64,000 bases of DNA from an uncultured Pelagibacteraceae bacterium (GTDB lineage: Bacteria > Pseudomonadota > Alphaproteobacteria > Pelagibacterales > Pelagibacteraceae): positions 62,001 to 126,000 of the forward strand of contig CACONQ010000001.1 of the NCBI GenBank assembly GCA_902628635.1, read 5' to 3'. A model generated the notes under the pieces. It was not told the DNA's origin. It was given only the letters and a program-made list of their open reading frames with translations, and did not search any database. This document shows, piece after piece, positions 1-64,000 of this stretch (position 1 is its first letter; the number at the start of each line of letters is the position of its first letter). Both the position numbers and the translations under genes were made by a program.

Positions 1-1
1 A

Positions 2-574
2 GAACTTAAAAATCAACTAATTTTTAATTTTAAAAAAATACCCAAGAAACTTAAATTAATAAATTGTGTTGGTGGAGGTAGCTCAGCATATGGCTTTTGG
101 AGTGAATTCATAGACTTTGAAAAAAAACAAGTTGAATTGATAGGAGTTGAGGCTGGTGGACCTAAAAAATCGCAGTTGCATGCTGCGCCTTTAAGTAGAG
201 GAGCTAAAATTGGAGTATTACATGGTGCAGCATCATATGTTTGTCAAAATAATGAGGGGCAAATTAAAGAAACGGAGTCAATTAGTGCTGGACTTGATTA
301 TCCAGGTGTAAGTCCTATTCATTGTTTTTTGAAAGACGCAAAAAGAGCAAGATATACTTTTGCAACAGATGAAGATGCATTGAGAGCATATAAATTAGTT
401 ACCAAATATGAAAAATTGAATCCAAGTTTAGAGCCAAGTCATGCCTTTGCAGAAGCGATTAAAATTGCACCAAAATTAAGTAAAGATACAATATGCATTG
501 TGAACAGTTGTGGAGATGCAAAAAAGGATCGAGATATTCTTAAAAAGAGATTAGGGAAAAATGTCTTTAATTAA
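2..574 (+). CDS. trpB: tryptophan synthase beta chain, C-terminal part (5' truncated by window edge)
   Basis: Open frame from base 2; motifs GGGSSAYGFW, GVEAGG, SAGLDYPGVSP; directly upstream of trpA. Confidence 0.95.
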   Translation, partial: ELKNQLIFNFKKIPKKLKLINCVGGGSSAYGFWSEFIDFEKKQVELIGVEAGGPKKSQLHAAPLSRGAKIGVLHGAASYVCQNNEGQIKETESISAGLDYPGVSPIHCFLKDAKRARYTFATDEDALRAYKLVTKYEKLNPSLEPSHAFAEAIKIAPKLSKDTICIVNSCGDAKKDRDILKKRLGKNVFN

Positions 575-1358
575 AAAATCTTTTCAAAAATGTAAGATTG
601 AAAATAGACCAGCGCTTTTAACTTACACTGTTGCGGGAGACAACTCTAAAATTAAATCTTTAGAAATTTTAAATAAAATTTCTAAGTTTGCTGATATTTG
701 TGAACTAGGTTTTCCTCATAACACTCCTATTGCTGATGGTGGACAGATTCAAACAAGCTCATATAGAGCAATAAAAAATGGAATAAAAATAAAGGATGTA
801 TTTGACATTGTAAAAACTTTCAAAGCAAAAAATAAATCAAAACCAATAATACTAATGGGTTATTACAATATGATTTTTCAAATAGGTGAAAATAAATTTT
901 TAAAAAATTGTAAGAATGCCAAAGTTGATGGTTTAATTGTGGTAGATTTACCATATCCAGAAAATAAAAGTTTTGCAAAAAAATGTTTTAAAAAATCGAT
1001 ATGTTTTGTTCAATTAATTTCTCCTACAACCTCATCTGATAGAATGAAAAAAATAGTTAAAGACTCTCACGAGATGATTTATTACATAAGTATGTTATCA
1101 ACTACAGGAGGAAAGCTTAAAGTAAGGCCAGCATCAATCTTAAGAAACTACCAGAAAATTAAAAAAATTAGTAATTCTAAAAACTGTGTGATTGGTTTCG
1201 GCATTACAGAGAAAACTATAGGAAAATTAGGGAAAGCCGATGGATTAGTTGTGGGAAGTGCTATTTGCAGAGAGATTACTCGAAGCATAAAAAGAAGACA
1301 AAATCCTGTCACAAATGTAGGCAATATGGTAAAAAAATTAAAATCGAAAATAATATGA
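561..1358 (+). CDS. trpA: tryptophan synthase alpha chain
   Basis: ELGFPHNTPIADGG, PLLIVDLPYPE-like and STTGG motifs; overlaps trpB end. Confidence 0.95.
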   Translation: MSLIKKSFQKCKIENRPALLTYTVAGDNSKIKSLEILNKISKFADICELGFPHNTPIADGGQIQTSSYRAIKNGIKIKDVFDIVKTFKAKNKSKPIILMGYYNMIFQIGENKFLKNCKNAKVDGLIVVDLPYPENKSFAKKCFKKSICFVQLISPTTSSDRMKKIVKDSHEMIYYISMLSTTGGKLKVRPASILRNYQKIKKISNSKNCVIGFGITEKTIGKLGKADGLVVGSAICREITRSIKRRQNPVTNVGNMVKKLKSKII

Positions 1359-2281
1359 ATTGGATAAAAAAAACACTTAAGATTGGCGAGAAGATAAAAA
1401 AGCTTCTTAAAACAAGACCGACAAAACAGGATATTGAAAATAGTGATTGGACATCATGTTGTAAAGGTCCGGTGCTAAAAAAAGATTTAGAAGATAATTT
1501 ATGGACATGCCAATTGTGTGGAAAGCACCACAGAATAAATTGTAAGCAAAGATTTGATATATTTTTTGGAAAAAATAATTATCAAATTTTAAATACACCT
1601 ATACCTATGGATGATCCATTAGATTGGAACGACTCTAAACCATACAAACAAAGACTAAAAGAGGCAAGAAAGAAAACAAATCAAGAAACTGCAGTACAAA
1701 TTGCAAAAGGTAGAATAAATAATATTGAAGTAACAGTTGGAGCTATAAATTTTGACTTCATTGGAGGATCAGTTGGTGCTGCTGAAGGTGAAGCTATTAT
1801 TTATGGTATTCAACATGCTATAGATAATAAAACACCCTTTATTTTTTTTCCATGTGGTGGTGGTCAAAGGATGTTTGAGTCTCCTATTGCATTATCGCAA
1901 ATGACAAGAACTACACTTGCGATAAATGAATTAAAGAAAAACAAACTTCCATATATAGTATGTTTTACAGATCCAACTGCAGGAGGGATAACTGCATCAT
2001 TTGCAATGCTTGGTGACATTTCTTTGTCTGAACCAGGAGCTTTAATAGCTTTTGCTGGAAAAAGAGTTATCCAAGCTACGGTGAAAGAAGATTTACCAGA
2101 AAATTTTCAAACTAGTGAATACTTGCTGAAATGCGGTTTTGTAGATTTAATTGTTGAAAGAAAGGATTTAAATCAAAAAATTGGACTCCTTTTATCCATA
2201 TTATTGAAACAAAATTCTGATATAAGCCTAAAATCAGATGAGAGTTCAACAACTATTAAAGAAATTAGAGAAGCATCATAA
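1355..2281 (+). CDS. accD: acetyl-CoA carboxylase carboxyltransferase subunit beta
   Basis: Carboxyltransferase motifs (GGSVGAAEGEAI, GGQRM, PTAGGITASFAMLGD, FAGKRVI); ATG at 1355 overlaps the trpA stop (ATGA), preferred over the ORF-track start at 1265. Confidence 0.93.
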   Translation: MNWIKKTLKIGEKIKKLLKTRPTKQDIENSDWTSCCKGPVLKKDLEDNLWTCQLCGKHHRINCKQRFDIFFGKNNYQILNTPIPMDDPLDWNDSKPYKQRLKEARKKTNQETAVQIAKGRINNIEVTVGAINFDFIGGSVGAAEGEAIIYGIQHAIDNKTPFIFFPCGGGQRMFESPIALSQMTRTTLAINELKKNKLPYIVCFTDPTAGGITASFAMLGDISLSEPGALIAFAGKRVIQATVKEDLPENFQTSEYLLKCGFVDLIVERKDLNQKIGLLLSILLKQNSDISLKSDESSTTIKEIREAS

Positions 2282-3503
2282 AAAAAAAATTGATCTTAGT
2301 TTAGATCGAACTTTTAACTTACTTAACAAACTAGGTAATCCACAAAATAAACTTAAGAATGTAATAACAGTTGTTGGCACAAATGCAAAAGCTAGCATGT
2401 GTTATAGCCTTAAATCCATATTAAACCAGGCAGGATATAAGTGTAACTTATATACCTCACCACATTTACAATCACTTTCTGAAAGATTTGTTTTTAATGA
2501 TACTGAAATAGCTGAAGAGGACTTAATAAATTTATTAAATGATATTGAGAGATTTCTAGGAGCTGAAAATGCTAGTGTTTTTGAGATACTGACATGTGGA
2601 TTTTTAAAATATGCAGAAAGCTTCAAAAATAATATCAATATTATTGAGGCTGGTTTATTTCATCAATTTGATAGTACAAACGTTTTTAAAGAAAATCTTT
2701 TTTCCATGATAGGCTATATTGGTCTTGACCATACCCAGTGGATTCAAAATAAAACTATTGATGGAATTATACATGAAAAAACTACAAAATTATTAAATTC
2801 AAACATTTTTGTAAATAAGCAAGAAACAACTGAAATAGCAAATAAGATTAAAAAAGCATTAGATAATAATTTGTCCAAAAAATATTTTTTTAAAGAGGAT
2901 TTTAATATATCAAGAAATGAAAATAATTTTATACACTATCAAGATGACTTAGGGGAAATTTTACTACCTGAGCCAAGTATCCTTGGTGAACATCAGTTAG
3001 GAAATATTAGCACTTCTATAGCTGCAACAAGAAAAATTTTTCAAATTAAAGATGAATACATTAAACTTGGTGTTAAAAATATTAAACTAAAGGGCCGTCT
3101 TGAAGAGCTTAAAGAGGGTAAATTAAAAAAAGTAATAGGTAAAAATAAAATATTTTGTGACGGAGGTCATAACCTTGGCGCAAGTAGATCATTAGCTTCA
3201 TGGATAAAACAACAAAATCAAGAAGTTCATGTTGTAGTTGGGATGATGAAAGATAAAGCCCATAAAGAATTTATTAATCATTTAGCTAATTTTGCAAAAT
3301 CTATAACATTAATAGATATCCCTAACCAAGAAGGTTCAATTTCCAAAGAAGAATTTAAGAAAAAATTAGGTGATTTAGGAGATAAAATATTATTATCAAA
3401 TGATATAAAAGATGTTTTAATTGAGTTATCTAAAAGAAAAAATTCTATCTGTTTAATTACTGGCTCTCTTTATTTAGTTGGAGAAATATATAATTTAAAT
3501 TAA
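2238..3503 (+). CDS. folC: bifunctional folylpolyglutamate synthase/dihydrofolate synthase
   Basis: GTNAKAS P-loop-like, TSPHL, GLDHTQ, GxLGEHQxGN, DGGHN motifs; accD-folC order. Confidence 0.92.
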   Translation: MRVQQLLKKLEKHHKKKIDLSLDRTFNLLNKLGNPQNKLKNVITVVGTNAKASMCYSLKSILNQAGYKCNLYTSPHLQSLSERFVFNDTEIAEEDLINLLNDIERFLGAENASVFEILTCGFLKYAESFKNNINIIEAGLFHQFDSTNVFKENLFSMIGYIGLDHTQWIQNKTIDGIIHEKTTKLLNSNIFVNKQETTEIANKIKKALDNNLSKKYFFKEDFNISRNENNFIHYQDDLGEILLPEPSILGEHQLGNISTSIAATRKIFQIKDEYIKLGVKNIKLKGRLEELKEGKLKKVIGKNKIFCDGGHNLGASRSLASWIKQQNQEVHVVVGMMKDKAHKEFINHLANFAKSITLIDIPNQEGSISKEEFKKKLGDLGDKILLSNDIKDVLIELSKRKNSICLITGSLYLVGEIYNLN

Positions 3504-3817
3504 AGATTTTCTTTTAAAAAATCTCTCATTTGTTGCTCAGGAAGTCCGCCAACTTTTCTCGCTACCTCTACACCTTTTTTGTAGACTACAACGGTAGGCA
3601 CTCCTCTTACGGCTGCTGCGCTTGCAGAATTAATCGCTTTTTCATCGATATCAGCATAATAAAAATTTGCTTTTTCTTTAAATTCATCAGAAAGTTTTTC
3701 CATTATTGGCTTCAAAACTTTACAAGGCCCACACCATGAAGCAGAAAATTGTAAAATTGAAACCTCTTCATTTTTTACCTTACTGTCAAAATCTGAATCA
3801 ACGAAATCTTTAAGCAT
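3500..3817 (-). CDS. trxA: thioredoxin
   Basis: WCGPCK active site, VRGVPT cis-Pro motif. Confidence 0.95.
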   Translation of the reverse strand: MLKDFVDSDFDSKVKNEEVSILQFSASWCGPCKVLKPIMEKLSDEFKEKANFYYADIDEKAINSASAAAVRGVPTVVVYKKGVEVARKVGGLPEQQMRDFLKENL

Positions 3818-3851
3818 TCAAACTATTTAATAATTATATTTTTAAAGTCAA

Positions 3852-5282
3852 CTATGTATTTTCGTATTTTTTTTGGATAGACATAACAAAATCATTAAAT
3901 TGATCTAAAAATTTTAGTTTATCCTCATCATTTTCCTCGGAATACTTATTTCTTAAATTATCAATTTCAAAATAACATTCTTTGACTGTCCACCATTTTT
4001 CTTTTTTTTCACTTAATATTCTTCTTGCAATTTCACTTTTTATTTTTTGGTACATGTCTTTTGGTAACACCTCTGGCGCCTCCTGATAAATTATTTTCTT
4101 TCCAAAACCTATAAGTCTTTCATCGTCAAATTTATCAAGTAATTTAAGTTTTTCCTTCCATGGTGCTGCATGCCACGATGGAAACAAAGCTGTATCTTTA
4201 TTAGAGGTAAATTTTTTATATATACTTTCCTCTGCATAAATATCTTCTTGAGATTTTGACTGTTCTTTTTCTTCTGCTATTTCCCTTAAAGCTGTGAGAA
4301 TTTTTTTTGAAAAATTTTCATTTTTTCTTATTAAATTTGCACGTTGTGTAATCAAACTTGGATCCATAGCATTATATGGTTCAGCTTTCATCCCATATTC
4401 TGCACCAAGTATAATTGGAGCTTTATTTGATCTAATTGTTCTTAAAAATTTTGGAGTTTTCTTCATTTCAGACTTGAGGTCATTAATTGACATATTTAGT
4501 AACGGCTCAACATCAACTCTTAAATCTACTGCTTGTCCCCACTGATATACTGGATGAATACAATGATTTGGATGCAAAGGTGCGCAAAGATATAATCTCG
4601 ACTTACCATAAAAGTATTCATTTAGAGTTATAATACTCTCTTTTTTAAATAATGTTTCAGTATCAGACTTATTTGCAGTTTTTAAAAAATTATCCCAAGT
4701 TTTTGGTTGTCTTTTTTTAATTAAATTTAACACTTTGCATGTAAGTTGAGAATCAATGAGTGCGCTGTGGGCATCGCTTGAATCAAATCCATTCATTCGA
4801 CTTAAAGACTCTAGTTTAAAAACTGGGTTATTTTTCTCATTAATTTCAGTTTCTAATACTTCTGGATCAACCGCATAAGCGCCTCTAGCAATATTAAGTC
4901 CATCATGTCTTTTATTAGGACTTGCATTAGTTATATATGGGTATCTTATTCCTTTAAAAAATTCTTTTCTTATCATCTCATCATCAAATCCTATATTTGA
5001 CCATCCTAAAAAGATTGCAGGACTCCATTTTTTAAATATTTTTTCTATTTCACCAAGCATTTGGTAATGACTTAGGTTAACTTTAGTTAACTGATCAATG
5101 CTAGTTTTGTTTACTATAAGGGCCATTGCTTGAGGAATTTCACCTTCTGGTAATCGACATCTTAAATTAAATCGATCTTTTTCCTTAAAATTTTCATCCA
5201 CCAATACGCCACCAATTTCAATAATGCTTCCAAAGTCTGTATTGGCGCTTGATGACTCGATATCCCAAATAGCTAAATTCAT
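3852..5282 (-). CDS. sbcB: exodeoxyribonuclease I (ExoI/SbcB family)
   Basis: DEDD exonuclease start (WDIESS), GWSNIGFDDEMIR, DAHSALIDSQLT, ExoI-type C-terminal region. Confidence 0.88.
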   Translation of the reverse strand: MNLAIWDIESSSANTDFGSIIEIGGVLVDENFKEKDRFNLRCRLPEGEIPQAMALIVNKTSIDQLTKVNLSHYQMLGEIEKIFKKWSPAIFLGWSNIGFDDEMIRKEFFKGIRYPYITNASPNKRHDGLNIARGAYAVDPEVLETEINEKNNPVFKLESLSRMNGFDSSDAHSALIDSQLTCKVLNLIKKRQPKTWDNFLKTANKSDTETLFKKESIITLNEYFYGKSRLYLCAPLHPNHCIHPVYQWGQAVDLRVDVEPLLNMSINDLKSEMKKTPKFLRTIRSNKAPIILGAEYGMKAEPYNAMDPSLITQRANLIRKNENFSKKILTALREIAEEKEQSKSQEDIYAEESIYKKFTSNKDTALFPSWHAAPWKEKLKLLDKFDDERLIGFGKKIIYQEAPEVLPKDMYQKIKSEIARRILSEKKEKWWTVKECYFEIDNLRNKYSEENDEDKLKFLDQFNDFVMSIQKKYENT

Positions 5283-5396
5283 ATTTTTTAAATTACATAG
5301 CTATGTTTGGATTTTGGCTTTGTGAGTTAAACCATCTGCATCTAAACGAGTAGCTATTAGTTAACTATATCGCTTTTAATATTTGAATGATCAAAG

Positions 5397-6083
5397 TCAA
5401 GTAATATTATTTATTTCATAAAATTTTTTGACTCTTCCTAAGAATAAATTTTGATACATTTCTAATTCAGCTCCTTCTATTTTAAATTCTTGAAATAAGT
5501 TATCCACAGTACATAAAAGTATTATTCCAGCTTTCATTTTAGTTCCATGAACAACGTCGTGTGCTAAAGTATATGCTCCAAGTTGTAAAAAATAATCTTG
5601 AATATAATCTGATTTTTTTGGTCGATTTGATTGTTTAAAATCAATCAAAACATCATGGCCTTGATACTTACAAATTAAATCAGCGGTGCCAGCATATTTT
5701 TCTGGATAATATAATGTTTCTTCCATTCCATAGATTTCATCTATTTTTCCCTTTATCCCCTTTTCAATAATTTCTTTAGCCATATTTTTGTATTGCTCAT
5801 TACTATCAAAAAAACTTTCGTTTACTCTTCCTCGTAAATAATCCTCAATATAACTATGCATTGAAGAACCTCTGCTACTAGCCTCGGTTTTTATTCTATT
5901 TGCTTCTTTATAGCCTACCCTTTTCTTCCATAATTCGAGTGACGCTTTATCCTCCTCAGATTTAGTAGCACTTAAAATAGCGGTAACACTTGGAAGTTTT
6001 TGATCTCCAAATAAATATTTTCTTAATCCATCTTCATTTGATCTTGAATATTTCGGATAAATATATTTATTATTCCATTTCAT
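5397..6083 (-). CDS. PD-(D/E)XK exonuclease, MGME1-/phage RecB-like
   Basis: LPSVTAIL, G(s)SMHSYIE, YAGTADLICKYQGHDVLIDFKQSNRPKK, LQLGAYTLAHD: RecB-like nuclease motifs laid out as in MGME1. Confidence 0.75.
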   Translation of the reverse strand: MKWNNKYIYPKYSRSNEDGLRKYLFGDQKLPSVTAILSATKSEEDKASLELWKKRVGYKEANRIKTEASSRGSSMHSYIEDYLRGRVNESFFDSNEQYKNMAKEIIEKGIKGKIDEIYGMEETLYYPEKYAGTADLICKYQGHDVLIDFKQSNRPKKSDYIQDYFLQLGAYTLAHDVVHGTKMKAGIILLCTVDNLFQEFKIEGAELEMYQNLFLGRVKKFYEINNIT

Positions 6084-6096
6084 CCTTAATATTTTA

Positions 6097-7152
6097 TCAG
6101 GATACTTTTCTTTTATCTACTTGTCCGTATGTTCTTACTGGTGATGGTGAGTCTGGATTTGGATCATCTTCATCCTCTTTATTTTTTATATTCTCTAATG
6201 ATCTAGAAATTGATCTTGCGTCTTTTCCAAAACTATCAACAACAGACATGGCTTCCTCTAATTTTTTTCTTAATAAAAAAACATTATCAAAATGCTTTGA
6301 AAATCTCGTTGAAATAGTATTGAGATCATTAAAAATTTGTGTAGCATTTTTCTGGATTTTAAGACTTGTAAAGCCTAAATGAAAAGACTGGATTAGTGCA
6401 CAGATAGTATTAGGTCCTGCGATAGTTACTTTATATTTCTTTCTTAATTCTTCAATTAATAATTCTTTTGTTTTAGGATCTCTATAACTTACAAGTTCGG
6501 CGTATAAACCTTCTGTGGGCACAAAAATGATTGCGAAATCACATGTTATGGGAGGATTAATATATTTTTGATTAACAGCTTTCGATTTGGTTCTAAATGC
6601 TGATGCAAGCTCATGTCTAGCAGATGCAAGAGCCTCTTTATCTTTGTTTTGGAAGGCTTCGTCAACTGCTTTATATTTTTCGATTGGCCAATGACTATCA
6701 ATAGGACAAAGGACATCATTCTGGAGTTTCACTGCAAACTCTACTAAATCTCTTGTTTCATCAGGTTTCATTTTTGCGTTTGCTATATACTGAGATGCTG
6801 GAAGTAAGTCTTGCAGTAATGTTGCCAAGCTAAATTCACTCAATCCACCATACTGCTTTACCCCAGCAAGAATTCTGCTAAAATTATTTTGACTTGTTTG
6901 AATTTCTTGAACCTGTTTATTAAAAGAAGCTACTTTCTCATCAACACGAGACAAGGTTCCAGTCATGTCTTTGGAAACTTCTAAGCTCATTTTGCTAAAG
7001 GATTGGTTTATAGAGTCTTTTAATCCGTCAAAATCATTTTTAATCTTATCTAATTCATTTTCATCATTTTTTGGCTCTTTCTTAAACCTAATAAAAAAAA
7101 TAACATTAAGAATTAAAACAGCCAAAACTAAAATTATTAATAAACTATCCAT
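6097..7152 (-). CDS. rmuC: DNA recombination protein RmuC
   Basis: N-terminal TM helix, coiled coil, RmuC core (LLPASQYIANAKMKP, CPIDSHWPIEKY, AIIFVPTEGLYAEL). Confidence 0.9.
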   Translation of the reverse strand: MDSLLIILVLAVLILNVIFFIRFKKEPKNDENELDKIKNDFDGLKDSINQSFSKMSLEVSKDMTGTLSRVDEKVASFNKQVQEIQTSQNNFSRILAGVKQYGGLSEFSLATLLQDLLPASQYIANAKMKPDETRDLVEFAVKLQNDVLCPIDSHWPIEKYKAVDEAFQNKDKEALASARHELASAFRTKSKAVNQKYINPPITCDFAIIFVPTEGLYAELVSYRDPKTKELLIEELRKKYKVTIAGPNTICALIQSFHLGFTSLKIQKNATQIFNDLNTISTRFSKHFDNVFLLRKKLEEAMSVVDSFGKDARSISRSLENIKNKEDEDDPNPDSPSPVRTYGQVDKRKVS

Positions 7153-7188
7153 GATTCGTAGGATATACGTGTATGATATAAAATCAAC

Positions 7189-7869
7189 TTATCTCGATAG
7201 CTTTTTTATGATTTTTTTCACATCTTTAAAATTTTGAAATTTTTTAGATGTAAAAAGACATGCTGAGGAATTTAAAATTACTTCAACAATTTTTAAATTA
7301 TTTTGACGTAAAGTTTCACCTGTTGAACTAAGATCAACAATGAGATCAGATTTTCCAATAATATGTGAATTTTCAGTAGCACCAAGTGATGAAATAAGTT
7401 CATATTGCGTGATGCCTTTATCATTAAACCATTCTCTACTTAGGTTTTTAAATTTTGTTGCAACTCTCATAAGTCTTTTCTTTTTTTTATAAAATTCAAA
7501 AGATATTTCCTCTAAATCTGCAGAGTTTACACAATCAATCCAAGCTGTTGGAACTGCAACCACAAGATTTGATTTTCCCCATTCAAATTCTTTTACTAAT
7601 GATACTTTAGATTGAATACTCGGTTCACTTTCACGCCATAAATCTTTTCCACTAATACCTATTGCACAAATACCTTTTCCCAGGGCTTCTATAATTTCAG
7701 TTGCATTCATGTACATCACTCGTACAGTTGGGAAACCTTTGATTGAACCAATTAATGATCTTTCTGATTTTGATATAATTTTCAGACCATTTTTTTTAAA
7801 AACTTTTTCTGCTTGATCTTTAAGTCGTCCTTTAGACAATGTAGCGATATTAATTATCTCATTTTTCAT
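7189..7869 (-). CDS. hisG: ATP phosphoribosyltransferase, short form
   Basis: ALSKGRL-like N-terminus, IVDLSSTGETLRQNNL; next to hisZ. Confidence 0.93.
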   Translation of the reverse strand: MKNEIINIATLSKGRLKDQAEKVFKKNGLKIISKSERSLIGSIKGFPTVRVMYMNATEIIEALGKGICAIGISGKDLWRESEPSIQSKVSLVKEFEWGKSNLVVAVPTAWIDCVNSADLEEISFEFYKKKKRLMRVATKFKNLSREWFNDKGITQYELISSLGATENSHIIGKSDLIVDLSSTGETLRQNNLKIVEVILNSSACLFTSKKFQNFKDVKKIIKKLSR

Positions 7870-8909
7870 AACAAGCTCATATCAATAGCTGCACCAACTG
7901 CGGTTGTATTCTTTTTGCTCCCAAGATTTTTTAACAATCCATCATAACGCCCACCTGAAATGAGTGAGAATTTTTTTCCTTTTTTATTGACTGTTATGTT
8001 AAAAACCATGCCAGAATAATACTCAAGTGAACGGTTTATATTTGAAGAAAAATTTACCTTAATTTTTCTATTGATGGTTTTAACGACTGGAAAATAATCA
8101 TCGCTTATAAATAAATTTAATTTATTTTTTTTGAAAAATTTATTAAGTGTGCTAGGTGCGTTATCTATTGAACATGAGATTTTTAAATAATTTTTAATAA
8201 TTTTTACACTTTTTTTATCTGCTATTGATCTAGGTTCTTTAAAGTTTTTTAAATCAAAACGTTCCAAAATATCTTTAAGTGCTCTACCAGAATATAAAGT
8301 GCTTGGTTTTTGTTTTCTAAATTTTTCGGCAATTTTTTTATCTTTTTCTACCTCAGCAAAATTTATATCTGTATCACTTGAAAGCTTCCCTAATAATTGA
8401 TTAAAGTAAGCTTCTCGGCAAAAGTGTCGTTTGATTCTTTCTTTCCAACGTAAAGCTAGCGATAATCTATCTATTAATGCGTTAAATATTTCAATATTGC
8501 TTATATTTAATTCACCCTTTTTAAACTTTGATTTTTTGAAAATCTCAATTGATGTTTGAATAATTTCTTTATCATCTTTAATTTTATCATTTGAGGCAAA
8601 TATCTCAAAACCAGTTTGGTTAATTATTGGTGCATTATAATTTTTATTTTGTTTGCGGTATGCTTCACCAGTGTAAAACCATTTGGTTTTAGTATTTATT
8701 TTATTCTGGATGAATTTGACAACGCTGCTAACAGATAAATCAGGAACCAAAGACCATTCTTTTTGATTTTGATCGTAAAAAGAAAAAAGGAATTGTCTGT
8801 AACTACCTCCTGATCTTTTTAAAACATATTTAGACTCAATAATATTATCAAGTTTTACATTCTTAAAACCTTTTGATCTAAGAATTTTAAACAAATTTTT
8901 TGATTTCAT
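7866..8909 (-). CDS. hisZ: ATP phosphoribosyltransferase regulatory subunit
   Basis: HisRS-like fold (FYTGEAYRKQ, LISGGRYDGLLKNLG) adjacent to short hisG. Confidence 0.88.
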   Translation of the reverse strand: MKSKNLFKILRSKGFKNVKLDNIIESKYVLKRSGGSYRQFLFSFYDQNQKEWSLVPDLSVSSVVKFIQNKINTKTKWFYTGEAYRKQNKNYNAPIINQTGFEIFASNDKIKDDKEIIQTSIEIFKKSKFKKGELNISNIEIFNALIDRLSLALRWKERIKRHFCREAYFNQLLGKLSSDTDINFAEVEKDKKIAEKFRKQKPSTLYSGRALKDILERFDLKNFKEPRSIADKKSVKIIKNYLKISCSIDNAPSTLNKFFKKNKLNLFISDDYFPVVKTINRKIKVNFSSNINRSLEYYSGMVFNITVNKKGKKFSLISGGRYDGLLKNLGSKKNTTAVGAAIDMSLL

Positions 8910-10281
8910 TAATTAAATCAGATTTTGGAATTGTTTGATTATTTTTACCTTTTTCTCCTCTAAGGTTTTTGATCGTAATTGTGTTATCTTTAAACTCATT
9001 TTCTCCACAAATGATTGCGACCGCTAATTCGCGCTTATTTGCCAGATCAAGTTGCTTACTAAGATTTTTTTTCGTACTAAGAAATACTTCAGCATTTATA
9101 TTATTATCTCTCAATAAATCGACTATTTCATAGTAATTTTTCAGATATTTTTGCTCCATTACACAGACTAAAACAGGTTTTTGATCCTCTATTTTAATTT
9201 GATCCAATTGAATTAAAGCAAATAATAATCGATCAATACCAAAACTAATGCCTGTACCAGGAACATCTACCCCTTTAAATCTTGATATTAATTTTGCATA
9301 TCCTCCCCCTGAGCAAATACTGCCTAGGTCGACACGTTTACCTTTATTATTTGTAACTTCAAAATTTAGATTTGTTTCTAAAATAAAATCTGAATAGTAT
9401 GCAAGGCCACGCACAATTGTAAAATTTGTTTTTACTTGATTTGAATTAGATCCGTAACTTATTACCTCAAATACTTCCTCGAGTTCTTTTATTCCTTCTT
9501 GTGATAATGGATTTTTTAAATTTTCTTTCAATTCATTTAAATCTTTCATTTTTAAAAAATTTAATATTTTTGCCACTTGATCATTAGTTAAATCAGCTCC
9601 TTTAGTTACAGCACCACTTTGATCTTTTCTTTCTTTTTTAAGAAGATCTTCAACTCCTTTTAAACCAAATCCAGGCTTATCTAACTTATCGATTGCTCTA
9701 ATTACTTTTAATTGTTTATCTTTTGAAATCTTTAAATCATCAATTAACCCTTGAACTATTTTTCTATTACTTACATTAATTGTAAACTGATCTTTATTAA
9801 GACCGATGTCTTTAAGAGTGGTAGATATTAAGTTACATAGTTCGGCATTTGCCTGTGCAAAATTAACATTTCCGATAATATCAAAATCCCCTTGTAAAAA
9901 TTCCCTGTAGCGTCCGTTAGAAGGCTTCTCGTTTCTAAAGACATTTTGAATTGCATATCTTTTATAAATTGAAGGCAGTTCTTGATTATATTGTGCATAA
10001 AATCTTGCTAAGGGACTTGAGAGATCATATTTTAAACTGATTCTATTATCTCGATCGTCGTAGGTAAAAATGTCAGACATAGGATTATCCTCATCCTCTG
10101 CTAAAAACGATCCAATATTTCCTGTATACTCAAAGGATGGAGTTTCTAATGGTTCAGCTCCAAACCTTATAAAATTTTTTTCAATCACTTTTATAAGCTG
10201 TTTTTTAAGAACTAGCTTCTTGCCCCAACGATCTTCAAATCCAGATGGTAAGGATGGATTGAGTTTATTTTCTTTATTCAT
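8887..10281 (-). CDS. hisS: histidyl-tRNA synthetase (alphaproteobacterial type)
   Basis: LPSGFEDR, SLKYDLSSPLARF, VFRNEKPSNGRYREFLQGDFDIIG, GTGISFGIDRLL; ATG at 10281 used because the upstream part of the ORF lies inside tRNA-His. Confidence 0.93.
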   Translation of the reverse strand: MNKENKLNPSLPSGFEDRWGKKLVLKKQLIKVIEKNFIRFGAEPLETPSFEYTGNIGSFLAEDEDNPMSDIFTYDDRDNRISLKYDLSSPLARFYAQYNQELPSIYKRYAIQNVFRNEKPSNGRYREFLQGDFDIIGNVNFAQANAELCNLISTTLKDIGLNKDQFTINVSNRKIVQGLIDDLKISKDKQLKVIRAIDKLDKPGFGLKGVEDLLKKERKDQSGAVTKGADLTNDQVAKILNFLKMKDLNELKENLKNPLSQEGIKELEEVFEVISYGSNSNQVKTNFTIVRGLAYYSDFILETNLNFEVTNNKGKRVDLGSICSGGGYAKLISRFKGVDVPGTGISFGIDRLLFALIQLDQIKIEDQKPVLVCVMEQKYLKNYYEIVDLLRDNNINAEVFLSTKKNLSKQLDLANKRELAVAIICGENEFKDNTITIKNLRGEKGKNNQTIPKSDLINEIKKFV

Positions 10282-10285
10282 GTTT

Positions 10286-10359
10286 TGGTACCTTGGGTAG
10301 GTTACGCTCCTACGACTTCGGATCCACAAACCGACGTGATACTATTTCACCACCAAGGC
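10286..10359 (-). tRNA. tRNA-His (anticodon GTG), CCA encoded
   Basis: Hand fold: acceptor GCCTTGG/CCAAGGT, A73, CCA; D-stem GTGA/TCAC; anticodon loop TTGTGGA; T-stem GTAGG/CCTAC with atypical loop AGCGTAA. Confidence 0.85.
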
Positions 10360-10371
10360 GTCCTCTTTCTT

Positions 10372-10377
10372 TTTATA
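10372..10377 (-). promoter_or_regulatory. candidate -10 element (TATAAA) upstream of tRNA-His
   Basis: TATAAA about 12 nt upstream of the tRNA 5' end; -35 not clear. Confidence 0.3.
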
Positions 10378-10404
10378 CTAATTGTTATTAAATTTAAATT
10401 TTAA

Positions 10405-10482
10405 AATGATTAATAGCTGGCTTAGCAGCCATGTAGATTATGTCTGTGTGTTTTTTTAAAGGTGTTTATATTCTTAATCATT
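10405..10482 (-). promoter_or_regulatory. candidate leader RNA structure: 9-bp inverted repeat AATGATTAA/TTAATCATT with internal GGCT/AGCC hairpin
   Basis: 10474-10482 and 10405-10413 are perfect reverse complements; the repeat includes the mini-ORF start codon. Confidence 0.35.
10422..10481 (-). CDS. candidate 19-aa His-containing leader peptide MIKNINTFKKTHRHNLHGC
   Basis: ATG...TAA mini-ORF with three His codons in six residues, upstream of tRNA-His/hisS/hisZ/hisG; no clear Shine-Dalgarno. Confidence 0.3.
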   Translation of the reverse strand: MIKNINTFKKTHRHNLHGC

Positions 10483-10524
10483 GCAATGCTATTTAACACT
10501 TAAATAGATTTATGCAAGAGTAAA

Positions 10525-10566
10525 TTGTATAGGGTACTAGTCTTATGACTAGATACTCCTATACAA
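10525..10566 (-). terminator. long hairpin downstream of cspA
   Basis: ttgtatagg...ctagtc ttat gactag...cctatacaa, long stem with small bulges, 18 nt after the cspA stop. Confidence 0.6.
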
Positions 10567-10584
10567 GTTTTATTTACTGAAAAA

Positions 10585-10797
10585 TTAAGATTTTTTTTGA
10601 AGCTTAACAGCTGAAGGTCCCTTAGGGCCATCTTCTATTTCGAACTGCAGTTCATCACCTTCATTTAAAAAACGAAGTCCTGCATCTCTTACAGCGCTCG
10701 CGTGAACGAACACGTCCTTCTCTTTGTCTTCTCTTTCTATAAATCCGTAGCCCTTTTTACCGTTGAACCACTTGACCTTCCCGTTTAATGTACTCAT
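10585..10797 (-). CDS. cspA: cold-shock protein
   Basis: [24 protein letters not shown]. Confidence 0.95.
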
Positions 10798-10914
10798 ACT
10801 TATTTTACTCTTTCTTCTTATTGTTAACTTATAGCTAAATTAGCTGATGATTAACTATTAGATTTTAAAATTTATTGCAAGAGTATTATTTAAAGCAAAA
10901 TAGATGGATTAAGG

Positions 10915-10987
10915 TGGGTCCCCCTGGAAACGAACCAGGTCCTAACGCTTTTCAGGCGTTCGTGCGCACCAGCTACACCAGAGACCC
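10915..10987 (-). tRNA. tRNA-Phe (anticodon GAA)
   Basis: Cloverleaf by hand: GGGTCTC/GGGACCC, AACGC CTGAAAA GCGTT, CCTGG TTCGTTT CCAGG; CCA not encoded. Confidence 0.92.
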
Positions 10988-10992
10988 ATGTA

Positions 10993-11208
10993 TTAAAACC
11001 TAAAAATGATTCTTCCTTTTGTTAAATCGTATGGAGTCACCTCTACGGTAACGTTATCTCCTTGAAGAACTCTAATACGATTTTTTCTAAGTTTGCCAGC
11101 CGTATGTGCGGTTACCATATGTCCGTTTTCCAATTTTACCCTGAACATTGCATTTTTCAGTAACTCAATTACTTGACCATTAAATTGCAACAGATCCTGT
11201 TTTGACAA
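10993..11208 (-). CDS. infA: translation initiation factor IF-1
   Basis: [46 protein letters not shown]. Confidence 0.97.
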
Positions 11209-11210
11209 AT

Positions 11211-12485
11211 TTAGTTTCTCCTCATTCTTGATTTTATACTTTGAGTGTGAGCATGTAACTTCTCAAACTCGGAAAGAGTTATAGCTGGATTTCCAATTTT
11301 TTCTACCCCTAATTTACTTAAAGTTACAATAGATATTTTTTTAACAAATTCGCTTAAACTAAGACCAGAACTAAATTTTGCTGAACCTGATGTTGGCAAA
11401 ACGTGATTTGTACCTACAGTATAATCTGAAAGGCTCATTGGAGTATACTGACCGTTACAAATACTTCCAGCATTTATAATTTTATTTACATACTTTTTAA
11501 AATTTCTTACATTTATTTCTAAATGTTCAGGTGACACCTCGTTAATTACTTCGGTTATTTGCTTATCGGATTTTACTTTTATAATTAATCCATTCCTTTT
11601 AAGGGAATTGAAAGCAATTTTTTTTCTTGGAATAGTTTTTAAAATACTTTGAATTCTATTATTAACTTCTTTAATTAAGCTTTTATCTTTTGTAACTAAT
11701 ATGCATTGACTATCAGGATCATGCTCTGCTTGAGACACTAGAGAGGTAGCAACTTGATTTATATCAGTATATTTGTCCGCTAAAACACAAATTTCAGAGG
11801 CTCCACAGTACATTGACTCTGTGCCAACTAAATTTGTTGATAATTGTTTTTTTGCTTCAGCAACAAACTTATTTCCTGGTCCAACTATTTTATTAACCTT
11901 CTGTATGAAAGCCAAGCTTGCAATAGCTTGGGCACCACCCATTGAGTAAATTTCGTTAATACCAACTTTTTTTGCTGCATAAAGTACCGCTGGGTTTAAC
12001 ATTCCATTTATTTTAGGTGTAGCTAAAACTAGTCTTTTTACTTTTGCTATTTTAGCTGGAATAGTATTCATCAAGAGCGTTGATGGTAAATTACCTGGAA
12101 CATAAAATCCAACGGAGCTAATTGGAACATTTTTATATTGTAATTTATTTCCATAACTATCCCTATAAAAAATATCTCCAATTATTTTTTTTTGTTTTAG
12201 ATGAAAATTAAATATTCTTTTATATGCAAAATCTATTGCTTTTTTCACTTTTGGATCTAAATTTTTTATGGATTTTTTAATCTGATCTTTTGAAATATTT
12301 ATTTGTGTATTATTACCAAATCTTAACTCGTATTTTTTTAAAGCCTTAACCTTATTTTTTTTTATATCTTTTAATATATTCTGAACTATGCCGATGTCTT
12401 TATTCTCAGCAAATCTTCTTCTCTCGAGAAAGGTTGATAATTTTTTAAGAGATAAACTATTTTTATAATTCAGTATTTTTATCAT
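11211..12485 (-). CDS. hisD: histidinol dehydrogenase
   Basis: [68 protein letters not shown]. Confidence 0.97.
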
Positions 12486-12879
12486 TTAAACTTTTTTGGT
12501 CCTCTAAAATAACTTCTATTATTTCTGCGGTTAAAGTTATAATTTTATTATTTAAAAACAATAGTGTTATTTCAAAAATATTATTTTTTTTGAATATATC
12601 AATCGATATAAGCTCCAATTCCTCATCTTGATTTTTTTGGTCTATATTTTTTGATTTTGAACCCTGAATATACTCAAATCTTATTATACTGTTTATTTTG
12701 ATTTGAGATTTTTCTATTTCTTTTGCATGTCGATTAATCGATATTAAAAATATTTTATTTTTTTGTAAATATTTTATGTCACTTACTTTTACAATTCCTT
12801 CTGAGCAACATGCTGAAATTATTTGTAAATCCTCTGGAGTTTGGGCAATAATTTTTTTTAAATATGGCTTATTCATCAA
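12463..12879 (-). CDS. DUF2948 family protein
   Basis: Conserved alphaproteobacterial position between murA and hisD; EDLQIISACCSEGIVKVSDIKYL start. Confidence 0.7.
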   Translation of the reverse strand: MMNKPYLKKIIAQTPEDLQIISACCSEGIVKVSDIKYLQKNKIFLISINRHAKEIEKSQIKINSIIRFEYIQGSKSKNIDQKNQDEELELISIDIFKKNNIFEITLLFLNNKIITLTAEIIEVILEDQKSLNDKNTEL

Positions 12880-14141
12880 GATATACGTTTGATATTAACA
12901 CCAATCTTTGTAAGTTTTTTTTCAATTTTTTCGTAACCTCTATCTAAATGGTAAATTCTATTTATTGTAGATTTACCATTAGAAATCATTGCTGCCAAAA
13001 CTAATGCAACTGAAGCTCTCAAATCACTGGACATAACTTCTGCACCAACAAATTTTGTATTACCCCGAATTATTGCTTTATTCTTTTTTACTTGTATATC
13101 GGCACCAAGCCTTTGAAGTTCTCCAACATGAAGAAATCTATTCTCAAAAATATTTTCAGTAATAGTACTTTTCCCATTTGCCCTGCACATTAGAACCATT
13201 AATTGTGATTGCATGTCAGTAGCTACACCAGGCCATTCTTTTGTAACAATATTTTTAATCGGTTTTATTTTTTCAGGTCCAGCTATTGATAATAATTTTT
13301 CATTTATTTTTATTTTTGCTCCGACTTTTTTAAGAAGGTTTAATTCTGTATTTATTAATTTTGGATCAAAACCTTTTATTTTTAAATTTCCTTTTGAAAT
13401 TGTGGCTGCTACACAAAAAGTTCCACATTCGATTCTATCTCCCATAACCGAGTAACTTATTTTCTTCAAAGATTTTACACCTTTTATTTCTACTGTTCTT
13501 TTTCCAACCCATTTAATTTTTGCACCTGCTTGGTTTAAAAAGTTGGTTAAATCATTTTTTATCTCTGGTTCAATAGCACAATTTTTTAATATTGTTTTTC
13601 CATTAGCTAAGGTTGCAGCAAGGATTGCATTCTCAGTTGCTCCAACTGATATTTTGGGGAAAAAAATATTTGAGCCGGTTAATTTTGACTTTGCAAAAGC
13701 ATTTACATATCCCTTTTCAATTTTATAATTCATTCCAAGTTTTTTAAGAGCGTTAAGATGATAGTTTATTGGTCTCGCCCCAATTAAACATCCACCTGGG
13801 AGGGATGTTTTTGCTTTTCCAAATTTTGTTATTAAAGGGCCTAATACTAAAATACCAGCTCTCATAGTTTTTACTAAAGAGTAAGATGCAAAAGTATTTA
13901 TTTTTTTTGATTTCTTAATTACAACAGAATTTGAATTTTTATTTTGTTTAACGTTAAATCCAAGTGATTTTATTAACGACAGCATTGTATCTATATCTCT
14001 TACATTTGGTAAATTTTTAATTTCAACCATTTCATCAAATAATATAGATGCTGCTAAAATGGGGAGAGAAGCATTTTTGCTACCAGATATATTCACTGTT
14101 CCCTTGACTTTACAGGGACCTTTAATCAAAAACTTATCCAT
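12876..14141 (-). CDS. murA: UDP-N-acetylglucosamine 1-carboxyvinyltransferase
   Basis: SGSKNASLPILAASIL, PGGCLIGARPINYHL, EWPGVATDMQSQLM, DLRASVALVLAAM. Confidence 0.97.
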   Translation of the reverse strand: MDKFLIKGPCKVKGTVNISGSKNASLPILAASILFDEMVEIKNLPNVRDIDTMLSLIKSLGFNVKQNKNSNSVVIKKSKKINTFASYSLVKTMRAGILVLGPLITKFGKAKTSLPGGCLIGARPINYHLNALKKLGMNYKIEKGYVNAFAKSKLTGSNIFFPKISVGATENAILAATLANGKTILKNCAIEPEIKNDLTNFLNQAGAKIKWVGKRTVEIKGVKSLKKISYSVMGDRIECGTFCVAATISKGNLKIKGFDPKLINTELNLLKKVGAKIKINEKLLSIAGPEKIKPIKNIVTKEWPGVATDMQSQLMVLMCRANGKSTITENIFENRFLHVGELQRLGADIQVKKNKAIIRGNTKFVGAEVMSSDLRASVALVLAAMISNGKSTINRIYHLDRGYEKIEKKLTKIGVNIKRIS

Positions 14142-14695
14142 TATACTTTAGGTAAAGTTACTCCCTGCTGGTCCATATATTTTCCATTTCTATCTGAATA
14201 GGTAGTATTTGGTCTTTCGTCTCCTTTAAGAAATATAAATTGACAAGCTCCCTCATTTGCATAAATCTTTGCAGGAAGTGGTGTTGTATTTGAAAATTCT
14301 AAAGTCACATGTCCACACCATGATGGTTCTAATGGTGTTACATTCACAATTATTCCGCATCTTGCATAAGTAGATTTTCCAAGACATATTACCAATACAT
14401 CTTCTGGAACTTTAAAATATTCGACTGTACTTGCTAGCACAAAAGAATTTGGCGGTATTATGCATTCTTTTCCTTTTTTACTAATGAAGCTTGTAGGTTT
14501 AAAGTTTTTTGGATCTACTATCTCAGTATTTACATTGGTAAAAATCTTAAATTCATCAGCTACTCTTGCGTCATACCCGTACGATGAAACTCCGTAAGAA
14601 ATGCTGTTTCCTCTAATCTGTTTTTCTTCAAATGGAGAGATCATACCTTTATCTTTAGCCATTCTCGTAATCCATTTGTCTGAAAGGACTGGCAT
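14141..14695 (-). CDS. dcd: dCTP deaminase
   Basis: [55 protein letters not shown]. Confidence 0.96.
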
Positions 14696-14797
14696 TTATT
14701 TATTCTTTTTCTTATTTTTTTTTTGGAAAATTTTTCTTTTTCTTAAATTTTTTTTTAATGCATTACTTAATTTAAGGTCCCTGCTTTTATTTGTCAT
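14696..14797 (-). CDS. small basic hypothetical protein (33 aa, MTNKSRDLKLSNALKKNLRKRKIFQKKNKKKNK)
   Basis: Fills the gap exactly between the 69-aa ORF and dcd on the same strand; stop abuts dcd start. Confidence 0.4.
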   Translation of the reverse strand: MTNKSRDLKLSNALKKNLRKRKIFQKKNKKKNK

Positions 14798-14996
14798 TTT
14801 TTTTTTCAGGGTTTGTTAAGTCTTCAAGTGTAATGGGTTTTGCAATATCATGCATATTAGATTCACTTTTTGTTTGTTTAAAACCTTCCTTAGCAGCTCT
14901 TTTCGCTCTTCTCTCAGCAAGTTTTTTCTCCCTTTTGGCTTGCTTCTCCATCGCTTTAGCTCCTCGAGTAGATTTGTAATCGTAGTGAATTCCCAT
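14787..14996 (-). CDS. small hypothetical charged protein (69 aa)
   Basis: Same-strand ORF upstream of dcd; MGIHYDYKSTRGAKAMEKQAKREKKLAERRAKRAAKEG. Confidence 0.6.
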   Translation of the reverse strand: MGIHYDYKSTRGAKAMEKQAKREKKLAERRAKRAAKEGFKQTKSESNMHDIAKPITLEDLTNPEKKNDK

Positions 14997-15093
14997 AACA
15001 TATCCTTGAATATTTATAGACTATTTTTCACAAAAATTAAGGCAATAATTTGAAAAAACTAATTTTATACAGTAAATATATCGTTTCCTAAAT

Positions 15094-15169
15094 GCCCCTT
15101 TAACTCAGGTAGTAGAGTATTTCCATGGTAAGGAAAAAGTCGTCCGTGCAAGTCGGGCAAGGGGCACCA
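15094..15169 (+). tRNA. tRNA-Thr (anticodon GGT), CCA encoded
   Basis: GCCCCTT/AAGGGGC, ACTC/GAGT, TTTCC ATGGTAA GGAAA, GTCCG TGCAAGT CGGGC, A73+CCA. Confidence 0.9.
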
Positions 15170-15892
15170 CTACCTTTTAAAAAAGTATTTTCTCAAAATA
15201 AATGTAATTCCAAATAAAAATATTATTGCAAATATGGGCAAATAAATTTCTTTAGACTGTAAAAGATCCAAAATTTTTGGAAGGTTGTCGCTCTCGTAAA
15301 TTTTTTTTTCTATTGCAGATCCAAGTGAGCAAACTATGAAAGCTTGTATAATTACTCCTATTAAAGTTCCAAAAAAATAAAACTTTAATTTTATATCAAA
15401 CAAAACTGGAATTAGGTTTTGTATTTGAGTTGGTATACCTCCTATAAATCTTAAAATAGCAACAGCAAAAAATTGATTTTCTTTTATTTTATTATTTAAA
15501 TATTCAAAATTATTTTGGATTTTTTCTTTAATAAAATCTTTGAAAAAAAAGTTTGCAACTATAAAAGTAACACTTGCACCTAATGCAAATGTCAAAGAAA
15601 ATATTGCAGTTCCTAAATATGGTCCAAAAATAAAACCACAAATTAATCCTAGTGGGAAACCAAATCCTTGAAGTACAGATATCCAAATTATTCCAAATAT
15701 TACAAAACTTATAAATGTATAAATTAAATTGTTTTGTCTAAATTCTATTAAATACTCTGTATTTGATTTGATGAAACTATAGGATGTAAGCTCCTTTATA
15801 CCGATTTTTGTTATTAGCAAATATAAAAATATTCCTAAGAATACAATATATGAGATGCCTAATATAATTTTTAATTTTTTCATTGTTTGCAT
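15170..15892 (-). CDS. TVP38/TMEM64 (SNARE-associated/DedA-like) family membrane protein
   Basis: GFPLGLICGFIFGPYLGTAIFSLTFALGASVTFIVANFFFKDFI, RFIGGIPTQIQN. Confidence 0.8.
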   Translation of the reverse strand: MQTMKKLKIILGISYIVFLGIFLYLLITKIGIKELTSYSFIKSNTEYLIEFRQNNLIYTFISFVIFGIIWISVLQGFGFPLGLICGFIFGPYLGTAIFSLTFALGASVTFIVANFFFKDFIKEKIQNNFEYLNNKIKENQFFAVAILRFIGGIPTQIQNLIPVLFDIKLKFYFFGTLIGVIIQAFIVCSLGSAIEKKIYESDNLPKILDLLQSKEIYLPIFAIIFLFGITFILRKYFFKR

Positions 15893-15949
15893 ATTATAAA
15901 TTTTACATTATAAGTACTAAAAATTTTAATACTACTTAATTGAAATCTT

Positions 15950-16084
15950 ATGAAAAGAACCTATCAACCAAGTAAATTAGTCAGAAAAAGAAGACATGGA
16001 TTTAGATCAAAAATGAATTCTAAGGGTGGTAGAAAATTGTTAGCAAGACGAAGGGCTAAAGGTAGAAAAAAACTAACTGTTTAA
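15950..16084 (+). CDS. rpmH: 50S ribosomal protein L34
   Basis: [44 protein letters not shown] read by hand (44 aa, below ORF-track cutoff); upstream of rnpA. Confidence 0.97.
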
Positions 16085-16428
16085 TGAAATCTAAGATAGT
16101 TAGTCTTTCTAAAAATACAGAATTTTTATCACTTTTGAGTGGAAAAAAAATTGTAAATAAATATTCAACAATATTTTATAAAAAACTTAAGAATAAAAAT
16201 TATAAATTTTTAAATATAAGTTTTGTTGCTAAAAAAAAATTGGGAAATGCAGTAATAAGAAATAAAATTAAAAGAAGATTAAGAAATATATTTGACGGAA
16301 TAGTCAAAAATAACGAGGTGAACTTTGAATATTCCTATTTATTTATAGCAAAAAAAAATGTTTTTGATGATGATTTTGAAAAAATTAAGGGTATTTTAAC
16401 GTCTGATTTAAAAAAAATAAAAAAGTAA
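16084..16428 (+). CDS. rnpA: ribonuclease P protein component
   Basis: AKKKLGNAVIRNKIKRRLRNIF motif; rpmH-rnpA-yidD-yidC order. Confidence 0.92.
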   Translation: MKSKIVSLSKNTEFLSLLSGKKIVNKYSTIFYKKLKNKNYKFLNISFVAKKKLGNAVIRNKIKRRLRNIFDGIVKNNEVNFEYSYLFIAKKNVFDDDFEKIKGILTSDLKKIKK

Positions 16429-16429
16429 A

Positions 16430-16666
16430 ATGAAGTTTATTATTATAAAAATAATTAAAATCTATAAGTTATTTATATCTCCATACATTGGTAATAATTG
16501 TAGATACCTTCCAACATGCTCGGATTATTTTATTGATTGTTTAAATGAGTTTGGACTTTTTAAAGGTTTTTTTCTGGGTTTAAAAAGAGTTTTATCATGC
16601 CATCCAATTAAATTTCTTGGGGGTGGTCAAGGGTTTGATCCAGTAAAAAGAAAGAAAGTTAAATAA
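16430..16666 (+). CDS. yidD: membrane protein insertion efficiency factor YidD
   Basis: YKLFISPYIGNNCRYLPTCSDYFIDCLNEFG..KGFFLGLKRVLSCHP. Confidence 0.95.
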   Translation: MKFIIIKIIKIYKLFISPYIGNNCRYLPTCSDYFIDCLNEFGLFKGFFLGLKRVLSCHPIKFLGGGQGFDPVKRKKVK

Positions 16667-16668
16667 TT

Positions 16669-18345
16669 ATGGACTCAAAAAATGTAATTGCAGCAATTTC
16701 ATTGAGTGCAGCTGTAATAATTTTATATTCTCTTTTCTTTGCACCAAGTCCGCAGGAACTTAATAAAATAAATAAAGATAACGTTAAAAATGAATTAAGT
16801 TCTGAAACTCCTATGCTTGAGGAAAATAATAAGTTAACTGAAGTATCAAGGATAGATGCTTTAAATTTAAATAAAAGATTTAGTTTCAAAAATAAACAGA
16901 TGACAGGATCAATATCATTAATAGGTGGAGTTATTGATGATTTAACTTTTGAAAACTACACGCAGACACTCAATGGAAACGATAAAATTGTATTATTAAA
17001 TCCAAAACAAGTTAAAAACGGTTACTTTGTTGAGACAGGATGGGTAACAAATAATAAAAATATAGATATTCCTAATTCCAAAACAGAGTGGAGTATTAGT
17101 GGTAATAATAAACTTACACCAAATAATCCTGTTACATTGGTTTGGAAAAATAATCAAAATTTAGAATTTCAAAAAACTTTCAATATTGATGATAATTTTC
17201 TATTTAATGTTGACCAAAAAATCATTAATAAATCTGAAAAAATATTTAATTTCTATCCATATGGCCAGATCATAAGAAATGAAGCTCCAGATGTTACAAA
17301 TTTTTATATCCTGCATGAGGGACTTATAGGTGTTTTTGATGAAGAACTTGTTGAAGAGGATTACGATGATATTGTAGATAAAAAATTTTCAAGAAATGCA
17401 GATCAAGGTTGGTTTGGAATTACTGATAAGTACTGGATCACAACACTTATACCAGATAACAACAAAGAATTTAGATCAGACTTTGATTTTAAAAATAAAT
17501 TTAGAGCTAGCTACATAGAAACCGAGCCAATGGAAATTGATGCAAATAGTACTATTACAAGTAATACGAATATAATTATCGCAGCTAAAGAAGTAAATAT
17601 AATTGATGGTTATGCTGAAAGTTTAAAAATAAATAAGTTTGATTTAGCAATTGACTGGGGTTGGTTTTATTTTTTTACAAAAAATTTCTTTTTCGCTATT
17701 GATTATTTTTTCAAGCTAACTGGTAATTTTGGTATTGCAATTGTATTAATAACAATTTGTATAAGAGTCGTTTTCTTTCCACTTGCAAATTACTCGTTTA
17801 GATCGATGGCAAAAATGAAAGTCCTTCAACCTGAGATGACCAGATTAAAAGAGCTTCACAAAGACGATAAGATGAAATTGCAACAGGCTATGATGGCTTT
17901 GTATAAAAAAGAGGGAGTTAATCCTGTTTCTGGTTGTTTACCTATTTTTATACAAATACCTTTCTTTTTTGCCATTTATAAAGTTTTATTTGTTACACTC
18001 GAAATGAGACATCAACCATTTTTTGGATGGATTAAAGATTTATCAGAGCGCGATCCAACTTCAATTTTTAATTTATTTGGATTAATACCCTGGGACCCAC
18101 CCTCTTTTTTAATAATTGGGATTTGGCCATGTTTAATGGGACTAACGATGTATTTACAACAAAAACTTAATCCAACTCCTCCTGACCCTATACAACAAAA
18201 AATATTTATGTTCTTTCCTTTGTTTTTAACAATAATTTTAGCTCCTTTTCCTTCAGGATTAGTTATTTATTGGACAATAAATAACGTGCTAACTATGGCT
18301 CAGCAGCTAGTTATTATGAAACAAACAAAAGTTAAAACTAATTAA
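16669..18345 (+). CDS. yidC: membrane protein insertase YidC
   Basis: N-terminal TM, periplasmic domain, NYSFRSMAKMKVLQPEM, GCLPIFIQIPFFFAIYKVLF. Confidence 0.97.
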   Translation: MDSKNVIAAISLSAAVIILYSLFFAPSPQELNKINKDNVKNELSSETPMLEENNKLTEVSRIDALNLNKRFSFKNKQMTGSISLIGGVIDDLTFENYTQTLNGNDKIVLLNPKQVKNGYFVETGWVTNNKNIDIPNSKTEWSISGNNKLTPNNPVTLVWKNNQNLEFQKTFNIDDNFLFNVDQKIINKSEKIFNFYPYGQIIRNEAPDVTNFYILHEGLIGVFDEELVEEDYDDIVDKKFSRNADQGWFGITDKYWITTLIPDNNKEFRSDFDFKNKFRASYIETEPMEIDANSTITSNTNIIIAAKEVNIIDGYAESLKINKFDLAIDWGWFYFFTKNFFFAIDYFFKLTGNFGIAIVLITICIRVVFFPLANYSFRSMAKMKVLQPEMTRLKELHKDDKMKLQQAMMALYKKEGVNPVSGCLPIFIQIPFFFAIYKVLFVTLEMRHQPFFGWIKDLSERDPTSIFNLFGLIPWDPPSFLIIGIWPCLMGLTMYLQQKLNPTPPDPIQQKIFMFFPLFLTIILAPFPSGLVIYWTINNVLTMAQQLVIMKQTKVKTN

Positions 18346-18347
18346 AA

Positions 18348-19199
18348 TTGATGGATCTCCAAAAAATTTTACCTGAGGCAGGACCTCCAGCTGACCAAGT
18401 ATCAAAATATATTGCGAAGTATAAAAATGATTTAATAGTCATTAAATATGGAGGAAATGTTTTTATAGATAGAGAAATATTTAATAACTTTATTGAGGAT
18501 ATAAGTATTCTCAGCAAACTAGGTATTTCAATAGTTATAATTCACGGTGGAGGACCAAGAATAAAAAGAGAGCTTGATAAATCAAATATTGAGTCAAAAT
18601 TTATTAGAGGTTTAAGAGTAACTAGTGAAAAAATTATAAATATTGTTGAAAAAGTCTTGATCGAATTTAATAAAGATATTGTATCTTCATTAAGTGAAAA
18701 GGGAATCAAAGCGATATCTTTAAACACCCAAGAAAATAATGTAATTAATGTTGTGCCTGAGTCTGAAGAGCTAGGTTTTGTTGGGATACCTGATAAAATT
18801 AACGTTGATATAATTAAAAATAAAATTAATCAGAAATTAATTCCGGTTATTTCTCCTCTAGGGTTAGGAAAGAATAATCAATCATATAATATTAATGGAG
18901 ATAATGCTGCTGGAGCTATCGCCAAATCTTTAAAATCTAGAAGACTACTATTGATGACTAATGTCGAAGGAGTATTAAACAAAAATAGCAAATTGATAAA
19001 TGAAATTTCGTCTTTAGAGATTACAGACATGATAAAAGATGGAACTATTACTGAAGGAATGATTCCTAAAATCAATACCTGTCTAGATGCAATTAATAAT
19101 GGTGTAACTGCTGTTGCAATTATTGATGGAAGAAAAAAACACTCTGTATTATTTGAAATTTTCTCCGACAAAGGTTCAGGAACATTAATTCGAAAATGA
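18348..19199 (+). CDS. argB: acetylglutamate kinase
   Basis: VIKYGGNVF, IIHGGGPRIK, NINGDNAAGAIAKSL, GMIPKINTCLDAINNGV; TTG 18348 or ATG 18351 start. Confidence 0.95.
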   Translation: MMDLQKILPEAGPPADQVSKYIAKYKNDLIVIKYGGNVFIDREIFNNFIEDISILSKLGISIVIIHGGGPRIKRELDKSNIESKFIRGLRVTSEKIINIVEKVLIEFNKDIVSSLSEKGIKAISLNTQENNVINVVPESEELGFVGIPDKINVDIIKNKINQKLIPVISPLGLGKNNQSYNINGDNAAGAIAKSLKSRRLLLMTNVEGVLNKNSKLINEISSLEITDMIKDGTITEGMIPKINTCLDAINNGVTAVAIIDGRKKHSVLFEIFSDKGSGTLIRK

Positions 19200-19885
19200 A
19201 TTTAAAAGATAAAAAATACCTTTTGCTTGATCTTGATGGTGTTTGTTATGGAAAACATAATAACTATTCTTTAGAAAAAGTTTTTGGTCAGGTTTCAAAA
19301 AGAATGACAAAATTTATATCTGAAAGACTTAAAATAAATATGAATGATGCCAAAGAATTACAAACCAATTATTTTTACAAATATAATACCAGTTTAAATG
19401 GCCTAATGATACATCATGATATACCCCCTGAAGAATTTTTATCTTATGTTCACTCTATTGATTTAAGTTTTATGAAAGAAGATAAGATTATGAGAAATGA
19501 GTTAGTGCAATTAGATATGGAAAAATTTATTTTTACCAATGGTAGTGCAGAACATGCAAAAAATATATTAACCCATCTCGGAGTATATGATTTATTTGGA
19601 AGAGATAAAATTTTTGATATTCAGGATGCAGGGTATGTTCCAAAGCCTGAAGCAAAAACTTTCGATTTAATGGTAAAAAAATTTGGCATTAATCCAAATG
19701 AAACTATCTACATTGAAGATATTGCCAAGAATCTGAGTATTGGTCATGAAAGAGGATGTACAACTGTTTGGTTGATTAATGACGAGCATTTTGGAAAGAT
19801 GGACTCTGATAAAGATTATATTTCCCACAAAATTGAAAATCTGTCTTTATTTCTTAAAGAAATAAGGTTATTAAAAAGTAAATAA
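19196..19885 (+). CDS. HAD-family hydrolase, pyrimidine 5'-nucleotidase type
   Basis: LLDLDGVCYG, IFTNGSAEHAKNIL, KPEAKTFDLM, IEDIAKNL. Confidence 0.82.
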   Translation: MNLKDKKYLLLDLDGVCYGKHNNYSLEKVFGQVSKRMTKFISERLKINMNDAKELQTNYFYKYNTSLNGLMIHHDIPPEEFLSYVHSIDLSFMKEDKIMRNELVQLDMEKFIFTNGSAEHAKNILTHLGVYDLFGRDKIFDIQDAGYVPKPEAKTFDLMVKKFGINPNETIYIEDIAKNLSIGHERGCTTVWLINDEHFGKMDSDKDYISHKIENLSLFLKEIRLLKSK

Positions 19886-19891
19886 ATTGTT

Positions 19892-20719
19892 ATGACATTA
19901 GAAAAAATTATAAATGACGCTTGGGAGAAAAAAGACCAAATAAACCAAAACTCAGATCAATCGATTAAAGATGCTATAAATCAAGTTATAAAGGATTTAG
20001 ATAGCGGTAAAGCTAGAGTTGCTGAAAAAATTAATGGAGAATGGAAAACTCATCAACATCTTAAAAAAGCTATCATGCTAAGTTTTAGAATATACCCCAT
20101 GGAAAACCTAAATGGCCCTTACAGTAGCTGGTATGACAAATCACATTTATTGAAAGGTAAAACAGCAGGATGGTCAAAAGAGGACCATGAAAAAGCTGGC
20201 TTTAGAATGGTTCCTAATTCTCCGGTTAGGAAAGGATCGTTTGTTGGTAAAAATGCTGTGTTAATGCCATGTTATGTAAATATTGGAGCATATATTGATG
20301 AGGGAACAATGATAGACACATTTGCAAGAGCGGGTAGCTGCTGTCAAATTGGAAAAAATTGTCATATTTCAGCTGGATCAGGAGTTGGTGGAGTTTTAGA
20401 ACCAGCACAAGCTTTGCCTACAATAATCGAGGACAATGTTTTTCTTGGAGCTATGTCAGAAGTAGTTGAAGGAGTTATTGTTGGAGAGGGTTCAGTTTTA
20501 AGTATGGGTATGTATATTGGTCAATCAACCAAGATTGTAGATCGAAAAACAGGAAAAATTACTTATGGAAAAATACCACCTTACTCGGTAGTTGTTCCAG
20601 GTTCATTGCCTGATAAAAATAATCCATCTGCTCCATCTTTATATTGTGCTGTAATAATAAAACAGGTTGATGAGAAAACTAGATCGAAAACATCTATTAA
20701 TGATCTATTAAGAGATTAA
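19892..20719 (+). CDS. dapD: 2,3,4,5-tetrahydropyridine-2,6-dicarboxylate N-succinyltransferase
   Basis: Hexapeptide repeat region, [43 protein letters not shown]. Confidence 0.95.
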
Positions 20720-20721
20720 AA

Positions 20722-21879
20722 ATGAAAATTTTAAATGAGTTACAATTAGCAAAAGAGCTAATTAAATTTCCTTCAATCACTCCGGTTGATGCAGGTGTAA
20801 TGAAGTTTTTAGAAAAAAATTTGAAAAAACTTGGTTTCAAAACTAAAATAATAGAATTTAAAGAAAAAGGTTTTCAACCTGTTAAAAATTTATATGCAAA
20901 ATTAGGTACTAAAGAACCAAATTTATGTTATGCAGGTCACTTGGATGTAGTGCCTCCAGGAAATATAAAAGATTGGACAATAAAACCGTTTAGCCCATCA
21001 GTAAAAAAAGGCTATTTGATTGGAAGAGGTGCAAACGATATGAAAGGCTCTATAGCAGCGTTTGTTTCTGCTGTAAGTACTTTTTTATCAAAAAATAATA
21101 AATTTAATGGATCAATTAGTTTGCTAATTACAGGCGACGAAGAAGGTGATGCAATCAATGGTACGAGAAAAGTAGTTGAATATTTAAAAAAAAAAAGAGA
21201 GAAAATTAATTTTTGTTTAGTTGGGGAACCAACAAATCCAAATGTATTGGGTGAGATGATAAAAATTGGTCGTAGAGGCAGTTTGACTGGTAAATTAACT
21301 ATATTGGGTCTACAAGGTCACGTAGCGTATCCACATAGAGCAAATAACCCTTCAACAATAATTGTCAAAATTTTAAAGGAATTAAAAGAGATAAGATTTG
21401 ATAAAGGTACAAAAAATTTTCAACCTACAAATCTAGAAGTGACTAAAATAAATATAAATAATACCGCTGACAATGTTATACCAGCAGAAGCTGAGGCAAC
21501 ATTTAATATAAGATTTAACAATAAGCATTCTTCTAAATCTTTAAAAAAAAGACTTAATACAATTTTCAAAAAAATAAGTAAAAAACATAAATCTAAATTT
21601 AAAATTGAGTATAGGGTTTCAGGTGAAGCTTTTTTGACTAAGCCTAACAAGACAACATTTATGGTTCAAAATGTAATAAAAAAAATTACTAAAATTAAGC
21701 CAAAATTGTCCACCACAGGTGGGACTTCGGACCTACGTTTTATAAAAGCTATATGTCCTGGTCTTGAATTTGGTTTGGTTGGTAAAACGATGCACAAAGT
21801 AGACGAGGCAGTATCTTTGAAAGATTTGAAAAAACTGACCAAGATTTATTTAAATATTTTACAAAATTATTTTAAGTGA
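20722..21879 (+). CDS. dapE: succinyl-diaminopimelate desuccinylase
   Basis: CYAGHLDVVPPG, GRGANDMKGSIAAFV, TGDEEGDAINGT, TTGGTSDLRFI. Confidence 0.94.
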   Translation: MKILNELQLAKELIKFPSITPVDAGVMKFLEKNLKKLGFKTKIIEFKEKGFQPVKNLYAKLGTKEPNLCYAGHLDVVPPGNIKDWTIKPFSPSVKKGYLIGRGANDMKGSIAAFVSAVSTFLSKNNKFNGSISLLITGDEEGDAINGTRKVVEYLKKKREKINFCLVGEPTNPNVLGEMIKIGRRGSLTGKLTILGLQGHVAYPHRANNPSTIIVKILKELKEIRFDKGTKNFQPTNLEVTKININNTADNVIPAEAEATFNIRFNNKHSSKSLKKRLNTIFKKISKKHKSKFKIEYRVSGEAFLTKPNKTTFMVQNVIKKITKIKPKLSTTGGTSDLRFIKAICPGLEFGLVGKTMHKVDEAVSLKDLKKLTKIYLNILQNYFK

Positions 21880-22799
21880 AGACTGCAATCATTAGCTCTG
21901 ACTCTTATGAAAAACATATCACAGGAGATGGTCACCCTGAACAACCAAAAAGGGTGATTGCAATTAAAGAAAAATTAAAGAAGAGAAAGGATCTAATATG
22001 GGAAAAACCAGACAAAGTGCCAGAAGAAATTTTATCAATGACTCATTCAAAAGACTACATTGAAAATTTAAAAAATTCCTTCCCGCAAAAAGGTCTTAAA
22101 TTCTTAGATGGGGATACAGTTGTATCACCTGATAGCAAAGATGCTGTTTTTGATGCAGCAGGTTCAACAATTAGAGCAATAGATGGCATAGAAAATAATC
22201 AATTTAAAAATGCTTTTTGTTTAGCGAGACCACCCGGACATCATGCTGAAAAAAATAAAGCTATGGGATTTTGTTGTATTTCAAATGCAGGTGTCGCAAC
22301 GAACTATTTAATAAATAAATACAAATACAAAAAAATTGCTTGTGTTGATTTTGATGTTCACTGGGGGAATGGAAATTATGATGTTATGCGAGGTAATAAA
22401 AATTCTTTATATATTTCTACTCACCAACATCCTTTTTACCCAGGAGGCGGGACAGATAAAGATAAGGGGGACTTTAACAACTCTTTAAATATCCCTTTGC
22501 CTGCTGGTACTAACTCTGAGGAATACTTTAATGCTTTTGATAGAGTTTTAGAAAGGTTGGTAAGATACAAACCCGACTTTCTTTTGTTTTCTGCAGGCTT
22601 TGACGCACATAAAGACGATCCCCTGGCACAGTTTGAGTTAAGCTCAAAAGATTTTTATGAAATAACGAAAAGAACATTAATTGCAACTAACAAATTTACT
22701 AATGGAAAAGTTGTTTCTATTTTAGAGGGAGGATATGACTTAAACGCACTTGCTGAAAGTGCTAACGAGCATGTTAACGCACTTTTAGAATTTTGTTGA
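21876..22799 (+). CDS. histone deacetylase / AcuC-like amidohydrolase family protein
   Basis: RPPGHHAEKNKAMGFC, DFDVHWGNGN, SAGFDAHKDDPLA, EGGYDL; GTG start overlapping dapE stop. Confidence 0.9.
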   Translation: MKTAIISSDSYEKHITGDGHPEQPKRVIAIKEKLKKRKDLIWEKPDKVPEEILSMTHSKDYIENLKNSFPQKGLKFLDGDTVVSPDSKDAVFDAAGSTIRAIDGIENNQFKNAFCLARPPGHHAEKNKAMGFCCISNAGVATNYLINKYKYKKIACVDFDVHWGNGNYDVMRGNKNSLYISTHQHPFYPGGGTDKDKGDFNNSLNIPLPAGTNSEEYFNAFDRVLERLVRYKPDFLLFSAGFDAHKDDPLAQFELSSKDFYEITKRTLIATNKFTNGKVVSILEGGYDLNALAESANEHVNALLEFC

Positions 22800-22829
22800 T
22801 TAAATAAATATTCTTAATAGATAAGACAC

Positions 22830-23300
22830 ATGAAGCTATATAAAGTTATAAAATCAAATATAGATAAAAAGGGATTAGTTGCAGCTAAAAATATTAAATC
22901 TGGAACTAGAATAATTCGCTATAAAGGAAAAATAATTTCAAATAAACAAGTTGAAGAAAATCCAAAATTTGACAACACTAAGGACATTTATTTGTTCGAT
23001 TTAAATAAAAAATTTTCTTTAGATGGAGATTTTTCTTGGAACACAGCAAGACTTATTAATCATTCGTGTAGTCCAAATTGTGAAGTTGAGGGTACTGGAT
23101 TTAAGATTTGGGTAACAGCAATTCGTGATATAAAAAAAAATGAGGAACTTACGTATGACTATGGATTTAGCTATGACTCTGATTATAAACAATTTCCTTG
23201 CAAATGTAGATCTAAAAATTGTTGTGGATATATAGTACGAGAAGAAAGTCGATGGAGAATAAACAAAAAATATAAGAAGAGCTTAAGAATTAGTAGATAA
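22830..23300 (+). CDS. SET domain protein (putative lysine methyltransferase)
   Basis: ARLINHSCSPNCEVEG, NEELTYDYGF, post-SET-like FPCKCRSKNCCGYI. Confidence 0.88.
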   Translation: MKLYKVIKSNIDKKGLVAAKNIKSGTRIIRYKGKIISNKQVEENPKFDNTKDIYLFDLNKKFSLDGDFSWNTARLINHSCSPNCEVEGTGFKIWVTAIRDIKKNEELTYDYGFSYDSDYKQFPCKCRSKNCCGYIVREESRWRINKKYKKSLRISR

Positions 23301-24030
23301 CCTTTTCCAGAAATAATCCATACGGTGGTGCTGGTGGAGCACACAATTTTCTTTTCTTTGAAACTAAAACAGCTTTAAATTTTTTTATATTCCATTTTTT
23401 TTCTCCTAAAACTTTCAAACATCCAACCATAGATCTTACCTGTTGTTGTAAAAAAGACTTAGATTTGAATTTTATCACGATCAAATTTTTACTTTTTTTT
23501 ACTTTGACATAATTCATGGTTTTAATTGGACTTTTTGCTGAGCATGTAGAGGCTCTGAAAGTAGAGAAGTCTTTTTTTCCCTCTAATAACTTTGCTCCTT
23601 TTTTCATTGTTTGAATATCTATTTTATTTTTAATGTGCCATCCTCTATTCATGAAAATTGATGGATTACTCTCTCTATTAAATATTATATATTTATAAAT
23701 CCTAAATTTAGCCGAATATCTTGCGTGAAAATCATTTTTTTTTTTTATTATTGAAATAATTGAAATTAACTTTTTTTTTAAAAAGTAATTCAGAGAATTT
23801 AATAACTTTTTTTTATTATTAATAATTTTAGTAGTTTCAAAATGTGCTGATTGCTCTAATGCATGCACCCCAGCATCAGTTCGCCCAGCTCCTATCAATT
23901 TAACTTGTGATTTAAGTAACCTAGATAGTATTATTTCAATAGTTTTTTGAACAGAATTTCCTTTTTTTTGTGTTTGCCATCCAATAAATTTTGTGCCCTC
24001 ATACTCTATCAATATTTGGTATCTATACAT
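23290..24030 (-). CDS. truA: tRNA pseudouridine(38-40) synthase
   Basis: EYEGTKFIGWQTQ, GAGRTDAGVHA, SFLQQQVRSMVG. Confidence 0.95.
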   Translation of the reverse strand: MYRYQILIEYEGTKFIGWQTQKKGNSVQKTIEIILSRLLKSQVKLIGAGRTDAGVHALEQSAHFETTKIINNKKKLLNSLNYFLKKKLISIISIIKKKNDFHARYSAKFRIYKYIIFNRESNPSIFMNRGWHIKNKIDIQTMKKGAKLLEGKKDFSTFRASTCSAKSPIKTMNYVKVKKSKNLIVIKFKSKSFLQQQVRSMVGCLKVLGEKKWNIKKFKAVLVSKKRKLCAPPAPPYGLFLEKVIY

Positions 24031-24952
24031 TGTTTAAAAAAAGACCTTTTTTAATTTGAGAGCCTAATAAGAATTCTGCTGTTTTTTGAGGCTTTTTTCC
24101 CTCTCTCTGTATCATCATGACTTTAATAGACTTTTCTTTACAAGCAATCTCCAAACTATCTCCAATAATTTCACCAGGCTTTCCACTCAGATTATTTAAT
24201 TCAGCTTTAAGAATTTTGTATCTAGCTCCTTGGAAGATAAAATGAGCACCATTTAATCCATTTATTTTTGCGATAACACTCTTTGCTGGTGTGTTCCAAT
24301 CAATACTACTCTCTTTTTTATTAATTTTTTTTGCATAAGTAGCCTTGCTGTGGTCTTGATCTTTAAATTTAGCTTTATCATCTAATATGTCATCGATATC
24401 ATCTAATATTTTTTCAACTGCTAAATCAGATAATTTTTCTGATAAATCATCTGAGCTATCCTTTTCATTGATATCAATTTCATAAGACTTACATACTGGA
24501 CCTTCATCTAATTGAGAATTAATTTTCATAATACTTATTCCAGTTTTTTTTTCTAAATTCATTATGGCTCTTTGAATTGGAGCAGCTCCTCTATATTTAG
24601 GAAGTAAAGACGCATGAATATTTATAAATCCTTTTTTTGTTAAATTTAAAAAACTTTCAGGAATGATTTGACCATATGCTATCACTAGGCACATATCAGC
24701 ATCTATATTTTTTAAATACTCATACTCTTCTTGATTATTCTTTAAAGTGACAGGTGTTCTAACTTCTAAACTCAAAGTTTCAGAAATTGAATGAACAGGA
24801 GATTTGGTTACTCTCATACCTCTATTAGATTTTTTTGGAGCTTGTGTATAAACAGTAGCTATGGGATATCCATTCTGATAAAGAGATTTTAATATTTTTA
24901 CAGCAAAAACAGACGTACCCATAAAAATAATTTTTTTAAGCATTTCAAACAA
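24023..24952 (-). CDS. fmt: methionyl-tRNA formyltransferase
   Basis: IFMGTSVFAVKIL, NIHASLLPKYRGAAPIQRAI, GxxxKINKKES-IDW. Confidence 0.95.
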   Translation of the reverse strand: MFEMLKKIIFMGTSVFAVKILKSLYQNGYPIATVYTQAPKKSNRGMRVTKSPVHSISETLSLEVRTPVTLKNNQEEYEYLKNIDADMCLVIAYGQIIPESFLNLTKKGFINIHASLLPKYRGAAPIQRAIMNLEKKTGISIMKINSQLDEGPVCKSYEIDINEKDSSDDLSEKLSDLAVEKILDDIDDILDDKAKFKDQDHSKATYAKKINKKESSIDWNTPAKSVIAKINGLNGAHFIFQGARYKILKAELNNLSGKPGEIIGDSLEIACKEKSIKVMMIQREGKKPQKTAEFLLGSQIKKGLFLNNV

Positions 24953-25469
24953 CTATTCTATCTGGGTCTTGTTTAGTTTTTGAAAGTTTTTTAATTATTA
25001 TATCTCTTTTAAGTTTCGATAAATAATCAATTATCAAACGACCATCCAAATGGTTTATTTCATGTTGAATACAAGTTGATAATAAATCATCACATTTAAT
25101 TTCTTTTTTTTTTCCATCTATATCAATATATTCAATCCAGCAAAGTTTTGGTCTTTCAATTTCTATAAAAGTATCTGGCAAACTAAGACAGCCCTCTTCA
25201 TAAACCGATTTTTCATCGCTTTGTTTTTTAATTACAGGATTTATAAAACATAAGGGGTCTTTTTTTTTCTCATCTTTGGATACATCTAAAACTATTATTC
25301 TTTTTGGTATACCTACTTGGATTGCTGCAAGACCAATTCCTTTATTGTGGTACATAGTTTCGAATAAATCCTTAATAAGTTTTTTTTCCTCCTTACCAAC
25401 GTTTTCTAATGGTGCAGATATTTTTCTTAAAGTTTCACTAGGAACAGTAATTATTTTTTTTAAGGGCAT
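24945..25469 (-). CDS. def: peptide deformylase
   Basis: GIGLAAIQVG, EEGCLSLP, QHEINHLDGRL. Confidence 0.96.
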   Translation of the reverse strand: MPLKKIITVPSETLRKISAPLENVGKEEKKLIKDLFETMYHNKGIGLAAIQVGIPKRIIVLDVSKDEKKKDPLCFINPVIKKQSDEKSVYEEGCLSLPDTFIEIERPKLCWIEYIDIDGKKKEIKCDDLLSTCIQHEINHLDGRLIIDYLSKLKRDIIIKKLSKTKQDPDRIVV

Positions 25470-25490
25470 AAATATATTGTATTATTAAAT

Positions 25491-27245
25491 TTATGCTTTT
25501 AAAGGTATAGTTTTTAAAATCATATCGTTTCTAATTTTATCTATACCTAGTTTATTTAATGTAGATATTATAAAATAAAGGCTTTCTGTGCCTAAATCTT
25601 TTAAATTATCCTCGCCTATAATCTCAACCAATCTAAGTAATATCATTGCTATTTCACCATCGTTAATCATGACTTGAATATCCGTTGGTATATTTGCACT
25701 ATCTAATTCGAAATACTCTTTATTTTTTTCTGAAATTTGAACACCGTCAGATATAAGAGCCTCAATTACAATTAAGTCTTTAGTAGAAAAGTAATATTTT
25801 TGATTTTTTTTTATTTTCTTTAACATTTTATTAAGTTCTTTTTCAGCTTTTTCAACTTCCATATTATTTTCAAAATATCTAACTAATTTCGATTGATGAA
25901 TTATTTTATTATTTATTTTTATTTTTTTATTTTGGTTTTTTTTTTCAGCAAGATGGTAATTATAAAATTCCAAGTATTCTGATGGGATATTTTTTTCATC
26001 TATTTCCTCCAGCATTTCAACTAATTTTTTATCTAATGCATTACCAATTTCACTTTTATCAAAACTATTTTTTAAAATTTCTAAAATTTTGATTTTGTAA
26101 GCGTCATCTTTTGAGAGCAAATAACCCTGATATAACAATGCTCTTGACTGATTTTCAGGAAGTAGTTTGTAAGACTCTTCAATCGAAATGAGCTGATTAA
26201 TATTAAATTTATACCTAGTGTATAAATTTAACAAATCACTTTCTGAGTAGTTGCCCTTATGAGTTTCTTTTTCAATTGAAATAACCTTTGCATCATCTTC
26301 AATTACAACTTCATCTACACTAATTAATAAATTATTATTTCTTAGATAATTCCAAATAAGCTGATTTGTAGTATCTTTTGGTATATACGAAAAATTTGGA
26401 TTTGTTTTGTGAGATAAATGGAAATCTAAAATATTTTTTTCTGATATTGTAGCATCAATTTCGTTTGAATAACCCATTAAATATTCAAATTTTTTTTCAA
26501 AAAATTTATCTTTGAAACCATTTTCCTTTAAAAGATCAAATTGCATTTGAGCAATTTCATTTTGATCTTTATAAATAAAACAATAAACTTTGAATTTGGC
26601 CAAATATTTATCCTCATCAAAAGACTCTAAATTTGAAAGAATTTGGCAAGCATCATTTAAATTATTGTTTGATAAATTTTGTTCCAAATAATACTTAACT
26701 AAATCCTGGTCAATTTTTTCAGAATTTTTTAATAAGAATTCCTTTATAAGATTTAAATCATTTACTCTTATAAGCCAATTAGTCTTTAGTTTAAGAAATT
26801 CATCTATAGTTAAATTATTTTTTGGTGGAAGAGCATTGGTTAAAATTAATTTATTGTATAAATCTTTTGCATCATTTGACAAATTAAGTTTATTTAGTTT
26901 TTCAATAATATTTAATATTTTTTCTCCATCTGATAATTGCCACATGTTTAAAGTTAAATCATGTTCTGCAGGATCAAATAATCCTACAAGATAATTTTTT
27001 TCGTCTACATTTATTTTATTATCTAATTCGATTGATGTGGTTGATTGATTATTAAGTGTTTGTATAATTAATGAGTCACCTTCTAGTTCCTCTAAATTAT
27101 TTTGCTCAATACTATTCTCATTATTTGAGTTTTTATTGATACTCCATATATCTACTGGCTCATTTGAAAAGAGGTTTGTAAATAATAAGAAAGAAAATAA
27201 AATTTTAAATAATAAAATTTTATTTAATAACTTTAAGATTTTCAT
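25491..27245 (-). CDS. large hypothetical exported protein (signal peptide, alpha-helical repeat-like)
   Basis: Hydrophobic N-terminus LLFKILFSFLLFTNLFS; 584-aa open frame, no family recognised. Confidence 0.7.
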   Translation of the reverse strand: MKILKLLNKILLFKILFSFLLFTNLFSNEPVDIWSINKNSNNENSIEQNNLEELEGDSLIIQTLNNQSTTSIELDNKINVDEKNYLVGLFDPAEHDLTLNMWQLSDGEKILNIIEKLNKLNLSNDAKDLYNKLILTNALPPKNNLTIDEFLKLKTNWLIRVNDLNLIKEFLLKNSEKIDQDLVKYYLEQNLSNNNLNDACQILSNLESFDEDKYLAKFKVYCFIYKDQNEIAQMQFDLLKENGFKDKFFEKKFEYLMGYSNEIDATISEKNILDFHLSHKTNPNFSYIPKDTTNQLIWNYLRNNNLLISVDEVVIEDDAKVISIEKETHKGNYSESDLLNLYTRYKFNINQLISIEESYKLLPENQSRALLYQGYLLSKDDAYKIKILEILKNSFDKSEIGNALDKKLVEMLEEIDEKNIPSEYLEFYNYHLAEKKNQNKKIKINNKIIHQSKLVRYFENNMEVEKAEKELNKMLKKIKKNQKYYFSTKDLIVIEALISDGVQISEKNKEYFELDSANIPTDIQVMINDGEIAMILLRLVEIIGEDNLKDLGTESLYFIISTLNKLGIDKIRNDMILKTIPLKA

Positions 27246-27405
27246 TAGGGATTATTTTTTCAATCTTTTTATTTGGAGAGGGAAAATTAATTTGATCTAC
27301 TAAGAGTAGTATTATAAAAAATAAAAAAAATACTAAAGCAATTTTAATAATTAACTTTATTAAATAGTTAGACTTACCAATTGCTTGCTTTTTTTGAAAA
27401 TACAT
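27220..27405 (-). CDS. hypothetical single-TM protein (61 aa)
   Basis: Same-strand ORF overlapping the start of the 584-aa ORF; one TM segment. Confidence 0.55.
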   Translation of the reverse strand: MYFQKKQAIGKSNYLIKLIIKIALVFFLFFIILLLVDQINFPSPNKKIEKIIPNENLKVIK

Positions 27406-27471
27406 ATAACGTTTTTATAATAAATCAAATTAAGACAATATTATGTTTTTTCAATAGAGATATTTATTTAT

Positions 27472-27975
27472 ATGAAAAAAAACCTTGTTTTATTAGGCAT
27501 GCCTGGATCTGGAAAAAGTAGTTTGGGTAAATTGTTGGCTAAAATTACTGGTCTAAAACTTTATGATATTGATAAATTAATTATTGAAGAAATTGGTTTA
27601 GAAATTGCAGAAATTTTCCAAACCAAAGGTGAAGAGTTTTTTAGAAAAATTGAGGAAAAAAAAACTTTAGAAATTCTAAAAAAATCAAACAATATTATTG
27701 CATTAGGAGGGGGAGCATTTCTAAATGAAAAAATCAGGTCAAAAATACTTAAAAATGATTATTCAGTATGGCTTAAATGGGATAAAGAAACTCTAACTTC
27801 TAGATTAACAAAGAGTAAAAAAAGACCTATTACTTATAGTTTAAAAAAGAATGATTTAATCAAATTGATCGAAAAAAGAGCTAAAATATATTCTTTGGCA
27901 AAATTTAAAATTAATTGTGATAAACTATCAAAACAAGAAATTGCCAAAAAAATTTTAGAAATATATGAAAAATAA
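27472..27975 (+). CDS. aroK: shikimate kinase
   Basis: LLGMPGSGKSSLGK, GEEFFRKIE, IALGGGAFLN; upstream of aroB. Confidence 0.95.
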   Translation: MKKNLVLLGMPGSGKSSLGKLLAKITGLKLYDIDKLIIEEIGLEIAEIFQTKGEEFFRKIEEKKTLEILKKSNNIIALGGGAFLNEKIRSKILKNDYSVWLKWDKETLTSRLTKSKKRPITYSLKKNDLIKLIEKRAKIYSLAKFKINCDKLSKQEIAKKILEIYEK

Positions 27976-29071
27976 TAAAATTATAATCAGTACAGCGAAT
28001 TCTAAATATGAGATTTTAATTGGATCAAATCTAATAAATAAACTTGATAAAATTTTAAAATCTAAATTACCCAAGTCTGAAAAATATTTGATTGTGTTTG
28101 ATAGCAAAGTCCCATTTAAGATGATCAAAAAATTAAAACAAAAAATCAAAAAAAAAGTGATTTTGTATAAATTTTCCTCAAGTGAAAAAAATAAAGACCA
28201 GCATAATGTAAATAAATTACTAACTGTAATGCAAAAATATAACTTTAATAGAAATGATTCTTTAATTGCAGTTGGAGGCGGAGTTGTTGGTGATGTTTCT
28301 GGATTTGCTGCAAGTATTTTTAAAAGAGGACTAAAATTTATTAACATACCAACGACTTTATTAGCGCAAGTTGATAGTAGTATAGGTGGAAAAACTGGTA
28401 TTAACACAAGTTTTGGTAAAAATTTAATAGGATCTTTTTATCAACCAAATCTAGTTATAGCTGACATTGACTTCTTAAAATCTCTTCCAAAAAGAGAAAT
28501 CATTTGTGGATATGCAGAAATTTTTAAACACTCTATTATTTCTGACAAAAAGTTCTTTTATTTTTTACTTAAGAATTTTGATAAAATAATCAAACTTAAA
28601 CAACCATTTATTAATAAAGCTATTTATAAAAGTTGTTTGATTAAAAAAAGAATAGTTGAAAAAGACGAAAAGGAAAAAAACTTAAGAAAGACTCTTAACC
28701 TTGGACATACTTTTGCACATTCTTACGAAGCTGCATACAAATACTCAAAAAAGCTAAATCATGGTGAGGCGGTTTTGCTTGGAATTAATAGTGCCTCCGA
28801 ATTTAGTTTAAAGGAGAAATTTTTAAATCTTAGAGAGCATAATTTAATAATAAAGCATATTTACGCTATTAATAAATCACTCAATTTAAAAAATTATTTT
28901 AGTCGGAAAGATGTAAATAAACTTTTAGAGTTTATGAAGAATGATAAAAAAAATAATAGTAATAAAATAAACTTAATTTTAATTAAAAAAATCGGAAATG
29001 TAACATATAATAATTTTTTTGATTTAGATAAGATCTCTAAATTTATAAGGCTTCAATTTTATAATATGTGA
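27965..29071 (+). CDS. aroB: 3-dehydroquinate synthase
   Basis: AVGGGVVGDVSGFAASIFKRGLKFINIPTTLLAQVDSSIGGKTGIN, LNLGHTFAHSYE. Confidence 0.96.
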   Translation: MKNNKIIISTANSKYEILIGSNLINKLDKILKSKLPKSEKYLIVFDSKVPFKMIKKLKQKIKKKVILYKFSSSEKNKDQHNVNKLLTVMQKYNFNRNDSLIAVGGGVVGDVSGFAASIFKRGLKFINIPTTLLAQVDSSIGGKTGINTSFGKNLIGSFYQPNLVIADIDFLKSLPKREIICGYAEIFKHSIISDKKFFYFLLKNFDKIIKLKQPFINKAIYKSCLIKKRIVEKDEKEKNLRKTLNLGHTFAHSYEAAYKYSKKLNHGEAVLLGINSASEFSLKEKFLNLREHNLIIKHIYAINKSLNLKNYFSRKDVNKLLEFMKNDKKNNSNKINLILIKKIGNVTYNNFFDLDKISKFIRLQFYNM

Positions 29072-29319
29072 ATCTGGATTGAATGAATATAATTTTGAAT
29101 TTCATTTGATAGAATATTATAAATTTTTTTATTTGAGTCTATTTTACTTAATAACTTTAGCTCATTTGATTTAATAGTCAATTTGATATGATACTTATTT
29201 TTGTTATGACTTTTATGATTAACATGTAAAAATGTTTTATCCTCAATTGATATTTCTTCACAAGAAATTTTTTGTTGAATTTTTTTTTTAATTTCTAAAT
29301 TTAATGTTTTTATATCCAT
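29059..29319 (-). CDS. BolA-like protein
   Basis: ISIEDKTFLHVNHKSHNKNKYHIKLTI; likely start at M in MDIKTLNLEI (29319). Confidence 0.75.
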   Translation of the reverse strand: MDIKTLNLEIKKKIQQKISCEEISIEDKTFLHVNHKSHNKNKYHIKLTIKSNELKLLSKIDSNKKIYNILSNEIQNYIHSIQIHIL

Positions 29320-29341
29320 AAAAATTATATTATTATATAGC

Positions 29342-29869
29342 ATGAAAACAATTTGTGATTGGAATAATTGCTTTGAAATAGGAGAGTACAAAGCGCCAAT
29401 AGAGAAAGATAATAGCAAGAACTTTAGACTATTATGCTTAAAGCATGTTAAAGAATTTAATAAAAACTGGAATTATTTTTCGGGTATGAGCGATAGAGAG
29501 GTGATACAGTTTCTTAAAAGTGACGCAACATGGCATAAGCCAACACAAGGTTTTAGCTCATCGGATAATTTTTTTAAGGTATTATGGAATAATGCATTAA
29601 ATGATGGATTTGATGATTTAAAATTTAAAAATCAATTTAATGCTAAAGGAAATTTGAAATTTACTAACAATGATATAAAAGCCTTTGCTGTCTTGGGTAT
29701 TTCAGTTGGTTTAAAATGGGACAAAATACAGCAGAAGTTTAAAAAACTTGTTAAAAAATTTCACCCTGATATTAATTCTGGAGATAAAAATTATGAAGAA
29801 AAGCTTAAAGTAATTACTTTAGCATACACACAATTAAAAAATACTTATAGGAAAAACATTGATAAATAA
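29342..29869 (+). CDS. J-domain (DnaJ-like) protein
   Basis: C-terminal J domain with HPD (KKFHPDINSG); upstream of cobS. Confidence 0.85.
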   Translation: MKTICDWNNCFEIGEYKAPIEKDNSKNFRLLCLKHVKEFNKNWNYFSGMSDREVIQFLKSDATWHKPTQGFSSSDNFFKVLWNNALNDGFDDLKFKNQFNAKGNLKFTNNDIKAFAVLGISVGLKWDKIQQKFKKLVKKFHPDINSGDKNYEEKLKVITLAYTQLKNTYRKNIDK

Positions 29870-30833
29870 TTTAAACATCAAACCTGATATAAAATTATCT
29901 GTTAAACAAACTTTTGGGATTGACTCTGAGATTGAGGTCGAGGCTTTTTCAAAAAAAAACGATTATGTTCCTGAAATTGATAAAAACTATATATTTGACA
30001 GAGATACAACGCTAGCGATACTTTCGGGATTCTCGTTTAATAAAAGAGTCCTTGTTCAAGGTTATCATGGTACAGGTAAATCTACTCATATAGAACAAGT
30101 AGCTGCAAGATTAAATTGGCCCTGCATTCGTATAAATCTAGACAGTCACGTAAGTAGAATTGATTTAATTGGTAAAGATGCAATAACAATTAAAGATGGT
30201 AAACAAATAACAGAATTTAAAGAAGGAATTCTACCTTGGTCAATTCAAAATCCTGTTGCTTTAGTCTTTGACGAGTATGATGCCGGTAGACCTGACGTGA
30301 TGTTTGTAATCCAAAGAGTTTTAGAGGCTGATGGAAGTTTTACACTTCTTGATAAAAATAAAGTAATAAAACAAAACAAATATTTTAGATTGTTCGCAAC
30401 ATCAAATACAGTTGGGCTAGGTGATACAACAGGTTTGTATCATGGTACTCAGCAGATAAACCAGGGACAGATGGACAGGTGGAATATTGTAACTTCTTTA
30501 AATTACTTAAGCCTAGAGAAAGAGATGGAAATAATTTTGGCCAAGAATAAAAATTTAAATAATGCGAAAGGAAAGGAAAAAGTTGCAAACATGATTAAAG
30601 TTGCAACTTTAACTAGGAAAGGTTTTATAGCTGGCGATATTTCTACAGTTATGAGTCCCAGGACCGTTTTACATTGGGTAGAGAATTCTGAAATTTTCAA
30701 GGATATTGGATATGGTTTTAGAGTGACTTTTTTAAATAAATGCGATGAGATTGAAAAGAATATAATCGCCGAATATTACCAGAGATGTTTTGGTGAAGAA
30801 TTGCCAGAGTCTATGTTAAATATTCAAAGTTAA
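29859..30833 (+). CDS. cobS: CobS-type AAA+ ATPase (cobaltochelatase subunit CobS)
   Basis: VQGYHGTGKSTHIEQVAARLNWPCIRINLDSHVSRIDLIGKDAI, LVFDEYDAGRPDVMFVIQRVLE. Confidence 0.93.
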   Translation: MINNLNIKPDIKLSVKQTFGIDSEIEVEAFSKKNDYVPEIDKNYIFDRDTTLAILSGFSFNKRVLVQGYHGTGKSTHIEQVAARLNWPCIRINLDSHVSRIDLIGKDAITIKDGKQITEFKEGILPWSIQNPVALVFDEYDAGRPDVMFVIQRVLEADGSFTLLDKNKVIKQNKYFRLFATSNTVGLGDTTGLYHGTQQINQGQMDRWNIVTSLNYLSLEKEMEIILAKNKNLNNAKGKEKVANMIKVATLTRKGFIAGDISTVMSPRTVLHWVENSEIFKDIGYGFRVTFLNKCDEIEKNIIAEYYQRCFGEELPESMLNIQS

Positions 30834-32633
30834 ATGAGTAAAGAAGATAATTTTAAAGAAAAATTTAAATTAGCCCTTTTATCGACCGCTAACGCTATTG
30901 CGGACGATTATTCTCCTGATAATGACAAAAAAAATAAAAAAAAATCAAAAATAGATCTTTTTGAATTAGATAAATTAGAAAGTAGAAGTGATTTTGTTAA
31001 ATATAGAGCCGAGATTGACTCAGGTGCTTTAAAAAGAAAATTTTCAAATACAGAAATATTTAGGAATAATTTTCCACAAAACTCATCATATAAACAGCTT
31101 TATGAATTATCTGAAAAAATAAGATGCGAAATATTAGGCTCAAATATACTTAAAGGTGTTGGTGCAAATCTGAAAGAAAACTACACAAATGAAATTTTAA
31201 CAAAAAAAAAGGATCAGTTATTTTCTAAGGAAGATGTAAGTGTAATAGAGGCATTTGAGTTATATATGCTTAAGAATTTCTATAAAATAAATTTAAATAG
31301 CCTTAATGAAAAAATTTTAAGTTATTGGGAAAATGATTTTGATAAATCCTTAAAAAAACATATAAATTTTTTACTAGAAAATTTAGAAAATCAAGACATA
31401 TATAATTCGAAAGTATCAGAGATATTACAAAATTTGGATATATTTGATGATACAAACGAAAGTAAAAACCAAGAAGATCAACAAAATGATAATAATGAGG
31501 CTGATGCAGATCAAAATAATACCGATACTGATAGCGATAATAATGAAGAAAATAAACAACGAGAAGAAAGCGAAGAAAGTTTTGACTCCGAATATGATTT
31601 TAGCGAGCACAAAATTGATGAACAGATTGTCGATACAGACTCGGAAAAGCAAAGTAGTGAGACTATTATTCAAAAAGGTGGAGGGGAATTTAGCGATAAG
31701 GATTATAAGGTTTTCACAAAAGAATTTGATGAAATTTCAAAAGCTGAAAATTTAGAAAGCTTAGAGGAAATAACAAAATTAAGAAAAAACTTAGATCAGC
31801 AATTAATTACTTTTCAAGATTTGATAACAAAGCTAGCAAATAAACTTCAAAGACAGTTATTAGCAAGTCAAAAAAGAGCTTGGGAATTTGATTTGGAAGA
31901 AGGATTATTGGATACTTCAAAATTAACAAGGGTTATTATGGATCCTTATAGTTCTTTATCATTTAAAAAAGAAAAGGACTATGAATTTAAAGATACAGTC
32001 GTTACTTTATTAATTGATAACTCTGGATCTATGCGAGGACGTCCAATAACAATCGCTGCAATTTGTGCTGATATTTTGTCGAGAACACTCGAGAGATGTG
32101 CGGTTAAAGTAGAAATTTTAGGCTTCACAACAAAAAATTGGAAAGGCGGTCAGTCGAGAGAAGATTGGAATAAGAGAAATAAACCAAAAAATCCTGGACG
32201 TCTTAATGATCTACGTCACATAATTTATAAAAGTGCAGATACTCAATGGAGAATATCTAAAAATAATTTAGGACTTATGCTAAAGGAAGGATTATTAAAA
32301 GAAAATATCGATGGTGAGGCAATTAATTGGGCTTTTAGCAGACTACAAAAGCGAAAGGAAGAAAGAAAAATCTTGATGGTTATTTCAGATGGTGCGCCAG
32401 TTGATGACAGCACTTTAAGTGTAAATTTTGGTGATTATTTAGAAAAACATTTAAAAAAAACTGTAAAATTTATTGAAAATAAAAGTAATGTAGAAATTTT
32501 AGCTATTGGGATAGGTCACGATGTCTCCAGATACTATTCCAAAGCTATTAAAATTACTGATGTTCAAGAACTTGGAGATGTTATGATAAATCAATTAAGT
32601 GATTTATTTAGCGAAAGAAAAAAACTCAATTAA
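30834..32633 (+). CDS. cobT: CobT-type VWA protein (cobaltochelatase subunit CobT)
   Basis: Acidic linker plus [34 protein letters not shown]-like, [12 protein letters not shown]. Confidence 0.93.
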
Positions 32634-33897
32634 GATTTAAAGATCTAAGATTTTTATTTTTCCACAAAATTGTGATCTCAGCTCCCGATCTTGTTTTTGA
32701 ATTTTTACAAGTTACAGTAGCAAAATTTTTTTCTAGTAATGTTTTACCAATAAAAATCCCTAAACCTAATCCAGTTTTATTGCTCGACTTGGAGTCTTTT
32801 AAATAAGGCTCACCCAATTTATAGATTATATCTTTAGAAAAACCTTTGCCATCATCTTCTATTTTAATAATTGTTTCGTCATTATCACTTTTAAGATTTA
32901 TAAATATTTTTTTTTTTGAAAATTTATTTGCATTTCCAATAAAATTTCTGAGCCCATAAACAATCTCAATTAGTTTAGGCATTACAATTGGATTATTATT
33001 CTGATCAGTAATTAAAATAAATTCCTTTTTGCTAATTTCTTGAAAGGACCTTATAATTTGTATCAAATAATCTTTTAAAGAAATATTTTGATCTAAGAAC
33101 TCATCATCTGTAACGGGATTCATGCTAAGTTTTTGTAATATTTTTATACATCTATCAACTTGACTAGATAGTAAACTTATATCTTTGTTATTTTTAAACT
33201 CTTTTTCTAGGTCTGCCAATACGATTTTAATTGTTGAGAGTGGAGTACCTAGTGAGTGGGCTGCTGCTGCTGCTTGCCCTCCAAGAGACACTAGCTCGTG
33301 TTCTTTTGCCATTATAGCTTCCATTTTATTTAATGCATTCTCTCTAATCTTTCTTTCAGCCCCAAAAGATATTGAAAAAAAACTTAAAAAAACAAGTGCA
33401 ATTATTAATGATATTGGAATAGCATAATAATAGTAATCACTAATATGAAAATGTTCATTCAATGGCGCTGGTAAGCCTTTATTAAAAAAAGTTAGAAATA
33501 TTACAGATAAAATTGTTATTAAAACTAGGAAAATACTAGATTTTTTTCCTAAGTAGATAGATGAAAATATGCTTGGAATTATAATAAAAATACAAAAAGG
33601 ATTTACTATTCCACCGGTTAAATAAAGTAAAAAACTTAGTTGGAAAATATCCAAACATAAAAAAATAAAAGAGGATCTGTCAGAAACTTGATTTTTTTTG
33701 TAATAATAAATTAAAACTAGGTTACTTATTGCCCCAAGATAAATTATAAAATTTGATAGTATGTGATTAAATTCAAAACCAAGTCCATATTTAACAAAAT
33801 TTATTGTTATTAGCTGTCCAATTATAGCTATCCATCTAAGTCTAATATATTGTATTCTGTTTAGAGAATAAATTTTTGAAGTTTCAAAAAACCTCAT
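32626..33897 (-). CDS. RegB/PrrB/ActS-type membrane sensor histidine kinase
   Basis: TM helices, [30 protein letters not shown]-box, [24 protein letters not shown]. Confidence 0.85.
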
Positions 33898-33900
33898 AAA

Positions 33901-35958
<2,058 letters not shown>

Positions 35959-36010
35959 TTATTTTTTTTGGAAAAAAAAAATTATACCATTTTTTAAAAT
36001 TTAAATAAAA

Positions 36011-36031
36011 TAGCTTTTAAACAAGAAGCTA
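36011..36031 (-). terminator. candidate hairpin downstream of glycosyltransferase gene
   Basis: TAGCTT...AAGCTA stem followed on the minus strand by a T-rich run. Confidence 0.35.
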
Positions 36032-36113
36032 AATAAGCCTTATCTATTGTGGTTTTTTTGATATTTATTTATTTTTTTTCTAAATTTTAAAAATTTACAA
36101 ATATTAGTGATTT

Positions 36114-36929
36114 TTATTCCTTTTTTTTAAAAAATAATAAAAATTTTACAATTGCATAGATAAAACATAAGCTTTCGAATGCTTTTTTTAATTGAAAGGT
36201 CAAACTAAAAAAGATCATTAAAAAAAAGAATTTTATTGGTTCACGTATAATTTTGATTTTTTTCAATTTATTGTATTTTAATTGAAAAATTAACTCTCCA
36301 TATTTAAAATAAACTTTTCTAATTATAAAACTTTTTAGATTTTCTTTTACCGACTTTTCTCCAATATGATTTGCATATGCGCTCATATTTAAATAAATTT
36401 TAAAGTTATTTTTTTCTATTGCTCTACATAAATCGACATCTTCCCAATAAAAGAAAAATTGCTCATCAAACATACCTATTTTTTCAAATCTTTTTTTTTC
36501 AGCGAGAAATATAGCTCCCAAAATTTTATTTACTGGAAATATCTTTTTACTTTTTTGGCTATTTTCAAAATTTTTAAATTGTTTTATTCTTGGGACTGAG
36601 ATTATACTATCCTTTTTGACTTCTAAAGTTCTTTTCAATCTGAGTATTGATTTTTTTGAAATATCTGTATCAGGCTGCGTACATAAAAAATACTTTGTTT
36701 TTACTTTTTTTACTAAAAAATTTATTCCTTTTGCAAAACCTTTGTTCTCGCTAGAAACACCATAATACTTAATTTTTGGAAATACTTTTTTAACTTTCTC
36801 CTTTAATTCTAAATCGTTGCTTTGATCTAAAATATATAAGTCAAAATCTTTATAGTTGTTTAGCTTAGTTATAACTTTTTCTGGTGTTCTATAAAATAGA
36901 ATTACAACAGATATGTTACTAGATTTCAT
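36114..36929 (-). CDS. family 2 glycosyltransferase (rhamnosyltransferase-like)
   Basis: SVVILFYRTPEKV, NKGFAKGINFLV, LCTQPDTDIS, FDEQFFFYWEDVDLCRA. Confidence 0.85.
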   Translation of the reverse strand: MKSSNISVVILFYRTPEKVITKLNNYKDFDLYILDQSNDLELKEKVKKVFPKIKYYGVSSENKGFAKGINFLVKKVKTKYFLCTQPDTDISKKSILRLKRTLEVKKDSIISVPRIKQFKNFENSQKSKKIFPVNKILGAIFLAEKKRFEKIGMFDEQFFFYWEDVDLCRAIEKNNFKIYLNMSAYANHIGEKSVKENLKSFIIRKVYFKYGELIFQLKYNKLKKIKIIREPIKFFFLMIFFSLTFQLKKAFESLCFIYAIVKFLLFFKKKE

Positions 36930-36972
36930 TTTTTTATTATTAACTTAAATAATCTATATATCAAAAAAAAAA

Positions 36973-37062
36973 TGGCGGAGAGAGTGGGATTCGAACCCAC
37001 GAAAGAGTTACCCCTTAACACGCTTTCCAAGCGTGCGCCTTAAACCACTCGGCCATCTCTCC
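36973..37062 (-). tRNA. tRNA-Ser (anticodon GGA), CCA encoded
   Basis: GGAGAGATGGCCGAGTGG..., CACGC TTGGAAA GCGTG, long variable arm, GTGGG TTCGAAT CCCAC, G73 CCA. Confidence 0.96.
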
Positions 37063-37065
37063 AAA

Positions 37066-37914
37066 TCATTTTTTTTGTATAATAGCTACTTCGTTAATTT
37101 TACCTTTATAAATTTCAATGCTTTTGAAATTTTCTAAAAAATATTTTTTATCTTCGTCTTTGATATATTTTGAGTCAAAATCTTGATTTGATTTAATAGC
37201 CAATAAAATTTGCTTTAGGTCAGGATACTCGTTTCCTAAATTCATATCTTTCCTTGTCTCTGGGAAATCAAGTTCCTCACACACAAAAATTCCATTGGGT
37301 AATACCTTTCTAAAAAGTAAGAATAAACTTATAATTTGATCTTTTAAGGTGTGCGAAGCATCTTCAATTATAATATTAAAGTTATCCTTATTTTTAATTA
37401 AAATTTCATCTATTGAACTCATGCTTGAAGTATTAATGTAAAAATTTTTCAATCTAGATGATTTATATCTAAAAAGATCAGGACATATATCTCCTGAAAA
37501 GATTTTTGAGTTTTTAAAATAATAATAAAAAGCTCCCGCTGCATTTCCATAAAAAGATCCAAGTTCTAATACGTTTAAATTATCACCTCTTATTTTTTCA
37601 AAATACTTCTCATATATTTTTGAGTAACCATGAGCATCTATTCTTTTATTATTTCTCTTTATTGGTTGCATATACTGATTGATGTAATATTCCCCTTTAT
37701 CACTGTTAAAATATTCGAATAGAAAATCTAAATCTTTTTTAAATAATTCACTGTTTTTTTTTGAATGATAATCTAGATTTATCACTTTTGGTAAATATGG
37801 AATATTCATTAAATACCTAAATGGTAAAATAATGAGAATATAAACCTTAAGAAATATATTAGCTTTTTGAACTCTGTGCCTGTAGAAAATATTATAAAAT
37901 GTTTTAATCCTCAT
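37066..37914 (-). CDS. class I SAM-dependent methyltransferase (CmcI/macrocin-OMT-like)
   Basis: FNSDKGE, HGYSKIYEKYF, NVLELGSFYGNAAGAF, IIIEDASHTLKDQI. Confidence 0.75.
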   Translation of the reverse strand: MRIKTFYNIFYRHRVQKANIFLKVYILIILPFRYLMNIPYLPKVINLDYHSKKNSELFKKDLDFLFEYFNSDKGEYYINQYMQPIKRNNKRIDAHGYSKIYEKYFEKIRGDNLNVLELGSFYGNAAGAFYYYFKNSKIFSGDICPDLFRYKSSRLKNFYINTSSMSSIDEILIKNKDNFNIIIEDASHTLKDQIISLFLLFRKVLPNGIFVCEELDFPETRKDMNLGNEYPDLKQILLAIKSNQDFDSKYIKDEDKKYFLENFKSIEIYKGKINEVAIIQKK

Positions 37915-37916
37915 AT

Positions 37917-39722
37917 TTAATCTTTATTGATTTTTAAAACTCCTATGAAGGCTTCTTGAGGAATTTCAACTTTTCCAAATTGTTTAGATCTTGCTTTACC
38001 TTTTTTTTGTTTATCTAATAACTTCCGCTTTCGATCTCTTGCCCCTCCACCATGAATTTTGGTTAAAACATCTTTTTTGAAGCCTTTTATAGTTTCTCTA
38101 GCAATAATTTTTCCACCTATTGCAGCTTGAATAGGTATCATAAAATTATGTCTAGGTATTAAATCCTTAAGCTTTTCACATACCTCTCTTCCGATAGTTT
38201 GCGCAAAGTCTTTGTGAACCATCATAGCTAAAGCATCTACTGGTTCTCCGTTAACTAAAATTGATAACTTGACTAACTCACCCTCTCTATGTCCTATTAT
38301 TTCATAATCAAAGCTTGCATAGCCGCTTGTTATAGACTTAAGCCTATCATTAAAATCAAATACTACCTCATTAAGTGGTATCTCATAATTCAGGACAGCT
38401 CTATTGCCTGAATAATTTAAATTTGTTTGAATCCCTCTTTTATTTTGACATATTTTTATTATTGGTCCTAAATACTGATCAGGCGTGATAATTGTGGCCT
38501 TAATCCAGGGCTCCTCAATATATTTTATTATAGTTGGGTCAGGTAAATTGGATGGATTTTGTAAATCTAGAACTTTATCGTTGTTTTGATGAACCTTATA
38601 AACAACTCCGGGAGTGGTTGTTAGTAAGTTGATATCAAATTCCCTTTCAAGTCTTTCTGTAATAATTTCAAGGTGAAGTAAACCTAAAAACCCACACCTA
38701 AAACCAAGTCCTAAAGCTGATGATGACTCTGGTTCGTAAGAAAAACTAGAGTCATTTAATTTTAATTTAGCCAATCCATCTTTTAGTTTTTGATACTCAG
38801 AACTATCAACAGGAAAAAGTCCGCAAAATACAACTGGCTTACTTGGTTTAAATCCAGGTAAAGCCTCTTTTAATGGTTTATTAGCTTCGCATATTGTATC
38901 ACCAACTTTTGTATCTGATAGATTTTTAATTCCAGTTATTATAAAACCTATTTCTCCTGAATTTAGTTCATCCATGTCTTTTGGTTTAGGGGTAAAAACA
39001 CCAACCTTTTCAACAATATATTCTTGGTTAGTAGACATCATTTTTATTTTCATATTTTTTTTAATTTTTCCATCTATTACTCTTATTAAAATTACAACTC
39101 CGAGATAAGAGTCGTACCAACTATCAACAAGAAGACATTTCAAAATATCATTTTTATTACCTCTTGGAGGTGGTAAAGTTTGAATAATCTTCTCTAATAT
39201 CTCATCAATACCTTCACCAGTTTTTCCTGAGCATGGTACTGAATTTGAGGTATCAATACCTATAACTTCTTCAATTTGATTTTTTGTTTTTTCAATCTCT
39301 GAGGCTGGTAGGTCTATTTTATTTAAAATTGGAATGATTTCATGATTTGTATCCATGGCCTGATATACATTTGCGAGAGTTTGAGCTTCAACACCTTGAG
39401 TACTATCAACAATCAAAATTGATCCCTCGCAAGCATATAAAGATCTGCTTACTTCATAACTAAAATCTACGTGACCTGGAGTATCAATAATATTTAGTAT
39501 GTAATCTTTACCATCCTTTGATTTATAGTTTAACTTTACAGTTTGTGCTTTGATGGTAATACCTCTTTCTCTTTCAATATCCATAGAGTCTAGAACTTGG
39601 GCTTTCATCTCTCTCTCTGTTAAGCCGCCACATTTATGAATAATTCTATCAGCTATTGTAGATTTGCCATGATCAATATGTGCAATAATTGCGAAGTTTC
39701 TTATATTATTAATTGTAGACAT
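37917..39722 (-). CDS. lepA: elongation factor 4
   Basis: [58 protein letters not shown]; start at MSTINN. Confidence 0.97.
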
Positions 39723-39723
39723 T

Positions 39724-42132
39724 TTAGGATCTAATTTTTGCGCCTGTCTTAGTCTCAACAGTTGAAATAATCAAATTATTTATTTTTTCTAGATCTTTAT
39801 CATTCAAAGATTTTTGTAATGATTGAATTGTTACATTCAAAGCAATTGACTTTTTATCGCTTGGAATATTTTCTCCTTCATATAAATCAAAAACCTTTAC
39901 ATTTTTAATTAAGTTATTATCGATCTTATAAATAATTTTTACTAACTCTTGTACATTTAAATTTTTATCTATTATAAATGCGAAGTCTCTTTCAGACTTT
40001 TGAAAATCTGAATATTCATATTTATTTTTTTGATCCTTAAGTTTATTTTTATTAAGCTCAATTTTATCTAAAAAAATTTCAAATAATATTATTGCTTCAG
40101 TTTTAATCTGTAATTTTTGATTAATATTTGGATGAATTTCACCAAAAAAGGCTACAGGGTAATTAGATTTTGAGTCTTGATAAATGGCTCCAGATTTTCC
40201 TGGATGATAGTAATTTGGTGCATTTGAGTTGATATGAAATTTTTTGTCATCTAACCCTGTCTCAATTAAAGTTTGCATCACATCTCTTTTTGCATCAAAA
40301 ACATCAACTTTTCTCTCTTTCTCAATCCAATTAAGTCTGGAAATCATGCCAGACTTTATTCCTGCAATAACTATCTGTTGCTGTCCTGGTTTTTTTCCAC
40401 TAAAAATTGGTCCAATCTCAAATAGAGAAATATCTTTTACATCTCGATCTAAATTTTTTTTTAAATAAAAAATTAGGTTTGAAAAAATTGAGCTTCTCAA
40501 AACATTTAGATCCGAGCTTATTGGATTTACTATTTTTACTTCATGTTTTTCCTCTTTAAATAACTCATTTATTTTTGAGTCTGTAAATGACCAAGTTACA
40601 GTTTCATAGTAACCCTTTGATGCAACTGATCTTTGTAAGAAATGGAATAATTTTTGATTTGCATTTAAAGTTTGTTTATTTCTGGTTTTTTCTGGTAATT
40701 CAGTTTTAATTCTATCGTATCCCTTAATTCTCACTATTTCCTCAACAATATCAATTGGTTGTAAAATATCTGGTCTCCAGGTAGGTACTTTAAGATTTAG
40801 TTCTTTTTTATTTTTTTTTACTAAAAAACCAAGATCCAATAAAATCTTAGTCATTTCCCTTACGTCAACTTTAAAACCAGTTATATTATTAAATAAATCA
40901 ATTGGAAACTTAATAGCTCTGTCCTTTGATTTTTCTTTTTTTGTAATATTTATTTTGCTAATTGTACCGCCACATATATTCTGTATTAATTCAGCTGCTT
41001 TAATCAATCCTTCTTCAATTGAATTTGGGTCTATGCCTCTTTCAAATCTATATTTTGCATCTGTATCTAAATTTAAGATTTTTGAAGTGGATCTAATAGA
41101 TTTTGGTTTGAAATAAGCTGACTCTAAAAGAATATTCTTTGTATTGAGTTCTGTTCCTGACCTAACGCCTCCTATAATGCCACCTAAACCCAAAACACCT
41201 GATGCATCAGATATAACACACATATTATCATCAAGTACATATTTTTTATTATCCAATGCCTCAAAGCTTTCTCCTTTTTTGGAATTTCTAACAATAATAC
41301 CTTTATCAATTTTATCTGCATCATAAGCATGAAGTGGCCTGTTAAGATCCATCATAACATAATTTGTTACATCCACTACTGCAGAGATTGGTTTTTGTCC
41401 TAATGATAATATTTTTTCTTTTAACCATTTTGGACTTTCGGTATTTTTTATTCCTTTGATGAGTAAACTACCAAACTTTGTGCATCCTTGACTTTTATCA
41501 CTAGTTATTTTGACTGTTATTTTATTTAAGCCTGAAAAATTTATTTTACTTTTATTATTGTTTTTTAATTTGCCAGCCCCGGCTGCTGCTAGATCTCTTG
41601 CAATTCCTCTAACACCAAGGCAATCTGCTCTATTTGGTGTAATTGAAAGATCTACAACTTTTTGATTTTTGTTAACGAAATATTTTTTTCCAACTTGTTT
41701 GCTGTATTTTTTTGAGGAAAGAGTAATAATTCCCTCACTTTCATTTGATAATTTTAGTTCTGATTCTGAACAAAGCATACCATAAGATGTTACACCTCTG
41801 ATTTTACTAACAGAGAGCTTTGTTTGACTTTTAGGAATAGTTGCCCCAGGAGGAGCATAAACAGTCAAAAGATCATTTTTAGCATTTGGAGCTCCACACA
41901 CGACTTTCACTTTTTCGTTTTGTCCAATATCAACATCGCATAACTTGAGTCTATCTGCATTAGGATGTTTTTCTGCCTTAATGATTTTGGCAACTATAAA
42001 TTTATCTAATTCAGAGGATTGACTTTCAAAACTTTCAACCTCTAGACCTATACTTGTTAATTTATCAATAATTTTTTGATCGTCGAGTTTTGTATCTAAA
42101 TGTTCTTTAAGCCAATTAATTGTAAATTTCAT
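39724..42132 (-). CDS. pheT: phenylalanyl-tRNA synthetase beta subunit
   Basis: [43 protein letters not shown]-terminal FDX-ACB domain. Confidence 0.96.
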
Positions 42133-43196
42133 CTACTAAGGCCTCTGTAGTTTGAGGGAACATCTAAAGGATCAAATCCAAAATGATTTAACCATCTGTA
42201 ATCAGTTTCAAAAAAAGCTCTTAAGTCATTAATGCCGTATTTTAGCATTGCAAGCCTATCTATCCCCATCCCAAAAGCATAACCTTGGAACTTTTGTGGA
42301 TCTACTTTAACATTTTTTAAAACATTTGGATGCACCATTCCGCATCCAAGAATTTCTAACCATTTGTCACCTTCTCCAATTATTATCTTCCCATCTTTTA
42401 ATCTATAACCAATATCAACTTCTGCCGAAGGTTCAGTAAAAGGGAAGTGGCTTGGTCTAAACCTCATTTTAATTTTGTCTATTTCAAAAAATTCTTTAAT
42501 AAAATAGTTTAAACATCCCTTTAGGTGACCCATGTTTATATTTTTGTCTATATGAAGACCCTCTACCTGATGAAACATAGGTGCATGGGTTTGATCACTA
42601 TCAGATCTATAAGTTCTTCCGGGAGCAATAATCTTAAAAGGTGGTTTTCCTCCCAACATAGTTCTCACTTGGACTGGTGAAGTATGAGTTCTTAATAAAT
42701 ATTCTTTATTATCATCTAGATAAAAAGTATCATGCATATCTCTTGCTGGATGATTATCTGGTGTATTAAGTGCAGTGAAATTATTATATTCATTTTCAAC
42801 ATCAGGCCCCTCTGCAACACTAAAACCTATTTCAGAAAATATAGAAGATATTTCATCAATTACTTGTGATACGGGATGTATTTTTCCTCTTTTAAAACTT
42901 CTTTCTGGCAAAGTAACATCTACTTTTTCGTTTTGAAGTTTTAGATTAATTTCTTTTATTTCAATATCTTTAATTTTTTTCTCAATAGTTTCCTGGAGTT
43001 CATCTTTAATTGCGTTAAGATCAGATGCAAACTTTTTTCTACTATCTGGAGACATAGATCCCATTTTTTTAAACTCATTTGAAATTTTTCCAGTTTTGCC
43101 AAATAGTTCTGACTTGATTTGATTAATATTATTTAAATCTAAATCATCTTTTAATTTTAAAAGATATTCTTCTTTAATTTTTATAATATCAGACAT
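42129..43196 (-). CDS. pheS: phenylalanyl-tRNA synthetase alpha subunit
   Basis: [57 protein letters not shown]. Confidence 0.97.
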
Positions 43197-43239
43197 TTTA
43201 GTAGAATATTTCTTAACTTAGGAAAAACAATAAAGAAAA

Positions 43240-43596
43240 TTAGTTTAAAGCGGCTTGAGCCTTTTTAACTATTGTTTTAAATGCCTCTGGGTTATCATAT
43301 GCTATTTCTGCTAGAATTTTCCTATCCAATTTAATACCAGACTTATTTAAACCATGAATAAATTTTGAATATGTCAATCCTTCAGCTCTTACGCCTGCAT
43401 TTATTCTTTGTATCCATAGTGATTTAAATTCTCTTTTTTTATTTCTTCGATCTCTGTAAGCATACTGCATGGATTTCTCCATAGCTTGTCTAGCAACCCT
43501 AATAGTATTTTTTCGTCTTCCCCATTGGCCTTTTACAGCTTTAAGGACTTTTTTATGTTTTGCTCTACTCGTTACACCTCTTTTTACTCGGGCCAT
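43240..43596 (-). CDS. rplT: 50S ribosomal protein L20
   Basis: [38 protein letters not shown]. Confidence 0.98.
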
Positions 43597-43597
43597 A

Positions 43598-43804
43598 TTA
43601 TCCTCTTAGACTGTAAGGCATGTAAGATTTTACAATTTTTCCATCTTGTTTGGACATTGTTGTTGTGCCTCTTTGCTTTCTTATCTGTGAATTAGTTCTT
43701 TTTATCATTCCATGCCTCTTTCCTGCCTGAGCCATAATCACTTTACCCTTTGCAGAAATTTTGAACCTTTTTTTTGCTGAACTTTTTGTTTTCAATTTTG
43801 GCAT
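43598..43804 (-). CDS. rpmI: 50S ribosomal protein L35
   Basis: [22 protein letters not shown]. Confidence 0.97.
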
Positions 43805-43857
43805 GGGCGAACTTATACAAATATAATTTTAGATTTACAACCCTAATTTAGTGCTTA

Positions 43858-44400
43858 CTACAAAGGCTGAATTACCATTATCATTTGTTTTCCGTCAAAC
43901 TTTGGATGAAGTTCTATTTTTCCAATTGAAGACATATCGGCTTTGATTTTTTCCATTAATTCGTTACCGAGATGTGTATGCTGTAGTTCTCTTCCCTTAA
44001 ATCGAATTGTAAACTTTACTTTATCTCCCTTTGACAAGAATTTTTGAGCGTTTTTTATTTTAAAAGTGTAGTCATGCACTTCTGTTACGGGTCTAAGTTT
44101 AATCTCTTTTAAGTCTATTTTTTTTTGTTTCTTTTTTGCTTTATTGGCTTTTTTTTGAGCATCATATTTATATTTTCCCATATCCATAATTTTACAGACG
44201 GGTGGCTTTGCATTCGGTGAAATTTCTATTAAATCTAATCCCTCATTTTTTGCCATAGATATTGCTTGGGTAGTATTTAATACGCCCAGATTTTCTCCAT
44301 CACTTGAAATAACCTGAACCTCAGGTGAATAAATTCTATTATTAGATCTCGGACCTCTATCTTTAGTTCTTCTCTGAAAGTAATTTTTTTGATCTGCCAC
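43858..44400 (-). CDS. infC: translation initiation factor IF-3
   Basis: GLDLIEISPNAKPPVCKIMDMGKYKY, KVKFTIRFKGRELQHTHLG; GTG start. Confidence 0.97.
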   Translation of the reverse strand: MADQKNYFQRRTKDRGPRSNNRIYSPEVQVISSDGENLGVLNTTQAISMAKNEGLDLIEISPNAKPPVCKIMDMGKYKYDAQKKANKAKKKQKKIDLKEIKLRPVTEVHDYTFKIKNAQKFLSKGDKVKFTIRFKGRELQHTHLGNELMEKIKADMSSIGKIELHPKFDGKQMIMVIQPL

Positions 44401-46320
44401 TTAGTTTGAAGGTGCTTGACTTAAAGCAGTATATTGTTCTAAAAATTTATCTAACTTCATATTTTCTTGTTTATTATTATCTAACTTTCTAATAGTTACA
44501 CTATTACTGTCAACTTCTTTTTTACCACAAATTAATAGAACTGGTATCTTGGAAAGTGAATGTTCCCTTATTTTGTAATTTAAATTATGGCTTTTTAAAT
44601 CTACTATACAATTAATGCCCTTATCATTTATCTCATTAGAAACTTTTTTAGCATAATCATCAAAATCATCTGATACTGGAATTACAACAACTTGCAAAGG
44701 ACTTATCCAAAAAGGTAGCTTGCCAGCGTAATTTTCAATTAGGATTCCAATAAATCTTTCTAGCGATCCAAATAATGCTCTGTGAAGCATTACTGGAACT
44801 TTTTTTGATCCATCTTTATCAACATAAGATGCACCTAATCTTTCTGGTAAATTAAGATCTACTTGCAATGTTCCACATTGCCAATCTCTTCCGATTGCAT
44901 CTCTTAATACAAATTCAATTTTTGGACCATAAAAAGCTCCCTCACCTTTATTGATACTATACTCTAATTTTGTAGCTTTAACTGCTTCAAGTAGAGCAGC
45001 CTCAGACTTATCCCAAACTTTATCGTCACCAACTCTAACTTCGGGTCTATCTGAATATTTCAATATTACATCGCTAAACCCTAAATTTTTATAAATATCT
45101 AAAATTAGATTTGTAACGCTTAAAGACTCGCTTGTGATTTGATCTTCGGTACAAAAAATATGTGCATCATCTTGAGTGAAAGCTCTTACTCTCATTAAAC
45201 CATGTAATGCTCCAGATGGCTCGTACCTATGTACCTTTCCAAACTCAGACATTTTTAAAGGAAGGTCTCTATAACTTTTTAAACCTTGATTAAAAACTTG
45301 AACACAACCAGGACAATTCATTGGTTTGATGGCAAATATTTTCTCATCAGGAGTGGTTGAAGTGTACATATGTTCGCCAAACTTCTCCCAGTGGCCTGAT
45401 TTTTCCCATAAGCTTCTGTCTAAAATTTCAGGTGTATTTATTTCTTTATAGCCAGCCTTTCTTTGTCTTAGTCTCATATAATCAATTAATTTTTGAAAAA
45501 GACTCCATCCTCTCTCATGCCAAAATACAGATCCTGGACTTTCCTCTCTAAAGTGAAAAAGATCCATTTCTTTTCCAAGCTTTCTATGATCTCTTTTCTC
45601 AGCCTCTTCCAATCTTTCGAGATATTTATCTAGGTCTTTTTTATTAGCCCAACCAGTCCCATAAATTCTTTGAAGCATCTCATTATTAGAGTCTCCACGC
45701 CAGTATGCTCCTGAGACTTTCATCAATTTAAAAGCTTTACCAATTTTGCCGGATGATAGTAAATGCGGTCCTCTACATAAATCATACCAAGTATCACCGT
45801 GATGATAAATTGTAAGTTCCTCATTTTTTGGGATACTTTCAATTATTTCAGCCTTATATTTTTCTCCAATTTTTTTAAAATGACTTATAGCTTTTTCTCT
45901 TTCCCAAACTTCTCTTCTCACTTTCACATCTTTATCAACTATTTCTGACATTCTTTTTTCAATTTTATTTAAATCCTCGCTGGTGAATGGTTCTTTTCTT
46001 GCAAAATCATAATAAAAACCATTTTCAATAACTGGACCAATAGTCACTTGCGTTCCTGGATATAATTCTTGAACAGCCATAGCCATTATATGAGCAGCGT
46101 CATGTCTAATTACTTCTAATCCCTCAGGATCTTGCGCTGTAAAAATTTTTACAGAGCTATCTTCTTTAATTATATGATATAAATCTTTTAATTCTCCATT
46201 TACACTCATGACTAAAGCTTGCTTGGCTAGAGACTTGCTTATTTTTTCTGCAACCTCGGAGCCATTTACAGGTTTCTCAAACTTTATTATTTTTCCATCA
46301 GGAAGTGTGATGTTTGTCAT
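44401..46320 (-). CDS. thrS: threonyl-tRNA synthetase
   Basis: TGS domain, RHDAAHIMAMAVQELYPGTQVTIGP, MNCPGCVQVFNQGLKSYRDLPLKMSEFG, LHRALFGSLERFIGILIE. Confidence 0.98.
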   Translation of the reverse strand: MTNITLPDGKIIKFEKPVNGSEVAEKISKSLAKQALVMSVNGELKDLYHIIKEDSSVKIFTAQDPEGLEVIRHDAAHIMAMAVQELYPGTQVTIGPVIENGFYYDFARKEPFTSEDLNKIEKRMSEIVDKDVKVRREVWEREKAISHFKKIGEKYKAEIIESIPKNEELTIYHHGDTWYDLCRGPHLLSSGKIGKAFKLMKVSGAYWRGDSNNEMLQRIYGTGWANKKDLDKYLERLEEAEKRDHRKLGKEMDLFHFREESPGSVFWHERGWSLFQKLIDYMRLRQRKAGYKEINTPEILDRSLWEKSGHWEKFGEHMYTSTTPDEKIFAIKPMNCPGCVQVFNQGLKSYRDLPLKMSEFGKVHRYEPSGALHGLMRVRAFTQDDAHIFCTEDQITSESLSVTNLILDIYKNLGFSDVILKYSDRPEVRVGDDKVWDKSEAALLEAVKATKLEYSINKGEGAFYGPKIEFVLRDAIGRDWQCGTLQVDLNLPERLGASYVDKDGSKKVPVMLHRALFGSLERFIGILIENYAGKLPFWISPLQVVVIPVSDDFDDYAKKVSNEINDKGINCIVDLKSHNLNYKIREHSLSKIPVLLICGKKEVDSNSVTIRKLDNNKQENMKLDKFLEQYTALSQAPSN

Positions 46321-47474
46321 TGGTTTACTAATTTTTTATATTCTGAATACGTATTTAAGCACATTTTTTCAATATTAAATCTATTTATAACGTTTTTTCT
46401 TCCTTCTCTACCCATTAAATCTAAAGTTAAAGTATCTAATTTTATAATTTCGTTTAGTTTGTCGCATAAAGATTTAGGATTTCCACTTTCAAATAAAAGT
46501 CCAGTTTTATTATCAATTACAGTTTCTTTTGACCCACCAATGTTACTAGCAATAATAGGTTTTTTCATTGCTTGGGCCTCTACAGAAACTCTACCAAAAG
46601 CTTCGGGTTCTATAGATGATGATACAATTACATCAGAAATATAATAGGCAACTGGCATCAAGTTACAATTATCAACAAATTTAATATTTTGTGTAAGGTT
46701 AAATTGCTCGACAAGTCTCTCAAGTTTTTTTCTGAAAACGGTCCTACCTTGATCATCACCAAGAATTACAGCAACAAAATCTAACTCAGGGTTACTTTGT
46801 TTAAACAAATTTATTGCCTCTATGAACATTTCTTGTCCTTTCCAAGCGGTTAATCTTCCAGGTAATAGTATAATTTTCTTATTATCATCGATTTTCCAAG
46901 TGGCTTTGAGTTTAACTATGTCTTTTTTTTTGATTGTGTCAGAGTCAAAATATTCAGTATTAATTCCTCTAAAGATAACTAAAAACTTTTTTTTTGAATT
47001 TAAAAATTTTTGATAATTTTCCGAAATATGAGAGAAGATAAAATTTGAACCTGCAATTAATACATCCGACTTGACCATTATTGAGTTATAAAACTTTTTT
47101 ATTGAATTTTTAAAATTGTAAGTACCATGAAATGTTGTAACAAATTTTCGTCTTGTAATTTTTGTTGCTATATAACATGACCATGCTGGTGCCCTGCTTC
47201 TAGCGTGAACAATGGAAATATTTAAAAATAAAATCAAAAGAGTTAAGGCAATACTATTAATGAGAATTATTAAAGGATTTTTACTTTGAACAGGTAGTTT
47301 TATAAGCTTCACTTTCTTTTTATCAATGTATTTAATGAGCTCACCACCACTAGTTACTATATAAGACTTACAATCCTGTTCATGCAAATAGTGTGCTAAA
47401 TCATAACATCCTGTTTCTGCTCCTCCGTAGCCTAATCTTGGTATAACTTGTAAGACTTTTAATTTTGATGCCAT
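46317..47474 (-). CDS. family 4 glycosyltransferase
   Basis: GYGGAETGCYDLA, PGRLTAWKGQEMFIEA, SSIEPEAFGRVSVEAQAMKKPIIASNIGGSKETV. Confidence 0.9.
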   Translation of the reverse strand: MASKLKVLQVIPRLGYGGAETGCYDLAHYLHEQDCKSYIVTSGGELIKYIDKKKVKLIKLPVQSKNPLIILINSIALTLLILFLNISIVHARSRAPAWSCYIATKITRRKFVTTFHGTYNFKNSIKKFYNSIMVKSDVLIAGSNFIFSHISENYQKFLNSKKKFLVIFRGINTEYFDSDTIKKKDIVKLKATWKIDDNKKIILLPGRLTAWKGQEMFIEAINLFKQSNPELDFVAVILGDDQGRTVFRKKLERLVEQFNLTQNIKFVDNCNLMPVAYYISDVIVSSSIEPEAFGRVSVEAQAMKKPIIASNIGGSKETVIDNKTGLLFESGNPKSLCDKLNEIIKLDTLTLDLMGREGRKNVINRFNIEKMCLNTYSEYKKLVNQ

Positions 47475-47517
47475 TGAATTAAAATATACATTATCAATTG
47501 ATGTAAATAAACTTTAT

Positions 47518-48273
47518 ATGATTAAATACAAATACTTACGATTGAATAAATATAAAAAGTTAAGATATTTATCAATAAACAATCAATCAAAAATTTGTAT
47601 TGTTTTTCTTCATGGTTTTATGTCTGACCTAGAGGGCAAAAAACCAAAGAGTCTTTTGAAATTCTGTAAAACGAACAAATTAGGTTTTGTAGCTCTTGAA
47701 TACTCTGGGCACGGCAAGTCCTCAGGAAAATTTACAAAAGGGAATATTAGTACTTGGTCTAATGATACCAAAAAGATAATTAAAAAATTTGTAAAAAAAA
47801 GAAAAATTATTTTGATTGGATCGAGTATGGGATCTTGGATAGGGCTGAAACAATTCAAATATTTTTCAAATCAAATAATCGGTTTTATTGGAATAGGATC
47901 TGCTCCAGAATTTTTAGAACTTTTAATGTGGAAAAAATTTTCAAAAAAAATAAAAATTGAAATTAAAACAAAAAAAATTTATTATTTAAAAAGTGAAAAT
48001 TATGAGTATCCAATAACCTACCAAATAATACGAGATGGCAAAAAAAATAAGGTCTTAAACAAAAAGATTTTATCAAAAATTAAAGTGACAATGATACATG
48101 GTAGCAAAGATGAAGTAGTTCCAACGGTTTATTCCAAAAAGGTATTAAAACTCTTTCCTAATGCTAAAAAAAAATTAGTTATTATTAAGAATGGCGATCA
48201 TAGTTTATCAGACAAGAAAAACCTAAAAAGAATAATTAATGAATTAAAAATTCTTATCTTTAATAAATTTTAA
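47518..48273 (+). CDS. alpha/beta hydrolase
   Basis: FLHGFMSDLEG, LIGSSMGSWIGL, MIHGSKDEVVPT, NGDHSLS. Confidence 0.85.
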   Translation: MIKYKYLRLNKYKKLRYLSINNQSKICIVFLHGFMSDLEGKKPKSLLKFCKTNKLGFVALEYSGHGKSSGKFTKGNISTWSNDTKKIIKKFVKKRKIILIGSSMGSWIGLKQFKYFSNQIIGFIGIGSAPEFLELLMWKKFSKKIKIEIKTKKIYYLKSENYEYPITYQIIRDGKKNKVLNKKILSKIKVTMIHGSKDEVVPTVYSKKVLKLFPNAKKKLVIIKNGDHSLSDKKNLKRIINELKILIFNKF

Positions 48274-49098
48274 TCCTTCAACAAAAGAAGGAAATTTAAG
48301 CTTATATTTAAAGAATTTTTTCATTTTATCGTTATTAACTTTTTTTGAGTCTCTATAAAAATTTTTGAGCATGCCGTCTTGTAGTTTGTCTGGTGCGATT
48401 TTTTCAGGAATTTTAATTTTTAATAACTCAGCTGCAAAAGTAGTAATTTCCTCAGTGGATGCAGGTCTGTCATCTGATATATTAAAAATTTCACCTCCCT
48501 TAAAGTTCACCATCGACTTAACCAAAATATTAGTAATATCGTCTAGGTGTATTCTTGAAAAAAAATGATTTTTTTTATCAATTATTTTTGCACTTCCATT
48601 TTCAAGTCTTTTCAAAATATTATTAGAGTTTGAATAGATACCTGAAAGTCTAAAAATTTGAATAGGAAGATTTGACTCCTTATATATTGAAATCCACTTA
48701 TTCTCAGCAGCCAATCGACTTATTCCATTTTCAGAAGTTGGTTTCGTTAAACTTTTTTCATTTACCCAGTCCCCATTGTGGTCTCCATAAACACTTGTTG
48801 CAGATAAATATGTAATCCACTTAGCTTTAATTTTTTTTAATTCACTTTCAAAGTGTTTAAAGACTATATCTTCTCCATTAATTGGAGGAATTGATATTAA
48901 AATAAAATCTGCTTCATGTATTTTTTCAACTATTTTTGAATCAAAGTAGTTTTCATTTAATTCAAAAATATTATGAGTATTATTTATGTTTTTTGGTGAC
49001 CTGGAAGTGTAACTAAGATTTATTTTATTTTTTTTGGAAAGTTCATTTATAAAATTTACTGCAACTTGTCCGTAGCCGAAGCAAAAAATATTTACCAC
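48244..49098 (-). CDS. NAD(P)-dependent epimerase/SDR-like protein
   Basis: N-terminal FCFGYGQVAVNF Rossmann, YLSATSVYGDHNGDWV, ISRLAAENKW, RIHLDDITNIL. Confidence 0.85.
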   Translation of the reverse strand: MVNIFCFGYGQVAVNFINELSKKNKINLSYTSRSPKNINNTHNIFELNENYFDSKIVEKIHEADFILISIPPINGEDIVFKHFESELKKIKAKWITYLSATSVYGDHNGDWVNEKSLTKPTSENGISRLAAENKWISIYKESNLPIQIFRLSGIYSNSNNILKRLENGSAKIIDKKNHFFSRIHLDDITNILVKSMVNFKGGEIFNISDDRPASTEEITTFAAELLKIKIPEKIAPDKLQDGMLKNFYRDSKKVNNDKMKKFFKYKLKFPSFVEGLKFIKDKNF

Positions 49099-49099
49099 T

Positions 49100-52000
49100 T
49101 TAACTAACTTTTTTAATTGTAGATTTTGTTGTAATTGGATGTTTTAATTTATCTAACATTTCCTTAGGGCATACCTGTACAAAATTTAAAATTTCCTTGT
49201 CAAAATTTTTGATAATTTCATTTGATAATTTTGAATTTGTCTCTTTTGAATGCTCATCAATAATATTTTTTAAAAACTCTTTCCAGTATTCAGTTTCAAC
49301 ATTTTGCCAAACTACTGTTTCAGGATTAACTTTTTTCTCAAATTGTTTACTTTTATCGTAGATAAATGCCATACCACCAGTCATACCAGCAGCAAAGTTA
49401 TCACCAACCTCGCCTAGTATAATAATTGATCCACCTGTCATATATTCACATCCATTCGAGTCACATCCTTCAATAACCGAAGTTGCACCTGAATTTCTTA
49501 CAGCAAATCGTTCGCCTGCCTGTCCTGCAGCAAAAAGTTTTCCCGATGTAGCTCCATATAAAACTGTATTTCCAATAATTGTATTTTCAGATGAAACTAG
49601 ATTACTTTCATCTGCTAATTTAATTGATATTGTTGCTCCAGATAATCCTTTAGCTACATAATCGTTAGCATCACCTTTCAAAACTAATTTTAGTCCTTTC
49701 ATTGCAAACGCTCCGAATGATTGTCCCGCAGAACCTTTGAAATTTAGAGTTAAAAATCCCTCATCTAACTTATCATGCCCAAACTTTTTATATAAATTAT
49801 GTGATATTCTTGTTCCAACAGCTCTATGCGTGTTTTCAATTTCAAATTCTTTAATTATTTTTTTAGGATTATCTAAATGATTTTCAATTTCAGGCCATAT
49901 GTTTTGATCAAGAGTATTTGGCACGTCATTAATAATTTGTTTTTCACAATATCTCTTATTTTCACCTGGATCAGCTTGAACAAAGAGTGGGTTAAGATCA
50001 AGATCATCCAAATTAGCTGATGCTTTGCTTACTTGTCTTAATAGATCAGTTCTGCCAATTACATCATTTAAAGATTTAAAACCTAATTCTGCTAGAATTT
50101 CACGAACTTCAGTTGCAATAAAAGTAAACAAATTTACAACTTTTTCAGGAGTTCCAGTAAATTTTTCTCTAAGTTTATCATCTTGTGTACAAACTCCTAC
50201 TGGACAAGTATTGGAATGACACTGTCTTACCATTATACATCCCATAGCTACTAGAGCAGTTGTCGCCACTCCAAATTCTTCAGCACCCATCATTGCTGCT
50301 ATAACAACATCTCTTCCAGTTTTTATCCCTCCATCAGTTCTCAAAGTAACGCTGTGCCTTAAATTATTTAAAGTTAAAACTTGATTAGCTTCAGTCAAAC
50401 CCATCTCCCAAGGTACTCCAACATACTTAACACTTGTTTGAGGACTTGCGCCTGTTCCACCATTATGTCCTGAAATTAAAATAATATCTGCTTTTGCTTT
50501 TGCTACTCCTGCAGCAATTGTTCCAATTCCTGATGATGCAACCAATTTTACGCCAACTCTTGCTTTAGGATTTATTTGTTTAAGATCATAAATTAATTGT
50601 GCCAAATCCTCAATTGAGTAAATGTCGTGATGTGGTGGTGGAGAAATCAATGTAACTCCAGGTGTTGAGTGTCTTAATCTTGCAATTTCTGCTGAAACTT
50701 TAAAACCAGGTAATTGTCCACCCTCCCCAGGTTTTGCACCTTGTGCCATTTTTATTTCTATTTCATTACAATTATTTAGATAATTAATCGTTACTCCAAA
50801 CCTGGCTGATGCTATTTGTTTAACTCTTGAATTTGCACTATCCCCATTTTCCATTTTGGTGAACCTTTTTTCATCTTCACCGCCTTCTCCACTGCAAGAA
50901 GCACCTCTTATCCTATTCATTCCAATTGCAAGAGTTTCATGAGCCTCTTTTGATAATGCACCATGAGACATGCTTCCACTTCCAAATCTTTTTAGGATAT
51001 TTTCAATAGGTTCTACTTCAGATATATCTATTGATTTATTCAAATATCTTTTTCTAAAGTCAATTAAATCTCTTAAATTAATTGGAGGTAGATTATAAAT
51101 ACCCTCAGCATATTTTTTGTAAACTGTATAAGATCCACTCCCAACTGCACTTTGAAGCATATGGATTAATTTACCTTGGTACTGATGTAACTCACCATTT
51201 TTTCGATAACGATAAATTCCCCCAATCGGTAAAACACTGTCCTCGCTTTCAAATGCCTCATCATGAATTACTCTTATTTTTTTTTCAATTCCAGTCAGAC
51301 CGATACCAGAAATTTTAGATACAACTCCTGGAAAATAATCAGAAACAATCGTTCTACTCAAGCCAACAGTTTCAAAGTTACAACCTCCTCGATAGGAACT
51401 TAGAACAGAAATTCCCATTTTTGACATTATTTTTAACAAACCACTATTCACTGATTTAATGTATCTTTTGATACAATCTTCATACTCAAAGTTACCAAAT
51501 AATTTTTTTTCAAATCTTTGATATAGACAATCAAGTGCCAAATATGGATTTACTGTTGTTGCTCCTACGCCTAAAAGGGTTGCAAAAGAGTGTGTATCTA
51601 AAGCTTCTCCTGTTTGTACATTTATAGACACATACCCTCTTAATTTATTATTTATTAGGTAAGAATTAATAGCACCAACAGACAATAGCATTGGAATAGG
51701 AAGTCTTTTTTCGGAGATATTTTTATCAGACAAAATTAATTGTTTAACTCCTTTTCTAACCTCAATTTCAGCTTCTTTTTGTATTCTTTCTAATGCAACC
51801 TCTAAATTTTCACTTTTTTCAAATGTACAATCTATTTCATAAGAGTTTTTGCCAAAATAATTTATAAATTTTTTGAGTTGAGAATTAGATAAAATAGGTG
51901 AGTCTAAAACATAGATATTATCCTTAGTAAGATTATCAAAATTTAATATATTTCCTAAGTTACCAAATCTCGTTTTTAAACTCATAACTTTATTTTCTCT

Positions 52001-53605
52001 CAAAGAATCGATGGGTGGATTAGTAACTTGGCTAAAATTTTGTCTAAAAAAGTGATATAAGGGTCGATACTTATCTGAAAGCACAGCTAGGGGTGTATCA
52101 TCACCCATTGAACCTGTTGCTTCTTTAGCATCTTCAGCCATTGGATGCAAAATAAGTTCTAAGTCCTCTAAGCTTATACCAAAAGCATGTTGTCTTTTCT
52201 TTAAATCACTACCTTTAAATAAAGCTTTTTCATTTGAAACTGTAATTTTTTTATCTAGATCAATTATTTGACTATTAAAATGTTTATATTCTTTTGCGAG
52301 ATAATTTTTTATCTTCTCATTAGTAAATAATTTTCCTTTTTCAATTCTTACACCAATTATTTCTCCTGGTCCTAATCGCCCTTTGGCTAATATTTTTTTT
52401 TCATTTAATTTAATCATTCCTGTCTCAGAACCTGCAAACAAAAATTTATCTTTTGTGATAGTGTATCTAAGTGGTCTCAAACCATTTCTGTCATTAGCTG
52501 CTATTACCCACTCGTTATCAGTTCCTGCAATTGCTGCTGGTCCATCCCATGGTTCCATAGTACTGTTTAAAAAATTAAATAGTTGTTGATGATCTTTTGA
52601 TAAAACTTTACTTTTTTTTGACCATGCATCTGGGACCAACATAAGTTTAGCAAGTGGAGCAGGTTGTCCTGATATATTTAACAACTCAAATACATTATCT
52701 AGTGCTGCTGAGTCCGATGTTCCTGGTTGAATAACTGGTTTCAAATTCTCTATATCTTCAAATAAATTACTATCCATTTCTTGCTCATGGACTTTCATCC
52801 AATTTTTGTTTCCTCTAAAAGTGTTTATCTCACCATTATGTGCGATGGCACGGAAAGGTTGGGCTAAATCCCAACTTGGTGCGGTATTGGTCGAAAATCT
52901 TTGATGAAAAATAGCAAATCTGGAGACAAAACGTTCGTCTTGTAAATCAATATAAAAATCAGATATCGACTCCGCCAAAAACATACCTTTGTAAATAATT
53001 GATTTTGAGCTTAAAGAACAAATATAAAATCCACTTAACGATTTTTTAATTGCCTCGTTTTCAATTTTTCTTCTTGTCTCATAAAGTTTTCTCTCTAGGT
53101 TTTTGCCACTTAATTCCTTTATGTTATGTTTAAATAGAACCTGAGCAATTTCAGGTCTTGTTCTGTCTGCTTTCTCTCCCAATACTTTTGGATTTACAGG
53201 TACTTGTCTCCATCCATAAATGCTAAAGTTACTTTTTGTTAATTCACTCTCAACAATAGTTCTGCATGTTTCCTGCGCATCAAAATTATTTCTTGGCAGA
53301 AAGATCATGCCAACACAAATTTCAGTATTATCAAATTTGTGTCCAGTTATTTCAATTTTTTCTATGAAAAAATCTTTTGGAATTTCTAAATGTATACCCG
53401 CTCCATCGCCTGTTTTTCCATCTGCATCCACGGCTCCTCTGTGCCAAACAGCCTTTAAAGCTTGTATTCCATAATCAACAACTGCTCTTGATTTTTTTCC
53501 CTCCGTAGATGCAACTAAACCAACTCCACAAGCATCATGCTCCATATCTTTAGAATAAACGTTATTCTTTTTAAGGAGATCTAAGTTTTTTTTATATCTT
53601 TCCAT
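49100..53605 (-). CDS. gltB: glutamate synthase large subunit
   Basis: EHDACGVG N-terminal amidotransferase Cys, RFSTNTAPSWDLAQPFRAIAHNGEINT, GQLPGFKV, GHNGGTGASPQTS, C-terminal GXGXG repeats. Confidence 0.98.
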   Translation of the reverse strand: MERYKKNLDLLKKNNVYSKDMEHDACGVGLVASTEGKKSRAVVDYGIQALKAVWHRGAVDADGKTGDGAGIHLEIPKDFFIEKIEITGHKFDNTEICVGMIFLPRNNFDAQETCRTIVESELTKSNFSIYGWRQVPVNPKVLGEKADRTRPEIAQVLFKHNIKELSGKNLERKLYETRRKIENEAIKKSLSGFYICSLSSKSIIYKGMFLAESISDFYIDLQDERFVSRFAIFHQRFSTNTAPSWDLAQPFRAIAHNGEINTFRGNKNWMKVHEQEMDSNLFEDIENLKPVIQPGTSDSAALDNVFELLNISGQPAPLAKLMLVPDAWSKKSKVLSKDHQQLFNFLNSTMEPWDGPAAIAGTDNEWVIAANDRNGLRPLRYTITKDKFLFAGSETGMIKLNEKKILAKGRLGPGEIIGVRIEKGKLFTNEKIKNYLAKEYKHFNSQIIDLDKKITVSNEKALFKGSDLKKRQHAFGISLEDLELILHPMAEDAKEATGSMGDDTPLAVLSDKYRPLYHFFRQNFSQVTNPPIDSLRENKVMSLKTRFGNLGNILNFDNLTKDNIYVLDSPILSNSQLKKFINYFGKNSYEIDCTFEKSENLEVALERIQKEAEIEVRKGVKQLILSDKNISEKRLPIPMLLSVGAINSYLINNKLRGYVSINVQTGEALDTHSFATLLGVGATTVNPYLALDCLYQRFEKKLFGNFEYEDCIKRYIKSVNSGLLKIMSKMGISVLSSYRGGCNFETVGLSRTIVSDYFPGVVSKISGIGLTGIEKKIRVIHDEAFESEDSVLPIGGIYRYRKNGELHQYQGKLIHMLQSAVGSGSYTVYKKYAEGIYNLPPINLRDLIDFRKRYLNKSIDISEVEPIENILKRFGSGSMSHGALSKEAHETLAIGMNRIRGASCSGEGGEDEKRFTKMENGDSANSRVKQIASARFGVTINYLNNCNEIEIKMAQGAKPGEGGQLPGFKVSAEIARLRHSTPGVTLISPPPHHDIYSIEDLAQLIYDLKQINPKARVGVKLVASSGIGTIAAGVAKAKADIILISGHNGGTGASPQTSVKYVGVPWEMGLTEANQVLTLNNLRHSVTLRTDGGIKTGRDVVIAAMMGAEEFGVATTALVAMGCIMVRQCHSNTCPVGVCTQDDKLREKFTGTPEKVVNLFTFIATEVREILAELGFKSLNDVIGRTDLLRQVSKASANLDDLDLNPLFVQADPGENKRYCEKQIINDVPNTLDQNIWPEIENHLDNPKKIIKEFEIENTHRAVGTRISHNLYKKFGHDKLDEGFLTLNFKGSAGQSFGAFAMKGLKLVLKGDANDYVAKGLSGATISIKLADESNLVSSENTIIGNTVLYGATSGKLFAAGQAGERFAVRNSGATSVIEGCDSNGCEYMTGGSIIILGEVGDNFAAGMTGGMAFIYDKSKQFEKKVNPETVVWQNVETEYWKEFLKNIIDEHSKETNSKLSNEIIKNFDKEILNFVQVCPKEMLDKLKHPITTKSTIKKVS

Positions 53606-55044
53606 TAAGCTACTTTTTCTTGATTAATAGTTTTTTGCTTTAAAAATTTTTTAATATTTATAGCTGCATCACGTCCATCTTTAATGGCCCATACAACTAG
53701 AGAAGCTCCTCTAATGATATCTCCTGCAGCAAATACACCAGGTAAATTTGTTTCCATGGTATCAAAATCTGTTTTAATCGTGCCCCATCTAGATACTTGA
53801 AGTTCTTTACTTCCAAAAAGTGTTGGCAAATCTTCAGGATCAAAACCCAATGCTTTGATCACCATGTCAGACTTTATTTCAAACTCTGAATCTTTTTGAA
53901 TTTCGGGTTTACGTCTACCAGTCTCATCTGGTTCTCCAAGTTTAATTTTATTTACTTTTAAGCTTTCAATTTTATTTTTTCCTATAAATTCTTTAGGTGC
54001 TGTAAGCCATACAAACTCTACTCCCTCCTCCTCAGCATTAGCCACCTCTCTAGCTGATCCAGGCATATTTTCTTTATCTCTTCGGTATAGGCATTTCACT
54101 GATTTAGCATTCTGTCTTACTGCGGTCCTTACACAGTCCATTGCGGTATCTCCGCCACCTATAACTACAATATTCTTTCCTTCTGCATTGAGTTTGCCAT
54201 TATCAAATAATTCAACTTTATCACCTAATCCTTTTTTATTGGATGCAGTAAGAAATTCCATAGCAGGAAAAATATTCTCCAAATCGTTTCCGGGTAAATC
54301 AATCTCTCTAGCTTTATAGACACCAGTTGCAATCAAAATTGCGTCATGTTTTTCTCTTAATTCCTCAAGAGTTGAGTCTTTTCCAACTTCAAAATTTTGT
54401 ACAAATTTAATCCCACTTTCCTTTAAAAGTTTTGTTCTTCTTTCAACTACAAATTTTTCAAGCTTAAAGTTTGGTATGCCATATATTAAAAGTCCTCCAG
54501 GTCTATCGTATCTATCATATATTGTTACTTTATATCCTGAGGTTCTTAATTGTTCTGCACATGCTAAGCCTGCTGGACCTGATCCGATTATTCCTATACT
54601 CTGATTAATTTCATTTTTTACTTTAATTGGTTTAATCCAACCATTCGCCCATGCATTTTCTGTTATATATTTCTCAACAGAGCCTATTGTTACGGTTCCA
54701 TGCCCTGATTGTTCGATCACACAATTCCCTTCGCATAACCTGTCTTGAGGGCATATACGACCACAAACTTCTGGCATATTGTTTGTACTTTGAGATAATT
54801 CATAGGCCTCTTTAAGCCTTCCTTCTGCGGTTAATTTAAGCCAATCTGGAATATTGTTACTTAAAGGGCAATGGACTTGGCAAAAAGGAACTCCACATTG
54901 AGAACACCTACTTGATTGTTGGGTTGCTTTTTCGTTTATAAATTCATCATAGATCTCTTTAAAATCCTCTTTTCTAAGATCAATCTCTCTCTTAGGTGGA
55001 TTTTGCTGACCTATATCAGTAAACTTTAACATTTTTTTTGACAT
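53605..55044 (-). CDS. gltD: glutamate synthase small subunit
   Basis: RCSQCGVPFCQVHCPLSNNIPDWL, GSGPAGLACAEQLR, VIGGGDTAMDCVRTAVRQ. Confidence 0.97.
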   Translation of the reverse strand: MSKKMLKFTDIGQQNPPKREIDLRKEDFKEIYDEFINEKATQQSSRCSQCGVPFCQVHCPLSNNIPDWLKLTAEGRLKEAYELSQSTNNMPEVCGRICPQDRLCEGNCVIEQSGHGTVTIGSVEKYITENAWANGWIKPIKVKNEINQSIGIIGSGPAGLACAEQLRTSGYKVTIYDRYDRPGGLLIYGIPNFKLEKFVVERRTKLLKESGIKFVQNFEVGKDSTLEELREKHDAILIATGVYKAREIDLPGNDLENIFPAMEFLTASNKKGLGDKVELFDNGKLNAEGKNIVVIGGGDTAMDCVRTAVRQNAKSVKCLYRRDKENMPGSAREVANAEEEGVEFVWLTAPKEFIGKNKIESLKVNKIKLGEPDETGRRKPEIQKDSEFEIKSDMVIKALGFDPEDLPTLFGSKELQVSRWGTIKTDFDTMETNLPGVFAAGDIIRGASLVVWAIKDGRDAAINIKKFLKQKTINQEKVA

Positions 55045-55223
55045 AATTTTTACTTGTATATACTAAGAAAATTGAATTTTAACTAATATTTAGGACAGTT
55101 TCTATTACCTATTTTAAGTAAAAAAATCAGTATTTATGTAGCTAATTCTTTTTTTGCATAGCACATATTCCAACATCTTATCGCTTTATTTTAAATTTAT
55201 ATAAGCTACTTAAGAATCTTTAG

Positions 55224-55991
55224 ATGTTTTCAAACTTTTTCGAATTAACTATTTTATCTGCAATTCAGGGAATTTCTGAATTTTTACCAGTAAGCTCATC
55301 TGCACATTTAATTTTAGCTAATGATATTTCAAATCTAGGGATTGGATCAATTTATCTTGATACCGGAATGCACCTAGGTTCTCTGCTAGCTGTAATCTTT
55401 TATTTCAGGAATGATTTAAAAAAAATTACTAAAAATAAAAAATTATTGTGCTTAATGATATTTGGTTCTTTGCCAACAATTTTTTTAGGTGCAATTTTAT
55501 ATTTTACAGGATTAATTAACCTCTTAAGAAATATAGAAATAATTGCATGGACAACTTTTATATTTGCTATCCTGCTATGGGTTGCTGACAAATTTAAGGT
55601 TGAAAAAAAAATAGACAGTGATCTAAATATAATATCAATTTTGCTTATTGGCTTATTCCAAATGTTATCACTTATCCCAGGCGTAAGTAGATCAGGGATT
55701 GTAATCACAGCTGGTCGTTTTTTAAATTTTGATAGATTTGAATCCACAAAAATTTCGTTCTATTTATCTATACCTGCAATTGCGGGTGCAAGTTTTTTAA
55801 CTTTAAAAGATTTAGGTTCATCAATTGTTGATAATAATATAATAATTATGCTTGGAATATGCTTTTCATTTATTTTTTCCTATCTAACGATTAAATATTT
55901 TTTAATTTATATAAAAAATTTTACTCTGTTTGCATTCATAATTTATAGAGTTATTTTATCTTTTATATTATTTTATATAATTTATATCTGA
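55224..55991 (+). CDS. uppP: undecaprenyl-diphosphate phosphatase
   Basis: AIQGISEFLPVSSSAHL, LIPGVSRSGIVITAGRFL. Confidence 0.96.
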   Translation: MFSNFFELTILSAIQGISEFLPVSSSAHLILANDISNLGIGSIYLDTGMHLGSLLAVIFYFRNDLKKITKNKKLLCLMIFGSLPTIFLGAILYFTGLINLLRNIEIIAWTTFIFAILLWVADKFKVEKKIDSDLNIISILLIGLFQMLSLIPGVSRSGIVITAGRFLNFDRFESTKISFYLSIPAIAGASFLTLKDLGSSIVDNNIIIMLGICFSFIFSYLTIKYFLIYIKNFTLFAFIIYRVILSFILFYIIYI

Positions 55992-56875
55992 GATTTTTTT
56001 AATTCAGGAATAATTTGAGAAAACAATACACCAGCGAGTATTAAACAACAGCCAATTATATTATTCAGATTTAATATCTGAGATAATACAATCCAAGCTG
56101 CGATTGCGGCAAAAACACCCTCAAGTGAAAATATTATAGCTGATGGCGTTGGTGAAATATTTTGTTGTGCATAAATTTGTAAAACAAATGCGATGCCACC
56201 TGATAAAACTCCCGCATATAATATCTGTATTTTTTGATCTAATATGTTTGCTAAAATGAATTCCTCAAACATAAGTGCGGGAACTAGTGAACAGATTGAA
56301 ACGATAAAAGTTTGGATTAAACCAACTAGTATTGGAGCATCAAACTCCTCAACTAAAATACCAATAAAAATAATATGCAGGCTCCAAAAAAGAGCACAAA
56401 TTAGTACAAGAGTATCTCCTAAGCGTACAGTTGCATCATGGAAATTTGTCAGAAGGTATGCTCCTAAAATACATAAAAATATGGATGGCCAAACACTCCA
56501 GTGAATTTTTTTTTTAAATAAAAAAAAAACAATAATTGGAACCATTGGCACGTAAAATATTGTGATGAATGCTGCATTAGCAACATCGGTAAATAGAAGC
56601 GCTACTTGTTGAAGTAAAGAAGCTAAAAATAAAAAAATACCTATTGAGATAGATAAATAAATAAATCTGTTTCTATTTTTTGATAAGACTTCACGTGTTG
56701 TTTTTTTTTCTAAAAATAAATAGAAAGGTATTAAAGCTAAAAATCCTACAAAAAATCTAGTAGTATTAAAGACATAAGGCCCAATTAGCTCCATGCCTGT
56801 ATCTTGAGCTATAAAAGTTGTTCCCCAAATAAATGTACAGAAAAATGCAGCTATCATTGATTGAGGTTTTGTCAT
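55982..56875 (-). CDS. EamA/DMT superfamily transporter
   Basis: Ten-TM EamA repeat, FIWGTTFIAQDTGMELIGPYVFN, PSAIIFSLEGVFAAIAAWIVL. Confidence 0.88.
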   Translation of the reverse strand: MTKPQSMIAAFFCTFIWGTTFIAQDTGMELIGPYVFNTTRFFVGFLALIPFYLFLEKKTTREVLSKNRNRFIYLSISIGIFLFLASLLQQVALLFTDVANAAFITIFYVPMVPIIVFFLFKKKIHWSVWPSIFLCILGAYLLTNFHDATVRLGDTLVLICALFWSLHIIFIGILVEEFDAPILVGLIQTFIVSICSLVPALMFEEFILANILDQKIQILYAGVLSGGIAFVLQIYAQQNISPTPSAIIFSLEGVFAAIAAWIVLSQILNLNNIIGCCLILAGVLFSQIIPELKKSQI

Positions 56876-57787
56876 TTAGATTGCTAACCTGTATGCAAAA
56901 TTTTTACCCAAATTTTCTTTAAGTTCATTATTAAATCTTGCTGCCTCAGCGCCATCAATAATCCTATGATCATAAGATAAAGATAAAGGTAGCATAATTC
57001 TCTCGTTAAATTTTCCTCCTGAGTGCGAATGAACTTTTCTCAACTTTCCGATCCCTAAAATGGCTACCTCAGGAAAATTAATTATAGGAGTAAAAAAAGA
57101 GCCTCCTATGCCGCCAAGGCTGGTTATAGTCATTGAGCCACCGTAAAAATCCTTTTTATCTATCTTAAGTTTTCTGCACTTATCACTTGTCGTTTTGAGT
57201 TCTTCTGCGATTTGATTAATATTTTTTTGATCCACATTTCTTATCTTTGGCACCATCAAACCATGCTCAGTATCAACAGCTATACCAATATGAAAATATT
57301 TTTTGATTGTCATTTTTCCGTTTTCTATGTCATCAATTGAACTATTAAAAGATGGAAACTTTTTTAAAGTTGCAACTAAAGCTTTAGTTATAAAAGCAAG
57401 AGGTGTTATTTTCTTTTTTTCACCAGTATGCAAATCCTTAAGTGAATTTCTAAAATTTTCCATATCTGTAACATCTGCTTCATCATGGTTTGTTACATGA
57501 GGAATCGTATTCCATGCGTGAGAAAGGTGTACAGCAGCTATTTTTTTAACTCTTGGAATATCTTTGATTTCTATCTCGCCAAAATCTGAATGGGTAAATT
57601 CTGTTTTGAACTCATTTTTACTTTGTGTATTTTTTTCTTGACCAACATGTTTAACAAATTTTTTAATATCCTCCTCAACTACTCTACCATCTCTTTGTGA
57701 ACCTAATACTAAGTTGATATTAACTCCTAATTCTCTAGCAAACTTTCTGGTTTTTGGACTTGCTGGAACTCTTTTTTTTTCATTCAT
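56876..57787 (-). CDS. aceF: pyruvate dehydrogenase E2 (dihydrolipoamide acetyltransferase) without a lipoyl domain
   Basis: Starts with PSBD (RVPASPKTRKFARELGVNINLVLGSQRDGRVVEEDI) then catalytic domain to SLSYDHRIIDGAEAARF. Confidence 0.93.
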   Translation of the reverse strand: MNEKKRVPASPKTRKFARELGVNINLVLGSQRDGRVVEEDIKKFVKHVGQEKNTQSKNEFKTEFTHSDFGEIEIKDIPRVKKIAAVHLSHAWNTIPHVTNHDEADVTDMENFRNSLKDLHTGEKKKITPLAFITKALVATLKKFPSFNSSIDDIENGKMTIKKYFHIGIAVDTEHGLMVPKIRNVDQKNINQIAEELKTTSDKCRKLKIDKKDFYGGSMTITSLGGIGGSFFTPIINFPEVAILGIGKLRKVHSHSGGKFNERIMLPLSLSYDHRIIDGAEAARFNNELKENLGKNFAYRLAI

Positions 57788-57790
57788 AAT

Positions 57791-60700
57791 TTATAATTTG
57801 CTTGGAAAAGATCTTTTTGTATCAATATTATATTTTTTTATTGCATCTTTGACTGGCTTAGATGAAATTAGTTGCTCATTTGACAGAACACTTAGTGCAT
57901 ATGTAACTATGTGTTCTTTATCAACCTCAAAGAATTTTCTCAAATTTTTTCTTGTATCACTTCTTCCAAAACCATCAGTTCCTAGTGAATAAAAACTATT
58001 TTTTACAAAAGGTCTTATTTGCTCTGAATGACTTCGCATATAATCAGAAGCTGCCAAGACAGGGCTATTTGATTGGCCCAAACATTGTTCTACATATGAA
58101 GCTTTATTTTTTTCATCTGGATTTAAAAGATTGTATCTTTCAGTTTCCATACCATTTCTCGCAAGCTCATTAAAACTAGTTACACTCCAAATTTCACTAT
58201 CAATTCCATATTCATTTTGTAGTATTTCAGCACCACTAATAATTTCTCTTAAAATTGCACCAGATCCAATTAGCTGAATTTTTGTTTTTTTATTTTTATT
58301 AAATTCTTTAAACTTATACATGCCCTTTAAAATTCCCTCCTCACATCCTTTATCTTTTGGCATAGCAGGATGAGGATAATTTTCGTTCATAGTTGTAATG
58401 TAATAAAATATATTCTCTTTTTTTTCATGCATACGTCTAAGTCCTTCTCTAAAAATTACAGCAAGTTCGTAAGCAAAGGTTGGATCATAAGAAATACAAT
58501 TTGGTATAGTAGAGGCTAGAAGATGACTATGTCCATCCTGATGTTGTAATCCCTCACCTGCCAAAGTAGTCCTACCTGAGGTGGCACCAATTAAAAAACC
58601 TCTAGCTTGACTATCACCTGCTGCCCAAGCAAAGTCTCCAACTCTTTGAAAACCAAACATAGAGTAAAACAAGTATATTGGTATCATTTCAATATCATGA
58701 TTTGTATAAGACGTTCCTGCAGCAATCCAAGATGCCATTGATCCTGCCTCGTTAATTCCTTCTTCTAGAACTTGACCTTTTTTATCTTCTCTATATGAAC
58801 TTAATTGCTCAGAGTCCTCTGGTTCATATTTTTGTCCCTCGTGAGCGTAAATTCCAATTTTTTGAAAAAAACCTTCCATACCAAATGTTCTAGCCTCGTC
58901 AGGTATAATTGGCACAAGTCTAGGTGCAACATTTTTATCTCTTAGAAGGTTTGTTAATAATCTTACTAATGCCATTGTTGTTGACATCTCTTTTTTTCCT
59001 GTTGACTCTTTTAAAAAATCAAAAATATCTTTTTGAGGAGCTTTTATTTGCTTGGCATAAGTAGTTCTTTCTGGAATGAAGCCACCCAGTTTGATTCTAC
59101 GATCTTTTAAATATTTAATTTCCTCAGAATTTTCATCAGGTCTAAAATATTGAATTTCCTCTACCTGCTTGTTGGTTAGTGGAACGTCAAATCTATCTCT
59201 GTAATACATTAAATCTTCAACACCCATTTTTTTTTGCTGGTGGGTGGTATTAACACTTTCTCCTGTTTTTCCCATTCCATATCCCTTAATAGTTTTTGCA
59301 ATGATTACAGTAGGTCTACCTTTGTTTTTTGAAGCTTGATCATAAGCTGCATAAACTTTATGTGGGTCGTGGCCCCCTCGGTTTAATCTCCATATATCCT
59401 TATCAGAGAGAGTGGATACCAGTTCCTTTGTCTCAGGATATTTGCCAAAAAATTTCTCTCTAACATATAAACCATTTCTTGCTTTAAAAGCTTGATATTC
59501 ACCATCGACTGTTTCATTCATTATTTTTACCAGGTGTCCAGTTTTATCTTTTGCTAATAAAGGATCCCAATAAGAACCCCATATTACTTTAATCACATCC
59601 CAGCCTGCTCCTCTAAAAATACCCTCTAGCTCTTGAATAATTTTTCCATTTCCTCTAACTGGACCGTCTAATCTTTGAAGATTGCAATTAACAACAAAAA
59701 TTAAATTATCTAAGTTTTCTCGTGCTGCTAATCCAATAGCTCCCATAGACTCTGGTTCATCCATTTCACCGTCACCAAGAAATGCCCATACTTTTCTACC
59801 TTCATCTTTTATAAGTCCTCTATTAATTAAGTATTTCATAAATCTAGCTTGGTAGATTGCCAACATAGGACCTATTCCCATAGAGACAGTTGGGAACTGC
59901 CAAAAATTTGGCATGAGCCAAGGATGTGGATATGAAGATAAACCACCTGGGTTTACCTCTTGCCTAAAATTATCTAATTGTTTTTCGCTCAACCTTCCTT
60001 CTAAGAATGCTCTGGCATACATACCAGGAGCACTGTGACCTTGAAAATATATTAAGTCTCCTCCAAACTTATTGTTCTTTGCTCTCCAAAAATGATTCAT
60101 ACCAACGTCATATAAAGTTGCAGCAGATGCAAAAGTTCCAATGTGACCACCAAGTTCAGGAAATTTTTTATTTGCTCTCACGACCATTGCAGCAGCATTC
60201 CATCTAATTAAAGATCTTATCCTTCTCTCAATATTTTGATCACCAGGAGATTTAGTCTCTTTATCTGGAGATATAGTGTTTACATATGGTGTATTCCTTG
60301 AAAGTACTAAATCTGAACCTTGTCTATATGAATGCTCAATTAGTTGTTTGATTAAAAACTGAGCCCTTTTACTTCCATCTGTTTCTAAAACGGAGGATAA
60401 TGAATCTATCCATTCTTTTGTTTCGATTGGATCAATATCTCCATCTTTGACAACGTTTGAGATTCGATCCTCAGCAATTTTTATAGTTTCTTTTTGTATT
60501 TGTGGTTGGGGTATATCTTTTATCTCTTTTTGAATTTCAGTTTCTTGAACATGTTTTATCTCTTTATGAATATTTTTTTCTGCCTCTTCGATTAAATTTT
60601 TTGTACTTTTTGGAATTTCATCTGGTGATACCTTTCCATTTCCCTCAACTTCTAAAATTAAATCTCCTTTAGAAACCTTGTCTCCTACTTTAACATTAAT

Positions 60701-60871
60701 ATTTGATATTTTACCTTCAACTGTTGAAGGAACTTCTACACTAGATTTATCACTTTCAAGTGTGACCACTGGATCATTTTTCTTTATACTCTCACCAGCT
60801 TTTACTATGACTTCAATTATTTCTACTTGTTCAAAATCACCTATATCTGGAACTTTTAACTGAGTTGACAT
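57791..60871 (-). CDS. aceE: pyruvate dehydrogenase E1, homodimeric type, with N-terminal lipoyl domain
   Basis: Lipoyl domain LKVPDIGDFEQVEIIEVIVKAGESIKKNDPVVTLESDKSSVEVPS then AceE core (FQGHSAPGMYARAFLEGRL, WAFLGDGEMDEPES); M at 60871 preferred over 60886. Confidence 0.94.
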   Translation of the reverse strand: MSTQLKVPDIGDFEQVEIIEVIVKAGESIKKNDPVVTLESDKSSVEVPSTVEGKISNINVKVGDKVSKGDLILEVEGNGKVSPDEIPKSTKNLIEEAEKNIHKEIKHVQETEIQKEIKDIPQPQIQKETIKIAEDRISNVVKDGDIDPIETKEWIDSLSSVLETDGSKRAQFLIKQLIEHSYRQGSDLVLSRNTPYVNTISPDKETKSPGDQNIERRIRSLIRWNAAAMVVRANKKFPELGGHIGTFASAATLYDVGMNHFWRAKNNKFGGDLIYFQGHSAPGMYARAFLEGRLSEKQLDNFRQEVNPGGLSSYPHPWLMPNFWQFPTVSMGIGPMLAIYQARFMKYLINRGLIKDEGRKVWAFLGDGEMDEPESMGAIGLAARENLDNLIFVVNCNLQRLDGPVRGNGKIIQELEGIFRGAGWDVIKVIWGSYWDPLLAKDKTGHLVKIMNETVDGEYQAFKARNGLYVREKFFGKYPETKELVSTLSDKDIWRLNRGGHDPHKVYAAYDQASKNKGRPTVIIAKTIKGYGMGKTGESVNTTHQQKKMGVEDLMYYRDRFDVPLTNKQVEEIQYFRPDENSEEIKYLKDRRIKLGGFIPERTTYAKQIKAPQKDIFDFLKESTGKKEMSTTMALVRLLTNLLRDKNVAPRLVPIIPDEARTFGMEGFFQKIGIYAHEGQKYEPEDSEQLSSYREDKKGQVLEEGINEAGSMASWIAAGTSYTNHDIEMIPIYLFYSMFGFQRVGDFAWAAGDSQARGFLIGATSGRTTLAGEGLQHQDGHSHLLASTIPNCISYDPTFAYELAVIFREGLRRMHEKKENIFYYITTMNENYPHPAMPKDKGCEEGILKGMYKFKEFNKNKKTKIQLIGSGAILREIISGAEILQNEYGIDSEIWSVTSFNELARNGMETERYNLLNPDEKNKASYVEQCLGQSNSPVLAASDYMRSHSEQIRPFVKNSFYSLGTDGFGRSDTRKNLRKFFEVDKEHIVTYALSVLSNEQLISSKPVKDAIKKYNIDTKRSFPSKL

Positions 60872-60929
60872 GTTTAATTTTACCACATTTTAATCTTTTT
60901 TTGGACAACGTTAAACTGGATAAAGTGCT

Positions 60930-61046
60930 CATGTTTAAGTTATTAATTAAAAAATTAAATAAAATTAAAGCCGAAGAGACTATAGATGCAAGATATTGGA
61001 TTCAAATGGCAATATTGAAGAAGAACTATATTTCTACAAAATACTA
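60930..61046 (+). CDS. small hypothetical protein (38 aa)
   Basis: MFKLLIKKLNKIKAEETIDARYWIQMAILKKNYISTKY read by hand; non-repetitive but unsupported by homology. Confidence 0.3.
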
Positions 61047-61068
61047 GTCTCTTTTCAAGCACATAGCA
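61043..61068. repeat. direct repeat copy 1 (thiolase 3'-end-like)
   Basis: actagtctcttttcaagcacatagca; 23/26 identical to 62131-62156. Confidence 0.6.
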
Positions 61069-61277
61069 CTCTCAAGAAATGTTATTGCTGTTGTAGAGCT
61101 TGATGTTTATAAAAAAAAACCATTATACAAAAGTAATAACCAAAATTTTTATCACATGTTTTATTAAGACCTCATGTGGGTTATCTAACTGCTTAAAATT
61201 ATAGTTTGTTAAATACACATACAATAGAAAGATTGGAAGTTTGTGTAAATGAGAAACTAATCAGTATAATAAAATGA

Positions 61278-62054
61278 TTATTTTTTTTTAATAAAGGCGA
61301 TATAGGAATCATCTTGAATTCCTTTGTGTATTGAAATGTCTAAAATGTTATTAAAACAATAATTTTGAAACTCTTCATCTAAAGTACTTGACTTAAAAAT
61401 TTGACCATTCTTTAAAAGTTTCAAAATTTCTTCGATCCCTAGTGAATCAGAAGATGAGTCATTAAGGTGAGAATAATATTTATAATGATTAAGATCCTCA
61501 ATAACATAAAAACCACCTGATTTAACTTTTTTAAAAAAAATTTTGAAGTTGTTCAGTATATCAGAATATATGTGGGATGCATCATCAATGATGATATCAA
61601 GATTTTCTGATTTCTTCTTAATTAATAAATTTTCAAACTTTTTAAGTTCATTAATGTTTCTAGTATTACAATTAAAAAAATTTATTCTACTAGATTTAAA
61701 TTGAAACTTATAATTTCGATCTAAACAAAATATTATTGCTTTGCTGAAGTAATGATGAAATGAGGCTATGGAACCTCCTTTCCATGTTCCAATCTCTAAT
61801 AATTTAATTTCTTTATTTTTTAAATAACTAAAATGGAATTCATAAAATTCAGCATAACCATGCCCTATTAAACTCTTATCTAAATTATCTTTATTCTTAC
61901 TATATGGGTTTTTTACAGCTGACCCTTTATCAGTTTCAAAGTGATTAAATAGTTCATTTAACGAATTCAAATTTAATTTTTTTAAATCTAAATCTATTTT
62001 TTTTTTTAATTTAAATATTAACTCTTTATAAAATTTTAAAATTAATTTTTTCAT
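61278..62054 (-). CDS. class I SAM-dependent methyltransferase (CmcI/macrocin-OMT-like), paralog of 37066-37914
   Basis: FETDKGS, HGYAEFYEFHF, KLLEIGTWKGGSIASFHHYF, IIIDDASHIYSDI. Confidence 0.75.
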   Translation of the reverse strand: MKKLILKFYKELIFKLKKKIDLDLKKLNLNSLNELFNHFETDKGSAVKNPYSKNKDNLDKSLIGHGYAEFYEFHFSYLKNKEIKLLEIGTWKGGSIASFHHYFSKAIIFCLDRNYKFQFKSSRINFFNCNTRNINELKKFENLLIKKKSENLDIIIDDASHIYSDILNNFKIFFKKVKSGGFYVIEDLNHYKYYSHLNDSSSDSLGIEEILKLLKNGQIFKSSTLDEEFQNYCFNNILDISIHKGIQDDSYIAFIKKK

Positions 62055-62130
62055 ATATAAATATTCATTATATACTGGTTAAATTAACAATTATGACAAA
62101 AAAATAAGCAAGACCTTGCTGCTTAAAAAA

Positions 62131-62156
62131 ACTAGTCTCTTTCTATGCACATAGCA
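62131..62156. repeat. direct repeat copy 2 (3' end of thiolase gene)
   Basis: actagtctctttctatgcacatagca, encodes the AMCIERD-stop end of the thiolase. Confidence 0.6.
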
Positions 62157-63262
62157 ATACCCATACCACCACCAATACACAAAGTTGCCAATCCTTTTTT
62201 TGAATTTCTTCTTTTCATTTCATGTAGCAAAGTAACTACAATTCTACAGCCAGATGCACCAATAGGATGTCCAAGTGCAATAGCTCCACCATTTACATTT
62301 ACAATTTCTTCTGGAATTTTTAGTTCTTTAATAACTGCTAAGCTTTGAGCTGCAAATGCTTCGTTCGATTCAACTAAATCTAAATCATTAATACTCCAAT
62401 TAGCTAATTTAAGTGCTTTATTAGAGGAAGGAATTGGTCCAGATCCCATTAGCGCTGGATCTACTCCGCATGATGCCCAAGATACAATTTTACCAAGTGG
62501 CTCTAAATTTCTTTTTTCAGACTCTTCTCTATTCATAATCAAGACTCCTGCTGCTCCATCGTTTATTCCTGATGAGTTACCTGGTGTCACCGTTCCATTA
62601 TCTTTAAATACTGGTTTAAGTTTAGATATATCTTGTAAACTAATGTTTAGTCTTGGATGTTCATCTTGGTAAGATTTATATTTTTCATCTTTAATGATTT
62701 CATCTTTAAATTTCTCTTGTTTAATAGAATTCTGTGCTTTTTTTTGAGAGCTTAAAGAAAAATTATCTTGATCTTCTCGAGAAATATTCCATTTTTCTGC
62801 AACATTTTCTGCTGTCACCCCCATGTGATAATTATTAAAAGCATCTATTAAACCATCTTTAATCATCAACTCCTTATTTGAACAAGACATACTCTCTTGA
62901 CCACCAGCAATTATAATCTTTGACTCTTTGAGTAATATTGATTGATAAGCTAATACTATTGCACGTAAACCAGATCCACAAACTTGATTGACTATATATG
63001 AAACTTTTTCATTAGGGATATTTGCACCGATTGCTGCTTGCCGAGCAGGGTTTTGTCCTACATTGCTTGTCAGAACTTGACCTAATATAACTTGATCAAT
63101 TTTATCATGGTCAATAGCTGTTTGCTTTAATAAATCTTTAATTACTAATTTTCCTAAATCATGAGCTTGAACTTTGCTCCACATTCCATTGTATTTTCCA
63201 ATTCCAGTCCTTGTAGCACATGTAATAACTACATCTTGGGAAGATTTCTGCATAAGAAACAA
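62132..63262 (-). CDS. acetyl-CoA acetyltransferase (thiolase)
   Basis: [10 protein letters not shown] active Cys, [30 protein letters not shown]. Confidence 0.93.
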
Positions 63263-63325
63263 TTATTATTTGATTTAAAATTACATTAATAAATTATAAA
63301 TATATAGTAAAAAAAATTTAAATAT

Positions 63326-63402
63326 GCGCCTGTAGCTCAACTGGATAGAGCGCTTGGCTACGGACCAGGAGGTTCTGGGTTCGACTCCTAGCAGGCGCAC
63401 CA
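63326..63402 (+). tRNA. tRNA-Arg (anticodon ACG), CCA encoded
   Basis: GCGCCTG/CAGGCGC, CTTGG CTACGGA CCAGG, TTCGACT T-loop, A73 CCA. Confidence 0.96.
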
Positions 63403-63417
63403 ATTATTAAGGAGATT

Positions 63418-63501
63418 ATGAAAGTATCTTTACAAAAATCCGTAGTTCTTTTCTTTTCAATTGTGTTTATAATATTAATTATTTTAACAATATTTCTATA
63501 A
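63418..63501 (+). CDS. candidate 27-aa single-TM peptide MKVSLQKSVVLFFSIVFIILIILTIFL
   Basis: AAGGAG Shine-Dalgarno about 5 nt before ATG; basic N-terminus then a hydrophobic helix. Confidence 0.5.
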   Translation: MKVSLQKSVVLFFSIVFIILIILTIFL

Positions 63502-63509
63502 ATTTTATT

Positions 63510-63911
63510 ATGACTATAAAATTTGAACAACTAAGTTCTGCCTCAGGCTTTATGAAGCATAACGGAGGTCTTTTATTTAGAACAATTTCAGAAGATCAAT
63601 ACGAATTTAAAACAATCGTGACAGAAAATCATCTGAATAGAGTAAAAATAACTCATGGAGGTTATATAGCTTCAATAATAGATGCAGGACTTGGGACTGC
63701 AGCTAGTAGATGTGCGGGCAATGTCCCATGTGTTACAATATCTTTAGACATAAAATATATTGCACCATCAAAGGAAGGAGACGAAATTATTGGCTTTACA
63801 AAAATTTTAAAAAAAACTAAGACCATGGTTTTTCTTACGTGTGATTTAAAATGTAATGATAAGATTATTGCTAATGCTTCGGGGGTTTGGAAAATTTATA
63901 AAAATAAATAG
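63510..63911 (+). CDS. PaaI-family thioesterase (hotdog fold)
   Basis: NHLNRVKITHGGYIASIIDAGLGTAASR, hotdog pattern. Confidence 0.85.
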   Translation: MTIKFEQLSSASGFMKHNGGLLFRTISEDQYEFKTIVTENHLNRVKITHGGYIASIIDAGLGTAASRCAGNVPCVTISLDIKYIAPSKEGDEIIGFTKILKKTKTMVFLTCDLKCNDKIIANASGVWKIYKNK

Positions 63912-64000
63912 AAATGAGAACTTTTAGATCAATGATTCGGACTAGTTTTAGTCTATTTTTGTTCTATACACACAACAATATATAGTATTAAATTTTAATG

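Follow-up and report, generated by a model that had tools for sequence, protein, structure and literature searches.

The tRNA-His/hisS junction

How is translation of hisS initiated when a tRNA gene ends almost on its start codon, and why should a bacterium keep such an arrangement? The question is raised by a 64,000-nucleotide stretch of the genome of an uncultured Pelagibacteraceae bacterium (the window as a whole), in which tRNA-His directly precedes the gene of its cognate synthetase:

10286-10359, minus strand: tRNA-His(GTG), with the CCA encoded (10288-10286); from the sequence and RF00005
10282-10285, minus strand: AAAC spacer between the tRNA-His CCA and the hisS ATG; from the sequence
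8887-10281, minus strand: hisS, histidyl-tRNA synthetase, 464 aa; TIGR00442

Read along the minus strand from 10359 to 10286, the tRNA is GCCTTGG...CCAAGGTA-CCA (the whole element being GCCTTGG...CCAAGGTACCA). Its CCA ends at 10286 and the hisS ATG stands at 10281, so that AAAC alone separates them, exactly as a previous reading of the letters alone (the sequence-only reading) had placed them. The hisS product is a histidine--tRNA ligase (TIGR00442, 328.9 bits, cut-off 286.75), and the tRNA scores 50.7 bits against the Rfam tRNA family RF00005 (cut-off 29). ARAGORN did not call tRNA-His in the window, presumably because of its non-canonical D-loop, AATAGTA (A18 G19), and T-loop, AGCGTAA (A54 G55 C56 G57 U58); given the Rfam score above cut-off, we set this verdict aside. 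At the acceptor end the tRNA has G1:U72 and A73, with no templated G-1.

The start codon at 10281 is well supported, since no second ATG was found between tRNA-His and the conserved LPxGF N-terminus of HisRS, and since an in-frame stop lies about six codons upstream of the ATG in relatives such as that of locus L032. The only purine-rich stretch close upstream of the ATG is, as also claimed, AAGG (10294-10291), which belongs to the 3' strand of the acceptor stem.

Conservation across Pelagibacteraceae

The junction was compared in a set of 97 loci, composed of 17 from the same genus (L028-L044) and 80 on named Pelagibacteraceae contigs (L122-L201), to which 50 further hisS loci from other genera of the family were added. 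The total of 147 loci in 11 genera overstates their independence, some genomes being present in two collections (L036/L178, L038/L194). In all 147 loci tRNA-His lies directly upstream of hisS, and in 144 the gap from CCA to ATG is 3-7 nt (4 nt in 99 loci, 5 nt in 36, 3 nt in four, 6 nt in four and 7 nt in one). The only exceptions are L039, L196 and L198, with 27-29 nt. This conservation excludes a chance origin: the junction is a true, family-wide feature, and the spacing, proposed earlier as a check among relatives, is held throughout the window's family. In the sister family, tRNA-His is found about 1.4 kb upstream of hisS, mostly beside tRNA-Phe, and in the sister-family genome examined an oppositely oriented transporter gene lies between the two. 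Thus, the tight junction marks the family of the window.

One same-genus locus, L040, has a tRNA-His with the T-loop ATCGTGG that reads A-TGCCA, its CCA not directly following the discriminator; the incomplete genome concerned (G017) yielded no second tRNA-His.

Transcription of the locus

On the same strand, hisD, an infA-like gene, tRNA-Phe and a csp gene lie upstream of tRNA-His, and the region around the junction contains the following additional features:

10413-10432, minus strand: terminator-like hairpin, lying between csp and the promoter region of tRNA-His; hairpin call
10372-10377, minus strand: TATAAA, a -10-like element 18 nt upstream of tRNA-His; from the sequence, position conserved in relatives
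7866-8909, minus strand: hisZ-like gene, ATP phosphoribosyltransferase regulatory subunit, overlapping hisS; 243.6 bits, below the model cut-off of 384
7189-7869, minus strand: hisG, ATP phosphoribosyltransferase, overlapping hisZ; TIGR00070, above cut-off

TATAA occurs 16-21 nt upstream of tRNA-His in 67 of the 97 loci, and a similar inverted repeat is present in relatives at the same place, between csp and the tRNA-His promoter region. A generic sigma-70 promoter scan did not call the conserved -10-like element upstream of tRNA-His. Both signals lie 5' of the tRNA, with none in the gap to hisS, where 4 nt leave no room for a terminator or a promoter. Barring a promoter inside the tRNA gene, tRNA-His and hisS would therefore share a transcript, and their arrangement indicates that they almost certainly do; the co-transcription that the sequence-only reading had entertained gains support from both the gap and the position of the signals.

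A hisS promoter within the tRNA-His gene would produce a primary transcript with a short leader, and so a near-leaderless mRNA would arise without any processing. No tool result favours such a promoter, the tRNA body falls into 11 classes (<85% identity between them) that share no -10-like element, and the conserved TATAA sits 5' of the tRNA. We regard this scenario as extremely unlikely.

Other tRNAs adjoining protein genes

In the complete genome G012 and in G000, several tRNAs are followed by a start codon after 2-9 nt. The genes that they abut, named from sequence reading rather than model search, are as follows:

tRNA-Gln(TTG), followed by cca (CCA-adding enzyme)
tRNA-Leu-CAA, followed by an acyl-CoA synthetase gene (fadD-like)
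tRNA-Leu-TAG, followed by the trigger factor gene (tig)
tRNA-Leu-TAA, followed by the gene of a NAD kinase-like protein
tRNA-Pro, followed by the gene of an NDUFS4-like protein
tRNA-Glu, followed by the gene of a GIY-YIG protein
tRNA-Gly-GCC, followed by the gene of a pterin dehydratase-like protein

The Gln/cca pair is present in 20 of 20 genomes of the genus (L012, L079, L232-L251), and in 19 of them the spacer is exactly 3 nt long, its letters varying while the length stays constant. The Leu-CAA/fadD-like pair (18/18 in the genus) has a gap of 4-9 nt and the Leu-TAG/tig pair (16/16) one of 6-11 nt. As these pairs are built like tRNA-His/hisS, the layout can be explained without invoking cognate pairing. 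With hisS and cca, two genes of tRNA biology are among those abutted.

Counting tRNAs that lie no more than 12 nt from the start of an ORF, we obtained 7/30 in G012, 11/32 in the complete genome G049 and 7/26 in G000 by ARAGORN (eight with tRNA-His, which ARAGORN misses). The corresponding values are 3/27 in the sister-family genome and 2/52 in eight other alphaproteobacteria. The difference between the family of the window (26/89) and the other alphaproteobacteria is significant (Fisher p=1.4e-4), with a control sample that favours high-scoring tRNAs, while that from the sister family is not significant alone (p=0.08). About 7-11 genes per Pelagibacteraceae genome, hisS among them, are arranged in this manner.

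Near the end of the window, tRNA-Arg(ACG) (63326-63417) is followed about 15 nt downstream by an ATG with a good Shine-Dalgarno (SD) sequence (AAGGAG), which opens a 27-codon ORF.

tRNA or operator?

In E. coli thrS, a tRNA-Thr-like leader serves as an operator bound by ThrRS. The hisS locus resembles it in having a tRNA-shaped RNA just upstream of a synthetase gene, and a tRNA-like operator bound by HisRS had been suggested for it. The complete genomes G012 and G049 have 32 tRNAs each and a single tRNA-His, the one before hisS, which indicates a real tRNA rather than an operator. No other tRNA-His was found in G000 (84% complete), and in 41 genomes searched by BLAST with a canonical tRNA-His, the loci that were checked included none outside the hisS region. 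The window tRNA-His has the cloverleaf, the GTG anticodon and the identity elements of the family. Unlike thrS, where the mimic is distinct from the functional tRNA, hisS carries the real and only tRNA-His, and non-cognate pairs share its type of junction; the operator proposal is thus not supported.

Alphaproteobacterial tRNA-His with A73 and no G-1 was reportedly described by Wang in 2007 together with a derived HisRS. G1:U72 and A73 are found at all 147 loci, in agreement with PMC3937112, which reports A73, no-G-1 tRNA-His in seven of eight SAR11 strains. The window tRNA, with A73 and no templated G-1, is alike in this respect; the passages concerned treat identity elements, not the hisS junction or the A18/G55 elbow discussed below, and the window type lacks the canonical loops.

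In another scenario, the true tRNA would itself be the operator, HisRS binding the tRNA part of the nascent transcript so as to block or expose its own start codon. The pair is cognate, G1:U72, A73 and GTG persist at all 147 loci in an otherwise variable tRNA, and the operon runs on into hisZ and hisG. However, the same elements are required for ordinary charging, a sole-copy tRNA-His cannot be a dedicated operator, and the non-cognate Gln/cca, Leu/tig and Leu/fadD-like junctions are equally tight. Since these pairs look alike, HisRS feedback is not needed, and we consider it improbable.

Translation initiation and proposed tRNA excision

Of the 147 loci, 40 have AAGG or AGGG among the 20 nt preceding hisS, and four have an SD core 4-mer. 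A ribosome-binding site in the acceptor stem, as implied by the sequence-only reading, is thus not supported as a general feature of hisS, and SD-led initiation from the 3' strand of this stem was rejected for want of a conserved SD. Genome-wide, G012 has an SD core before 12% of genes versus 5% in the background (a crude set of 250 genes), and its anti-SD at the 16S 3' end is intact. Given such weak use of SD sequences, their absence at hisS is ordinary here. Computed folding of tRNA-His with the hisS start was no better than that of shuffled sequences (z 0.14), the start region being unpaired in the fold. A literature search that covered few subscription papers returned nothing direct on leaderless or SD usage, or on tRNA-His/hisS, in Pelagibacter.

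In mitochondrial tRNA punctuation, tRNAs abut protein genes on one transcript, and their excision leaves few or no leader nucleotides. Here, too, tRNAs adjoin coding sequences on the same strand with no room for a leader, and we put forward that a similar punctuation probably operates in this streamlined bacterium, with cleavage leaving near-leaderless mRNAs that would initiate independently of SD sequences. Transcription of the cell's only tRNA-His gene would start at its own promoter and run on directly through hisS-hisZ-hisG. The tRNA, whose acceptor stem, when folded, would stand about 8 nt from the hisS AUG, would then be cut out by RNase P and, on the 3' side, by an endonuclease that is most likely RNase E, with trimming to follow. 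The freed hisS mRNA is predicted to have no more than a few A residues ahead of the AUG and to be translated without an SD, as a near-leaderless mRNA; that 3' processing would leave such an mRNA was anticipated from the sequence, and the 4-nt gap is consistent with it. An RNase E/G is encoded. Precursors of tRNAs are processed by RNase E in adjoining single-stranded regions (PMC3985628), and 70S ribosomes are able to start at an AUG at or near the mRNA 5' end (PMC9031893). As counterpoints to punctuation, a 30S subunit might initiate beside the folded tRNA without cleavage, and the three gaps of 27-29 nt show that a short gap is not absolutely required.

The layout might instead represent packing without mechanism, streamlining having removed intergenic DNA to leave a non-regulatory gap, with SD-less 30S initiation on unprocessed or partly processed RNA. 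The median intergenic length of Ca. P. ubique, 3 nt (PMC2704228), could alone put an ATG beside a tRNA, and both the weak genome-wide use of SD sequences and the presence of several unrelated genes with the same layout fit this view. Yet the hisS gap keeps to 3-7 nt across 11 genera, that of Gln/cca stays at exactly 3 nt while its letters change, and a folded acceptor stem about 8 nt from the AUG is unlike an overlap between coding sequences. Packing alone therefore appears somewhat unlikely. On the punctuation reading, we tentatively suggest, at slightly less than even confidence, that tRNA maturation is obligatory for the near-leaderless mRNAs of a defined set of genes, including hisS and cca, whose expression would be tied to tRNA processing.

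SAR11 differ from mitochondria in being free-living, in that only some of their tRNAs (roughly between a quarter and a third) are involved, in encoding the CCA and in having an intact anti-SD. E. coli also has tRNA-mRNA operons (secG-leuU, metY-nusA, thrU-tyrU-glyT-thrT-tufB), with a shared transcript processed by RNases E and P. These resemble the tRNA-His/hisS unit in placing tRNA and mRNA on one transcript, as is probable here, but generally keep ordinary spacers and SD sequences, in contrast to the 3-7 nt without a conserved SD before hisS. SAR11 are among the most abundant cells of the ocean. If punctuation holds, this fraction of the tRNAs, between a quarter and a third, would also serve as 5' leaders that protein genes shed, and translation start would be coupled to tRNA maturation, a coupling best known from mitochondria. 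Cultured SAR11 strains make it directly testable.

Evolution of tRNA-His and its elbow

The 97-locus set contains 23 different tRNA-His sequences in the 11 classes. On the HisRS tree of these loci, a quick tree with one long branch, the class changes at least 20 times, and that of the window accounts for at least six changes on the starred branches alone. Near-identical tRNA-His recur in separate lineages, and repeated exchange of tRNA-His between lineages at the same site is thus likely. An exact match of 18 nt between the T-arm of the window tRNA-His and the genome's own tRNA-Val(GAC) suggests that a conversion took place.

The G18G19 / U54 U55 C56 elbow is usual for tRNA without being defining, and its G18/U55 pair is near-universal. 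Most relatives' tRNA-His keep this elbow; that of the window does not. Replacement of the G18/U55 pair was noted at window 10286-10359 and in tRNAs of G000, G012 and G049 (L019, L024, L032, L034, L037, L060, L118, L200, L384). When 240 unique tRNAs from the loci under study were compared, 222 combined G18 G19 with U55 and 16 combined A18 G19 with G55; the remaining two look like parsing faults, leaving no true mixed elbow. As judged from these sequences, A18/G55 is a strict replacement for G18/U55. It is found in tRNA-Val(GAC), Thr(GGT) and Phe(GAA), in several distinct classes of tRNA-His, and also in another genus (g12). In the AGCGTAA T-loop, U54/A58 is likewise swapped, to A54/U58. Such a strict swap shows a near-universal tRNA elbow pair to be replaceable in bacteria. 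No paper on it was found in a literature search covering few subscription papers.

tRNA-Phe of the window (10913-10987) is highly unlike that of G012, with the T-loop TTCGTTT and an encoded CC-T in place of CCA. In several other members of the genus, tRNA-Phe is of the A18/G55 kind.
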